Source of the DNA: Tridacna crocea
Taxonomy: Eukaryota; Mollusca; Bivalvia; Cardiida; Cardiidae
Direction: 5' to 3'
DNA length: 64,000 nt
Assembly (NCBI GenBank): GCA_943736015.1
Contig: OX031062.1
Coordinates: forward strand, 56,160,962 to 56,224,961
Shown: piece after piece, positions 1 through 64,000 of the stretch
How the letters are laid out: every line of letters begins with the position of its first letter
Numbering within the stretch: position 1 is the first letter of the stretch
Notes under the pieces: model-generated
Seen by the model: the letters and a program-made list of their open reading frames with translations, nothing else
The model's database searches: none
What the model was told of the DNA's origin: nothing
Made by a program: the position numbers and the translations under genes

Positions 1-113
1 TGTGGGAAGAGGAGAAAATGCTGGTAACTAGCATTTTCCCCTTTTCCCACAACGTTCTCTGAGGCCTGTTTCTCAGGGCTGTAAAAACCCTGATTGTTTA
101 GTAATGTATTCAA
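1..113 (+). repeat. T1 palindromic MITE, cut by window edge
   Basis: The central palindrome (gtgggaagaggagaaaatg and its reverse) lies at 1-50 and is followed by the right arm ending near 'tgtttagtaatg'. The left arm is outside the window. The arms match the complete T1 copies listed below. Confidence 0.8.
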
Positions 114-756
114 GAAACGGGTGTAACTTGATTAGGATGGATTTCAATCTGTACTATTCCTAGAAACGAAACTAGCAGTCTTCAGGGTCGTTGCCTATAT
201 GCCCATATTGGCAAGCCCTTGTGACAATCCACAAATCATTCCCCTACTGACAGACGTTTAGCCCCCTTTTGCCAAGACACTGCACCAAGTCAGAGAAGTA
301 ATCTGTTCAGGCAGACAGAAAACGAGAAAACTGTATCCACTCGCCTTACATTGGAGATAAAATTCACATTTCTTTCGCACAATTATGCTTTATTTCAGAG
401 ACAATTGTGCATTCTGGTACTTTGAATTAACTTTCGGTGCAGTCCGGTGTTCTCGACGAGCCCTAATCATAAGGAGGTCACTCGGTCCATTCTCTCTACT
501 TTTAACTTGGAAACATCGTGGTCAACGTTCAAGTGTATGTGTACAAACAAATACAGAAAGTCAAGTTGCCCATTTCCTTTAAAATTCAACTTACCGGCAA
601 TCAAGCTAACTGGCAAGAGTTTTTCCCGAACTTGCGCCGTCCTGATAAAGCATCGCCATGTTGGAAATCCCTTGAAACTGTTGTCCAATCAAATGCACTG
701 TTGCAAAATGGTCTTTAACCAGTATCGAATGAATTTTTTTTTATTGCAACATTTGT

Positions 757-999
757 GTCATGACAAACGTTGCAATATTCGATACCAATATTTTCATTCG
801 AAAAAGAAATAATGATTCGAAAAAAAAAATATTGGTTCAATAATCCTATATATTTGCTACAAAACAAAAAATATGTGTGCGAAAAAAATTATTTATTCGA
901 TAATTTTAGTTTTGGGAACAAATATTTTTTTTATCGAACAATTTTTTTCCGTTTTGGAATGAATATTTTGACATCGAATATTGCAACGTTTGTCACGCC
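757..999. repeat. AT-rich foldback element with inverted ends
   Basis: About 40 bp at each end are inverted copies: catgacaaacgttgcaatat near 757 and atattgcaacgtttgtcacg near 998. Between them are imperfect palindromes of the attcgaaaaa/ttttttcgaat type. Several short open frames overlap it but are low-complexity. Probably a non-autonomous DNA transposon. Confidence 0.65.
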
Positions 1000-1084
1000 A
1001 TACCCGTATAATGTTGACACAAATTGAGTATGCTGACGATATAGAAGTTCCCTTCTTAGTGCTCCACGTTAATGAAAATTGACG

Positions 1085-1540
1085 TCACAGAGAACTGACG
1101 TTATTGAAACCTTGATAAAACTTACAGCTTGTTGAGAAAAATATACGACCATAAGTTGCCCCAAAGGACAATAAGTTTATCCTTGTAAAGCTGTCGTGTA
1201 TGAGTTTCGGCACTGCACACTTTGCTTGCCAGACGAAGGAGGTTGTTTGATTGAGTTTGCGTTTGTTTATCGTCGCCACCGGTTTTCCATACGTTCGACG
1301 CCCCCTGCACGCTGTTAGTATTGGTACGGGGGAAAGTGCAGATACAGGACGAAACCCATCCTAAGTTTCGCCCTGTTCTTTAACATGCTCGGTGTATATT
1401 ACCGTCAGACGGGACCTCGGTTTAACTTCTCATCCGAAAGACTATTAGTAATATTCTAGATGGCCAGCCGTGGGGAATCGAAACCACACCCTCATGATCA
1501 CGAGTCCTACGCTCTACCAACTGAGCTATGCACGCTGTCG
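1085..1540 (-). mobile_element. tRNA-derived SINE (minus strand)
   Basis: Read on the minus strand from 1538, there is a tRNA-like head: the A-box region 'tagctcagttggtagagcg' (1515-1535) and the B-box-like 'ggtttcgattcccc' (about 1473-1487). The putative anticodon loop reads ctcgtga (CGU, Thr-like). The acceptor arms do not pair and the T stem has a mismatch, so this is not a functional tRNA. The body after the head contains 'tctttcggatgagaagttaa' and 'gaggtcccgtctgac', which resembles a conserved central domain of metazoan SINEs (recalled, not searched). The 3' limit is uncertain. Confidence 0.7.
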
Positions 1541-1901
1541 ACGAATGGACTGTTCGTTTTAACCATATATATTTGTTTTAGAATGCATGTATATTCATTA
1601 TCTTTAAAAATAACCCATTCGATCAGTTTAAATGGCAACTATTAAGGGAAACTAGTACTTAAAAGGTGCTGGCTACTCAGCATGCCTGTGTTGTGGGCGG
1701 CTCCCCAGCTTTTTACGAGGATTTTGCCAGTGCACATGACTGTATGTACGAGACATATTATCCAATCAGATCGCGAAAATTTCTCAGGAGTAGAATTAAA
1801 TCTCATTTCCCTTACCAACAAATCATTTTTATTGCTTTTCACACTAGGTTCACTTCTGTGGATAACCTTCATGTTATGCATTACCTTTCTTTTTGTCACC
1901 A

Positions 1902-2099
1902 GGGCCCGTATTCACCAACCATTCTCAAGAACGTTCTTGGTCTTATTCTTCAAGATTTCCTGACTGTGAAAGTAACAGAACGTCTGATTGGCTAAACCAT
2001 CCGGTTTAGCCAATCAGACGTTCTGTTACTTTCACATTTGCAAAATTCTGAAGAATAAGCCTAAGAATATTCTCAAGAATGGTTGGTGAATACGGGCCC
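1902..2099. repeat. H hairpin MITE, near-perfect palindrome
   Basis: Starts gggcccgtattcaccaacc and ends ggttggtgaatacgggccc. The two 95-bp halves are reverse complements with few mismatches around the centre ctaaaccatccggtttag. Each half carries a CCAAT box (gattggct / agccaatc). Confidence 0.88.
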
Positions 2100-2100
2100 A

Positions 2101-2306
2101 GGCTTCGTATTCACCCACCATTCTTAAGAACATTCTTAGTCTTCTTCTTCTTTTTCTTCAGAATTTCAACATTGTGAAAGTAACAGAACGCCTGATTTGC
2201 TAAACCATTTTATTTAGCCAGTAAGAATTTATGTATATTTTCACAGTGAGAAAATCTTAAGGAATAAGGCAAAGAACATTCTTGAGAATTGTTGGTGAAT
2301 ACAGAC
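2101..2306. repeat. H hairpin MITE, second copy directly abutting the first
   Basis: Begins cttcgtattcacccaccatt one base after the preceding copy and ends ggttggtgaatacagac-like ('gttggtgaatacagac'). It is more diverged than its neighbour; the CCAAT centre is damaged (gatttgctaaacc). Confidence 0.8.
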
Positions 2307-4616
2307 TTTAGTATCTGTCTTTATAGTAATTCATAAGATTTTCAGGCATTCCGGTTGACAGCTTGAAAGGTTCATTCGCTCTTTTCAATCGTAACACCGT
2401 GTAGATCTACTGGCTGCATTTCTGTAGCGAGTTTACCGATCAATGCTTTTCTTCATACAATTTATACGTCATGCTGCAAGCAGCCTCATCCAAAAAAAAA
2501 GTACAGACAATGCTGCTAGATAGGAAATCCTTAGAAAGATATTTGGTTAAGCTTGGGTTTGAATTGCCCACACAGATATTAGGGCTTGGATTAGGGCTGA
2601 GCGAATGTGTTTTGTCTCACAAAACATTGTAGGAATTGAAGCAAAGGCTTGTTACCATCACTTTTCTTTTCCCACATTGTTTTCAAGATCCTTTCTCTCA
2701 TGGTCGTACAAACTCGGCAATAAATGACAATGGTTTGCAGACTAAACTTATTCAACACTGTCTAAGAATAACTTCTTTCGTCCATGATACCAAATGGAAT
2801 AACACTTAAGCTAATCGTTAACCCACCTGTAATGCAATACACTTTAGGGACCTTTATAAGGCCCTTGAGACGGCCCTCACTTTATCATATAATCTGTAGA
2901 GTTCCCCACGGACTGATTTGTCAGCCTATTCTTATTTTGGATGCAACTGTGTTAAACGCCAATTACAAGCGCTGTCCATCCATCCAACAATTTAGTTATA
3001 GATCTATAGAAATCGCGCCAAGTCGCAATATCTAACTGAAAAGAGCCGCGAAAACGTCATGAATATTTGGCCATCACATGATAAAGTGAATTTCCTGTTC
3101 CCCGCTCGGCTTTATTGTGTTCTTAATTGCCTTTACTGTTGCCCCTTTTACATGCTCTAGAATCGCGGGAGAAACGCTTCGATGTAAATGGACTTTCATG
3201 TTACCCTTGAACTGCTGGATTTCAGGCGCTGTTTCAGACTGTGAGGATCAATAATAAGACTGCACTGAAAGTGCATTGTAATCTTGGATTTACACAGTCT
3301 GATATTACATTAGATACTTTGAAAAGAAGGACGCAGGCTTGATTGGCACTCTGTAAATCTGTCTCATCAAGTAAAAATGTGAATTTTGCTTATTTAGCTC
3401 TCAAAGGGTTAATTCTTCTGCCAATTCTCGAAATAATCAGCAGATAATAACGTGTTCAATTCGATCAGTGATGAAAATGTCAAGTTCAGACGATTCTACA
3501 GTTACTTGCAATGGAGAGTCGTTAAATTCTGTCTCACCCACATCTTTTTACAATATCACCACGTGACTTTGGTTATGCAAGACCAGAACCATATTCTAAA
3601 AGTACATTTAGTGCAACTTTCTACCTTGGCTACATTCGAAAGAATAACATGATTTCAGAATGTTAAAAGAAATTAAACATTTAAAACCTTGAAAAGCGTA
3701 TAGGTTTAGGGTAAATTGCTGTCGAGCATTCTGTAAAAGGCAAGTTTTCACCACACTAAGGATTAAAAAGGCAAACAAAATGTGTCACTTGTAATATTTA
3801 CAGACGAGCTGCTTCACTGTCTTTTAATAATCGTAATTAAAGTATATAAGTGTCGAATTTTGTTTTAATAATTTTCAAAATATGGTGCATAATGTTGACA
3901 ACTTCATTCTTTTATTTTCTATTTTGCTAAATTTACGTTGTCTCGTCTGGAGATCACAAAATTTATCGATCCGTGACAAGATAAACCGACTTCCTTTGTT
4001 AGGGTTGCCAAAGGCACCCAAACATTATGCGGTATACACAGTTTGGAAAAGAGACTACTTAAATTTTTAGTCCTGCATTTTATCTCACGTCAGCGGTATA
4101 CCTTCGCAGAAGACATTTGTGGTCTCGTACAATGTGCTTCTGCTTTTTGACCAGGGAAGGGGCTTTTACAGTTTTTGTCTTTTAATCGCAGGTCTTTTTC
4201 AGGTCGGGTTTGGTTGCACATCAGTTCTCTTCCTAACCATAGACTTCTTATTTTTTAAACATTTTCATTCTTATAGTGTTAATTTTATTATTTTTTATAA
4301 AATGTTCGCCAATTTAGTGGAAAAAGCAATAAAATGATAACAATACATGTACATAATTAAGCAATACCCATTTTACAAGGTTCTGTTAAAGCAATGTAGT
4401 TGTCATTTTTGCAATAAAGACCTAAGACAAGGTTGAAAATTCGTGAAAGGAAGACTCTAAGATGTTAATCTAATGACTACCAACACTGTTTTCGCTTTTA
4501 GTTGTAACTTAGGGACACTGAAAACGTAAAAAATCATCACAGAGACTAGGTTAATGATTTACAGTACTCGAAAGTTTCGAAAACCTTCAGTCTTTACATC
4601 TGGCCGACATCAATCA
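2307..4616. other. No gene recognised
   Basis: AT-rich sequence with only short, compositionally biased open frames. I see no splice-site-bounded exon, no transposase motif and no strong inverted repeat here. Confidence 0.5.
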
Positions 4617-4828
4617 CTATGGTGACATCATTATGTGGAGTTTTCTTCCCTCCCACATATAAATTCTGCAACTCTCGTCATTCTTGAAATCAAACGCTAA
4701 TTTTGCATCATTGGGGTCTTCCGTTATTCGTGTAGCTGAATCAATTTTCCTAGATTTTGAAGTGTTGGATCTCTTGCTCGAACTTAACGCCCCAGATGGT
4801 TCCAAAATCACGCCGAGGTCAGGGTTTT
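4617..4828 (-). CDS. Candidate terminal exon, unknown protein
   Basis: A minus-strand frame ends at 4617 and is preceded by an acceptor-like 'attgccttgcaag' at about 4829-4841. The encoded 70 residues are mixed and polar (SSSKRSNTSKSRKIDSATR, then LAFDFKNDESCRIYMWEGRK), unlike the low-complexity frames around it. No upstream exon, start codon or homologue is recognised. It could equally be chance or an old pseudogene. Confidence 0.2.
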
Positions 4829-5055
4829 CTTGCAAGGCAATGTAATGTATCTATCAACTATTTCGGGCATTGCTTAATTAATTTCATGTGTATATTATAC
4901 TCTGACCACTCAAACTTGGTCAAGATATATATGACTGTAAGATCTCGAATGAGTTCGATTATGGATCTTATCGGACCAGAGTTATTTGTTGTTGAATTAG
5001 AAAGTTCTTTAGAATAGGTCTTTGTCATGACTGTCTTCTCCAACAAAAATGCCTA

Positions 5056-5400
5056 GAAAATGGGCATTTGTATTTGTTGCAATAATACGGAGTGCAGTGT
5101 GAAAGAACCATTACTCTACTTTTCATTTTTACAGCATGTTCTGTTTGTCTGGAATATAACTTCGTCACCTCCAGCCTGAACATCTTCAAATTTGGTATGC
5201 ATAAGTGCATAAAAACCATAACTCTTCCTAGTTATTCCCTTTGACATCTATTGTTACACTATTTCTTGCTTGTCTGCAGCAAAACTTTGTCATCTTAGGT
5301 AGGAATGACTTGAAATAATTTGGTATGCTTATTTGTTGCAATACTTGAAAGTGCAGTGCACAGGAATTATAACCCTACCTCGTGCTGAGTTGTCAAATCT
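5056..5400. repeat. Degenerate direct repeat
   Basis: 'atttgttgcaataatacgga' at about 5076 recurs as 'atttgttgcaatacttgaaa' at about 5331, each followed by gtgcagtg. 'aaatttggtatgcataag' (about 5189) parallels 'aatttggtatgctta' (about 5316). The unit is roughly 130-255 bp and strongly diverged. Confidence 0.4.
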
Positions 5401-5404
5401 AGTG

Positions 5405-5672
5405 TAGGATCTAGCTGTTAAAGTCAGGACAGCTTGACTCTCATAGTCAGTAAATAGGTTAGCTGGTTGTTAATGTCAGTTCAGCAGTTGTGTGTAAAGG
5501 TTAGCACAGAAGCTTGCTTTAAAAATTAGAACAATCATTGTGTGTAAAAGTCAATACAAAAGCTTGCTCTTAAAGTCAGTGCATAAGCTGACTGTTTTTG
5601 TAAAATTCATTGCAGTACTTGTGTGTAAAGTCTGTGCAGTGGTTGGCTTCGAAGTTGGTTCAAAAGCTGACT
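5405..5672. repeat. Degenerate tandem array of about 50-bp units
   Basis: The phrases gtgtgtaaag, agtcagt(a/g)ca and agcttgctt recur every 40-60 bp (for example at 5490, 5540, 5620). Units are irregular in length and diverged. Confidence 0.45.
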
Positions 5673-6018
5673 AATGGGATTCTTGTAACATCGCCTTTCA
5701 TCGTCAAAGAAAGAAAAACCGTACGCCGTACGGTATCTCCAACTCCAGCAACAAACTTTTCCAGCAACAAGTTGCGACAATAACTTTATCAGATACTCAG
5801 ACAACTATAGGATAGGGCACCCTTATGGGTGATTGCCGATCGATTACGGATAACCCGAGTCTCCACCGAATCCTCGCAGATTCGGTTGATACTCGGGGTT
5901 ATCCGTAATCGATCGGCAAATACACGCTGGTTCCCCGTGTCGGTTACGGACTACCCGACTCTTACCCGAATCCGTTAGATTTTGGCGATGAAAGGCGATG
6001 TTGTACGAATCCCATTGG
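5673..6018. repeat. Foldback element with nested palindromes
   Basis: The outer inverted ends are aatgggattcttgtaacatc (5673) and gatgttgtacgaatcccatt (to 6018), continuing inwards through cgcctttcatcg/cgatgaaaggcg. Inside, about 5835-5920 is a second palindrome with arms gatcgattacggataacccg / gttatccgtaatcgatc around ccgaatc...gattcgg. No coding capacity. Confidence 0.8.
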
Positions 6019-6204
6019 GGTGGTCAATCATTTAGTAGTCGTTTTGAAGCCGCCATGCCGTTACGAACGGTTTGTACAACTGTTTTTAGTAACAGCCATC
6101 ATCTCATATTATTCCTTATCCTACTAAAATAACCAAAATGAAATTTTTATTCCGATAGTTAAAACACAAATATTGCGATGACAAGCTATCTTTAAAGGAA
6201 TAGT

Positions 6205-6305
6205 ATCTCCTTGACGGACAGTGTAGATCAAAGATCGGATTGCACGTTCTGTGCAGTCTGATCTTGATCTTCAGTGTCCGTAAAAAGTCAGTGAGTCAAG
6301 TTTAG
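6205..6305 (+). repeat. T2 hairpin element
   Basis: Contains cggacagtgtagatcaaaga, then a stem ...gcacgttctgtgcagtctg and gatcttgatcttcagtgtcc. This is the T2 core seen complete at 19575-19792. The outer TTAA ends are not clear in this copy. Confidence 0.7.
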
Positions 6306-6685
6306 CAGACAAGCCAAATGCATTTTGAAATTTTTTTGAGAAGTCAATATGTAAGATCTTACAAAACACAATGACTAATTTTATCACAAAAGATACCAAA
6401 AAATTTAACGTTGATTGTCTTCGCTGCTTGTTTTTATGGTATGAAACATGTTTTCTAACGTTATTCCAGCTATGTGGTGGTGGCTAGTGCACCTGCCAAT
6501 GCTTTTCTGAATTTCTTTTACCAGACCTAGCACTTCGTACAATATTCTTCAAAAGCCAATGGCAGCTTATCGACATTAACATTGTCTAAACAATCATCAG
6601 CGGTGAAAGAGCAACGAATCGTGTCGCAATTACCGTATTCAATCATCGAAAAAGAAATTCTCTGAACCTGGGATTCAAATAAGTG

Positions 6686-6838
6686 GCCTGTATTCACCAA
6701 CCGTTGTAAGTAACACAACTTCTGATTGGCTAAACCGAATGGTTTAGCCAATCAGAAGTCGTGTTGCTTACAAATGTAGAACATTGTGGAGAAAAAGACA
6801 AAGAACGTTCTTAAGAATGGTTGGTGAATACGGGCCCA
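6686..6838. repeat. H hairpin MITE inserted in copy A only
   Basis: Ends are cctgtattcaccaacc and ggttggtgaatacgggccc; the centre is attggctaaaccgaatggtttagccaat. It is shortened on the left arm. Copy B at about 13030-13040 runs straight from attcaaatcagta to ggatttccagtcctgg without it, so B shows an empty site. Confidence 0.85.
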
Positions 6839-7154
6839 GGTTTCCATTCCTGGACTCTACCGAGGTCGCTGAATTGCTCGCCCCATCGCGGCTTGCATGT
6901 GGAAATAAGACGGAAAACTTAATTATCTATTGGAAGTTTTATTAAGCAAGAATTAGAGGAGGAAATTAGACTGATAAAATTCACAATAATTACACCCACA
7001 ATGATTATAATCATTCACATGTAAATTTTGGTTTTTCTGTTGAGGATATATTATTATTTCAGCATTTGCTATATACAGTGAAAATACAAACATCCGAGTA
7101 CGTTAAAGCACATACACTCAAAATAAAGTCAGACTAAATGCATAAAGAGTCCAA

Positions 7155-7381
7155 TTAACTCTTTCCCAAGCAAGCCCCGGTTTTTACGTGTCTGCAGTAA
7201 AAGTCTTCAGAAAACACTGTGGGAAAAGGAGAAATTGCTCGTCACGAGCAATTTCTCCTTTTCCCACAGTGTTTTCTAGCCTATCGGAAAACTTTTGCCA
7301 TTCTCATCAAATTCAAAATTGTCATCTGCAAACACTTTAAGTTTGGTACAGTGTAAAATTTGTCATTTTGGAACGGGTTAA
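7155..7381 (-). repeat. T1 palindromic MITE, complete
   Basis: Bounded by ttaactctttcc and gggttaa. The central palindrome (gggaaaaggagaaattgctc, cacgagcaatttctcc) lies at about 7219-7268. The arm order is reversed relative to the 22850 copy. Confidence 0.85.
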
Positions 7382-7689
7382 GGTATGCGTAATTTTATAG
7401 GCAGTGGTCCATATTGACTAACCTTTCTGATTATAACTCTAGTCTAATTCTTCAAAGAGAATTTTTGACGTTGAAACAAATACGAACGAACAGTTCTAAC
7501 AGGCAATTTCCATTCAGCCATTCTTTTCATTTGACGACACCTTGCATTATGAGATGATAAGGGGGTTTTTTTTGTTGTTGTTTAAACATATTTATTTTAT
7601 ATCGATTGAGAAACACGTTCTTACAACTTATACTAATCTCTTTCAATTTTTTTTCTACAGCAATAAAGATTTGATTAACATAACATGAC

Positions 7690-7737
7690 ATAAAATTTAT
7701 TCAGGGTCGTCAAAAGTCGTCATTTTGTGGTAAAGGG
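7690..7737 (+). repeat. T1 right-end fragment
   Basis: 'tcagggtcgtcaaaagtcgt' followed by tttgtggtaaagggttaa matches the right terminus of T1; the palindrome and left arm are absent. Confidence 0.6.
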
Positions 7738-7924
7738 TTAAGGTACCTTTTTACTCATTCCGGCCAGTTTTTTAGCAAATTTCATTCAACATTTTATGAA
7801 GCTATTTTATGCCAAATATTGCCTTCAAATGGCGGTTGCGGGGTGGCACAGATAACGATGATTATTAAGTACATTTCATTCTCTTGTGCCTATCGAAGGA
7901 AGCAGTGTTGTTGTATCCTGTTTT

Positions 7925-8141
7925 TATCCTTTACCACACAATGACGCCTTTTAACGACCCTAAGAAAGAGGCCTTTTGAAAACATAGTGGGAAAAGGAGG
8001 AAGTGCTGGTAACCAGCATTTTCTCCTTTTCCCGCAAAGTTTTCTACCCTATCAAAGAAAATTTGCGTCATTTGAGCCACTATGAAATTGTCGTCTGCAA
8101 TTTGGATAGGCCTGAAATTTTACCGTGTGGTAAAGGCTTAA
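7925..8141 (-). repeat. T1 palindromic MITE, complete
   Basis: From tatcctttaccacacaatg to gtgtggtaaaggcttaa. The palindrome at about 7987-8035 is tgggaaaaggaggaagtgct / ggtaaccagcattttctcc. Arms are reversed relative to the 22850 copy. Confidence 0.82.
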
Positions 8142-8277
8142 ACCGAAGACAAGTTCAACATTTTCTATCCTGCACACCATTTTTATCTATTATTGATTTA
8201 CATGTATATGTTTACGCAGCTGAACAATGTCTGAACCATTATTCATATTTTTTTAACGTTTTAACCCTAGTGCTGCT

Positions 8278-8815
8278 ACATACGAGGGGAGGTCAATAAG
8301 TTTATAGAACTCGGTATTTTTCTATACAATTCAAAATTTCTTTTATTTTTTTGCAGTATAAACCTTTGTCAGTTGAATGATTACAGCCATTTAATCAGCT
8401 CTTACTTTTTTGCTCTTACTTTATGTTTGAAAACCTATACCCATAGGCAAATATAGAAATTCAGAGGCCACTCTGTAGCAGCCTTGAACACATTATCGTC
8501 AGGAAACCTCGCTCCAAGCAAGTGGGATGTCAAATTTGGTAACAGACAATAATCACTTGATGGGGCCAGGTCTGGACTGTATGGTGGGTGATTTAATTGC
8601 TCGAACTTGCACTCACGTATGGACGCTTGTGCAACTCTGGACTTGTGCTCTGAACTCAATATTCTGACTTTTCATTTTTGTTTATGGTTATAGGTTTTCC
8701 AGCAAAAAAGTAAGAGCAAAAATTGTAAAATGTTGACTGAATGGCTTTTATCATTCAACCGGCAAAGGTTTATAGTGCACAGAGAACTAAAAAAAAAATG
8801 AATCGTAAAGAAAAA
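8278..8815 (-). mobile_element. Mariner-like transposon relic
   Basis: The left end, tacgaggggaggtcaataag, is typical of mariner termini. The minus-strand frame at 8435-8659 contains HPPYSPDLAPSSDYCLLPN, the C-terminal catalytic signature of mariner transposases, but only about 75 residues survive and the N-terminal DNA-binding and first catalytic parts are missing. Subterminal inverted copies (actataaacctttg near 8750-8775 against agtataaacctttgtcag near 8355) flank it. It is a deleted, inactive copy and absent from duplication copy B. Confidence 0.75.
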
Positions 8816-8867
8816 TAATCACGCTTTTTGCTATTTCGGAGGTATTTTTGAGGGAAAGCATGTCCTC

Positions 8868-8962
8868 ATCTGACAACGTAGATCAAAGATCAGGCTGCAC
8901 GTTTTGTGCAGTCTGATCTTGATATACACTATCTGCTAAAGGTCGGTGAGTCGCGATTGGCA
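8868..8962 (+). repeat. T2 hairpin element, partial
   Basis: gacaacgtagatcaaagatc, then gctgcacgttttgtgcagtc and ttgatatacac, followed by ggtcggtgagtcgcg: the T2 core with decayed outer arms. Confidence 0.65.
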
Positions 8963-9198
8963 GGCTAAAGGTTAACAACATATTTTTCTCTCAGGATGTA
9001 AATACATGTATCTTCAAAGAACTAGACATCTATTCACAGAAAGCAAGTATTCGTTTTTCCCTCATTGTTTTACATCTGTAGATAAAGAAAGGTGTATTGC
9101 ATTACACTATCAGTGTTTCAAAATGTACAGAAAAGAATTAATAGTCCTTAGATAGTTAACGGCAGGTCTTCCAATATTCAAGTCAATCACAAACAAGT

Positions 9199-10171
9199 TC
9201 AGACGAGTACCGAAAGAGCTAACCAAGGTAAAAAATAATACACAGCGTTCCACATCAAACAGTTTGCAGAATTTTCCAGTGACGTCATATTAAGAGCGGC
9301 TGCAGTTGTTGTGGGAGCTGCTGTTGCGTTAGTCGAACTAGCGTTTGCCACTCCTGCAATAAGAAAGCAAAAACTTCTGAGCAAAGAGGTGCCACAGCCC
9401 TGGCACAGTCCATTATTAACTGATACCGGTTGTGTCCTGTTTCAATTTCCCTACAGAATGTAATCGTTTGTGATAATCACAGTCACAATTCGGTTCTGGC
9501 ATTATCTCACGAAGTCTCGAAACCGTTAGATTTCTACCATTTAGCAGTTCGTGTTACCTGTAGTTGATATGAACGTCGATAAGAGGCTGCATCTGTAACG
9601 ACGTATCTCACAAATTTTTCAATCGGACAGATTTTTTTTTTTTTAACTTTGCGCATACAAAACTCATCATGTCTCTAGATGATTACAGTAAAGAAAGATA
9701 TAGGTCACCATTGACTTAAAAAGGGAGATAACTTCACCGAATTAAGGTTTATTCTTTGATAAATACCTAATTTCTAATGGAGATATATATATATTTTTAA
9801 TTTCTCTGAATACATGTAAAGTATTTACAATAAGACAATAAGAAAAAATGAAAATGGTACCTATCCGTGTTTATTTCGTCAGAAAACAGAGTTGACAGTC
9901 CCCGTGGAAGTTAATTACTTCCAAGGAAAAAAAAGGACAAAAGCTCAGCAGACAGAATGGGAAAAATTGCTCATTCGGGGCAATTTCTCCTTTTCTCTCA
10001 ATAATTTTTGAAAATAAAAAAGAAAAGAAAAAACTTAAAATATTAACATTAAAATAATTCTAATGATAAAACAACAGTAAATTAAGTTAATGTTTAGAAG
10101 TTTGTGTTATTCATACTCATACCTTGTAGAGAAAAAATGATCAACAGCATGAAAAATATCCATCGACCCAT
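9199..10171 (-). CDS. Small secreted, probably GPI-anchored glycopeptide (2 exons)
   Basis: Exon 1 is 10171-10123 and exon 2 is 9353-9199; the joined frame is 67 codons. Exon 1 starts at ATG 10171 and encodes a classic signal peptide core, MGRWIFFMLLIIFSLQ. It ends CAAG|GTATGAG, a good donor, after codon position 1. The acceptor ATTGCAG|GAGTGG lies at 9354-9356 and restores a Gly codon. Exon 2 gives about 30 Ala/Thr/Asn-rich residues with N-glycosylation sequons NAS, NAT and NMT. It then has small residues (ENSAN) and a hydrophobic end (YYFLPWLALSVLV) at the stop, the layout of a GPI signal. A TATA-like box lies about 100 bp upstream. I know no named family with this sequence; a CD52-like architecture is analogy only. 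Copy B at 15222-15385 is a related last exon. Confidence 0.7.
9951..10017. repeat. T1 core remnant
   Basis: 'gaatgggaaaaattgctcat' and 'gcaatttctccttttctctc' are a degraded T1 palindrome within the intron of the small gene. Confidence 0.55.
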
Positions 10172-10268
10172 CGTGTTCGTGTTTTGAAATTCAATTTTGT
10201 GTCCCTCTCGTAAATGTTTGCTCCGTCAACCGCACCCTGTCTAAGATCTCTAGAGTGAATTTAACTCG

Positions 10269-10301
10269 CTTATAAACAAGTAAATTATGCGCGTAACCAA
10301 T
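10269..10301 (-). promoter_or_regulatory. Likely core promoter of the small secreted gene
   Basis: On the minus strand, GTTTATAAG (10269-10277) is a TATA-like box about 100 bp before the ATG at 10171. An ATTGG (inverted CCAAT) at 10297-10301 lies about 25 bp further upstream. Transcription would start near 10240, giving a 5' UTR of about 70 nt. Inference from motif spacing only. Confidence 0.4.
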
Positions 10302-10376
10302 ACATAAAATATGCATTCTCATGTATCATTACACTTTGAATAGGTGATTTATCCTCTAAAAATCCAAGACATCTTT

Positions 10377-10500
10377 TAACCCTTCGGTGCCATTGGCAAA
10401 AACAATTACTTTTGCGGACAGCAAAGATCAAGATCAGACTGCACAGAACGTGCAGTCTGATCTTTGATTTATACCGTCCGCTTGTGTGGTCAAGCCTATA
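10377..10500 (-). repeat. T2 hairpin element, shared with copy B
   Basis: ttaacccttcggtgccat, then cggacagcaaagatcaagat and the stem cagactgcacagaacgtgca, gtctgatctttg. The same element sits at the same place in copy B (15705-15825), so it predates the duplication. Confidence 0.75.
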
Positions 10501-10805
10501 CGGTTAAAATCTTTGTAAGTTCCACAAAGAATATATTGATGCCTAATATCAATGGAGCCGCAAATCAACAGGGCATATTGCAGCGGGTTATTTTTTTTTT
10601 ACCTCAAGGGTATCACTTATACAATCTTCGAAGAGGTCCTTGTGATGATAAAACAGATATTTAAAGTCTTGACCATTTGGAATACGATTTGGTTTTTGTC
10701 GATCTTGCAATGAATGTACGGTATTTTATTAAAAAGCAAAAAATCAGTCCAAAAAGAAAAACGAATTTAGTACGGCTTTGATCCGATTGTGGGGGCTAAT
10801 ATGTA

Positions 10806-11075
10806 CTGAGCCGTGCTCTGTGTAAAGGGGGCTTAATGTATCTGTGAAAAGTATCGAACAAGGTCAGCATGCACAGTCCACGCAGGCCAACCAGCACTGA
10901 AACTTTTCGCTAATGGTCAATTTTCTGTTTGTCAAACGACTTAGCTACTTCACGATTAAGTCGGTTATCTAAAATATGTGCCTCTACTGGACCCATAATT
11001 ATGTGATCACTTGGGCTAGTGTCGTATATAACGGGTATGCATTAAGCCCCCTTTTGCCAGAGGGCGTTTCAGTTG
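10806..11075 (+). repeat. G element (TIR MITE with internal palindrome)
   Basis: Left end actgagccgtgctctgtgta, then gggggcttaatg. Right end atgcattaagcccccttttg, then ccagagg. Internally, caaggtcagcatgcacagtc/cacgcaggccaacc is an imperfect palindrome. The two ends are inverted copies. It is matched at 16314-16575 in copy B. Confidence 0.78.
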
Positions 11076-11261
11076 TATTTAAAGCCGTTGGTAGAGGTCG
11101 AATATATTTATTTGGCGTTGAAAGTTATCGACCATTTTGGAAGATGTCATTTGAAAGCATTGCCAACAACCAGCCTTTTTCCTTTACTTTTTCCACAATA
11201 TTTTCTATTCTTTTATGGAGAAGTCCAAATATCTGAGTCGCATTTTAATGTATCTTCTACA

Positions 11262-11484
11262 TCTACCAAACGACAACATTTTAGGTTTGTCCAAATTGAA
11301 AGTATTTGCAGACGACAAATTAAAAGCGACTGAAAATTCGAAATTTATTTTGTGAAGGGTAGAAACATCGTAGGAAAAGGAAAAAAATGCTGGTTACAAG
11401 CTTTTTTTTCCTTTTCCCACAATGGTTTCTAAAGGTTTCTTTCTCAGGGTCGTCAAAAGTAGGGATTGTGTGGTATTGGGTTAA
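11262..11484 (+). repeat. T1 palindromic MITE, complete but decayed centre
   Basis: Runs from ctaccaaacgacaacatttt to tggtattgggttaa; the centre (aggaaaaggaaaaaaatgct, ggttacaagc) has several mismatches. Copy B lacks the centre and continues directly as aggttaaggaatccg. Confidence 0.8.
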
Positions 11485-11918
11485 GGAATCCGATTTACAG
11501 TCCTATGTAAAGGAGGAGCAATCGCGTAGAAATTTTCTTGGTACCAATAAAAAACTTTGGATGAATGTTGGGGTAAAAGAAGACAGACATTATGTAAATA
11601 TAGCCTGCGAAGGGAAATCATCAAATGGAAAGATCATCATGAAACATAATACTCACTTACTCAGTAGACAAGTTAATTGTGAATGTTTGAAAACTTTTTC
11701 GGGTTGTCAAGTTACACATAATTATAACTTGCAGAGTAAAACTATCATGTATTGATTTAGCTGATCTTTGACTTCGGAATCAGTCAAAGCGCTGAAATAG
11801 TTTTAAAAGTCTCCAAATTTCAAATGCCTTTTGTATATCATGTAAACTGATCCATGAGAAATTCCAACTCCCTTTGTTGACTTCTGACGTATATGTAGAG
11901 GATATTTGGGTTTTGTTT

Positions 11919-12062
11919 TTTTTCGGTGAAAGATCGAAATTTATTTCATCGAGTGGACACCATCGGTAATATTTTCACGAGTGGCGCAGCCACGAGTGAA
12001 AATATTACCGATGGTGTTCACGAGATGAAATAAATTTAGATCTTTCACCGAAAAAAAACAAA
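11919..12062. repeat. Near-perfect 140-bp palindrome
   Basis: Arms run ttttttcggtgaaagatcga...aatattttcacgagtgg and back, meeting at gcgcagc near 11993. Only a few single-base differences separate the arms. No coding content; a foldback element. Confidence 0.85.
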
Positions 12063-12732
12063 CATATTCTATTTATTTCATGCTTTTAACCCTTTCTGGG
12101 AGGAGCTTTACCAAAATTCAGTACAGTTCTTTTCCCTTATTCCCAGTGGCGAACCCCTCCCGCATAGCAACGTTATACGTCTAGCACGAGAAATGTAGGG
12201 TACATGACCTCACATTTCCCATCTGGTTGTTAAGCACGCGCAATTTACCAAGGCAACAAGAACCTGAAAATCGGTATTTTCACTGGTGTATATTGCCTCT
12301 ACTGCAGCTCTCTGCCAGGTACAAAAAATATATATAAAATTTTCTTCAGCAATACATCTTGTCCACATTCTAACTGTTTCATACTACACTGCAGATCCAC
12401 CACGAGATTCTGATAAATTTTCATAGATTTCCCTTCCTGTTTTCACTCATTTTTTTTTCTGCATGCACACGGGTTGTTCAGTTTGATTTACCGCGGCCAT
12501 GACGCTATACTGATGTCTAGGTGACGCCATATCGTGATAACGCCATAATGTTGCACATGCATTTATGTACCGTTAATTAGAAGCATTACAGTTATTGGTC
12601 GTGCATACCAAGTTTTATAACTTCCGATGTATGAGGGGAAATATATGGGACCATCATCAGAACTTCTTGGATGACCCGCGTATTATAATGTAGTTTTTAG
12701 CTGACATTTGTTTTAGTGGTCGATATATTAAT
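12063..12732. other. Spacer between duplication copies, no gene seen
   Basis: AT-rich with no supported exon, transposase signature or clear element ends. Confidence 0.45.
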
Positions 12733-13357
12733 AGTTTACAAAACACAGCTACTTTGATTTTATGACTAAAGATACCCAGAAAAATACACAAAGTTAACAT
12801 TGATTGTATTGGCTGCTTTGTTTTTTTTTATTAAAAGCCTTTCAATTTTTTTCTGATTTTTTTTTTAACATAACTAGTACTTCGCGCGATTTTCTTCAAA
12901 AGCCAGCGGCTTCTTCTCAACATTAACATCGTCTAAACAATGATCAGCGGTGAAGGAGCAACGAATCTTGTTGCGATGACTATAATCAATCATCGGCAAA
13001 AATTCTCCTAGCCTCGGATTCAAATCAGTAACGCCCGGATTTCCAGTCCTGGACTCTTACCGACCAAAATGAATTGCTTGGTCCATCACTGCTTGCATGT
13101 GGAAATAAGACGGAAAAGTTCAATGATCTGTTGGAAGTTTTTATTAAGCTAGAATTTAGAGAGGAAGTTAGACTGATTAAAATCACAATAGTTACAGTCG
13201 CAATGATCACATTCACACCTAAATTTTGGTTGTCTGTTAAATTACATGTAAACATTACCGTGACACTATTTGTTTCAATGAAAATACAAACATTCGAGTA
13301 CGTAAAGCACATACGCTCAAAGTCCAGTTGAACTAAAAGCTTGAAAAGTCCAATCAA

Positions 13358-13450
13358 CTCTTTACCAAATTTTAGTCTTCTCCCAATTCAAAGCATTTGC
13401 AGACGACAAAAAAAGGTGACTCAACAATTGAAATTTGACTTTGGAAGATA
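13358..13450 (+). repeat. T1 left-half fragment
   Basis: ctctttaccaaattttagtc, then aaagcatttgcagacgacaa and attgaaatttgactttgg match the T1 left arm. The palindrome and right arm are missing. It occupies the same site as the T1 at 7155 in copy A but reads in the other orientation. Confidence 0.65.
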
Positions 13451-13542
13451 GCTACGCCATATGTTGCCACTGAAGGTAGCAGGATAGCACAGACAAAAAC
13501 CTATAAAAAATAAATTTGAGTCATCCTCTTTGAAATTGAGGC

Positions 13543-14090
13543 TTGATGCATCTGCGAAATGTACCTATCCAGGGTCAGCCTATACAGTCCGCGAAGGCTG
13601 ACCTGGGCTGAAACTTTTTGCTGTTGGTCAATTTTCTTTATGTTCAAGACCCAGTCTTCCTCGTGAACTCACTTGTTTAAAAAATAGAGGATAATCAACT
13701 GGTTATTTTTTATATGAAAAATATCTCACGATGATGCGTCGTAAGGCGTTGAAAAAACGAGTGCGCAGCACGAGTTTTTTTAACGCCTTACGACGCATCC
13801 TCATTATATACCTTATTAACATTGTTATTTTTAATTTTTCGTTTGAAAGTCGAACAAAATATGTAGTCGAAAAAAAAAGTAGCTCCTAAATTACGGCAGG
13901 AAGTGAAAGTCAAAGTTGATATCGTCACTAGTGATGATATCAAAATTTATTACACTAGGAAATTCCTGGATTTCACTGCTAGGTATATAATAAAATGTTA
14001 TCATGGATCCACGAAAATGTGACGGCTTGCTTGATATGATGCATCACGGAGTTGCACTAAGCCCCCTTTTGCCAGAGCACGGCTCATTTT
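13543..14090 (+). repeat. G element interrupted by another insertion
   Basis: Left part 13543-13700 (gcttgatgcatctgcgaaat, cagggtcagcctatacagtc, cgcgaaggctgacctggg). Right part about 13997-14090 (gatgcatcacggagttgcac, taagcccccttttgccagag). Complete copies such as 60518-60860 join these parts without the intervening 290 bp. Confidence 0.65.
13707..13996. repeat. Palindromic insert inside a G element
   Basis: Contains a long palindrome with arms gatgcgtcgtaaggcgttga / taacgccttacgacgcatc around acgagtgcgcagcacgagt (about 13727-13805). A short one, gatatcgtcactagtgatga, lies at 13919. Boundaries are estimated by comparison with uninterrupted G copies. Confidence 0.55.
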
Positions 14091-14211
14091 TTTCTCTTAG
14101 GGCTATAAGAGAAAGCACTATTGTCGTTTTTGGTTTGAAATCGGAGCATTGGTCATTGTTTTCTATCCCGTACAACATATCTATCGGGTATTACACGGCT
14201 GAAGAATACCA

Positions 14212-14952
14212 GGGCCCGTATTCACTAACCATTCTTGAGAATATTCTTAGTTTTATTCTCGATGGTTTTCTACATTTGTAAGTTACACAACCTCTGATTG
14301 GCTAAACCGAATGGTTTAGCCAATCAGAAGTTGTGTTACTTACAAATGTAGAAAATTCTAAAGAATAAGCCAAAGAACGTTTTTAAAGGTGGCCCTTCAG
14401 ATTTTGGGACGAATTTTTCAAAAAAAAAAAAAAAAAATCATCCTTATACTCCCAAGGCCTTTTAATTTTTATTAATAAAACCCCAGTAGTCGAAAACCAT
14501 CCGACAACAAGAGAAATTAGAGATTTACTACGGCCCAGGTTGACACCGACGGGAACCACGGTCTATTTTTAGATGAGCAACTTGCTCATTTACCTACCGG
14601 AAAAACACAAATGACGCTTCAAACATAGCTTCCAAAGAAGAAATTATGGAAAATAATTACATGTTTGTTATGTTATGGAATTTAAGCGTCATTAGTCACG
14701 TGCCAGTCACTTTACATTCCCACAATGCTTTTTTAGATTTTTGGCGCGAAATATATAAATACCATAAGAGGCTACGTAGCCTTTTAAGGGAATACCATCA
14801 GAAAAAAAAATTTTGGGTAATTTTATGATTCTTAATTATTGATGATTTGTAGTGTTTTTTCATATAAATTTCAGTGATGTATATATTTGTTAATTTGATG
14901 AGATGTGAAAATTCTAAATACCCACCTTTAAGAATGGTTGGTAAATACGGGC
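14212..14952. repeat. H hairpin MITE split by a K element
   Basis: The left portion 14212-14385 holds gggcccgtattcactaacc and the palindromic centre ctaaaccgaatggtttag. The right end, aagaatggttggtaaatacg then ggcc, resumes at 14931 after the K insertion. Confidence 0.85.
14386..14928 (+). mobile_element. K element, nested, with TA target duplication
   Basis: Starts aaggtggcccttcagatttt and ends aaatacccacctt; TA flanks both sides (14384-14385 and 14929-14930). Two further copies share the interior (gtagtcgaaaaccatccgac; ggctacgtagccttttaagg). No ORF of transposase size; non-autonomous, with a TA target as in Tc1/mariner-type transposons. Confidence 0.85.
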
Positions 14953-15221
14953 CGAGAACCATTATTCACACCTTAACGTTTTGACAACATGTTTTTCTCT
15001 CTGGCTGTAGACATTTATTCATTGAAAGCAAGTAGTCCTATTTCCCGCGATATTTTCCCTGTCTCTGTATAAAGAAAGATGTATTGCTTTACATTCATTC
15101 ATTTCAAGGTTCATATGTAGCAAAGATATTAGTGTTTCAAAATGTCCAAAAAAGGGTTAAAAGTCCTTAGAAAGTTAGTCAACGGCAGGTCTTCCAATAT
15201 TCAGGTCAATCATCAACAAGT

Positions 15222-15385
15222 TCAGGCGATTAGCCAAAGAGCTAACCAAAGAAAGAAATAATACACAGCGTTCCCCATCGAACCGTTTGCAGAATTTTCC
15301 TGTGATGTCATATTAAGACTGGCTGTAGTTGTTGTGAGAGCTGTAGTTATTGTAGAATTCGTAGTCGATGCAGTAGAGCTCTTTG
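15222..15385 (-). pseudogene. Last exon of a second small GPI-like gene; first exon missing
   Basis: Acceptor ACTGCAG at 15386-15388, then an open frame in the same phase as the 9199-9353 exon. It encodes a Ser/Thr-rich stretch with sequons NST and NMT, the shared LNMTS.ENSAN segment, and a hydrophobic end (AVYYFFLWLALWLIA). The stop is conserved in position. Copy A has exon 1 about 770 bp upstream. Here only about 320 bp separate the exon from sequence matching the far side of A's promoter, and no signal-peptide exon is present. It is therefore a 5'-deleted copy unless spliced to a remote exon. The frame is intact despite many substitutions. Confidence 0.6.
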
Positions 15386-15704
15386 CTGCAGTAAGAAAGC
15401 AAAAATGCAGAGTAAAAAATACAACATCTATTGTACAGCCAATAGTTAACCGGCACCCGTTGTGTTGTGTATCAGACTTTCTGAAGAATGTAAGCGTTTT
15501 GTTTGTGATAATCACAATCACACTTCGCAAGTCTCGGATCATCTCATGCAATCTCGGGTAAAGTTCTACCATGGAGCTTTTCGTGTTTCTTGATGTTCAT
15601 TGGAATGTCAATAAGCAACCACTATTTCCACTGATTCCCTCAATTTTTGTCGTTTGGTAAAGCGTTAAATATGCGATTTATCATTTAACAGTAACAGACG
15701 TATT

Positions 15705-15825
15705 TTAGCCCTTCGGTGCCATAGGCGAAAACAGTGACTTTTGCGGACGGCAAAGATCAAGATCAGACTGCACAGAACGTGCAGTCTGATCCTTGATCTA
15801 TATCGTCCGTTTGTGTGGTCAAGCC
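15705..15825 (-). repeat. T2 hairpin element
   Basis: Matches 10377-10500 base for base over most of its length (cttttgcggacggcaaagat, cagactgcacagaacgtgca). An ancestral insertion shared by both duplication copies. Confidence 0.75.
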
Positions 15826-16313
15826 TATACAATTAAAATCTTTGTAAGTTCCACAAAGAATATATTGATGCCTAATATCGATGGCGCTGCAAATCAGTTG
15901 TTTCTGAAATAGGGCACATTGCAGCAGGTTAATTCTCTACGCCCTAAATCAACTTTGTAGAGGTTAACATGGTGATACTACATGGCATATGTTTAAACTC
16001 TGGGATCTGGGATACAATCTGTTTTTTGTCGATCTTGCAATCAAATTACAATATTTTAAATGTGAAAAAAAAAATCAGTCCAAAATGAAAGACGAAGTTT
16101 GTACGTGCTTGCTGTTGTAATGAAAGTGTCGTATTTCAACATGTAGGTTTAAATAAAAGACTGAAGCAGCCAATGAAATAAACGGAATGGTGGGAGACAG
16201 TTAAGGTATGAAGTGATTGCACACCTAGTAAACAATATGGCTTCCTTCACAGGCACTTTTCAAAAGCGACTAAATATTGTAGTGCCGCCGTTCATGCGGC
16301 GACAGTATGAATT

Positions 16314-16575
16314 GAGCCGTGCTTTTTGAAAAGTGGTCTTAATGCATCTGTGAAAAGTATCGACCAATGTAAGCCTGCGCAGTCCACGCAGGATAGCCGA
16401 AAATGAAACTTTTAGCTATTGGTCAATTTTCTGTTTGTCAAAGTACTAAGATTCATGATTAAGTTGGTTATTGAAAAAGGTGGCTCCACTGGACCCATTA
16501 TTACGTGAAGACTCGGGCTAGTGTCGTGTATAACGGAGATGCATTAAGCTCCCTTTTGTCAGAGGACGTTTCAGT
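16314..16575 (+). repeat. G element
   Basis: Left end attgagccgtgctttttgaa; palindromic core gtaagcctgcgcagtccacg; right end gatgcattaagctccctttt. Orthologous to the copy at 10806. Confidence 0.75.
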
Positions 16576-17100
16576 TGTATTTATAGCCGTTGAAAGAGGT
16601 AGAGGGTATTTGTTTTGGTGCTGAAAGAGTTATCGACCATTTGGAAGATGCTAGTTGAAAGTATTGCCGATAACCTTTACTTTTTCCACAATATTACCTA
16701 TTCGTTTAAATAGAGAAGTCCCAATATCTCAGTCACATTTAATGAATCTTCTTCACCGGCTTCGAATTTAGTCTCAAACTAGGTTAAGGAATCCGATTTA
16801 CAGTCCTATGTAAAGGAGGAGCGATCGCATAAAAATTTTGTTAGGACCACTAAAAAACTTTTTATGAATGTTTGAAAGGGGGGAGGGGTGGGAAGACAGA
16901 CACGTGTATATAAAGCCTGCGAAGGAAAACCATCGAAAGGAAAGATCATAAAGATAACGCTCAGTAAACCAGTTAACTGTGAATGTTTGAAAACTTTTGT
17001 TCAGATTATCAAGTTACATAATCATATAACTTACAGAGTAAAACTATCATGTATTGATATGCATGCTGATCTTTAACTTCGGAAACAGTCAGAGTTGAAA

Positions 17101-18949
17101 TGATTGAAAGGCAAGATTGGGAAAGGGCATTGCAGGGTTCATGAATATGTAATAACAGTCTATGGGTGTGACAATGAAATTCAAACAAAAATACTTACAC
17201 ATAACATTTCTGCCACCTGACAAGCACAAAACAATTCTTCCAGTGACAAACAAATTCCCACACGGACTTCGTCCATCAAAAAATGGGAAAAAAAATCTTT
17301 ATGAAAAGCCTCGGTTGGATAAAAAGGACATATAATACTAAATGTGTTAATAAAACAAGTTTTAAGCAAAATAGATAACTAAATAGATCAATGAATATGC
17401 AGACAATTAATAATTTTATAGATAGGACAAAGCAAAATTCAGTTGCACTTAAAGAGAATATCGTCGGTCTACTTCGAAAATCTCGTAACTACAGCTTGTA
17501 TTGTAAATAATTCCTTATCCTCAATGTTAAAAATAAACCCAACATTTTTAATCTACAAATAAGACTCTGGTTAATGCAATGTTATGGTTGCTTTTATCCA
17601 AAGCAGACAGCGTGGTTTTAATATTACACTGAACGTTCTGTGCTGTAATAGTCATCTACACTTGCCGTAAAAGCAATTGTAGTTGTAACAGATGCTAAGT
17701 ATCTTTTGTGTCTTCAGCATAGTAAATTAAACCAGTTTACAAGATATCTAATTCTTATTTCTCCAAATTGAATTTGTTAAACTTGCTATTTGCTTACTTA
17801 AATTAACTATGGAAATTAAGAAGGCCCTATTTTCTTTGCATTTACAGCTAATAATTGTTACACTTATGTTAAAATGACAGCTAAATATCATAACAAGTCA
17901 TTTTCTGTCATTATTTCAAATGTAGTTTTACAGTTTCGTTATGTGAGCATATTTCATAGCAGTACCGTTCAACAAAGAGCTATGAGCTGTTTCATTGTAT
18001 TTCATTCCTAAAAACGTGATTATGTATGAAAATTATGTATCAAAGATCAGAAGTTATACCCAACTCATTGTCGCTTTTTTCTCAGGTCTTTGACATGTCG
18101 TGCTACAAGGATAGCGTTCTAAGTCATGGACTTTCGCTAAGAAATATCGTGATAGGTACAGTTTTAAACCAAGGAGCTTTTACACGTTCATCATACTATT
18201 GCAGGGGGCTTTTTAAAAGTTGGATTTCGGTTATATATTGATACATTTTTAAAACACTTTCGCTGTAGACTTATTATTCTTGAGTTTTCTCTTTTCTTCA
18301 GTTCTTCTGTTTTTATTTTATAATGGATGGCATGATGCTTGCAAAACTGCAGGAATTAATAAAATACATGTATTAATGATAGCTCTGTGTTCTGCTGGCA
18401 CGTTGGATTATCCCCCTTTTATTTCTTTATCTACGAGTGACCATGATCTTAGCCTTAAAACAATGGTGGCTAAAAATAAAAGGTATTGAAGAAAGAAAAT
18501 GGTGGTTTAGAAAAAAATGTCATACATGTATATCGTAGAGTCTAGAATTTTATTGTTTGGTAAAAACTGTCCTTGCACTTTGTTCTTCCTCTGTATAGTA
18601 ATACAGGCTCGTTAGAAATGCTATTCCTTCCTTGTCGCTTCGTTCACAAAACATGGAATCTTTCTAAACTATTTCTTTTTATCATGTATGACGAGACTGT
18701 TAGATATTAAAAGTCTTAAAAGGAAGTATTGCCTACCTGTAGCATAATTTCTACTGTCTTGAGTACTTCCACAACTTTTTACTTTTTTTCCCATTTTCAT
18801 TACTTTGGTCGTAATAGATTGCTTTTATACTGCTATATACTGAAAGCCTTTATAGAAACATGTATTTTGTAAATTGTAGAAGGATAAGCTAATTCTATTC
18901 TGCGGGGATTTTTGGCTCCACCTCTGTAAATTTCTAAATCTGTTAGAAA
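17101..18949. other. No gene recognised
   Basis: AT-rich. A diverged T2 core may lie at about 17606-17680 (acactgaacgttctgtgctg). Open frames here are short and biased; no splice-bounded exon is supported. Confidence 0.5.
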
Positions 18950-18956
18950 CACATGG

Positions 18957-19374
18957 TAAACCATCTTCGCGAGCTAAGTTTACGATCACTACGTGGATCT
19001 TACCTTGGCTGATTGAGCTCGATTTCGAGATTCCTGTGATGCGCCCTCTATTGGGTGCTGGTTATTACTCCCCTTTACATCATGTTTCTAAAAGCAAATG
19101 AAATACCGTTTTACAAACCGCTTACGAATACACATGAAGCGATTAGCAGACATCCACGTGGGTTTCCATGTTTTACCTATTATTCGAAAGGTAGAGACCG
19201 TGTTCTATTTTTATCAAAGATAAAATGCTACGAGCGATTTCATTCGTTGCAGTTAGAGCTGGCTGCATCCAATGAAAAGGCGTATCGGGGGGGGGGGGGT
19301 TGTAAAAATCAAGCTCAATCTGCCAAGGTAAGATCCACGTAGTGATCGTAAACTTGGCTGGCGAAGATGATGGT
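18957..19374. repeat. TIR element with about 65-bp inverted ends
   Basis: Left end contains aagtttacgatcactacgtg then gatcttaccttggctgattg. Right end contains the inverted form (ccaaggtaagatccacgtag, tgatcgtaaacttgg). The interior, about 280 bp, holds a 13-G run at 19287-19299 and no credible gene. Confidence 0.8.
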
Positions 19375-19574
19375 AAACGGCAATACACATAAAACAAACA
19401 GCGCAGTTACTAAGGCGCCGCCAGTGCTTTGAATCGCTATTTGTACGTTAAGCGGCGTAGGTGGACACAGGATCTTGTCTCTATACAACCAACATGTTCA
19501 GTCAAGCCTACAAAAAAACAGTTCCAAATTTCAGTGGATTGAATTTTCAGCCCTCAAATAATTGACTTTAAAAT

Positions 19575-19792
19575 TTAACCCTTATCCTGCTAAATAAGTT
19601 AATATTTTTCATTTTACTGTATTTCTATAGTGTAAACCCAAAAAATGATATTTCTGTTTTGTTATGAGGAATGATATCTCTTTCTCGGACAGTGTAGATC
19701 CAAGATCAGACTGCACGTTCTGTGCAGTCTGATCTTGATCTACACTGTCCGCAAAAGGTAAGTGAGTCGCGATAAGAAGCCTAAAGGGTTAA
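19575..19792 (+). repeat. T2 hairpin MITE, complete reference copy
   Basis: Bounded by ttaacccttatcctgctaaa and gcctaaagggttaa. The core is cggacagtgtagatccaaga, gactgcacgttctgtgcagt, gatcttgatctacactgtcc, an almost perfect hairpin. TTAA at both ends suggests TTAA-targeted insertion. Confidence 0.82.
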
Positions 19793-19996
19793 CCTATCTT
19801 GCGCTGAAAAAGTACACAACAAGGCCTTCATTTTTACCGAAAATACAGCTTTTGGAAAATTCCGAAAGTTTTTGTAACAGTTTAGAATCATGTATCAATC
19901 GGTGTGAAATCAAGAGCAGACAACGGGTACTGTGCAGTCTAATCCTGATCCACATCGTCAGCAAAACGCCGGTTTCAGGCAAAGTCAAAGTCTTTA

Positions 19997-20536
19997 AAGG
20001 TGGCCCTTCAGATTTTGGGACAAAATTTTACAAAAAATACAAAATAATCATCCTTGTACTCCCAAAGCCTTATAATTTTCATTCGTTAAACCCCAGTAGT
20101 CGTAGACCATCCGACAGCTAGATAAATTAGAGACTTACTACAGCCCAGGTTGTCACTGTAGGGAAACACGGTCTATTTTTACATGAGCAACTCGCTCATT
20201 TACATAACGGAAATATACAGACGAAGTTTCAAACATCGCATCCGAAGTTCTAGACATTATGGAAAAAAATTAAATGTTTGTTATGTTATGGAATTTAATA
20301 GTCATAAGTCACGTGCAATTCACTTAACATTCCCACAGTGCTTTTTTTATTTTGGCGAGAAATCTAAAAATGGCTTAAGAGGCTACGTAGCTTTTTAAGG
20401 GAATACCACCAAAAAACTTTTTTTTGTAATTTTATGATTCTTAATTACTGATGATTTGTAGTTTTTTTCATATAAATTGCAGTGACATATGTATTTTTTA
20501 CTTTGGTGTGATGTGAAAATTCTAAATATCCACCTT
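19997..20536 (+). mobile_element. K element, complete
   Basis: Begins aaggtggcccttcagatttt and ends atatccacctt; TA on both sides (19995-19996, 20537-20538). Same interior as 14386-14928. No transposase ORF. Confidence 0.87.
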
Positions 20537-20718
20537 TAACAAGAGGAGATAGGAGGGGAGGTATATAATTTCAGACCTGTTGTGATGCACAGATATCGTA
20601 AACTTGATCTATCGCTGTAACAACGGTCGGTTATGAGTGATAAATTGAAATTGAATATCTTCCTGATTCCGGCTTAGCCTAATTAACATAATCTGTTGAG
20701 TTGATACCTGTTTATCCT

Positions 20719-21382
20719 TTAACCCCTTAAGCTGCTGGGTGCGACGCCACTGTATGGAAACTCTGTACGGGAAATTTCTTCGGTGAATTCAAGATGGCGG
20801 ATACGTGTTATTGACAAAGTAAGTATCGTTTAATTTTGGTCCAAACTTGTTTCAAATTGCATCCCCTACAACCAGTAAGGTACCAATCTAAAGAGCTTTG
20901 ATTGAAAAATCAAGCGATAGTAGCTTATGAGAAAACGCTTAGTTTTTGAACTTCATCAAAACATCATGTTCAGCGCGGGAATACGGACAAGAGGCACTCC
21001 CGTTTTCTCATAAGCTACTATCACTTAATTTTTCAATCAAAGCTCTTTAGATTGGTACCTTACTGGTTGTAGGGTGTGCAATATGAAATAAGTTTGGACC
21101 AAAATTAAACAATACTTACTTTGTCAATAACACGTGTCCGCCATCTTGAATTCACCGAAGAAATTTCCCGTACAGAGTTTCCATACAGTGGACGCATAGA
21201 TATTTTGCGAACAATGTAGATCAAAATAAGACTGCACAAAACCTAGAGTTTTGGTCTTGAACTTTTACGTTCCGATAAACTAATTTATTTTTCATTCCCA
21301 TGCAGTCAGTAACTTTGAAATACTAACATTTGGATTTTTACTATTGGCGTTAAAGTTTCAAAAACCTTATTAAGCAGGTTAA
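20719..21382 (-). repeat. T2 element split by a foldback transposon
   Basis: TTAA-bounded outer parts (ttaaccccttaagctgctgg at 20719; gcaggttaa to 21382) with the T2 core gtagatcaaaataagactgc at about 21218. Removing 20748-21195 leaves about 215 bp, the usual T2 length. Confidence 0.65.
20743..21195. mobile_element. Foldback transposon with 5-bp target duplication, Transib-like ends
   Basis: The element proper is 20748-21190. It starts CACTGTATGGAAACTCTGTA and ends TACAGAGTTTCCATACAGTG. The GACGC at 20743-20747 is repeated at 21191-21195. The arms are about 187 bp and nearly identical inverted copies, with a spacer of about 65 bp; each holds a caagatggcgga/tccgccatcttg stretch. A CAC-starting terminus and a GC-rich 5-bp duplication are known features of Transib and RAG-like transposons. 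There is no transposase in it, so the assignment rests on the ends alone. Confidence 0.75.
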
Positions 21383-21596
21383 GGGTGAAAATAAGATAAA
21401 TTTTTAGACTCCTTAAAGGCCCAGTAAAGGCCAAAATATCAAGAAATTTAAATAATACCATTTAAAAGTATGGAATATTCGTGGAGATGACAGTCTGTTA
21501 TCGTGTGGTCGGGCCATATGTTATTCTCTGGTGGGAAAAAAAAGAATTTTAAAATTAGGCAAAAAGTAAACGAAAGACACAGCTACCTGGCAGGCT

Positions 21597-21825
21597 TTAA
21601 CCCTTTCCCAAACGGCAAATTTTGGACCAGACCAAACTAAAAGCATTTTGCAGATGACAATTAACAGTTGCTAAAAAGATGATTTTTCTATATGATAGGG
21701 TAGAAAATATCGTGGGAAAAGGAGAAAATGCTGGTTACCAGCATTTTCTCCTTTTCCCACAATGTTTTCAAAAGGCTTCTATTCCTGACCCGTAAAAACT
21801 AGGGATTGTTTGGGGAAAGGATTAA
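21597..21825 (+). repeat. T1 palindromic MITE, complete
   Basis: TTAA at 21597-21600 and 21822-21825. Centre gtgggaaaaggagaaaatgc, tggttaccagcattttctcc. Confidence 0.87.
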
Positions 21826-22117
21826 TCTAGTTTTGAAATTAATTTCTCTGTCAGCGACTTATACCTGGACCGACCTTACATTGACAGATTGTCACCTTCA
21901 CAACTATTTCCGTACGTTTGAATATTATGCTATAAATTCAAATGCATTTAAACACCAGCTTTGTTTACATTTGAACTTTATTGTTTCTTTAATATATAAA
22001 CCCGTTGGAGACGAAAAAATTAACTGAGACAAACAAGGGACTTTCTTTGACGGATAGAAAAAATTGAGGGAATCAGTGGAAATAGTGGTTGCTATTATTT
22101 TTTTTATGATGTTTTCA

Positions 22118-22478
22118 GAAATTTTTCTTATCTAAGGGTCGTTAAAACTTTGGATTGTTTGGTAAAAGGTGCTTATTTTGCTGCAGACAAATGTAAAATA
22201 ATGTTTTTTAAAAAAGCCTTTCACAAACAACCCCGCCTTTTAACAACATCAAAGAAGAAGGTTTTTGAAAACGCCTTTTAACAACATCAAAGAAGAAGGT
22301 TTTTGAAAACTTTGTACGAAAAGGTAAAAATGACGGTAACCGGCATTTTCTCATTTTCTTTCAATGCACTCTACCCTGTCAGGGACAAAAATAACCTTTG
22401 GAACTACATTCATTTTGCCGTCTGCAAATGTTTTCAATATCGACAAGAGTAAACTTTTGTCGTTTGGTAAAGAGTATA
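22118..22478. repeat. T1 fragments with a 38-bp tandem duplication
   Basis: A right-end fragment (cttatctaagggtcgttaaa) at 22128 is followed by a reversed, decayed T1 (22234-22478) with centre atgacggtaaccggcatttt. Within it, gccttttaacaacatcaaag is repeated exactly as a 38-bp tandem pair at 22234-22309. Confidence 0.68.
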
Positions 22479-22849
22479 ATCATATAGGTGACCAACGTTT
22501 ATCAAGTTTCTATACGTGAACTTTAGAAAAGGTTGTCAAATTTCATGTTTTGCAGCAGTTTTTCGGTTATTGATATCTTCAAAACGCATGAGGTTATCAG
22601 CAGGAGGTATTTTTAAAAAAGAAAACCGTTAAATATTGGCTGAATTAATCTGCAGTATAATTTGATCATCTTGAAAAGCCATGCAATTAAAATGACACGA
22701 AGAAACGTGCAAAATTATGCATTCACGATAATAATATTAATTATATCTCACACAAAGGCCTTTTCAAGTGATGATATTTAGATGTTTACAAAATACCACA
22801 AGTGTACCTTGGCCACGATAAACAATGAATCGAAACTTGATTTTAACTC

Positions 22850-23078
22850 TTAACTCTTTACCACACGAAAAATTTTTAGACTGGTCCAAATTTAAAGCAT
22901 TTGCAGACGACAAAATAAAGATGACTGAAAAATTGAAATTTGTTCTGGGAAGGGTAGAAAACACTGTGGGAAAAGGAGAAAATGCTGGTTACCAGCATTT
23001 TCTCCTTTTCCCACAGTGTTTTCAAAAGGCTTCTTTCTCAGGGGCGTCAAAAGTAGGGATTGTGTGGTAATGGGTTAA
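22850..23078 (+). repeat. T1 palindromic MITE, complete reference copy
   Basis: TTAA at 22850 and 23075-23078. Left arm agactggtccaaatttaaag, gcatttgcagacgacaaaat; centre gtgggaaaaggagaaaatgc, tggttaccagcattttctcc; right arm cttctttctcaggggcgtca. 229 bp. Confidence 0.9.
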
Positions 23079-23164
23079 CAAAAAAAAAAACGGATTAAAA
23101 CAAACAGGATGATCTCTGATATTTTTGCACTTTCTGCCACAAGGTGCAAGATAGCTATCATGAT

Positions 23165-23770
23165 GATTTTAGAAAACTATTGCGCTAAATTAAAGTTTAC
23201 TGGAAATTTTATCGAGATAGTGAAAAGTTTTCTAAAAAAAAAAATCACGATAAACTTTTTTATCTTAAAGATTTTACGTAAATCAGTAAATGTTTTAAAT
23301 TTCTCAATCATGCACGAAGCTCTTTTTCGAGATAAAAATATCGTTTTTTTTTCCTATGTATTTCTCGATATTTATAAATAGAAAATTCACCATTTGAATA
23401 ACTGGTTAGTTTTTGACTTCGTAAGAGTGTAGTATTCAAAAAATCAAATTATCATAAGTTGTAAATTCATTGGTAAATTTTGACAAAACCCGAAAAGAAC
23501 CGCAAGTCTGGAAAATCACGAAGACGACTCAAAATGCCTCCTACGAACAACTTTAAAAACATACAGGAAAAAGGAGAGTTCCAATCGTCGTAGACAAGAT
23601 TTTCTACAACTGTATCTAAGTATAGATACCGAGAACTGTATCTAATTATAGATACCGAGAACTGTATCTAAGTATAGATACCGAGAATGTCAGTTGTGGA
23701 CACCATAGCAAAAAAAAAAAATCATGATATCATCAGGAATTATCGCGATATTTTTAGTGCTTTTTTTTAT
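23165..23770. repeat. AT-rich inverted motifs with a 26-bp triplet repeat
   Basis: At 23608-23685, three 26-bp units (aactgtatctaagtatagat plus accgag) follow in tandem; each contains the small palindrome gtatcta..tagatac. Around it are scattered 'tatcgagata'/'tcgcgata' inverted pairs. Function unknown. Confidence 0.6.
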
Positions 23771-24051
23771 TAACTAGATCATATTTCCAGGAAATTTTGA
23801 TGTAAAAGGATGGTTCCCTTAAGTCATTGCATTAGCATATCGTATCTCGCGGCAGAAGCATACCACCATACTCTGATACTAAGTAATGTCTACCTTTTGC
23901 AACAAAAGAAAAGAGAAAAATGTCCTTGAAATCAACCAGAGTGTAATGTGAGGTCGCAACTCAGTCTCAATAATGAGCCACTACGGTAAGTATTTTTTTG
24001 TGCATAGTACCGTCTCAAATCCATCGTAAATTTTCTGATAGCAATCCGGTA

Positions 24052-24280
24052 TTAACCCATTACCAAACGACAATATTTTAGACTGGTCCAAATTGTAAGC
24101 ATTTGCAGACGACAAAATAAAAGTGAATGAAAATTTGAAATTTATTTTGTGAAGGGTAGAAAACATTGTGGGAAAAGGAGAAAATGCTGGTTACCAGCAT
24201 TTTCTCCTTTTCCCACAATGTTTTCTAAAGGCTTCTTTCTCAGGGGCGTCAAAAGTAGGGATTGTGTGGTAATGGGTTAA
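24052..24280 (+). repeat. T1 palindromic MITE, complete
   Basis: TTAA at 24052-24055 and 24277-24280. Very close to the 22850 copy across arms and palindrome (small changes such as ccaaattgtaagc), which suggests a recent common source. Confidence 0.9.
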
Positions 24281-24346
24281 AGATACAGGGCTATACTGAT
24301 TTCTTGTTTTTTCGGTGTTAATCTGTATTGGACGGAAATGCGATTA

Positions 24347-24884
24347 AAGGAAGGTATTTAGAATTTTCACATCACACCAAATTGAAAAATATATATGTCA
24401 CTGAAATTTATATGAAGAAACAATACAAATCATCAGTAATTAAGAATCATAAAATTACAAAAAAAAATTTGGTGGTATTCCCTTAAAAGGCTACGTAGCC
24501 TCTTAAGCCATTTTTAGATTTCCCGCCAAAATCAAAAAAGCATTGTGGGAATGTAAAGTGACTTGCACGTGACTTATGACGATTAAATTCCATAACATAA
24601 CAAACATTTAATTATTTTCCATAATGTCTAGAACTTCGGATGCTATATTTGAAGCTTCGTCTGTATATTTCCGGCATGTAAATGAGCGAGTTGCTCATGT
24701 AAAAATAGATCGTGTTTCCCTTCAGTGTCGACCTGGGCTGTAGTAAATCTCTAATCTATCTTGTTGTCGGATGGTTTTCGACTACTGGGGTTTAATGATT
24801 GAAAATTGTAAGGCTTTAGGAGTACAAGGATGATTTTTTTGTATTTTTTGTAAAATTTTGTCCCAAAATCTGAAAGGCCACCTT
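24347..24884 (-). mobile_element. K element, reverse orientation
   Basis: Reverse-complement arrangement of 19997-20536, from aaggaaggtatttagaattt to ctgaaaggccacctt, with TA before and after. The left terminus is altered (aaggaagg for aaggtgg). Confidence 0.83.
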
Positions 24885-25214
24885 TAACTTTAAGTTACAA
24901 AATATGACCAAAGACAAGTTATTAAATCTTGCATTACGTACGGAGCAGGTAGAAGTCGTTTTTTTTGTTCCTCATTCTTTTCATATTAATGCCCAACTTG
25001 TTTATTTACATGTACCACAATATATTGAAATTAATAGCTAATAAACTATTTGTAATGATGCTGACCTGCCTCCTCGCTTTTTTTTAAAGAAGCCAACTTC
25101 TAATGTGTAAATCTCGGGGAAAAAACCTGACGAAATTTATCGTGTGTGGCGGCCATTTTGTATGTTTTCATGAACGTAAACAATTCGAGTAACGGATGAA
25201 ATGGACTATTTTTT

Positions 25215-25575
25215 ACCACATAACCTCCCTTGTTTTCAGTGTAATATACCCATTACGATTTTTCTTATCTTAATAACGTTTGATATCACATTAGTGTGAC
25301 GTCATTTTTGACGTCATTTTGTACGCATTTCATACAAATTAATGGGTCTCATGTAAAATACCGAGGGTGAATTTATGAATGTTTTTGCATTATCTGATCT
25401 GTATTTTGTGAAATATCGTTACGTGATGAAAAGAATCTGATATTCGAGGGCGTTTGAGATACAATTTTATTAAACTCGTCAAGGAAAATGTTATTAAGTT
25501 CGCCAAAGGCTCGCTTCATATTATTACCCTAGACTTGTTTAATAAGATCTTATCTCAAAAGCCAACTCATGTCAG
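25215..25575 (+). repeat. Dispersed repeat, also at 41820 and 45060
   Basis: Shares cacataacctcccttg, cagtgtaatatacc, tgacgtcattttgtacg and the end 'ttaagttcgccaaaggctcg' with 45060-45690. No clear inverted ends or ORF. Family not recognised. Confidence 0.65.
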
Positions 25576-26783
25576 ATCCTATATTTCTGATAATCAGCGT
25601 TTAAATTGAAAATATTTGTGTATTTCAAACGAAGGATTATTGAACACGCATCATGCAACACATATATTCAAACCCTATTTTTGTCCTCTATTAGTGAAAT
25701 TATATGTGAAATTTTGACTTGTCAGAAAGTAACATCGCCTTGAGGGACATTTATCTGTACAAGGTCGCTTCTATACATGGCACAACCATTGGTGTTTCTT
25801 TGTTAACCCTATGTTTGGTGGCACATTTCCGTCACGAGATACATGATAACTGTTACCAAACAGCAGCTCCACCCACTCAAAAACCAATCAGGCAGTCTGC
25901 GGTCAGCATTTTCCCATTCAGGTCTCGCCGTTATCAAAACCTAGACATTCTGCATTAGAAGTATATATAAATGTCAAGAATATACGTTTTAAAAATCTGA
26001 TTAATTGCATTAAAATATGATATCCATAATTAATTCATAGATCCGTGATTTCAGGACCCCAGATATACCAGGTAAAAGTGTTAACGTAAATGATAACTTG
26101 GGGAGGAAAAAAATACCTTACGTAAACATATTTTTATAGTGTCATAAATTTTCTACATTGACAATCTTATTTATATAATTACGCGTGGTTTTTTTTTTTT
26201 CACCAAAAGAAATAGATCTATGCTCGTAGATCATATTTTAGACTACAATTTGATTTTATCCAGTATATTTATTTCGTTCCTTTATTTTATCTTATTTTTC
26301 AAGTAGACTCTATATGCCTTTTGAATTCAACTTCTTCCCAAATCGAGTTAATGTGCTATGCAGATTATTCTTTATATCTGTTTGGTGGATTTTTCTCCCA
26401 GATAATCCTTCAAAGAAATGCTGATTGAAAAGAAAATCATGTCAACATAATCAATTTTCTCGGAACGGGACCAGCGGTCATGGAGCGAACATTGCACTGT
26501 ATTGCTTAAAGATGATTTTTGAGAAATTCTTACCGACTATACATTTTTCTGTGAGATTTCAACAGACAGGTAGATCCATAAGTATCAACGTGATGATATT
26601 ATATGCAGATAAGTAACTTTGTGAGTACCAACAGACTAAACCAACTTGAAATTTATCGCTGCGATATTGGCCGTGGGTGGGGTACTACATTAACCAAAAG
26701 TGAAAATATTTACCCCCAGGCCACATGTCATGACTGAAAAAATTTCACGCATGAGTGATTAAGTGTACAGTTAAGGTCTCGTA
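25576..26783. other. Upstream flank / possible 5' UTR of the LINE
   Basis: No gene recognised. The 5' end of the retrotransposon must lie somewhere between here and the ORF1 start at 26784 but cannot be fixed from sequence alone. Confidence 0.4.
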
Positions 26784-28581
26784 ATGGAATTCAGATTACG
26801 TAAGGGACGTAATCCATGTAGTTCAAAGGGAGACGAGTCGAATAGAGCCGAGTCACAAAGAGAGGGCCAGGAAAGTGGGAATACGTCTTTAAATGTTTCA
26901 AACGATTCAGAATCCTTGATTGACAGTCAGCAAAATAGCGACGATTACAATCTAATTTCAAAATTAGCTGATTTATCTTGTAACTTGACAAGAGATTTGT
27001 TCATAAATCAGATTACAACGGAATATTCCGATTTGGAAGACATCCGGATAAGAGTCTTTGAAGCAGTAAAGGTGACTGATGGATACCCCTATGATATTAA
27101 TGCAGAATTGAAAAGAAGGAAGAATACGTATGGGGGAGAGAGTAAATTACACAAAGTAGCAAAAGATATCCACACTTTAGTGCAAGTACTTGAAGGAGCA
27201 GAGTTTCATGAATTGCGTGATTGTCTGAGCATACCGCACAGTAAAAGTTCAAACCTTGACAGCAGCATTTTGAACAACGGAATCACAAATAGTGCTGAAA
27301 TAGAATCTCTTAAGACAGTGATAAACACAATGAAAGCGGATATTTTAGCTTTGAAACAGGAATACTCAGATCTTAAAAACAGCATGACAAAAGAAGTGCA
27401 AGAGGTGAAAGAATCTGTGAAAAAGTTGCAAGTAGAACTGCAAATGGAAATATCTGATTTAAGAGGTGATGTAAAAACAAACGCACAGTCAATCGACAGG
27501 ATTGTTGATGAGAAAAGTAATGGTAATGCTTCACTGAAATCAGATATCAGACTCATTAAAGCTGAGGTGAAGGAGCTACAAGATTCGCTGGTAAATAAAG
27601 CAGAATCTAAGAGAGTAGAGAACATAAATGAAAAGCACGCCCAGATTTTGAAAAGGCTTAACAAACTGGAGAGAAACAATGTCAGCAATTCTTACAGAGA
27701 TAATTCGTCTGCTGAAGAACATAAACAAGAAAATACCGATAAACAGAGTACGGGTCAAACTATACAAAACAGTACTAAACAAAACAATAATACGCGTTTA
27801 CAATACACTGCGAAAGATGATTGTGTGATAGTGAATGGCCATGATACAGAGAATACACGCTCTCCAAGTCAAACAGATGTAGATAAGGACAGATCCTATG
27901 CTGACGTCCTTCAGGGTAAAGAGATAGAAAATGATAAATCTATGTTTGAATACGTATACGTCGCGCGGAAGTAGGCATGCTGATCGCAGTGATTTGTCAA
28001 ATGATGTTCACGCGCCGAGTTACTTTCGCTTAAACGAGTCACGTACTAACATGGAAAAAAGCAATGCTGTAGATAGAAACAATCGGTTTCCCCACCCCCA
28101 AAGAATAACTAGAGGACGAGGTACTAGGCGGGATGCATCAGAAATTTCAAATGAAATAGATGAAGATGATTTCAGCAAATATGTTTATCGCAGAGTAAAG
28201 CGTTTCTACGTCGGAGGGTTTATAAATTCGATTACCACGGACAAGTTGGTCGATCATGTTGAGACAAGGGGCGTCACAGTAACATGGGTTACGATATTTC
28301 CTATGAGAAACAGTAATCGTGTGGTCATACGATTGAATGGTGAAGACAATGACAATAGTGATTTTGTTTTGGAGAGGACATTCTGGCCGCGTTATGTTAT
28401 ATGTAAACCTCGGTTGACCAGAAATACAAGAGAGCGCCGTAGAAATAACAGACAAATTCATTCTTATAACACTGTTCAAAATGACTATCAGTACGACATC
28501 TACAATGAGGAAAATGACGATTATTATGACGATAACAGATATAATGATTACAATTACCACCACAGTTATGCTAGAAATTAA
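26784..28581 (+). CDS. LINE ORF1 protein (frame broken near 27950-27972)
   Basis: The first frame (26784-27974, 396 aa) has a polar N-terminus. From about residue 170 to 300 it has a long heptad-rich coiled coil (ESLKTVINTMKADILALKQ; LKSDIRLIKAEVKELQDSL), then a basic, Gln/Asn-rich stretch and SYADVLQGKE. The reading then moves by one base into the frame ending at 28581. That part carries RRVKRFYVGGFINSITTDKL, VTWVTIFPM and ERTFWPRYVICKP, a C-terminal domain I recall from many invertebrate LINE ORF1 proteins. The last 40 residues are an Asp/Tyr/Asn-rich tail. Likely role: RNA-binding chaperone of the retrotransposon particle. The single shift suggests one indel. Confidence 0.75.
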
Positions 28582-28621
28582 GTTCCACACAATATATTTA
28601 TTCAGATTTTACTCTGTGTTA

Positions 28622-31600
28622 ATGGCTAGTCTAAGTCTTTTAACCTGGAATGCTACAGGTCTCATGTCTAGTAGCGTCTATTTGAGCGACTTACTACAGA
28701 AAAATAACATTGATGTGTGTGGTGTTTCCGAAACATGGTTATATCCCTGGGACGGCCATTTCGTAAACAGTATACACACCAATTACTATGGAGTTAGTAG
28801 TTCGTCGTATCAGTCACAATATCTAAACCCTTGTGCAAGAATGGTAAGGAAGGGAGGTGTCGCTCTACTGTGGAAAAAATCACTAAATGCCAGTGTGCGA
28901 GTGTTAGACACAAACGATGAGCGAATCATAGGTATAAGTTTACAATATGAAAATGGTGGCTGCTGCTTTATATTCCAAATGTACTTTCCAAGTAGTGGCC
29001 ATAGATATGATGAGTTCATAAGATATATCGAAAAGCTACATGATATTGTCAACTTTTATTCTATGCAGGGTAATATCTATATAATGGGCGATCTAAATGC
29101 TCATTTAAACGGGACCACTTTTATAAAGCCTTTAGATAGACGGGGCTATGCTCTACAGGATTGTTTGAATGTACACGATTATATTTCTGTCGGTACACTA
29201 CCTTTAACTACTGGAGCTCTGGCTACTTTTGTGTCATACAGTATGCAATCACAGTCACTTATCGATAACATACTGATCTCAGCATACACGATCGACAAAA
29301 TCATATCATGTAAAATTTTAGATGATGATTGTCTTAATGTGTCCAATCATAGACCTGTTATGTTAATGTTGACTCTTCATACGCCAATTTCTACTGACAG
29401 TGGTAGTTTTAAATTCTATATTCGGTGGAAAACAGTAAGTGAAGATAGACTAAAAAAAATATGAGGCTTCTCTATCTGAGAAATTAGAGAGTTGTACGGA
29501 ACTATTTGAGAAAAATATAGATCACTGTAACTATAAGTCGGTTATCACAGATATGTACCTCAAACTATGTTCTTTGATACATGAAGCTTCCAGCCCTTTA
29601 ACTTCAAAACGCAAATATAGAAAGTATCTTAAACCATTTTGGAACGAGGAATTGAAATTACTTCATTACTGTATGAGGGATAAGAGACGCAAATGGCGCT
29701 TGAAAGATAAACCTAGGACGTCTTCATCTACAGAATATAATGAATACAAAGAAGCAAAGAGACTGTTCAGAAATAAACATAGATTTTATGCTGAACAGTA
29801 TCTTTCCTCCTTAAACGACGAAATCGACAATGCTGCAGAGCTTGACCCGCGCACGTTTTGGAGACTCTACAGCAAAAGAAAGCACAATTCTTCGCGCACT
29901 CACGACAGTGTTATGGTATTTGATAATGTGACTTATCGGGATCCTAAAGATGTAACCTATCAGTGGGGTATCTATTTCAAAAATCTATACACGTGCAATC
30001 CAGACTACAATGGTGAACAGCCTGCCATAAATCATATCAATGAATGGGTTAGTCGTGTCCGATCGGAGTCCTGTCTTCGAGTTGAAGATCGATTCAATAT
30101 CGATGACATCTCGAAGTCAGTTCTGCGGTTAAACAAAAATAAAGCATGTTCTCAGGATAGTATTTTTAATGAGCATATTATTTATGGTGGTAAAACTTTA
30201 CATAAATGTTTGTTAAAACTTTACAATTTAATGTTTGAATTTTCTTTTGTGCCGAAAATGTTGAAGTATGGCTTAATTGTCACGCTATTCAAAGGAGGGA
30301 ACAGGAGTAAAACGGATCCGAATAATTACAGAGCGATAACCCTGTCGTCTGCAATATTAAAGCTGTATGAGGCATTATTACTACAGTCGTTAAGTCGGAA
30401 ATCAAAGTACAACCAAGCTCCCTGCAGTTTGGTTTCCAGCCAGGTGTCAGTTGTACTATGACTTCTTTTCTCTTCAAAGAATGTCTATATTATACCAGAG
30501 AATCTCACAGTAAACTTTATACGTGTTTCTTAGATATACAAAAAGCGTTTGATAGGGTGTGGCAAAATGGTTTATTTTACAAGTTGCATGAAATGGGAAT
30601 TACCGTAAATACCCTAAATTCCGTCATTAGTATTTACGATGAGACGCAGTGTAGTGTACTATTCCATGGATATAGGTCAGAACTTTTCAGTGTCGAAATC
30701 GGAACCCGGCAGGGTGGGTTAAGTTCACCATTCTTCTATCTTTGCTATATAAATCGACTTCTTTGTGAATTGGAAAAATGTAATTATGGTCTAAATTTAG
30801 GCAACATTCACTTACCGTGTATTACTTCAGCTGATGACATGGTTCTACTAAGTCTCTCAAAGAAAGGTTTGGACAGAATGCTAGATATCTGTCATGCTTA
30901 CTCCAGAAAATGGCTCTTTGAGTACAATTCTAAAAAATGCAGTGTTATTGTTTTTAATGAGAGCAAGCGTGAATTTGCTATGACAAAAAGGAAATGGTTC
31001 ATAGGGTCTGAACAAATTGACGAAAGTGAAGGTTATACACATCTTGGTGTTCTTTGCGACAAATATCTCTCAAATTCTGGTTGTATAAAAGAAGCTGTCT
31101 TAAAGTTAAGGGGGTCATTTATGAAACTCTTTAATAGTGGGGTTAATGAGAAATCGCTTCATCCTTTTACGAGCAAAAAATTGTACAATACTATTGTCCT
31201 ACCTGGGGGGCTATTTGGATGTGAAACTTGGTTATCATTGTCCAACAATGAACTTACACAGTTAGAGAGGTGTCATCGCTTTTGTATAAAGAAAATACAA
31301 GGTATGGGGAAATATACCCGCACAGATATCGCCTTAGGTATGTTGAAAATGATAAATATAGAAAGTATCATTGATATCCGTAAATTAACCCTTCTTGGAC
31401 ACCTATGTCGTCTTAGCCCTCAAAATAAAGTTAAAGAAGTTTTCTTATATCGCTTATGTAATTTCATGATATCGGGGCAAAACCAAAGGGGATATTTTCA
31501 TGATATTTTTAGTATCTGTTGTAAGTATAACCTCGATCAGTCCCTGTTAGATTTTTATGAAAACGGTTGTTTTCTAGAGCGTTCACGTTGGAAAAGAACA

Positions 31601-32092
31601 GTGAAGAAGCAAGTTGATACATATTTTATGGGTATGTGGTATATGAATATCAATAAAAATATTGAATTAAATCTTTTTGCCACACTTCATCCGGCTTTCT
31701 GTGAAAGTATATTTTGGTACATAAGCAGATGTAAGTTTAAGTATCGCACATATTGTAATACAGCTGTAAAAATTATTTCAACGCTTGGGCGCAATATTGA
31801 ACGTACTCTGTGTGTCAAATGTGGACAATTTTATGACATTATAGCTGTACATGGTCTTTTGCATTGCTATTCTACGAAGGAAAATAGAGAAAAACTTTTC
31901 TACATGTTATTATCAAAATATGGTTCACGTGTAAGTGACTACTTCAGAAATTCGTGTGATTTAACTAAAACTAACATTCTTCTTGGTGCACCTATACCAG
32001 ATTTTATATCACTTTTAAGTGTAGAACACACAGATTTTGTAGTGTCTCTGTTATACTATATTCATGCCACGTGGGTAGTATTTAATACATAG
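28622..32092 (+). CDS. LINE ORF2: endonuclease plus reverse transcriptase (2 frameshifts)
   Basis: Starts at ATG 28622, 41 nt after the ORF1 stop. The endonuclease motifs are LLTWNATGL, GVSETWL, YIMGDLNAHLNG and VSNHRPVML; the last has SNH where many relatives have SDH. The frame breaks at an 8-A run (29452-29459), continues at 29460-30390, then breaks again near 30388-30420. The reverse transcriptase follows: TCFLDIQKAFDRVW, GTRQGGLSSPF and TSADDMVLLS (the ADD of the catalytic box is intact). The C-terminus has a Cys/His cluster, CVKCGQF...HGLLHCY, typical of LINE ORF2 tails. Without these two indels the frame would be open throughout. Confidence 0.85.
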
Positions 32093-32273
32093 CGGATACT
32101 GCTTTTTGGTATAATAGTACTTGATGCGCTTATATTGGCAATGACGGAAATAGCATCATTTAAGTGGTGATTATAATATTACCTTAATTATTTCCATTTT
32201 ATTACATTGTATTTTCATGTCCAATGTTATCCTTATCGTTACTTTTTTTCCGATGATTCGTCTGAGTAATCTC

Positions 32274-32278
32274 TCTCG

Positions 32279-32310
<32 letters not shown>
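32274..32310. repeat. CT microsatellite in the LINE 3' UTR
   Basis: About 15 ct repeats between ctctctcgccc and ccctttcc, followed by pyrimidine-rich sequence. Confidence 0.9.
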
Positions 32311-32312
<2 letters not shown>

Positions 32313-32450
32313 TTCCTTTCTGTGTTTTCTTTTTTTTCCCGGATTTCTTGACTTAGATGTATATGTGTTGTAGTTTAGTCTTTGTATATCTTTGTATACT
32401 TGTAAATCTTCACTTGCTGGAGGAAATAAAGATATGAATGAATGAATGAG

Positions 32451-33249
32451 CTTTTGAAATAAAATGTTATGTAGGCAAATTTTAGACGACTGTTTAAATT
32501 GAAGACAATTTTCATCTTCCTGCATTTGTAAACCATTAAAAACGTTGTTCTCATTGGTCTCTCTATCTTAACCTTACTAACAGTGAAAACTTAAAGCCCG
32601 TTTAAGACCGTATGCCACCTTGTCTAACACCATCTCTCCACCCTCTGTTTACAACTTTTATTTAATCTCCTTTAAACTGTTACTGATTTATCGAAAATAA
32701 TAGGGAAAGCAATCATGCTGTCTTCCTTTCAGGACAAGATCAAATGCACATGTTGCCAAGTGGAGCAAGGGTTTAGATTTTGAAACGACTTTTACAAGTG
32801 ACCTTTTGAAAATTGCTTGGCAAAATAATAATTTCGTTTCCAATCTTTCGATACCTAAAAAAAATAGGTTTTGGTCCTCTCAAAACTTCAGGTGACCATT
32901 CCAGGCCCTCTTGTTTGGTGTTTTTAATTTCCTGATAGCAAAGAGAATATTCATCGCAGGATTGGAAAAAGATTAATAAGCTCTGAACTATCATTACAAA
33001 TTTTAAATGGGACTCTGTACACGATAGAAACAGTAATACCTTTTTCTAATAGAAAAGATAGCGGCTGTCATTACTGATAACGAAAGCAAGTTCATCCCTA
33101 GTAAGACGGTTTTCGTCAATACACAAAAACCACCCTGAATGAATAGTATGATCAAAAGGAAAAAACGTTGTCGTAAAAGATTTTATAGATAAGCAAAATT
33201 ATCCATCACAGGATAAAATTCAAATTTGACAGAAAAAATGTGATCTCCT
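32451..33249. other. No gene recognised
   Basis: AT-rich spacer between the LINE tail and an older LINE fragment. No supported exon or element ends. Confidence 0.45.
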
Positions 33250-34327
33250 TAATTCGACAGAGTGAATTAAACTATCATGAATGATTGTCTATTAAGTTAA
33301 AATCTGGGTTCCTGTCTCCGCGGGATTGGTGGAAAACTCTTAAGTCAATTGTTTTTACACAATCTTCAAAATCCGTTCCCCTCCCCCCATATTTTTTTTA
33401 TTTTTGTAGAGATTTGCTGATTATCGACGAACATGATAGAGCAAATACATTGAATAATTATTTAACGTTATAATCAGTCTTGTATAGATATTTCCTTCGG
33501 TGCTCACCCTCATGACAGTTTCCACGCCATAAATGATACTTTAATTTAAATTCAGGTAATGGCGTCAGAAGTACTGGATGTTCTTAGAATACTTGAAACA
33601 AGTAAAGCCTCTGTCCCTGACAGCATAAATAATAGGATTCTTATTTAAGCAGCTGATCAGCTTGCACTGCATTTAAGCGATCTTTGTCGTTACTAACTAA
33701 AAACCAGTGGTTTTCCATCTTCATAGAACGTATCTAATATATGGCATAATATTCAACGCAAAAGATTCGACAGAGCCTAGCATAAGGGCTTGGTGATCAA
33801 GTTGCTAAGAGCAGGTATTGGAGGTAAATTATTGCCCTTGTTTTCTGATTATCCTTCTAATTGTTAACGACTTATTATACCAGGTGGTATCTCAAACTTA
33901 TGTCACGTACAGAAAAGTGTGCCCCAGGAATCAATTTCAGGACCACTTTTGTTTAATATTTAACCCCTTAACCCATAAGGCATTTCTGTGGTATCTCTAA
34001 CTGACCCTAAATAATAGCAAGGATGAAGCCGTTTCTTATGTGTATATGACACCTTTTGATAGTGAAGAAAACATTGTGGCAAAAGGTGAAATTGCTCGTG
34101 ACGAGCATTTTCACCTTTTGCCACAATGTTTTCCAAAGGCTCCTACAAGCAATGCGTAGAAATGAGTATCTGTGGAGTAAAGGGATAAGGGATATTGTTG
34201 ATTACATTTAGGCAGATATTACCGGCCTACCTTCTGTTGAATATGATGTTACATAGGACAACCTTTCTTAAGGGTTGAACAATCAGATTGATAATAGTCT
34301 GCCTCCCTTAAATCCTACGATGACTCC
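33250..34327 (+). pseudogene. Decayed LINE ORF2, 5' portion
   Basis: Recognisable pieces of another non-LTR ORF2 in broken frames: SPRDWWKTLKSIV and LLIIDEHDRANTLNNYL (33285-33473); VLDVLRILETSKASVPDSI (about 33566-33625); remnants of AFDR..HKGLVIKLLRAGI (about 33762-33818); and PQESISGPLLFN (about 33921-33960). Stops and deletions abound. A T1 MITE interrupts it at 33960, and it resumes with DIVDYI. The 6.75-kb TIR element then interrupts it at 34328; its 3' part is at 41078-41690. Confidence 0.72.
33960..34189. repeat. T1 MITE variant inside the old LINE
   Basis: Ends ttaaccccttaac and gagtaaagggataa. Centre attgtggcaaaaggtgaaat, tgctcgtgacgagcattttc. Together with 42495-42724 it forms a subfamily whose outer arm reads 'tactccatagatactcattt' (inverted here). 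Confidence 0.78.
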
Positions 34328-34460
34328 TGATGGCATTCTTTGTTAATGCTCGGCATCCATGCTAGAATTGTTCCTTAGACTATTACAAACAAGATAGGGG
34401 TGGATGCCCAGCGTGATTTTTCGATTTAAGGTCACAGTGAGGTCAAAGGTCAATGAGTGC
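34328..34460 (+). repeat. Left terminal inverted repeat of the 6.75-kb element
   Basis: A 38-bp outer block is identical in inverse to 41040-41077. The inner part has aggggtggatgcccagcg and gtcacagtgaggtcaaaggt, matching the right end with gaps. Confidence 0.85.
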
Positions 34461-35105
34461 AAAAATCAAGAAAAAATGGCTTGTAGCTAAAGCAAAATTA
34501 TTTGCGTCAACACAAAATGAAAGCAATGTGAACGAAATCAAATAAATTGAATCAGGAATGGACAGAGGCTCACCCCAGAGCCTATATTGTCATTTTCAAA
34601 CAGTATTTTACCATATTTATGCTAAAAAACGCTCAGGCCAATAACAAAATAGAGCACAATACTTAACGAAATTTTGATTGAACATGAGTAAAAGGTTTAT
34701 TATTACATACATATAATCCAAGGCATTCTTGTAACTAAAGGTAGCCATGCTAGAAATATTCTAGACTACTTCAAACAATGTTAGGATGCATGCTTAGTGT
34801 CTGTTTCGAATTTCAGGTCAGAATGAGGTCACAGGTAAAGTACGTTCAAATGTGGGAAACTGGCAAATACGTGCAAATGATGTACATTGTACATTATTTT
34901 CATCTTTAGAATTATGACAATAGGAACAAAATCAAATGCAAATAAGTAAAAATGAAACCAAGGCTTACCTCAGCCTCTCAATTGATATTTACAGGTAAAA
35001 CTTTACCATATTTCTGCTAAAAAGCGCCCCGGCGCAATGCAAAACAAAGAAATAACACAATACTGTCAGTAAACATGATGAAACACAATGCTTTATATAA
35101 TTGTC
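34340..35105 (+). repeat. Tandem ~395-bp subterminal repeat
   Basis: The left-end block recurs directly. ccatgctagaattgttcctt (34358) parallels ccatgctagaaatattctag (about 34746). ggtcacagtgaggtcaaagg parallels ggtcagaatgaggtcacagg. Also catatttatgctaaaaaacg (34612) parallels catatttctgctaaaaagcg (about 35009). Identity is moderate. Confidence 0.72.
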
Positions 35106-35241
35106 ATATACATGTTATTCAAGACACTTCTAAGGCTCAAACAGTTTCTGATATACAGCTTCTATTACCACACACCTTCTAATAAATGTCCATATGTGAC
35201 TACTTTCAGAAACATGTTTGTAGGAGACGTTTTAAAAGTGT

Positions 35242-38200
35242 CTACAGGTCGGCCAGTGGAAATTGCATTGATTCGGCGTACTCGATAGCCTCCAAGGCTG
35301 CTTGAAGTCCTACAGGATTAGCACATCCTGCTGCATCGCATGCACATTCAATCATGCAGATCTGACCAGCCTTAAAACACTTACATCTGGCAGTACTGCA
35401 TTTTGTTTTGCAGCCACAAGTAGTGAGTTCCATGCAAGCCGTCGGCACAGCTGGTAATCTACTCCACACAATTTCTATTCCATTTGGCCCAAGTTTCCAT
35501 CCACCAGTATCGGTTGCTGTTCCGATTTCCATTTGAGCATTATAAACATTCAGCCAAATTTTGGCCTGATGATCAGCTCTAAAACAGTGCAATTCAAGCG
35601 CATCTTTAGTAGGTGGTAGAAGTTCTAGCCCTTTTCTCGCCTTGGAGAAAAGATTGAATCGTATCAAGTCAATATCCACACCTTCTGTTTCAACGCATCC
35701 GCCATACAACCGAATGACAAATTCTTCTACTTCCTGTACGTTCAAGTCTCTACCTAATGACTGCAGCAGTTTCGGAGTTTCCAGGTACTGTTTCCAACAT
35801 GTTTTTTTGCCGATGCCGGAGAATGATGAGGTTGTATCGCAACCTGTCATGGCATGAAAGCCGAGAATGTTCTCCAGTGTATCGTCATTCAGTTTCGATG
35901 CAATAATGTGAACTGGATAGCACTTTTTCTGCTTAAACGTTCCTGACACCATCCATATCTCAGCTTCAGTGCGACCAAGGTGGTACAAAAGAAGAAGCAA
36001 TACAACAGTATCTCTACAAATGACAATTACTCGTTTGTAACCGTTCTGTATTGCATCTTTACCATGCAGAATCAAGCGTGTGTCTGCTTCCTCGTGATTA
36101 GCAGACAAGTCAGTTACGTCTCTTTTACTTGACTTTGTATTTACTGGGTCAGGAAAGCCACCCCCAGCAACCACTTCACAGTTCCCTGCCAATGATTCAG
36201 CTTTTTGTAAAAGTTTTTCTGACAGGTATGTTGCAAAATCTGCCTTATTATCCTCTAGTGCAATGAACTGTGTCCAAACCTGTGGTAATGGGACTTCAGG
36301 TCCCTGGATAAGCTTCCGAACTGGTCTCCGCTTTGCTGTTCGTTTGGTGCGTGTTGAAGACTTAATCGACTGCTGTCCTAAGTAGCGATCAAATGTGACA
36401 TCAACACGTGTTGTAGTGTGTCGCAAATGTTTGAATACAGATGTCAGAAAAGCATCTGCATAATCACCAAACGTGTTGCAACCGTGTGGTTTTCCAAGAG
36501 CTTGGATCGTTGCATGTCCATCGATTAAAACACAAGTTTGTAATTCAGATTTTGGAATATCAGACGGAGTTTCGATCTCCAGAGCTGTTGTCAAGAGAGA
36601 AAGCATGTCTGACTTTGATGTTTGATTCATCTGGCCATCAGGTTTGGCTAGAGAAAGAGGCACAGGAGACAATTCATGCTTTAAGATATCAGCCGTTTGA
36701 ACAGATCGTCCAGCATTGAACAAGCGTTGTAATAATTTTCTGTCTGCTTTCAACAATTTCTTCTCACTTTGTTTTTCTGTTGCTGGTATTTTGTACAAAG
36801 TAGCAAAGGTTTTTGAATTTTGCTTCTTGATTGTATCAAAAAACCCAACATTCTTTTCTTTGAGGCGCTGTTCTGTGAATTCTGTAACTAACAGTTTGCC
36901 TTTCTCTTCTGCTGACAACAAGTCTTTACTAATATCGTCTACTGCTACATCCTTTGTAGCCAGTGCGACAAGTCTGCTAGCAACAGGCTGGTCTTCGCTA
37001 GAAGCTTCACTTTCTGAGATCTGTGTTTTCATCGACGTTCCAAACACATCAAGTGAAACAAACTGTTTCACAAGTTCCTTAACCTTCTCCTCGTCCAGCT
37101 TAACTCTGGATGGCATTGCATCATTTCTTGCAAATGTGTTTTCTTCCTCATCATAGAGAAGTCCAAACAGAACTTTGGTTACTTGTGATACATGTGATCT
37201 AACTGCCCAAGTAGCACAAAATCGATCACGGGCTTGATCACTCCTGGTGATACCTATAATTCCACCAGACACTTTACACATTTTGTTGATCCATTCAGTG
37301 GCTTGGTCGGGAGGAACTTGGTTGAACAGGTTTTGGCTGCGTTTGATTACAAAGTTCCCCGCTTGAAATTCTCTGTATATTTCAGGCGCTGTTTTTTCTA
37401 ACGACCTCATTTCTGTCAGATAGACTGGCCCCCACCTTGAATAATTGTTGTGATCGTACACCACTAGCCATGGCAGTATGGCAGCAAAGGACTCGAGGTG
37501 GAGTTGCCAATTGCCTTCCCGCTCAGCCCTTATAAAGTTCAGAAGAGTCTCAACCATTTTCATGTACGACAGCCAAAATGCATAATTCTTGCTTGTTGAC
37601 ATAGAGGCGTCAAACTCATTCAAGAGATCAGTTAGTTTCTGGCTCTGTATGTAGCCTTCAAGGTTACCGACGGCTGTCTGAAACAATTCTCTCGCTGGCT
37701 TCTCTCTCAATTTGAATAGTTCAACAGTTGGACTTGCAATGTTTTCAAGATCACCCAAGGCTTTGTCTTGATGGGTTGTTAACCAGTCAAGAAACATGCG
37801 CCAACGAATTCGCCAAAGAGCCTCGTATGCTAACATATGACCCCTCACAGCTCTGTAATATGCCTTTCCCTCCAAGACTGTTTCAGTAGTATTTTGAGCG
37901 AAAACTCCAGATTCTATCCAAACATAATCTAGGCCTGCGGACTCCACATGTTGTCCTATTGCTTTAAGGAAATTGAAGCATACGTGCAGACCCCCCCCCC
38001 CATTCGGAAAATAACATTCCGATAGTTTTCTTCATTCGCCCATACAAGTTCCTTTCCCCTACTGTACAACGGCTGATCAGCTGTGATAACAGTATATTGC
38101 TGACCTAAATGTCGGCTTATGGATACAAACCGGTTTATGACAGTAGCCATGGTGTCGTTACTATCAGCTGGGGCTTGAAGAATCGGTAACATGCCAGCCG

Positions 38201-40084
38201 TAGTAATTAACGGATTTACTGAACAGCGTGTTTCATTAAATGCACCCCAGATTGGAACTTTCTGGTCATCTGAACAAAGGTGCCTAGCTAGTGTCCATGC
38301 TAAGTTAGTGTAAGTGGACAAACATGTTTGTGTTTTCTCACTTAACCACCTATCCATTTCATACTCTGTTCCATTTTCAAAACGGGGATTTGGTCTTCCA
38401 CTCGATGGGAGCTTGGCTTTATCAAGCTCGTGAAAACGTGCTAAGACTTCGTGGTCAAGTTTTGCAGGCCTGTTAGTTTGTTGTTCCAAGCTTTCCGTCA
38501 AATGATTGTCAGAACTTCGCTGACAAGCCATCATCTGTGTACAGTGGAATGTGTTTTTTCCATCTAACGTGGCTTCTAGAACATCAATATTGTCACATGA
38601 ATACTGCACGAGTCTTTCTGCGTCAATATTGTCCGGGACATATACATATCCATTTGCGACATATTTGTCCAATACGTTATTTGCAATTGCATTGTCCATT
38701 CTGTGAACCGTCTTAATGCCAATAGAGTGGTTTGCTGCATGGAATAGCTGTACCAGGTTTTCTGATCTAGTTGCCTGGTGTAAAGCGAGGCCAAGCCCAA
38801 TATGCTTTGGTGTCAACTTTCTGTGGTTTGACACACCGTATATTATGTCTTGGGCAATACTACAGATGGCCCTTTTTGCACCACTGTCTTCCAACGGGTT
38901 ATCCCCGGAGCCCTCCAAAATATCCAAGCCACCAAAGAGGAGACTTAGAAACAGAAACAGACTTTCAGGAATTATCCTTTCAACGTGTTCTTGGTCTATT
39001 CCTTGCCATAGATCGGTGTGACCAGGTGTATTCTTCAGATCAGCCCTGATTTTGATGGCAGTATGAACCATTTCTTGTAACAAATTTACATCACGTGTTT
39101 TGCTCATCAACACAGTGTCATCTTCAGATGAGCTTTCTGAAGAATCTGTGTCTGAAGAGGCAAACAGTTCCTTTTTGGAGGCCTTTGTTAGAGTTTTAGA
39201 AATTACAAAGTCAGATCACCCGGATACATGAAGAGTGGGGCCTTTATGTCTAAAGAGCGTACAAAATTAGCTTTGTGACCAAGATGTGTTCGTACATCAT
39301 CAGTGAATGATTGACGTCTTGACAAGTATTTCTGTGGTATTTCAGATTCCGGTGTTTCATCTGAAAGTTGCTGATACTTTTCCCAGACACTATTCATATC
39401 ATACACATGACCAAGAGCCAGACCATGTTCCAGAATATTGCAAAGTTCTGGCATGGCCAAGTCTTGCGTGGGCAAAATGCCCGTCTTGCGAATTTTTTCC
39501 ACTTTCCTTTCGAAGGTTACAAGACAAGGTAAATGATATTTTCCCTCGGCAGCGGGAAGATCGCTTATTCCTGATAATCGAACCCTCATAATTGGATCAA
39601 ACTTTGCATCCTCCATTATCTGCACAGACTTCTTCATATATTCTATATTGTGTAGTTCTTCACGCTTATCTGTTTGGCAAAACATGCACTTTTTCCAGTC
39701 TACTGGAGCGACTGATCGTCGCCCTGATCGAGAGGCTGGTTCAGTTACTTTTGTTTCGGAAACTATTGATTCCTCTGCTTTTTTCTGCAACCTTTGAATG
39801 TGCATCTCGGATGTAAATGAGCTGTAACAATTCTTATGCCATTTTATCTCTGAGGATGCCCACTCAGTGTCACTTAATGAGTCAAGCCTATCTAACACGT
39901 CTATACTGGCAACATCTCTGAACTGTCTCCGCCTTCGCACACACTCTCTCACTTTCTGTTTACCATCCTCGCTACCAACCCTTAGCTGATCTTTCCTAGA
40001 TGCCTGACATATAATGCAAAAATCAAAAGAACGTTTCAACACATCAGATTTTCTTTTCAACACAGTAACTGGATCAACGTCCAT
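35242..40084 (-). CDS. Element-encoded protein with paired Zn modules, acidic nuclease-like core and CXC domain (2 frameshifts)
   Basis: Three frames make one protein of about 1,610 aa. The first (40084-39203) holds two similar modules: FCIIC...WHKNCYSSF and KCMFC...KYHLPCLVTF. The second (about 39205-37956) and third (to 35242) hold the body. Breaks lie near 39205 and in an 11-G run at 37991-38001 (minus strand), directly after FRMGG. The third frame has LIDGHATIQALGKPHG, VDVTFDRYLG, NHEEADTRLILHGK, VIVICRDTVVLL and GFHAMTGCDTTSSFSG. This ordered set of acidic motifs is compatible with a PIN/FEN-like nuclease fold (inference). It ends with a tesmin/TSO1-like CXC domain (CGCKTKCSTARCKCFKAGQ, then CMIECAC; about 35310-35435). 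I recall many invertebrate hypothetical proteins with the HEEADTR and GCDTTS motifs. A transposase role is unproven. Confidence 0.75.
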
Positions 40085-40964
40085 GATTGGTGTAACTTAA
40101 ATTCTGAATTATAAAAGAAAGATTTATAATCAAAACAATCAAAGATTGAAATCACTGAACATTAACTACTAACTAGCATAAAATCAGCAGGATATAATGA
40201 CAAATTGTATAATCAAGTCTCAGTAACACATTTTACACGAAAACCCTAACTGTTTGCAACATATTTATCACCTTATCAGAATATAAAAACCTTTTGACTT
40301 CAAGAAAGTGAGATGGTTTGTTATGTAGAAAGAGTGCACGTCGCCTGCGTCCGGTAAACAAATACATTCAAATTGTCGTTTTGTAGCGCTGTATTTACTG
40401 GTACAGTGGCTAGCAGTATGCACAGTGTAATTAAATTAGTGTCATTTTCCTTTAGAGAGGCTTATAACAAAACTATTGAACAGAAATCTAGAACTCTTCT
40501 TAATATTAAAAGAATTCAAAACCTGTGTTGATACAAATTTTAAAGCTTAAACGCAATATTAAGTACTGAGCAAGTTCAACCGATTCCATTAGCCTACCGA
40601 CCTGAATTTTAGTTAAGTTTATAAAAGCAAAATACAATCCAAGTGTACACAGACCCTTACACAACGTAGAGGACACAATCACAAATTAAGAAATGCATAT
40701 GACTGAGGCATCATGGCAAATGCCGTTGAAAAAAAGACTGAAAACGTCAAAAATATTCAGAGATAAACCGTTTTTAGCTTCGGAAAGTACATTTTTCTAT
40801 CCCATAATAGTCAAAATATTCACAAAAAGTCGTCTTTTCAATAAAATAATGTCTCTGATGCAGTTTTCAGAAAATTTAGCACAATTAGAATTAATAATAC
40901 AGCATGTATAGCAATTAAAAATATCACAATGACGATTTTAATATGAAAGCGCACCTATTTGACC
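40085..40964. other. 5' leader region of the 6.75-kb element, no ORF
   Basis: About 880 bp between the minus-strand start codon and the right terminal repeat; presumably the element's promoter and leader. AT-rich, no recognised motif. Confidence 0.4.
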
Positions 40965-41077
40965 TTTGACCTTGCTGTGACATTAATTTCAGATTGGGCA
41001 TCCACCCTGGGAGGTTTTGTCATACCCCAAAGAATATTACTAGCATGGATGCCGAGCATTAACAAAGAATGCCATCA
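40965..41077 (-). repeat. Right terminal inverted repeat of the 6.75-kb element
   Basis: Contains tgacctttgaccttgctgtg, gggcatccaccctggg and tagcatggatgccgagcatt, inverse to the left end. The outer 38 bp (41040-41077) match exactly. Confidence 0.85.
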
Positions 41078-41690
41078 AAACAATTTTCTAGAGCTCGTAC
41101 GAATTATAGTCGGTAAACTATAAAGAACAAAATTAAGCTGCACGGAGTGTATCGGTTGCAATAAGTTAGTTACTGTCGTAGATCTATGCCAGCAATCTGG
41201 TTATGAAACCTTAAACTAACGACGGCTTAAGCACAAACTCAACCTCTTCTATAAAATGGCCGATGGGCTTAGTCCAAATTGTCTTAATACTCTTGTTCCA
41301 ACTACGGTTAGCATTTCTTGCAGTTACAACCTTCATGGGCCAAACGATTTGAGATTTGTTGTCGAACTAGCTTGTACAATGTTTCACTTTTGCCAGCTGT
41401 GATCAATGATTGGAATTCCCTACCAGGTGATACCAGGTATGTGCAATCATTTCCAGCCTAAACAAGCCTTATCCATGGAGGTTTATTTTGTTGGCGATAG
41501 GAAAACATACATGCCAGATTACGCAACAGATGCAGCGGCATCACTACTTTGTAGATGTGGTGCGGTTGAATCGACTAAACACTTCTTTTTAAAAAGTTCA
41601 TTTTATAATAACCAAAGAAATAGTGTAAGAGAGGGAGAGAGAGAGAGACTCTTCGTGGTCTGTACAAGAGAGATTTTAATCTAATGTCTC
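41078..41690 (+). pseudogene. Decayed LINE ORF2, 3' portion
   Basis: Continuation of the LINE at 33250-34327. Fragments include LELVRIIVGKL, LNLFYKMADGLSPNCLNTL, SYNLHGPNDLRFVVE and, after a frame change, YVFGDRKTYMP-like 'YFVGDRKTYMPDYATDA' with CRCGAVESTKHFF. This Cys/His tail is typical of CR1/Jockey-like ORF2. It ends in a ga-rich stretch near 41632-41652. Confidence 0.72.
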
Positions 41691-41819
41691 AACTTAAAGG
41701 CCATAAAAAACATGTTTTAGATCTATATTATTAATTTCGAAAACTACGTGTATTAATTGGTAGTCTAGTAATATTGTGATAAAAATACCAATATAATTAG
41801 TTTCTACGACAACGCTTTA

Positions 41820-41905
41820 TCACATAACCTCCCATGTTGTCAGTGTAATATACCCCTTACAAATTTTCTTATCTCATACACGTTTAATATCACTATTGTG
41901 CAGTA
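41820..41905 (+). repeat. Fragment of the 25215/45060 dispersed repeat
   Basis: cacataacctcccatgttgt, cagtgtaatatacccc, then ttcttatctcatacacgttt. Confidence 0.6.
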
Positions 41906-41939
41906 TATAGAAACTGTTTTCTATCGTTAGAGATTTACA

Positions 41940-42015
41940 AAGCAATCGGACAGTACAGGTATAAGACAAGACTCTTCGTCCTGTGCAGTCTAATCTTAAT
42001 CTGCAAAAGCCCTTT
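41940..42015. repeat. T2 core, decayed
   Basis: cggacagtacaggtataaga, cgtcctgtgcagtctaatct, taatctgcaaaag: a degraded T2 hairpin. Confidence 0.5.
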
Positions 42016-42094
42016 CTAGCCAAAGGCGCCGAGAGTACGTTTCAGTTTGAAATCAATTGTATTTTTAACCCATCGAAAGAGTTAAAGTTTTAAT

Positions 42095-42260
42095 TACCCT
42101 GTGTTGACTGTGGGAAAGCAGCCAGTGGCTTGGAAAGAATATTGTCCGGAGTACTGGTAAAGGTGACTTCGAAAAAGCATGGATAGCTGCACTTGTCGCG
42201 GTGATTTAGCTGAAACAAGGTTGAAAGCCACGTTAAACACCATACAAACAATCATTCATT
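42095..42260 (+). repeat. SINE-like conserved segment
   Basis: gactgtgggaaagcagccag, tggcttggaaagaatattgt, ccggagtactggtaaaggtg, and later gtgatttagctgaaac and gccacgttaaacacc. Inverse copies lie at 6465-6575, 12880-12960, 46060-46205 and 59465-59585. The 3' phrase 'ttgaaagccacgttaaacac' resembles the tail of mollusc SINEs (recalled). Confidence 0.55.
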
Positions 42261-42494
42261 ATGTCCAACGTTGAAATAGTACAAGGGAGACCACCTGGAA
42301 TGGACACATAAAATTTGACTATCATGGTAGCATTTCAAACGCGTTCTTGATTTCTCGAGGTCAATTTAGAATTGTCTGGATCGGATTAAGAAGCACTGAT
42401 ATTTTTTATGATTAGGTGGTTAGGGTAAGAAACGTCGGCTTCGATCTGAACATGGTTTGTTTGAAAGAACTACAACATAAACTTACGTTATGTT

Positions 42495-42724
42495 TTAACC
42501 CGTTACTCCATAGATACTCATTTTGACGCATCAACAACAGACAGCATTTGAAAACGTTGTGGGAAAAGGAGAAATTGCTTGTAACAAGCAATTTCTCCGT
42601 TTCCCACAATGTTTTCCTCTTAGTCAGATATTTGTATCCTCATTTGTTCATATTTTTGACATCATATCTTTATTTGCTGTTGATATGGAAGAGCCTCAAA
42701 TTGGCATATCAGGTAAAGGGTTAA
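42495..42724. repeat. T1 MITE, variant subfamily
   Basis: TTAA at 42495-42498 and 42721-42724; outer arm ccgttactccatagatactc; centre gggaaaaggagaaattgctt, gtaacaagcaatttctccg. Pairs with 33960-34189. Confidence 0.85.
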
Positions 42725-42749
42725 CGAACACGGAGTTATCACATGACTT

Positions 42750-43265
42750 GTAACAAGCCAAAAGAGGCATTCGGACATTTGCGTTAAGTGTCGTCTAGGA
42801 TCAGTCCGCGCAGGCTAATCCGAGACGACACTTTACGACTACATTAGATTTTGGCCTACAGTAGACTGATATGAAACAGAAAATTGCATAAACACGGAAA
42901 TTGTCGCTTCGGATTAGTATGCGCAGACTTCCCGGGCTGATTCGAGACGACACTTTACACAAATGTCCAGATGACCCTTTTTTTCTTGTTGTATATGGCC
43001 TACAACACGCGAAAAGGGACATAGGACAATAGCGTAAAGTGTCATATCAGATCAGCCTATGCAGTCCGCACAGGCTAATCCGAAACGACACTTTCTGTTG
43101 TTTATGTATTTTTCTGTTGTGCCAAAGTCAGCTGTAGCAGCAAATCTAATGTAGTCGTAAAGTGCCGTTCCAGATTAGCCTGCGCGAACTGCGCAGGCTA
43201 ATCTGAGACGGCCTTTAGGCGAATGTCCGAATGCCTTTTTCGCGTGTTGTAAGCCATATAGGCCA
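42750..43265. repeat. Two Y elements in tandem
   Basis: Repeating blocks of attcggacatttgcgttaag, tgtcgtctaggatcagtccg, ctaatccgagacgacacttt and 'atatggcctacaacacgcga'. Each unit contains palindromes of the form aagtgtcgtct...agacgacactt. The second unit begins near 43010. Confidence 0.72.
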
Positions 43266-43335
43266 CATGATTTCGCACATTTCCAAGCCTTTTCAGTCAT
43301 TTTAACAAACAAAAACACGAAAAATGCTGCGTAAT

Positions 43336-43557
43336 CTTTTTACCAGACAACCTTCCTTACACTTTTCAAAGTCCTAAGCATTTGCAGAGGATAAATTGTG
43401 TGCGGATGAAAAGCCAGGATTCTTCTTCGTAAAAAAAATTAAAGCGGTCAAAGGAGAAAATGCTTCTTACCAGCATTCTTTCCTTTTCTCGCAATTATTT
43501 CAAAAAGCCGTCTTTTGACCATGGAATAAAGACAACATTATGTGGTATAGGGTAAAA
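43336..43557 (+). repeat. T1 palindromic MITE, decayed
   Basis: accagacaaccttccttaca, agcatttgcagaggataaat, centre aaaggagaaaatgcttctta, ccagcattctttcc, end tatgtggtatagggtaa. Confidence 0.7.
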
Positions 43558-43565
43558 TGAACCCT

Positions 43566-43786
43566 TAATCAAACTACAAAATTTTAGACTAGTTCAAATT
43601 GAAAGCATTTGCAGACGACAAAATAAACGTAAATCAAAAATTGAAATTTGTTTCCATCCGGGTAGAAACTATTATGGGAAAAGGAGAAAATGCTGCTTAC
43701 GAGCATTTTCTGCTTTTCCTGCAATGTTTTCAAAAGGGTTCTATGTCAGGGTCGTAAAAAGCAGGGATTGTTTGGTAAAGGGTTAA
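43566..43786 (+). repeat. T1 palindromic MITE, complete
   Basis: Ten bases after the preceding copy; ttaatcaaactac to tttggtaaagggttaa. Centre gggaaaaggagaaaatgctg, cttacgagcattttctgc. Confidence 0.83.
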
Positions 43787-43930
43787 CCAAGCAGGGTGCA
43801 GTATACATTTCATTGCGTCAGTCATTTGTCAATGGAGACGATTTTAAGGTGTCTGCAAGTCGACTTCTAATTAAATTTCTTTGTGGTGATAAAATGTGCT
43901 TCTCTAACAACTGTCCTTTGGGACAAGCAC

Positions 43931-44460
43931 TGTCGACATGGAGCATTTCTGTGTGTCTGTGTTGTCTTATTGGCGTGCATACATGTTTGTACGTCTGCCT
44001 GTCCCTGTGTTATTGGCGTGTATACATGTTTGTACGTCTGTCTGTTCTTGTGTTGTTGCCGTATATGTTTGTGCGTCTTTCTGTCCCGTGTTGTCTGCGT
44101 GTATGTGTGGCGTTTTCGTGTCCCTGCCTGTGTGCCTATTCCTATGGCGTCCGCATGCCTGTCTCTATGTTTGTGCGTCCGTCTATACCTGTCTGTTGTC
44201 TGCTTGAATGTCTGTCGGACCTGACCTGTGTTCCTGTGTCGTGTGCATATCTGTCTTTATGTTTTTGTTTCAGTTTGTCTGTCTATATGTCCGTCTCCCA
44301 CCCGTTGTCTCCACCCTTGTCTGCTTTTTGTCTAGATGTCTATTTGTATGTATATTTCTGTCTATTGAGACAAATGCAGTCTTCAATTAGATTCTCTGTG
44401 TCTGTCTTTGTCTTTATCTCCCATTCCTCTTTCTTTCTCTGTAAATCCAACCCTTTCTAA
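43931..44460. repeat. Degenerate tgtctg-rich low-complexity tract
   Basis: Repeating phrases such as tacatgtttgtacgtctgcc, ctgtccctgtgttattggcg and tgtctgtct with irregular spacing. All three forward frames are open and yield Cys/Val/Leu-rich proteins. That is expected of a biased repeat, so I do not call a gene. Confidence 0.7.
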
Positions 44461-44647
44461 GTTAGCCGAATACTTCCATTGACATGTGTTGTTGTTAACT
44501 TAAAGATAGGGTTGCTATCTTATAACTAAAACGAAATACCGTTCCGACTTTCAAAATACACATTATAAGGAAATTGCTCGTTACAAAGCATTGGTAGGGG
44601 CTTGGACGGTTCCTCGAGTAACAGTGTCAGAGCAGGTCAAGTTGTCT

Positions 44648-44775
44648 AAATTATAAATCCTCCATTTTCCTTTGAAACCCTATGTTGTGTGTACTCCTTA
44701 GAATCGTCTCAATGAGACGATTCTAATAAGTACCCACAACATAGAGTAGGCACCTTTAGAGGAGAAAATTTGATA
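44648..44775. repeat. Inverted repeat centred on a 25-bp palindrome
   Basis: agaatcgtctcaatgagacgattct at 44701-44725. Flanking arms 'ccctatgttgtgtgtactcc' and 'agtacccacaacatagagta' extend it, and ctccattttcctttg / cctttagaggagaaaat pair loosely outside. Confidence 0.7.
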
Positions 44776-44864
44776 TTTTTAATTGAAATCAAAATTACTT
44801 TGTCTATCTCGAGCTCTGTTGTCCATAGGAGCTGGGGTATAGTTTCGAATCCCGAATCTATCTA

Positions 44865-45050
44865 TTTTTTACCAAAACAAGAAAATTTCAGACTTGTCCG
44901 AATCTAAAGAGTTTCCACAGTATATTGAATGAAGTTCATATGGTAAGATTTGTCTCCATAAATAAATTCTGTGTACCTGCATTTTGTCTTTTTCCCACTT
45001 TTTTCCACTGTCGTTAAAGCCCAAGATTGTTTAGTAAGGGTTTTAAGTCA
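44865..45050 (+). repeat. T1 remnant without centre
   Basis: ttttaccaaaacaagaaaat, cagacttgtccgaatctaaa, then tttttcccacttttttccac and ttgtttagtaagggtttta. The palindrome is largely lost. Confidence 0.55.
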
Positions 45051-45059
45051 TTCATATTG

Positions 45060-45690
45060 ATATGATTTCATCACATAACCTCCCTTACTTTCCGTGTAAT
45101 ATACTTATACTAATTTACTTATATTATATTCCATGTGTCTATTTTTAGAAATGTTATGGGTAAAGAAATGTCGTAATTGAAGTTTTGGGGAATTATTTCC
45201 CCGTCAAAGTGAATATATTCCTCCTACCGGAAATCTGGAACTACTTTTTTTTTTTTTACTTGGCTAGAAATAGAATAAAAGTGGCATTCGTTGACAAAAT
45301 AATCAGAGGAAATACATTATACATAAGTTATTTCATCATGCCTTAGGGCACTCGTCATTTTCGCATACCTTTTCCCTTTTCGGCAAATATTTCCCGATAT
45401 TAACCATAAGGCGATGAAATAAACATCTTATACATGTTTGATGTCGCGATTATGCAATGTCACTTTTGACGTCATTTTGTACGTAGTGATTATTTGTGAA
45501 TGGGTTTTATGGATATTACAGCGATTTCATCTATAAATAAATGGCTGTGCATGGCCTAAGCTACAGTTTTGAAAATATCATGTGATTAAGAAATAATCTG
45601 ACATTCGTTGGCGTTGGAGATAAAATTTCATTAAATTCGCCAAGAAAAAAGTGTTAATAAGCTCGCCAAAAGCACGCTAAAGGTAGATCT
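45060..45690 (+). repeat. Dispersed repeat, longest copy
   Basis: cacataacctcccttacttt to 'aataagctcgccaaaagcac', matching 25215-25575 at both ends, with about 270 bp more in the middle. Confidence 0.6.
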
Positions 45691-46059
45691 AGTGGACCCG
45701 TTATAGAAAACAACTTTTTCCACTGTAATACTATTCTACAATATTTGCTATGTATTATTGTACTACTTTAACCGAGGCACTTTTTCCTTTTTTCTTACTT
45801 AGAATTATCATTTGTAAATCTAAAAACCGCTCTGTATTCTCATTACAAAGGGGAATAAATAATTACCTCCCTTTTCTGGAAACTAGCAAAAGTATCAATA
45901 TATAATTTCAAGATAGACATCAAAGGAATTTCTGGTCGGTTAAAAATGTGCAAATGTATTATATCTACATAGATCTGTATTTATTAACCATCAAGACCAC
46001 GGACACCACACACTATTTCTTTCCTTGGATTGATATTAGGCATTGAGACAGGATTCATT

Positions 46060-46205
46060 CCCTCCTCACAACCGAACACTGCTATTTCGGAGAAAAAGCC
46101 GGCGGCTTGGGAAGAATATTCCGAAAAACTTGTAAAAGAATCGCTATCAAAGCATCGGTAGGTGCATTGGCCACTATAAATGATGATGAAAATGTCATTA
46201 AACAC
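46060..46205 (-). repeat. SINE-like conserved segment, inverse
   Basis: On the plus strand, agccggcggcttgggaagaa, tattccgaaaaacttgtaaa and ggtgcattggccactataaa match the 42095 segment. Confidence 0.5.
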
Positions 46206-46291
46206 AAACATACGACCGAACAGACAAATCGAAACCGGTTGAGATTTTGTATCTGGCACTGACAGGATTAACCCTTATTCGGCTAAATAAA

Positions 46292-46510
46292 CTAACTCAT
46301 TACCAAACACCAGAACTTTAGGTTTGGCCAAACTGAAGGCATTTGCAGGCGACAAAATGCAAGTGACTGAAAATTTGAAATTTGTTTTGTGAAGGGTAGA
46401 ATACATTGTGGGAAAATGAGAAAATGTTGGTTACCAGCATTTCCTCCTTTTCCCACTATGTTTTCTAAAGGTTTCTTTCTTCTTCTTTCCATTGTTTGGT
46501 AATGGGTTAA
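46292..46510 (+). repeat. T1 palindromic MITE
   Basis: taactcattaccaaacacca to ggtaatgggttaa. Centre gtgggaaaatgagaaaatgt, tggttaccagcatttcctcc. The right arm is shortened (tcttcttctttcc). Confidence 0.82.
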
Positions 46511-46557
46511 ATGAAACATTACAGCTAACATTAAAAGCCCAAATTTTGTTTTTAATA

Positions 46558-46665
46558 GTAATTTGTCAGGAGAAAATATCTCCTTGTCGGACAGTGTAGA
46601 CCCAAAATCAAACTACATGTTTCATGCAGTTTGATTTTGATCTTCATTCTCCGCGAAAGGCCCTT
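46558..46665 (+). repeat. T2 hairpin element, partial
   Basis: cggacagtgtagacccaaaa, tcaaactacatgtttcatgc, agtttgattttgatcttc; the stem is kept by compensating changes. Confidence 0.62.
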
Positions 46666-46908
46666 GCATGGCTATTACCAGCCAAGGGTTATGTCTTAAT
46701 GATCAATTTATGGTTCGACTCGCCATTCTTGTTATGGTATTTGTTATGTTATTTGTAACCGTTTGTCAAGAGTGTTAACCACCCCAAAGAAGAAAGAAGA
46801 CGTTAAAGAATATCATGGAAAAAGAAGAGAAAATGGCGATATTCAGTTTCTTCTTCTCCTCCTTCTAATATTTTCAATCTACTAACAAACAAATCCCAAT
46901 ATATTAGT

Positions 46909-47170
46909 CCTTTTTTTTTTCTTTTTTTTTCGACTGCGAATAGCATGGGTTGAATTTGGACCCGTGTAAAATAGTATAGGATTTGGAAAGAAAAGTCCAT
47001 CTTGCAACTTGAAGAAAGGTGAATACGTATGGGGAAGCTTTAATTTCCTTTTTCTTTTTTAATTTTTTCGACTGCAAATAGCATGGCTTGAATTTGGACC
47101 TGTGTAAAATCGTACAGGATTTGAAAGAAAAAACGTCTATATTGCAACTTGAGTAAGGTGAAAACGTATG
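46909..47170. repeat. Direct tandem duplication, ~125-bp units
   Basis: tcgactgcgaatagcatggg, ttgaatttggacccgtgtaa (46929) is repeated as tcgactgcaaatagcatggc, ttgaatttggacctgtgtaa (about 47069). Each unit follows a T-rich tract and ends gaatacgtatggg / gaaaacgtatggc. Confidence 0.8.
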
Positions 47171-47267
47171 GCAAACTTTTCATTTTTCCTTGACCAAGAT
47201 CAGCCAGCACGTATATACAGTTTAATCTTCGTCTTCTTTATTCAATACCTAATCAATCGTTAAAATC

Positions 47268-47575
47268 TGTACCAAACACGTGCATTTTCGACTCGTCCAA
47301 ACTGAACGCATTTTCAGACGACAAACTAAATGTCTCACGAATGATGGCATTTGTTTCAGAAGAAAGTAAAAAACATAGTGGGATACAATAAATCAAACGA
47401 GATAGGAGAAGTGAATTCGTTTATCTATTAAAATCAATTAAGCGTGGTAGTGGTTACTTTACAACTCACGTATGTCCACACTTTCAATGTCCTGATCGTA
47501 TCACTTTTTCCCACAATGTTTTCAAAAGGATTTTTGTTCATAGCCGCTTGAACTTGAGACTGTTTGGAATTCTAA
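47268..47575 (+). repeat. T1 element with ~110 bp of foreign sequence at its centre
   Basis: Left arm accaaacacgtgcattttcg, cagacgacaaactaaatgtc, aaaaaacatagtgggat; right arm tttttcccacaatgttttca, aaaggatttttg. The normal palindrome is replaced by about 47397-47507. Confidence 0.65.
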
Positions 47576-47608
47576 ACATTACTAATTAAAAAGATGATAA
47601 CTGCATCC

Positions 47609-47840
47609 TTAACTTTTTATTAAACGACAAAAAATTATAGACATGTCCAAATTGAAAGCATTTGCAGATGACAAAATGAATGTGGCTCCAAAATTGAAAT
47701 TTATTTTGGGAAGGGTAGAAAACATTGTGGGAAAAAGGAGAAAATGCTGGTAACCAGCATTTTCTCCTTTTCCCACAATGTTTTCAAAAGGCTTCTTTCT
47801 CAGGATCGTGAAAAGTCGGGATTGTGTGGTAAAAACTTAA
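47609..47840 (+). repeat. T1 palindromic MITE, 115 bp past the GPCR stop
   Basis: TTAA at 47609-47612 and 47837-47840; centre ggaaaaaggagaaaatgctg, gtaaccagcattttctcc. It probably lies in or just after the GPCR 3' UTR. Confidence 0.88.
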
Positions 47841-47954
47841 AATAGATTACTTCCGGTTTTTTTTATGAATGGTTAGTTTTCGACTTAGACATATCCACAC
47901 CCTCTGGCAGCATCACCTTTGGCCTATAGATAAGAATAGATAAATTATCCAGAC

Positions 47955-49526
47955 TTAATCGTAGCGGGCGGTAGTAATACTGTTTCTGCTATTTCCGTGG
48001 CGCTTCTTAAATCGTCCACGTCGTCTGCTAAGCCCCAACATAATTCGGAATTTTCGTCTAAAGTTAGCATTGCACAGGGGATATAGGAAAGGATTTAACG
48101 TGGAATTGAGATAGCCGACCCAGGTCATTGCCAGCAATAACCCTTGGTCGATACAACCGTCACAGAATGCCACAACCAAAAATAGGATGAAATATGGAAG
48201 AAAGCAAACGGTAAAAGCACCCATAATTACGCCCAGTTGTCTAGCTGCCTTGATTTCTTTAGTTAGAGCAGAACTCTGACGTATAGTTTTTATTCGATCT
48301 TTTAGGTTTAACATTGTAGAACCACGTCTGGATCGTCGATCCCGGAATACAAATACGTTTCTCTGAGGTTTGTTCTCCTTTTTGCAAGAACTAACCGTGG
48401 TATCAAGGATTGTCTCTGCTTCTCGGATCCTTTTTAAACCGCTTATAAGTGAATATTTCTCCCTATCTTTGGCTTTTACACGCTTGTCCTCCGCGCTCGA
48501 ACACGAGCTCATCGGTGTGCTAGGTGAGGAGACTGAACTGTCCCCTTGCAGTGTAGCTGCTGTGTTTATGATGATATGACTTGGTTTCTTTGAAGGAACT
48601 ACTGATATCTCCTCGTAAAAATATCGCTCTACCTTTTCCGTTTCTTCGTCAATAACACTTTCGTCATAGACATATTCCACCTTTATTCTTTCACCCGGAC
48701 CTGTATGTCGTAATTCTAGAGGGTTATTAGGATTGGCGGAATTCGGTGATAAAAGATGTAATGGATTGTTTTCTTGTTTTGACTTGTGAGAAAATTTCAT
48801 TCCAAAATAACCTTTTTGTCGATGTCTGTGTCCATGGTGATTAGCAGACGACAGGTCATACAGCGTAATCTCGTTTGCAACGTTAGTTGATGTGTAACTA
48901 TCCACGTGCATACTGTTATTATCAGAATTAGTGTCAAGGTTTTGGTCGCTGTATGACATGTCCTCTTGACAGTTGAAAGAATTCGTTGCTGGAATGTAAG
49001 AGTTGCTATTCTTCACGTTTCTTTGACCTAATTCAAGTTCTGAACGTTTTCGAATTTCTTGAAATATTTTCCAATATAGAGCGTACATGATTGCAAGTGG
49101 TAAATAAAAATTAAAGAAGGCGGTGATAATTTTAAGTGCACTATTTTTCGCGTATTCCGTGTCACACGTGTCAGATGGCACCGTCCGAACACCTCCGTGA
49201 AAAAAATGGTGCCAGCCAGCGATTGGTATGATCCAAAGTGACGACACAAGCCATACAAAAGTGATCATAAACACGGCACGTTTTTTCGTTCTTTTTCTGA
49301 TATATTTCAATGGTGAAGTTACTGACCAATATCTATCTAGACTGAGTATGAACAGGTTTAATATAGATGCTGTGCTTGCAGTGTAGTCGATACCAATCCA
49401 GATCTGACAGACGGCAATACCAAACAGCCAATCCTTGGTGAAAATGTAGACGGTACTGATCGGCATCACAAAGAGTCCAACGATTAGATCAGCAATAGCC
49501 AAACTGACGATGAACATGTTACTGAC
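47955..49526 (-). CDS. Histamine H1-like class A GPCR, last coding exon
   Basis: The exon starts at 49526 after a textbook acceptor (long T tract then GCAG, 49527 upward) and ends at the stop at 47955: 523 residues from TM2 to the C-terminus. TM1 and the N-terminus are on upstream exon(s), not found. Visible: TM2 SNMFIVSLAIADLIVG; TM3 with the amine-binding Asp in WIGIDYTASTAS; DRYWSV; TM5 KIITAFFNFYLP; a very long third loop (about 250 aa); TM6 FTVCFLPYFILF; TM7 WVGYLNSTLNPFLYPLC. TM5 TxxxN and TM7 GYxNSTLNP match histamine H1 receptors better than muscarinic ones (from memory). Odd: the usual TM6 Trp (CWxP) is Phe. It is expected at the plasma membrane, Gq-type by analogy. The ligand is inferred, not shown. 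Confidence 0.88.
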   Translation of the reverse strand, partial: VSNMFIVSLAIADLIVGLFVMPISTVYIFTKDWLFGIAVCQIWIGIDYTASTASILNLFILSLDRYWSVTSPLKYIRKRTKKRAVFMITFVWLVSSLWIIPIAGWHHFFHGGVRTVPSDTCDTEYAKNSALKIITAFFNFYLPLAIMYALYWKIFQEIRKRSELELGQRNVKNSNSYIPATNSFNCQEDMSYSDQNLDTNSDNNSMHVDSYTSTNVANEITLYDLSSANHHGHRHRQKGYFGMKFSHKSKQENNPLHLLSPNSANPNNPLELRHTGPGERIKVEYVYDESVIDEETEKVERYFYEEISVVPSKKPSHIIINTAATLQGDSSVSSPSTPMSSCSSAEDKRVKAKDREKYSLISGLKRIREAETILDTTVSSCKKENKPQRNVFVFRDRRSRRGSTMLNLKDRIKTIRQSSALTKEIKAARQLGVIMGAFTVCFLPYFILFLVVAFCDGCIDQGLLLAMTWVGYLNSTLNPFLYPLCNANFRRKFRIMLGLSRRRGRFKKRHGNSRNSITTARYD

Positions 49527-49592
49527 CTGCAAAAAGAAAAAAAAAATCAATCAGGAAAATCTCATCAAATATTGGAAAGTATCCATGAAAGA

Positions 49593-49795
49593 CCTTGGTC
49601 TGTCTTCACCAACCATTCTTCAGACCGTTCTTAGCCTTATTTTTCAGAATTTCATCAGTGTGAAAGTAGCAGAACTTCTGATTGGCTAAACCATTTGGTT
49701 TAGCCAATCAGAAGCTCTGTTACTTTCACAGTCAGAAAATCTTGAAGAATAAGACTATGAGCGTTCCTAAGAGTGGTTGCTGAATACCGACCTAG
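49593..49795. repeat. H hairpin MITE in the GPCR intron
   Basis: tgtcttcaccaaccattctt to aagagtggttgctgaatacc. Centre ttctgattggctaaaccatt, tggtttagccaatcagaa. About 65 bp upstream of the GPCR exon acceptor. Confidence 0.85.
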
Positions 49796-49935
49796 GGTCC
49801 GTCTCCACCAACCTTTCTTAAGAACATTGTAGTCTTATTTCCAATTTATTTTTTGTACATTTTTAAGCGACACACCTCCTGATTGGCTAAACCAAATGGT
49901 TTAACTAATAAGACGTTGTGTAACTGTGAAAAATG
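49796..49935. repeat. H hairpin MITE, truncated, abutting the previous copy
   Basis: gggtccgtctccaccaacct, then tcctgattggctaaaccaaa and tggtttaactaataagacg; the right arm is lost. The second back-to-back pair of H copies in the window. Confidence 0.72.
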
Positions 49936-49992
49936 GTGAATATTGACACATGCTGACTTGGTTTATGTTATATTTCAGATCCATATAACACC

Positions 49993-50160
49993 CCGCAAAA
50001 GAGGCTTTTGAAAACATTGATGAGAAAGGAGTAAATGCTGCTGACTACCATTTTTTTTCCTTTTAAGATAATGCTTTCCACTATATAAATCTCAGTTATT
50101 TCATTTTGTGTAACATTTGATCTTGCCTGCAAATGCTCTAATTTTAGAGTCTTAAATTTT
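49993..50160 (-). repeat. T1 palindromic MITE, decayed
   Basis: gaggcttttgaaaacattga, tgagaaaggagtaaatgctg, cttgcctgcaaatgctctaa, tagagtcttaaattttgtta; abuts the next T1. Confidence 0.68.
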
Positions 50161-50355
50161 GTTAACCCTTTACTGCACAATTCCCAGGAGAAAGCTTTTC
50201 AAAATATTGCAGGAAAATGAGAAAATGCTGGCAACCACCATTTTCTCCTTTTCCAACAATTCTTGCAACCCTGTTATAGAAATCATCATTTGAGCTAGAT
50301 TTAATTTGTCGTCTGCAAATGCTTTAACTTTTAGAGTCTAAATTTTCTGTCGCCA
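50161..50355 (-). repeat. T1 palindromic MITE
   Basis: ttaaccctttactgcacaat, gcaggaaaatgagaaaatgc, accattttctccttttccaa, gtcgtctgcaaatgctttaa, ttttctgtcgcc. The right terminus has diverged. Confidence 0.78.
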
Positions 50356-50712
50356 GACAAAACGGTTACGACACTTCAGCGGTGTCCCAAAATATTAATT
50401 GCTGAAACTGTCATTCATTTCAATTGGGAAAATCTCAGTACGTGACAAGAAAATGTCACTCGAGTGCCATTATTGATTTGGATAGGTTTAATTAAAACTT
50501 TTTTTCTCCGATGGAACTCTTCCCCCTTCGTTGATATACGCCAGTACAGTCCCGAGGATAAATATGGCCTTTTTCTTTTTTACCACTATTATGAGTGTGA
50601 CCTATATATGGGCCATGTTCTGTTAAAGGGGATCTCTTTGAAAAGTGAGCTTTGGCCGTAATATGACTGAAATATGTTGAAAGTGGTGTAAAATCCCATA
50701 TGAGAAATGGGT

Positions 50713-50940
50713 TTAACCCCTCACCAAACAATCCCAGTTTTTTACGACCCTGAGATAGAAGCCTGTTGAAATAGTTTAGGAAAAGGAGAAAATCCTGATA
50801 ACCAGCATTTTCTCCTTTTTCCACAATGTTTTCTACCCTGCTGGAAATAAATATCATTTTTTAAGTTACGCATATTTAGTTGTCTGCAAGTTCTTTCAAT
50901 TTGGATGAGTCTAAAATTTTGTCGTTTGGTAAATAGTTAA
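50713..50940 (-). repeat. T1 palindromic MITE, complete
   Basis: TTAA at 50713-50716 and 50937-50940. Centre ggaaaaggagaaaatcctga, taaccagcattttctcc. Confidence 0.87.
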
Positions 50941-51326
50941 GGAATAGTTCAGGTTAACGAATTATTCAATTAAGATATGTCTAATTATATATTTTACGTT
51001 AGATAATATTACGACAAAAGAGAAAATTGTCTATGGTGAGCAATTTCAACTTCACCACATGTTTTTCCTATGTGTCTGTGACCGATGCCGCCTTTTTTTG
51101 TATAGAATCCGAAACAATTTCGTTGAGAATAAATTTCTTCCGGCAACCCGAAGTTTCTGTTTTCCTGTTTTACAAGCAGTGGTACGGTTTAAATCAGGAC
51201 CTCACAGACATGGAGGCGCGCTTGTCTTTAGCAAGCAGTAATCTGAATCTCTAAAGTAATGGCGTAATTGAATATACCTTTTTTCAATATGGAAAAACAG
51301 CGGAAATGTTGCTATTTTGTGGTTGT

Positions 51327-51563
51327 TTAACTCTTTACAAAAAGAAAATTTTTTTGGACTAGTCTAGTCCAAATAGAAACTATTTGTAGACGACAAAATA
51401 GATGTGACTCAAGAATTGAAATCTGATTTGAAAAGGGTAGAAAACATTGTTGGAAAATGAGAAAATGCTGGTACCAGCATTTTCTCCTTTTCCTACAATG
51501 TTTTTAAAAGCTTTCTTTCTCAAGGTCGTCAAAAGTCGGGATTGTATTGTAAAGACTTTTTAA
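51327..51563 (+). repeat. T1 palindromic MITE, complete
   Basis: TTAA at 51327-51330 and 51560-51563. Centre tggaaaatgagaaaatgctg, gtaccagcattttctcc. A small duplication, gactagtctagtcc, lies in the left arm. Confidence 0.85.
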
Positions 51564-51726
51564 GGGTAGACGATGAAAAATATTTAATGGTGCAAAGAGT
51601 AGCCTGCACAGTTCATATAATCTGATCTTAATCTACACGTCTGCCTACCTAGTTTTATTTCGAATCAGCCCTTTGAGCGATGAATAGATTAAGCTCGACT
51701 TCTTCAGACTAGTATATTTGACCCAT

Positions 51727-51955
51727 GCTCTTTGTAAAGAGGGCTTAGGGTTCAACCCCATAGTTCGGTCAACCCCATACTTCGGTCAACCCCATACTTC
51801 GGTCCAACAGGGCTTAATACAACTGCAACAGCTATCGACCCTGGCGAAGACTCGCACACAAGGACCATGTCAGTAGGTCTGTGCAAATTGCGCAGGCTGA
51901 CCTGGGTCGATACTTTTCCCAGATGCATTAAGCCTCCTTTTCACAGATTAATGCT
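51727..51955 (+). repeat. G element carrying a 17-bp minisatellite
   Basis: atgctctttgtaaagagggc at the left; aggctgacctgggtcgatac and gatgcattaagcctcctttt at the right. At 51753-51804 ttcggtcaaccccatac is repeated about three times, unlike any other G copy here. Confidence 0.75.
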
Positions 51956-52204
51956 CATTTCTTTATTCTACATATTTTCATGTTGTAAATTTTTTAATTA
52001 AATCATGCTGATTATCGTTAAATCACATGAAAATAATTTAGTTTTAAGTAGGTATGATCTTCAACCGAGGAACGCCCCCATTTTTTTTTTATTATTTTAT
52101 AGACAATTAATCCCATACCGGAATTAACCTTCCAGTGGCAGGATTAAGAAAATTATAGGATATCAAGTCTGAGTCATTAATCATGAGTTATTCAAAGGCC
52201 AGCA

Positions 52205-52400
52205 GGGTCCATATTTATAAACCATTCTTAAGAACATCCTTTGTCTCATCCTTCAGAATTTCTTCATTGTGAAAGTAATAGAACGTCTGATTGGCTAAAC
52301 CAAATGGTTTAGCCAATCAGAAGTTCTGTTACTTTCAGTCAGAAACCCTTGAAGAATGAGGCAAAGAATATTCTTAAGAATGATTGGTGAATACGGACCC
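52205..52400. repeat. H hairpin MITE
   Basis: agggtccatatttataaacc to attggtgaatacggaccc. Centre tgattggctaaaccaaatgg, tttagccaatcaga. Confidence 0.85.
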
Positions 52401-52731
52401 TGGGCTCGGTTTCATGAAATTTAAATACTTAAAAACTTAATAAAATCTAAGTCTTTTATTTTGCTCAAATCCCCTAACAGATTCATTTTCCAACTTAAGT
52501 TGAGCTAGGATATTTTGAAAGGAAAACAAAAAAGAATATTTCATTTGAATATATGGCGTATTGATACACATAGATTTTTAATGTATTAAATGCATTCTAA
52601 ATACTTATACAGTATGTAGGGTGATTTTTGCGACGTGGAAATTTTTACGACTTCGCAAACTTTTCTGTTCGTGTATTTTACCACGAGTATACCAACAGAT
52701 AACGAGTATCTTGAATTCGTAAATATTTTAG

Positions 52732-52930
52732 AGGTTTTTATTCACAAACCTTTCTTAAGAACGTTCTTAGTCTTATCCTTCAAGATTTCAACAGTGTGAA
52801 AGTAACAGACCTTCTGATTGGCTAAACCGAATGGTTTAGCCAATCAGAAGTTCTGTTACTTTCACAGTCAGAAAATCTTGAAGAGCAAGACAAAGAATGT
52901 TCTTTACAATGGTTGGTGATTACGGACCCT
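52732..52930. repeat. H hairpin MITE
   Basis: gaggtttttattcacaaacc to ggttggtgattacggaccc. Centre attggctaaaccgaatggtt, tagccaatcag; both arms well kept. Confidence 0.85.
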
Positions 52931-52944
52931 AATCGCAGAATCTC

Positions 52945-53290
52945 TGTAATCGGTAATTTGCAAACTTTTCGGCACTCGTATATACCCGTCTTTACAGTAT
53001 CTATTTTATAATCAACATTTGTCGTTTAAAAAATATGAAAATACAAGTACAATGTTCTACTACATTAATAAAAAAAAAACACTCAAACATAAAACGGAAT
53101 GTATATCATAGGTAAATTTCTGATCATAAAATGTCTGTAATCGGTCATTTGCAAACCTGTCGATACTCGTATATATCCGTGTATATTTGTCGTTTAAAAA
53201 CTATGAAAATACATGTACAGTGTTCCACAACATTAAAAAAATACACTCGAACATAAGTCGAAATGTATGTCATACGTAAAGGGTCCCTTT
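52945..53290. repeat. Direct tandem duplication, ~160-185-bp units
   Basis: ctgtaatcggtaatttgcaa (52943) and ctgtaatcggtcatttgcaa (53133); each is followed by actcgtatata, tttgtcgtttaaaaa and cactc(a/g)aacataa. The first unit has about 27 extra bp. Confidence 0.8.
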
Positions 53291-53594
53291 CTAAGGTCAG
53301 CGTTTGATCTATATTCCTGTTTTCCTGCATGAAATCTAATTTTCTCGGGGAGCAATAACCGACATCTACTTTTTGCCTCACGATGGCGGGGCAATCATGA
53401 CAGTTTTCGCTCTGGTGGTGCTTTTTATTAGTCGTCTTGCTAATAGATCTTTTCATAGGCTGGTACATGGTTAACGAGACGAAAAGGCCGTGCTTTAGAA
53501 ATGTTCAGCATTCTCTGCTTATACAAAGATTATCTTGTCACTCAGGGGTTTGTCAGAGGTCAAGGTTTTAGGAACTGCATCCTATACTTGGCCT

Positions 53595-53895
53595 ATAACA
53601 CACAAAAATGGCCATTCGGATATTTGCGTAAATTGTCGTCTTGGATCAGTCAGCGCACTCCGAGCGGACTAATGCCAAACGACAATTTTTATTCTTATGT
53701 GATTTTTTTTGTTTTTGTGCGTAAGTAACACAGTATACAGCCAAAGGAATTTCATTTTGATCTAAAAACTCAGTCATAAACAACAAAGCTTTATATCGTG
53801 ATTTTCAGTATGGCCTGTAACACGCTAAAAGGTGCATTCGGACATTTGCGTAGGCTAATTCGAGACGCCACTTTACGGCTACATTAGATTTTTCC
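53595..53895. repeat. Y element, partly deleted
   Basis: aaaatggccattcggatatt, tgcgtaaattgtcgtcttgg, atcagtcagcgcac; then ggcctgtaacacgctaaaag, cattcggacatttgcgtagg and gacgccactttacggctaca. The central palindrome of the second half is missing. Confidence 0.65.
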
Positions 53896-54779
53896 CACGC
53901 TGTCACTGTGTTATTCAGCTATTGTTCTTCAAGTACACAAGACATATCCGACATGCCCGATCTACTTCAAATATTCACATTTTTTTTCAGAGAGCATAAC
54001 ACAGCCAACACAATGCGGCCATCTTGTCATGCAAGTATGTAAGCGGAAAGTCAGAAAAAAAACAGTAATTTAGAAATAGATTGACTTTTGATCTTCAAGG
54101 ACACACGGAAGGAAAGACACACGGCCTGACGGACGCGTGGATAGACAGGGTAATTACAATATGCCCTCGAAAACATTCGTTTTGCGGTGGTATAAAAATG
54201 ACATAGAAATGCAATGCAGGCAAAAAGAGACTTTCAGAGGAAGTCGAGCACGCATTTTCCCTTTTTTCCCCTTTAAGATTTTGAAGAGGGACAGGCGACA
54301 AATAAGGTGACCTTCAAAGGATGAAAATCAACTCGGACAAATTTAAAAGAAATAAGGAAATTCTCTCTCACAATCGTTAAAACACGTGATTGTTTGATGA
54401 ATTTTTAACTGATACTGCAATCGTCATGCTTGGATATCATGTTAGTGCAGCCATGTTTCATTTCCTGTAACCTTGGCTTGGAAATACTATAAAAGATATA
54501 CAATTTTCAGGATCAAACAAGTACAAATATACAATAAAATATGTATTTTTAATAATCACCCTCAAATAAACGCGGTACTAAATCTTTTACAGAACAAAGC
54601 TGTAGAGGAAAATTGTACTTGAGATCTGCTCTCTAATTTTATGGGTTTAACTTTCCGCAGGGTCATTTAAATAAAGAAACGTTTAAAAAAAGAAAGTTGC
54701 CAAACAGACAGACAGACTTACTAAAAAATAGTAAGCAATGATTTACTTTTATGACCTTAATCATCTTGAAGACAACACT

Positions 54780-54957
54780 AGTTCTGGCAACTCTGAAAAA
54801 GGGAGCTTTTCGTAACCAGCACTTTCTCCTTTTCCCACAATGCTTTCTAACCTTTCAGGGATAAATTTATAAAATCGTTTAATCCGCATTTAATTTGTTG
54901 CCTCGAAATACTTTCATTTTGGTAGCTCTAAAATTTTGTAGTCTTGTGAAGAGTTAA
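54780..54957 (-). repeat. T1 element, left-truncated
   Basis: The remnant centre gggagcttttcgtaaccagc, actttctccttttcccacaa is followed by tctaaaattttgtagtcttg and gaagagttaa. Confidence 0.7.
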
Positions 54958-55215
54958 AGCCATCTGAGTTGTTAATAAGCCCTGGGTTATCAAGCTCAAC
55001 GTGAGTGACTGTTTGTTGAAGTGAAGGTTGAATCGTGGTGTAGAGAATGTGCAGTCTGATATGAATTTACAGCGTCCTGGTTCAGGACCTCGCAAAGATT
55101 TCTTTACTTTGTTCAAAATTCACCTCGTTAGTTGAGACCGTAAAGATCCTATCATGCCTTGATCAATTTCTGTTGTCCAATTCACTCTGATCAAGTTAAT
55201 GCGTTTATTTTGTCG

Positions 55216-55443
55216 TTAATCCTTTAACAAACAATTCCTGGTTTTAGCGACCCTGAAGAAGAGGCCCTCTGAAAACATTGTGGGAAAAGAAGAAAATGCT
55301 GGTAACCAGCATTTTCTCCTTTTCCCACAATGTTTTCTACTTTTCCAACAAAGTTTCAATTTTTGACTTACATTTTATTTTGTCTTCTGCAAATGCTTTG
55401 AATTTTGAGAAGTCAAAAATTTTGTCGTTTGGTAAAGAGTTAA
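55216..55443 (-). repeat. T1 palindromic MITE, complete
   Basis: TTAA at 55216-55219 and 55440-55443. Centre gtgggaaaagaagaaaatgc, tggtaaccagcattttctcc. Confidence 0.88.
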
Positions 55444-55559
55444 GGGAAGAGTGACCTATATAATATTGAATTCAGTCTGTATTAGATTAATAGTAGCATC
55501 GCAAATGCAGAGTAGTTATGTTCTTTCAAAAGGCGGTTGAACGAACCTGAAAAAAATCA

Positions 55560-55790
55560 ACCCATGTCAGCCTATGCAGCTCGCCCAGGCTGACATCAAA
55601 ACCTCTTACTATTTGGTAAATTTTCTGCATGTTTAAGGACTCTTCTACATCAGGATCTAGTCGGTCGCTTGGCAAAATGCATTTTATTGATCCATAGTTA
55701 GATGACAACTGTTCTGTGCATTTAGATATTCATTGGCATCATGCATCAAGAGATGCATGATATCCCGTTCGCCAGAGCATTCGTCATATT
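55560..55790. repeat. G element, decayed
   Basis: ccatgtcagcctatgcagct, cgcccaggctgacatcaaaa, aattttctgcatgtttaagg, and the right end gatgcatgatatcccgttcg, ccagagcattcg. Confidence 0.6.
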
Positions 55791-55799
55791 TCTAAACCG

Positions 55800-56714
55800 T
55801 TTCCTCCACACTCAGCAAAACTTCTAACCGATCACTTTTGTTTCTCCTGTGAAATTGACCAAGTAACAGAGGAGTGAATAAAACAACTTTTAACCATGTC
55901 TGGACGATAGACATGGTGTTGTAATAAAAATATTTTCGATTTTGCCTGTAAAAGTATCTCTTTTTCAGAAACAAGAAAACCCATGATTTGAGCATGCCCC
56001 GTGCATATCAGAAAAACAGAGTTAAAATGAGAAGCATACATTAATGATTTTATTTTTCAGCAATAAGAAAAAACATGAAAATTATTTTCTGCACAAAAAT
56101 AGAACCAGAGAGAAGGAGCGTGAAGTTTTCAAAAAAGTGATTTTTCAATTTTCAATGCTAAGTGAATGAATCTTTAATAAATTCATTTTAACACAACAAG
56201 TGAAAAAAGTCTTTTCAAACTTGTACTGGAGTTTACTCCTACGCTGGTCAATCATTCTCAAAAACCATCAGGCTATATGAACTGCCTCTTTCCAGGACAG
56301 CTGATGCCAATAAGATCTTGTTCAGTGTACTTAAGCACGACTGTGTTCAATATCTTAAATAACTGGACTTGTTTTCAGGTAAATCTTTAACCCGATTCAG
56401 AAAGACAAAAACAGTGATGTTAAAAATTTATGAGACGGGTGATTATATATTGCTCGATGTTAGATATAAGTGCTGTAACAGCCAGATTAGGCGTGAAGAA
56501 TCTCTAGGAATGCGGAAATAATGTTTCGTCACAGTTGCGCCTCCGCCATTTTGTGTAATTTACCAGTATCGGTTTAGAGCTGATTGATTGACAGCGAGAG
56601 CCATTTTGTCATATCTCTAGTCATCTTATTTCTTGTAACGATGCATAGCCGGGTGCATTTTCAGTGCATTTCTTATACCAATTACCACAAAATGCAATTC
56701 TATAAATGGATAAA
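55800..56714. other. No gene recognised
   Basis: AT-rich with biased short frames. No splice-bounded exon and no clear element ends. Confidence 0.45.
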
Positions 56715-56943
56715 TTAACCCATTACCACACAATCCCTACTTTTGACGCCCATGAGAAAGAAGCCTTTTAAAAACACTGTAGGAAAAGGAGAAAATGCTG
56801 GTAACCAGCATTTTCTCCTTTTCCCACAGTGTTTTCTACCCTTCCCAGAACAAATTTCAATTTTTTAGGCACCTTTATTTTGTCCTCTGCAAATGCTTTC
56901 AATTTGGACCAGTCTAAAATTTTGTCGTGTGGTAAAGAGTTAA
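56715..56943 (-). repeat. T1 palindromic MITE, complete
   Basis: TTAA at 56715-56718 and 56940-56943. The arms are almost identical to the 22850 consensus in reverse (ttggaccagtctaaaatttt; ttttgacgcccatgagaaag). Confidence 0.9.
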
Positions 56944-57789
56944 GAAGAATAGGACTACAGATTTTGAAAACGATTTGTAAACTCGAGAAGATGCTAGTTC
57001 ATTAGTTGACGCTGAGAGTTTTTTTTTTTAAATATTCAGTTATCATATTCCAGTATCGTGGGCGAGGCCTATGCAGTGCCGGATTCATTTTTCCTTCTAA
57101 ATTATCCCTACATGCAATTTTATGAACCAAAAAAAAAAAAATGCGCTCATTTAATAAACCTGACGCGAACTTTGCTAAGCAAAAACGTATAGTACACGTG
57201 TAATAATAAATTCATACTTTTAATCCTTTCAGCGCCAAAGGCGAGAAAAGGGGACTTAACGTTAACGTACGGCAAAGATGCAGATCTAACTGTGTAAAAA
57301 TATGAATTAATATAGATCTACTGCAAAGAGGCTTGTCGTGATCTGATTGGATAATATACCCTGAACATATATATCATGTAGACTGGCGAATCCAACGTAA
57401 AAGCAGTTTCCCTTTAGGGAGCCCCGTATACATGACTACACTATCAGCATAACATTCAAAATGGCGGCGTTGATGAAGATTAAGACCAAGGTTATGCGCC
57501 AAACTGCACTTTTAAATAGCACGTTTTACCAGGGTTTCAGTGACGTCATTTCCCAGTGACGTCAGTTTTCATTGAATTTGGGCATTCAGAAGGGTAACTG
57601 TACTTGTCAATTTCTTAGAACAAAAATAGGTAGCATTTGCTTAACACAAATTGGAATGCTAAAACTTTGCAGTATAATAAATTCGTTATACAGTCATGTG
57701 ACAGAGGACTTGCTCACGGCTGTGGTGAAGCATGTCGCGCCGAGCCTCCCTGCCACCTAACCGCACAACTAACTGTAAAATATTTGAAC

Positions 57790-58025
57790 CACGGGGCTTA
57801 ATGTATCTGCAAAAATTATCGACTCAGGTCAGCCTGTACAGTCCATGCAGGCTGACCTGGGTCGAGACATTTTGTTTTGATATATTTTCTGCTGGTCTAA
57901 AGACCAGTGTACACATCCTCTGATATCAAACAAAGTAGATTCGCTGGATCCTTTGTTATGCGATGTATTGTTGGCACCATCCATTAGAAAGATGCATTAA
58001 GCCCCCTTTTGCCAGAGCATGGCTC
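57790..58025 (+). repeat. G element
   Basis: acggggcttaatgtatctgc, ggtcagcctgtacagtccat, gcaggctgacctgggtcgag, and the right end gatgcattaagcccccttttg, ccagagcatggctcat. Confidence 0.75.
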
Positions 58026-58386
58026 ATATTTTCACTTTTTGTAGAGGGTATTTCAAGGATGCTTAGGAAATCTCACTGGCGTAAAGTGTGGGCTTCAGAT
58101 GTTTTAAACGAGTCTTTCTGGTGAGCTAAAAAAATAATAACGAGGTATTAGAGATAAATTTATGAGACTGGAGATTAAATGTTGCACGATACTAGATAAC
58201 GGACCACATCAGACAGATAAGGCGTAAAGAATCTCTACAAATGCGGAAATATTGTGTCTCGTTTTTCGACACAATCTCTCATTGCCCGATTTGTGTAATT
58301 TTACAATATCAGTGCAGAATTTATGGACTGACATTGTCATTTACCTGTAAATTAATAAGACAGTAAACGAGTAATAACAAACTGGC

Positions 58387-58530
58387 GTAGAAGGATTTCA
58401 AAAACATTGTGGAAAAGGAATGAAAGGCAGGTAACTAGCATTTTTACATTTTTCCACAATGTTCTCCGACCCTGGAAAGATATTTTCCATCATTCCAGCC
58501 ACATTTATCTTGTTTCCGCAAATAATTGAA
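58387..58530 (-). repeat. T1 core remnant
   Basis: caaaaacattgtggaaaagg, ggcaggtaactagcattttt, acatttttccacaatgttct; the arms are decayed. Confidence 0.65.
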
Positions 58531-58574
58531 ATTTACAAAAGTATATAGCTGCCATCTAAAACTGGAGTAACTCT

Positions 58575-58845
58575 AATATGGGCTTGAAACACACGAAAAG
58601 GGGCATTTGGGCATTTGCGTAAAGTGTCGTCTTGGCCCAACCTGCGCAAGCTTAATACGAGACGGCACTTTACGACTACAGTAGATTTTGTGTTTCAGTA
58701 GACTTGCGCAACACAGAAAATTACATAGAAACGGAAAATGTCGTTTTGGATTAGCCCGCGGGGACTTTGCAGGCTGATCCAAAACGACACTTTACGCAAA
58801 TGTCCAAATGCCCCTTTTTGCACGTTGCAGGCCATGTATGATTGA
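58575..58845. repeat. Y element, complete
   Basis: Inverted ends: gaaacacacgaaaaggggca and tgcccctttttgcacg. Two internal palindromic blocks: taaagtgtcgtcttggccca...gagacggcactttacg and aaatgtcgttttggattagc...ccaaaacgacactttacg. Confidence 0.75.
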
Positions 58846-58868
58846 GTCGTGCTCTGTCAAGAGAGGGC

Positions 58869-59097
58869 TTAACTCGTTACCACATGGCAAAATTTTAGAC
58901 CTACCCAAGTTGAAAGCATTTGAAGACAACAATTTAAAAGTGGCTCAAATGGTGCAATTTTGCTTTGATAGGGTAGAAAACTTTGTGGGAAAAGGAGAAA
59001 ATGCTTGTTACCAGCATTTTCTCCCTTTCCCTCAATGTTTGCAAAATTATTCTTCCACAGGGGCGTTAAAAGTAGTCATTGTGCGGTAAAAGGTTAA
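58869..59097 (+). repeat. T1 palindromic MITE inserted at a TTAA within a G-element end
   Basis: TTAA at 58869-58872 and 59094-59097. The left flank is tgagtcgtgctctgtcaaga, gagggc, and the right flank starts tgca. G elements read ...gggc-TTAA-tgca... without the insert. Confidence 0.85.
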
Positions 59098-59464
59098 TGC
59101 AGCTCCATGATCCGTGATACCAGCAAGGCATCACATAATTATGAGTCCATATTAGCCACCTACTTTAACAACAAACTTAATCTTGAGGTAGACTAGTCCT
59201 TGGAAACACATAATAGCGATAGCGAAAAGTTTTGGTCCATGTTAGCCTGCGCCGAGCTAAAAAGCTGTTAGGGTCTAAAGTAAACTGATGCTAAATAGAA
59301 TTCAAGCTGTATCGAAGATACATTAATTTTGTATGTCACATAATTATCGCTTAACGGAAACGAGCTAGTTATGTTTTTATCAAATGTAAGAAATGTTTGA
59401 CTACTGCATTCAAAGCACGAACTTGCCATAATCAGGAACTAATGTTTCTCTGTTTGACGCTGTT

Positions 59465-59585
59465 TCCATCATTATTACAGTTATATCACAGCGGCCAGTG
59501 CACCTATATATAGTTTCCTGGAGTTCCTTTACCCATAATTTGCACAGTATTCTCTCCGAGCCACTAGCTGCTTTCCCACATAACT
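59465..59585 (-). repeat. SINE-like conserved segment, inverse
   Basis: gcggccagtgcacctatata, tttcctggagttcctttacc, cagtattctctccgagccac, tagctgctttcccaca: the inverse of the 42095 segment. Confidence 0.5.
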
Positions 59586-59904
59586 TTGTAAGACGTATCT
59601 AATTATATATCAATAAAACTCAATTTATCAAACAATCGATCGAAGTCTCTGGTAAAATGGACCTAGGGCATGCTGAGAATTCACCAACAGCAAAGGTTTC
59701 GGTCCACGCAATGCATTATGGCCCCTTATCACAAAACATGCCTCACTAGTATTTTTACAGTAATAAATGGCCTCTTATGACAATTTTAGATGGTATGGAA
59801 ATAAATAAAGTTTTGAAGGAATGACACATTTACAGTAACATGCATTGATAATTATGGTATTCAAAAAGCAACATGTACGCTGACGTCATATCTGGTTTCT
59901 ACAG

Positions 59905-60117
59905 AAATATTGACAAAATTCAAAGCGCATGCAGACAAAGAATTAAATGCTGTTCAAATAATAATTTCCTACCTTGAAAGGTAGAAAATATGGTAGGAAA
60001 AGGAGAAAACGCTGGTAGAAAATGCTGGAAACCAGCATTTTTTTCCGTTTTCCACAATGTTTTAGAAAGCTTTCATCCTAAGGGTCGTTAAAACTCAGGT
60101 TCGTGTGATAGAAATTA
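59905..60117 (+). repeat. T1 palindromic MITE, decayed, with extra core repeat
   Basis: ttgacaaaattcaaagcgca, tggtaggaaaaggagaaaac, gctggtagaaaatgctggaa, accagcatttttttcc. The core word 'gaaaa(c/t)gctgg' is doubled on the left side only. Confidence 0.75.
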
Positions 60118-60517
60118 AAAACCCAAACTTTGCCTTTTTACAGAGTGTAACCGCCCATTTTCCATTTCTTTGCAGAGAAAAAAATATTTACTTAGTAATA
60201 TTTATCAGCATTCACCGACATTAATTGATCCACGGGTAAATAAATCCAAACGAGGCTCTTTTACCTCGAAAGCGAGAAAGAAAACAGCGTTCATCATTTT
60301 TGGACAAAGAGTATCCCAGGTTTAAGAAATTTGATTGGCTGATGTCCCGAGGGACAATTCTTAGGAAATTCTTTGGGTCAGTAGTGCTAGTTATATTAGA
60401 GCAGAAATAATGGGGCTGACCAATAACAACGACACTTTTAGTGTAGTTTAGTTCTTTATTCTCCAGTATTTACCATACAGTCTGATTATGAACATACAGT
60501 TAACCGAAACCCTTAAT

Positions 60518-60860
60518 TGAGCCATGCGCTGTGAAAAGGGGAGTACTTAGAATTTTGGGGATTGATCTCCAGAACCATATGCGTGGCTAAATTCTAACTA
60601 CTAAGGGCGCTTTGTGCATCTGCGAAAAGTATTGACCCAGGTCAGCCTGCACGGACTGCGCAGGTTGACCTGGGTCAATACTTTTCGCAACTGGTTAATT
60701 TTCTGTATGTCCAAAGAACAATCTACCTCATTGTTTAGTTATCTATTTAGAGAAACAAGTGGCTATTATGAATCCGTAACTAGGCTATATGATGGCTGGC
60801 TTGGTACAACGCATCACAAAGATGTATCAAGCCCCTTTCTGTCAGAGCATGGCCAAAATG
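60518..60860 (+). repeat. G element, complete
   Basis: Left end attgagccatgcgctgtgaa. Palindrome tattgacccaggtcagcctg, cacggactgcgcaggttgac. Right end gatgtatcaagcccctttct, gtcagagcatggcc. About 80 extra bp separate the left end from the palindrome. Confidence 0.75.
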
Positions 60861-61159
60861 TTTTCATCTTAAATACTTGACTACAAAAGCAGATGATGTA
60901 TATCAAGATTAGAAAGCGCCTTCTGTGAAGTGCGATCTTGATATCTGACGTCTGCAAAAAACTCCTTTTTTTCCCAAGAACACTGAAAGGATAAAGTTGT
61001 CGAACATGTGATACTATGTATTCATCTTAAATGCAGGTGGCATACTTGCGCAGTCTGATCTTGATGTATGACCATTGAAAAAGCTCCTGTTTCCCCTAGG
61101 ATACTGAAAGGGTAAATCTGACATGATTGTGATAAATGAAAGAGACGCTCTTAAGTCTT

Positions 61160-61235
61160 CATCAGACGTCGAAATTAAGGACTTGTCTGAATAGAAAGTA
61201 TTTGCAGACGACCAATTAGGTCTGTCTCCAATGCG
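61160..61235 (+). repeat. T1 left-arm fragment
   Basis: attaaggacttgtctgaata, gaaagtatttgcagacgacc matches the T1 left arm only. Confidence 0.5.
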
Positions 61236-61738
61236 ATTTATTTTTTTCTATTTCTTGAATAGCTAAATAATGCTTTTGTAAGAAAGGGAATAGTGCTAGT
61301 CAGAAAACTTTAGATCTATATTTTCACCAATAAGACTTTTTGAACCAGTTAAAAGCTCGTGTAGAATTTTTATCGAGACAGTGTCAGATTGATTTTAAAC
61401 ATTTTAAATGACTGTTGATAACAAAGCGGACATCGTTTCGTCTTCCGTAACATTCCACTGTGATGCAGTTTCTGAAGGGCATTATGAGTAAATTTCTGGA
61501 AATATGTGCTATGATCTCGGATTTGTTTAAACGGTACCATGGGTGTCCCCATTATGACTAAAAGTCTCGCGTCACTTTTTCATTTCTTACTTCATGTGCA
61601 CATAATGTCTCAAAGAATGATGTAACTCCATACGATTGTCGATAATAACTAATAAGAATGGGTACATAATACGGGACTGCACACCGCAATATGGGTATAT
61701 AATACCCATTTGTTTGTACGCGGTTCTCTAACGTTTAT

Positions 61739-62426
61739 GGCTTGCCATGTTAATGCTACTCTCTCACTATTGTGTATCAACGCCGTATGCAATAGAACTT
61801 CAAACGCGTGGAACTGAGGCGTATTTTGTTCAAAATAAAAGACACGGCGTATCTACGAGGTTTCTGAGGAGTTCCGGAGGCGTATCTGTATTCGTATGGA
61901 ATTCGGGGGACAGAAAGTAAGGCGTATTGAGGCGTAGGCGTGGCGTATAACCCGATGTCATGGCGTAAGCGCTTCGTTGGCAAAAGTAATTGCATGAAAA
62001 ATACGGCGTTCACTGGTGGAAAACAGCTCATCTCACTTCGTTGTTCTCATTCGTTCAAAAGAAGTCGAACGTACCAAGTTTACAAACACGTTTGCATACC
62101 GTTAAAAGTATTCGGGTCACGTTCCCGTGTCGTCCCTTCTACATTGTTTTCGTTTTTATGGCGTATGTGTGACGTAAGCATGACGTGCCAGAGCTGCAAC
62201 GTACATGTAGTTGATACGTCTTTTTAAATGCGGATTTAAAAAAAGAATAAACGCCGCACCTCCGCATACAACGATATCGTGCTACGAATCACAGAGTAAT
62301 AGCTGCGTAAATTGACGTTACTGTGGCGTTTTGCCACGTTTCTTTCTTATCGTCATACGCTACATACTTACGCAAGCCGATTAGCAATAGTGAGAGAGCG
62401 TATTTAATCGTTACCATGGCGTATAT
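61739..62426. repeat. TIR element rich in ggcgtat words
   Basis: Left end tgccatgttaatgctactct, ctcactattg; right end caatagtgagagagcgtatt, taatcgttaccatggc, inverted. The interior has a high density of cgta/ggcgta words (ggcgtattgaggcgtaggcg). Frames here are short and without recognisable domains. Confidence 0.65.
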
Positions 62427-62714
62427 GTGTATATATATATTAATACTTTCTTAGTTGTCCTGCTGCTATAAAGCTCAAATGAAGGGAAGTCTTCTCAACC
62501 TATTTACCTGTGAACTTTGGTACACGTTGCGTGACAGTCAAGCAGTTTACTGATGACAATGTATCAATCGGTTAAGAAGAATCATATATTGCCATTTACA
62601 ACCCGCACATGCTGTATCTAGAATCTAGGTGTTGCCTTAATGGTCACGCACGTTCTTGATCAAAGTTCATTTAGGTTTAATTTGCACTCTTGGAAATAAG
62701 GGTTCAATGCATAT

Positions 62715-63530
62715 GGCCTACAATACGTGAAAAGGGACATTCGGTCTTTTACACACAGTTCGTGCAGGCTAATGCCCCAGTCACAAATAGAACTGCCGCC
62801 GGACGGCGAGTTTTTCAGGAGATTTTGACGCAATCGTCCGGGGACTGCACGGCGACCGTCCGGTGGCAGCTCAATTTGAACGGCGGCAGTTCAATTTTGA
62901 GACGCCAATTGAACCTTTTCCTTCATTAAGAGAGATTGCAAGCTGTTTGCCGAAGGCAGATAAATGTAATAGCAGCTGCCTGCGGTTTACAGTCAGGAGT
63001 GTGCTGGAAGGGGTCACAGATTGAGGACTGTGTGGGTCAAAACGTGGCCACAGATGCGTGTCATCCTCGGACAATATGACACTCCTCTGTAGCTAGCCAG
63101 ACGGCGGCACAAAGTCCGAAAGATGTCCGTCCGATCGCCCTCCGGTCGCCGCCCGGTGCCTTTCTGACTGAAAACTGCACGCACGGCATTTCCAAAGAAA
63201 CTGCCGTCCGGTGCCCGTTTGATTTGTGACTGCTTGAGCAAAATGTCTGAAAATCGTACGGCGCTCGGACGATGTCTTTAATCTTTGAATCGGCGAAGTT
63301 GGGAGAAATCGTCCGGCGCCCGTTTTATTTGTGACCTAGGCATAATCTGAAACGACACTATCCGTGTTATGTAATTTTCATTTTTGTACAAGTCTACTGT
63401 AGAACAATAGATCTATGTAATCTAGTCGTAAAAAGCCGTCTCAGATCAGCCTGTGCAGACTGCATAGGCTGATCCGAGACGACACTTTACGCAAATGTCC
63501 CAATGCCCGTTTCTGCATGTCATAGTCCAA
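62715..63530. repeat. Y element interrupted by a GC-rich insertion
   Basis: Left part 62715-62772 (ggcctacaatacgtgaaaag, cgtgcaggctaat). Right part about 63343-63530 (taatctgaaacgacactatc, gagacgacactttacgcaaa, tgtcccaatgcccg). Complete Y copies join these without the insert. Confidence 0.75.
62773..63342. mobile_element. GC-rich inserted element, gtcacaaat inverted ends
   Basis: Left end gccccagtcacaaatagaac; right end gttttatttgtgacctaggc, which are inverted copies. The interior repeats cgtccgg/ccggacg words and is far more GC-rich than its surroundings. taat occurs on both sides and may be the target duplication. Frames here show no transposase motif; probably non-autonomous. Confidence 0.7.
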
Positions 63531-63561
63531 ATTATTCCCAATATCTAGGGGGTCTATTGAC

Positions 63562-63765
63562 CCCTTATCCTGATTAATAAGTAATATGATTTTTTTTTTA
63601 GCCAATGGTAAAAGTCCCATTTTTTTTGCTATTTCAAAGGTATCTTTTTGGAGACAATATGCCCAAATCGGACAGTGTAGATCAAAGATCAGAATGCACG
63701 TTCTGTGCAGTCTGATCTTGATCTACGCCGCCCGCAAAAGATCAGTGAGTCGCTTTTAGCTGCTC
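63562..63765 (+). repeat. T2 hairpin element
   Basis: ccccttatcctgattaataa at the left; cggacagtgtagatcaaaga, atgcacgttctgtgcagtct, gatcttgatctacgccgccc, then gatcagtgagtcgc. Confidence 0.72.
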
Positions 63766-63819
63766 AATGACTGAATTAATTTCGTCTAACAACCGACTGA
63801 ATCGAGAGACAGATTGGTT

Positions 63820-63930
63820 CTTTAACACGCAGAAACTGACCAATAGCAAAAAGTTTCGACGGATTACGGCCTGTACGAACTGGGCTGGCTGAGCTGAGTC
63901 CATTTATCTTGCAGAAGCATTAGAACACTG
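63820..63930 (-). repeat. G element core, partial
   Basis: cagaaactgaccaatagcaa, aaagtttcgacggattacgg, cctgtacgaactgggctggc, gcagaagcatta: inverse of the G palindrome region, with decayed ends. Confidence 0.5.
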
Positions 63931-64000
63931 TTTTACAGAACATGACTTAAACAGGCCTACCTTGCTGGAACTACAGTGAACCGTATTGAGTTCAAAGTTG

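Follow-up and report, generated by a model that had tools for sequence, protein, structure and literature searches.

The locus and its gene

The window (the whole 64,000-nt stretch of Tridacna crocea DNA that was analysed) contains three minus-strand open reading frames (ORFs) of 293, 385 and 901 aa which, judged from their sequence, are parts of one gene of ~1,570 codons (Table 1). Together they correspond to a single relative of 1,577 aa (P0002), with 54% identity over 98% of the 901-aa part. The original prediction had placed a single long gene here, and one gene it is, but not in one open frame: the window copy has two frame breaks, one of them near 38000, in a run of C where the sequencing may have erred. 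Besides these breaks, CRDTVVL at 35998-36018 has Val in place of the second Asp of the relatives' RDTD, and the sequence of the window copy, taken as it stands, cannot yield a complete protein. Long open frames of 1,557 (L030), 1,575 (L031), 1,470 (L032) and 1,470 (L034) codons were found elsewhere in the same genome, and in each of them the nuclease and the transposase described below lie in one continuous ORF. In the N-terminal zinc-finger-like modules, residues C9, H71, C74, C126, C129, H179 and C182 (P0002 numbering) are conserved in a 21-row alignment.

Table 1. Features of the transposon and its flanks (positions in the window; TSD, target site duplication; TIR, terminal inverted repeat).
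Feature	Position	Strand	Remarks
Whole transposon	34295..41120	-	ends TAGTCTGCC... / ...GGTAAACTA; three copies diverge there; TSDs, empty sites
Left flank, older LINE	34229..34294	.	aligns jointly with right flank in up to 38 places
Left TSD copy, TAA	34292..34294	.	single in seven uninterrupted LINE copies aligned
Left TIR	34295..34389	+	imperfect outermost TAGTCTGCC..., then the 34328-34389 stretch
C-terminal gene part, 901-aa ORF	35245..37947	-	transposase second half, FEN/XPG-like nuclease, CXC
CXC (tesmin/TSO1-like) Cys-rich stretch	35317..35421	-	residues 843-877 of 901-aa ORF
FEN/XPG-like nuclease	35515..36618	-	model residues 45-412
Nuclease motif TGCDTTS	35827-35847	-	named in original prediction
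Nuclease motif NHEEADTR	36076-36099	-	named in original prediction
Nuclease motif TFDRY	36382-36396	-	alignment
Nuclease motif LIDGHA	36511-36528	-	alignment
Transposase E of DQATEW	37291-37308	-	901-aa ORF
Middle gene part, 385-aa ORF	37956..39113	-	first half of DDE transposase; ends in C-run frame break
Transposase D of TADQPLY	38064-38084	-	385-aa ORF
Transposase D of SCDNIDVLE	38574-38600	-	385-aa ORF
N-terminal gene part, 293-aa ORF	39203..40084	-	two CxxC...HxxC zinc-finger-like modules, CIICQ/WHKNCY and CMFC/YHLPC
Right TIR	41016..41120	-	inward reading TAGTTTACC...
Right TSD copy, TAA	41121..41123	.	as left copy: TSD comparison and LINE copies
Right flank, LINE continuation	41121..41323	.	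empty-site alignments

Ends of the element and its insertion into an older LINE

The gene lies within a transposon of 6,826 bp, whose limits were set by the points at which three genomic copies diverge. The window sequence matches copies on C2 and C16 at 98-99%, the matching being lost at about 34292 and 41122, and the ends are placed at 34295 and 41120 because the TSD fixes them. Each copy has a 3-bp TSD of its own, namely TAA (window), TAT (C2) and TAG (C16). The limits first proposed, 34328 and 41077, are not the true ends, since the element extends 33 bp further to the left and 43 bp further to the right; the near-perfect inverted repeat found there (arms 34328-34389 and 41016-41077, 62 nt, 87% complementary) is sub-terminal. 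Close copies do share common ends, as had been expected of them, but not at those termini. The mobility proposed for the unit is borne out by its TIRs, its TSDs, the existence of copies and the empty sites.

The element had also been thought to interrupt an older LINE, and other genomic places indeed align across the joined flanks. Both flanks, joined through one TAA, were used as the query for empty sites, and 40 rows were scored out of 552 candidates; two of these rows were the window's own two flanks, and the other 38 were other places, each spanning the junction with an identity of 74-80%. An alignment of seven of these places shows GGATAAAG at the insertion point in every one; the element is missing from all of them, and TAA is present once instead of twice. 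These LINE copies, uninterrupted at the insertion point, supply the empty sites that had been suggested as a check.

Copies, derivatives and related families

The searches covered a genome of 1.05 Gb (31 contigs). The C16 copy, of 1.4 kb, is derived by internal deletion, and the C2 copy, of ~3.6 kb, carries an additional inverted piece of the right end; the window parts common to these copies are at most 34292-35117 and 39476-41122. Both derivatives are devoid of the transposase and nuclease core and each has its own TSD, and the transposon protein therefore probably acts in trans.

A survey of ends covered 12 loci: the window, C2, C16 and nine further loci chosen for their long open frames among at least 56 matches (50 of 120 candidates scored). 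Termini of the form TAG[T/A][C/T] were found in 11 of the 12 loci; the right end on C16 has its last base changed. The TSD is an exact 3 bp in 10 of the 12 (one of these, L038, lies inside a T run, hence 3 or 4 bp) and agrees in two of three bases at L032; at L033, where the inverted repeats resemble a palindromic repeat, ends were not found. One scan for TIRs demanded a matching TSD, and a second scan that did not demand it ranked the same TIR pair first in 8 of 10 loci, the accepted L032 pair also coming first. Score margins were narrow (13 vs 12 at L031, 13 vs 11 in the window); the window pair is fixed independently through the copies.

Related families in the same genome carry the gene between different inverted repeats, with approximately the outermost five bases in common, an arrangement that the original prediction had counted against itself. 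Two loci of one such family, L036 and L037, lie about 20 kb apart and inverted on C17 and are 99.99% identical, with differing flanks and TSDs. Transposition in their family is therefore recent, and the pair suggests a very recent, perhaps local, event.

A DDE transposase fused to a FEN/XPG-like nuclease

The view that no standard DNA transposase is encoded here fails, because a DDE domain extends from the 385-aa ORF into the opening portion of the 901-aa ORF; the motifs on which that view was based all lie outside it. The transposase half of the 901-aa ORF was assigned by alignment to the L030 model. The D/D/E triad (region D481-D647-E898) is invariant in 31 aligned relatives, and the predicted structure is an RNase H fold in which a lengthy insertion, helical almost throughout, separates the E from the second D. 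Structural alignments, which took in the transposases of the P element, hAT (Hermes) and Transib/RAG1, matched this part of the protein to RNase H-fold DDE transposases at 5-9% identity, a match of the kind that had been named in advance as contrary to the first interpretation. Foldseek by itself gave no significant match for the transposase model, and a sequence search of the PDB gave no relevant one. The Pfam family DUF6589 matches the transposase part in 15 of the 31 relatives (E≤0.1) and lies above its curated cut-off in two of six relatives scanned; in the window's own three ORFs it has no match at E≤1, and two relatives scanned against NCBIfam had none. Between L030 and L031, dN is low in the two domains (0.155 and 0.207), and we give no dN/dS ratio because dS is saturated.

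NHEEADTR, TGCDTTS and a C-terminal CXC had been picked out from the start, and all three are confirmed, the CXC stretch matching Pfam TCR below its cut-off (E 0.0029, 18.3 bits against 23.5). A PIN/FEN-like nuclease does lie in the C-terminal half, as proposed, but is not supported as the driving activity of an undescribed type of element. Checked against FEN and PIN nucleases, the core is predicted to adopt an EXO1/FEN1/XPG fold; structural alignments took in FEN1, EXO1 and XPG, and identity to these 5′ nucleases was ~10-16%. The acidic residues are nearly invariant among relatives, and the predicted PIN/FEN fold together with this conserved acidic cluster places the domain in the FEN/XPG superfamily (the window copy reads RDTV). 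Unlike FEN1, EXO1 and XPG, the nuclease of the window family is fused to a transposase and a CXC. Literature searches on the HEEADTR motif or on DUF6589 found no paper, those on Academ with XPG gave nothing on this nuclease in titles or the first lines of abstracts, and those on FEN1 with transposases returned only a review of gene knock-in.

Classification

The Academ superfamily and its AcademX lineage reportedly go back to Kapitonov and Jurka in 2010 and Kojima in 2020. The Academ nuclease is of XPG type, and the Academ protein has a Cys8 zinc finger. As stated in excerpts of one study, TSDs are 3 or 4 bp in AcademX and 9 or 10 bp in AcademH, the length being linked to the encoded nuclease or helicase (PMC10045372). 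Excerpts of another describe Academ as almost exclusively bivalve among the molluscs studied, amplified in bivalves, and among the longest curated DNA transposons (PMC10294476).

Compared by description, the window family resembles AcademX, and nothing conflicting was found. It combines a DDE transposase, with its conserved triad and predicted transposase fold, and a nuclease of predicted EXO1/FEN1/XPG fold in the same ORF, and its TSDs, exact in 10 of 12 loci, have the length published for AcademX. A candidate for the Cys8 finger is the C-terminal CXC, which is below the Pfam cut-off. We conclude that the element is a damaged copy of the AcademX type, a known kind and not a new type of transposon, placed by published description. 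The fuller reading, an Academ-superfamily DNA transposon of the AcademX type that moves by cut-and-paste and in which one protein of ~1,570 aa does everything, is in our estimate about 87% probable.

AcademH shares a DUF6589 transposase region, weakly related, but has its helicase on a separate convergent ORF, no fused nuclease and a published TSD of 9-10 bp; no helicase was found among the Pfam families of the window's three gene ORFs or of the 31 relatives, and the TSDs are 3 bp. Elsewhere in this genome, stronger DUF6589 ORFs adjoin convergent helicase ORFs at two loci that are probably AcademH elements: L050, where Helicase_C is joined by a RecQ zinc-binding domain, and L052 (Helicase_C, DEAD). 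L051, which like L050 has a DUF6589 ORF, is 99.7% identical to L050 over 9.35 kb, and at L054 a DUF6589 ORF follows a weak PHD-like finger, below cut-off. The P element, hAT (Hermes) and Transib/RAG1 transposases have in common with the window family an RNase H fold that is interrupted, after the second D and before the E, by a long helical insertion, but their TSDs are 8, 8 and 5 bp, respectively, against 3 bp in 10 of 12 loci here, and we know of no fused nuclease in them. KolobokE and KolobokP also join or pair a DDE transposase with a nuclease; from the part of the description available, theirs is lambda-exonuclease-like or His-Me, and the transposase is that of Kolobok (PMC9587614).

A separate DDE-plus-FEN superfamily close to Academ, in which case the AcademX filing would be wrong, is the best of the alternatives, though unlikely. 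The assignment rests on description rather than on labelled Academ sequences, the DUF6589 link is modest, and direct profile comparison with the helicase-associated DUF6589 ORFs of L050 and L052 was weak; against this, TSD length and nuclease both fit AcademX as far as excerpts describe it (PMC10045372), and bivalves, in which Academ is amplified according to part of the survey (PMC10294476), are among the hosts of the relatives. It is much less credible that the element belongs to an undescribed type in which a PIN/FEN-like nuclease cuts and joins DNA without an RNase H-fold transposase. The FEN-like fold is well supported and its acidic residues hardly vary, but the protein has a DDE domain apart from the nuclease, which models as a transposase and whose triad is invariant in 31 relatives, TIRs with 3-bp TSDs are the usual products of DDE enzymes, and we know of no strand transfer by FEN nucleases; we therefore reject it on the DDE triad and the transposase fold. 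The C-terminal CXC recalls KDZ/Zisupton elements, an affiliation we consider highly improbable, since none of the 17 Pfam families matched by the 31 relatives (E≤0.1) bears a KDZ name and Zisupton TSDs are longer than the 3 bp found here. A host gene caught by chance between inverted repeats would explain one long conserved gene, but is rejected as scarcely conceivable for this locus, given paralogs that have TIR and TSD at their borders and lie in different flanks, the near-identity of L036 and L037 amid differing flanks, the broken window copy and the empty sites.

Possible mechanism of transposition

To our knowledge, transposition in the Academ superfamily has hardly been studied. For an AcademX-type element, DNA would be bound by the zinc fingers at the N-terminus and the CXC at the C-terminus, and the DDE domain would cut the ends and insert them into the target at a stagger of 3 bp, from which the 3-bp duplications would result. 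The duplications are observed; the chemistry of cutting and joining is proposed from the fold and the triad. The fused nuclease, by its predicted fold, may trim 5′ flaps or gaps after excision or integration.

Whether the fused flap nuclease goes further, taking an active part in transposition, setting the 3-bp duplication and partly freeing the element from host FEN1/EXO1, we regard as a tentative idea and somewhat doubtful. It would then remove a 5′ overhang or flap left by the DDE cut, or resolve a branched intermediate, and the TAG[T/A][C/T] terminus would be common to the families because both active sites recognise the boundary.

Distribution and minor observations

The gene had been expected among invertebrate "hypothetical proteins", and named relatives do come from Diadema, Mya, Mytilus, Paramuricea, Sycon, Pinctada and Elysia, most matches being without names. 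Matches labelled as metagenome-assembled genomes (MAGs) of bacterial symbionts (Sedimenticola, Ca. Thiodiazotropha) probably stem from host DNA; no relatives were found in viral_contigs with P0002 as the query or in genome_contigs with P0076. The locus reveals no new kind of transposon. It accounts for a set of invertebrate "hypothetical proteins" and supplies the superfamily with well-bounded elements, for which the true ends, the TSDs and the empty sites are at hand along with short derivatives and four intact ORFs of about 1,460-1,560 codons, and it raises the question of why a DDE transposase should carry a FEN/EXO1-like nuclease of its own.

The sequence AGGTCAAAGGTCA, which we take to be a perfect DR1-type nuclear-receptor site, lies at both ends of the element (34440-34452, plus strand; 40960-40972, minus strand). 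It occurs in all seven ends that the three copies have between them, the internal inverted piece on C2 being counted as one, with no occurrence in loci L030-L038 of other families and none in 100 shuffles. An abundant repeat of ~230 bp, which at 34067-34133 includes a hairpin of 67 bp whose 33-nt arms are 97% complementary, was also found by BLAST within the window at least at about 7209, 7978, 11363, 21701, 22955 and 24157, and it is present in the C2 and C16 loci too.
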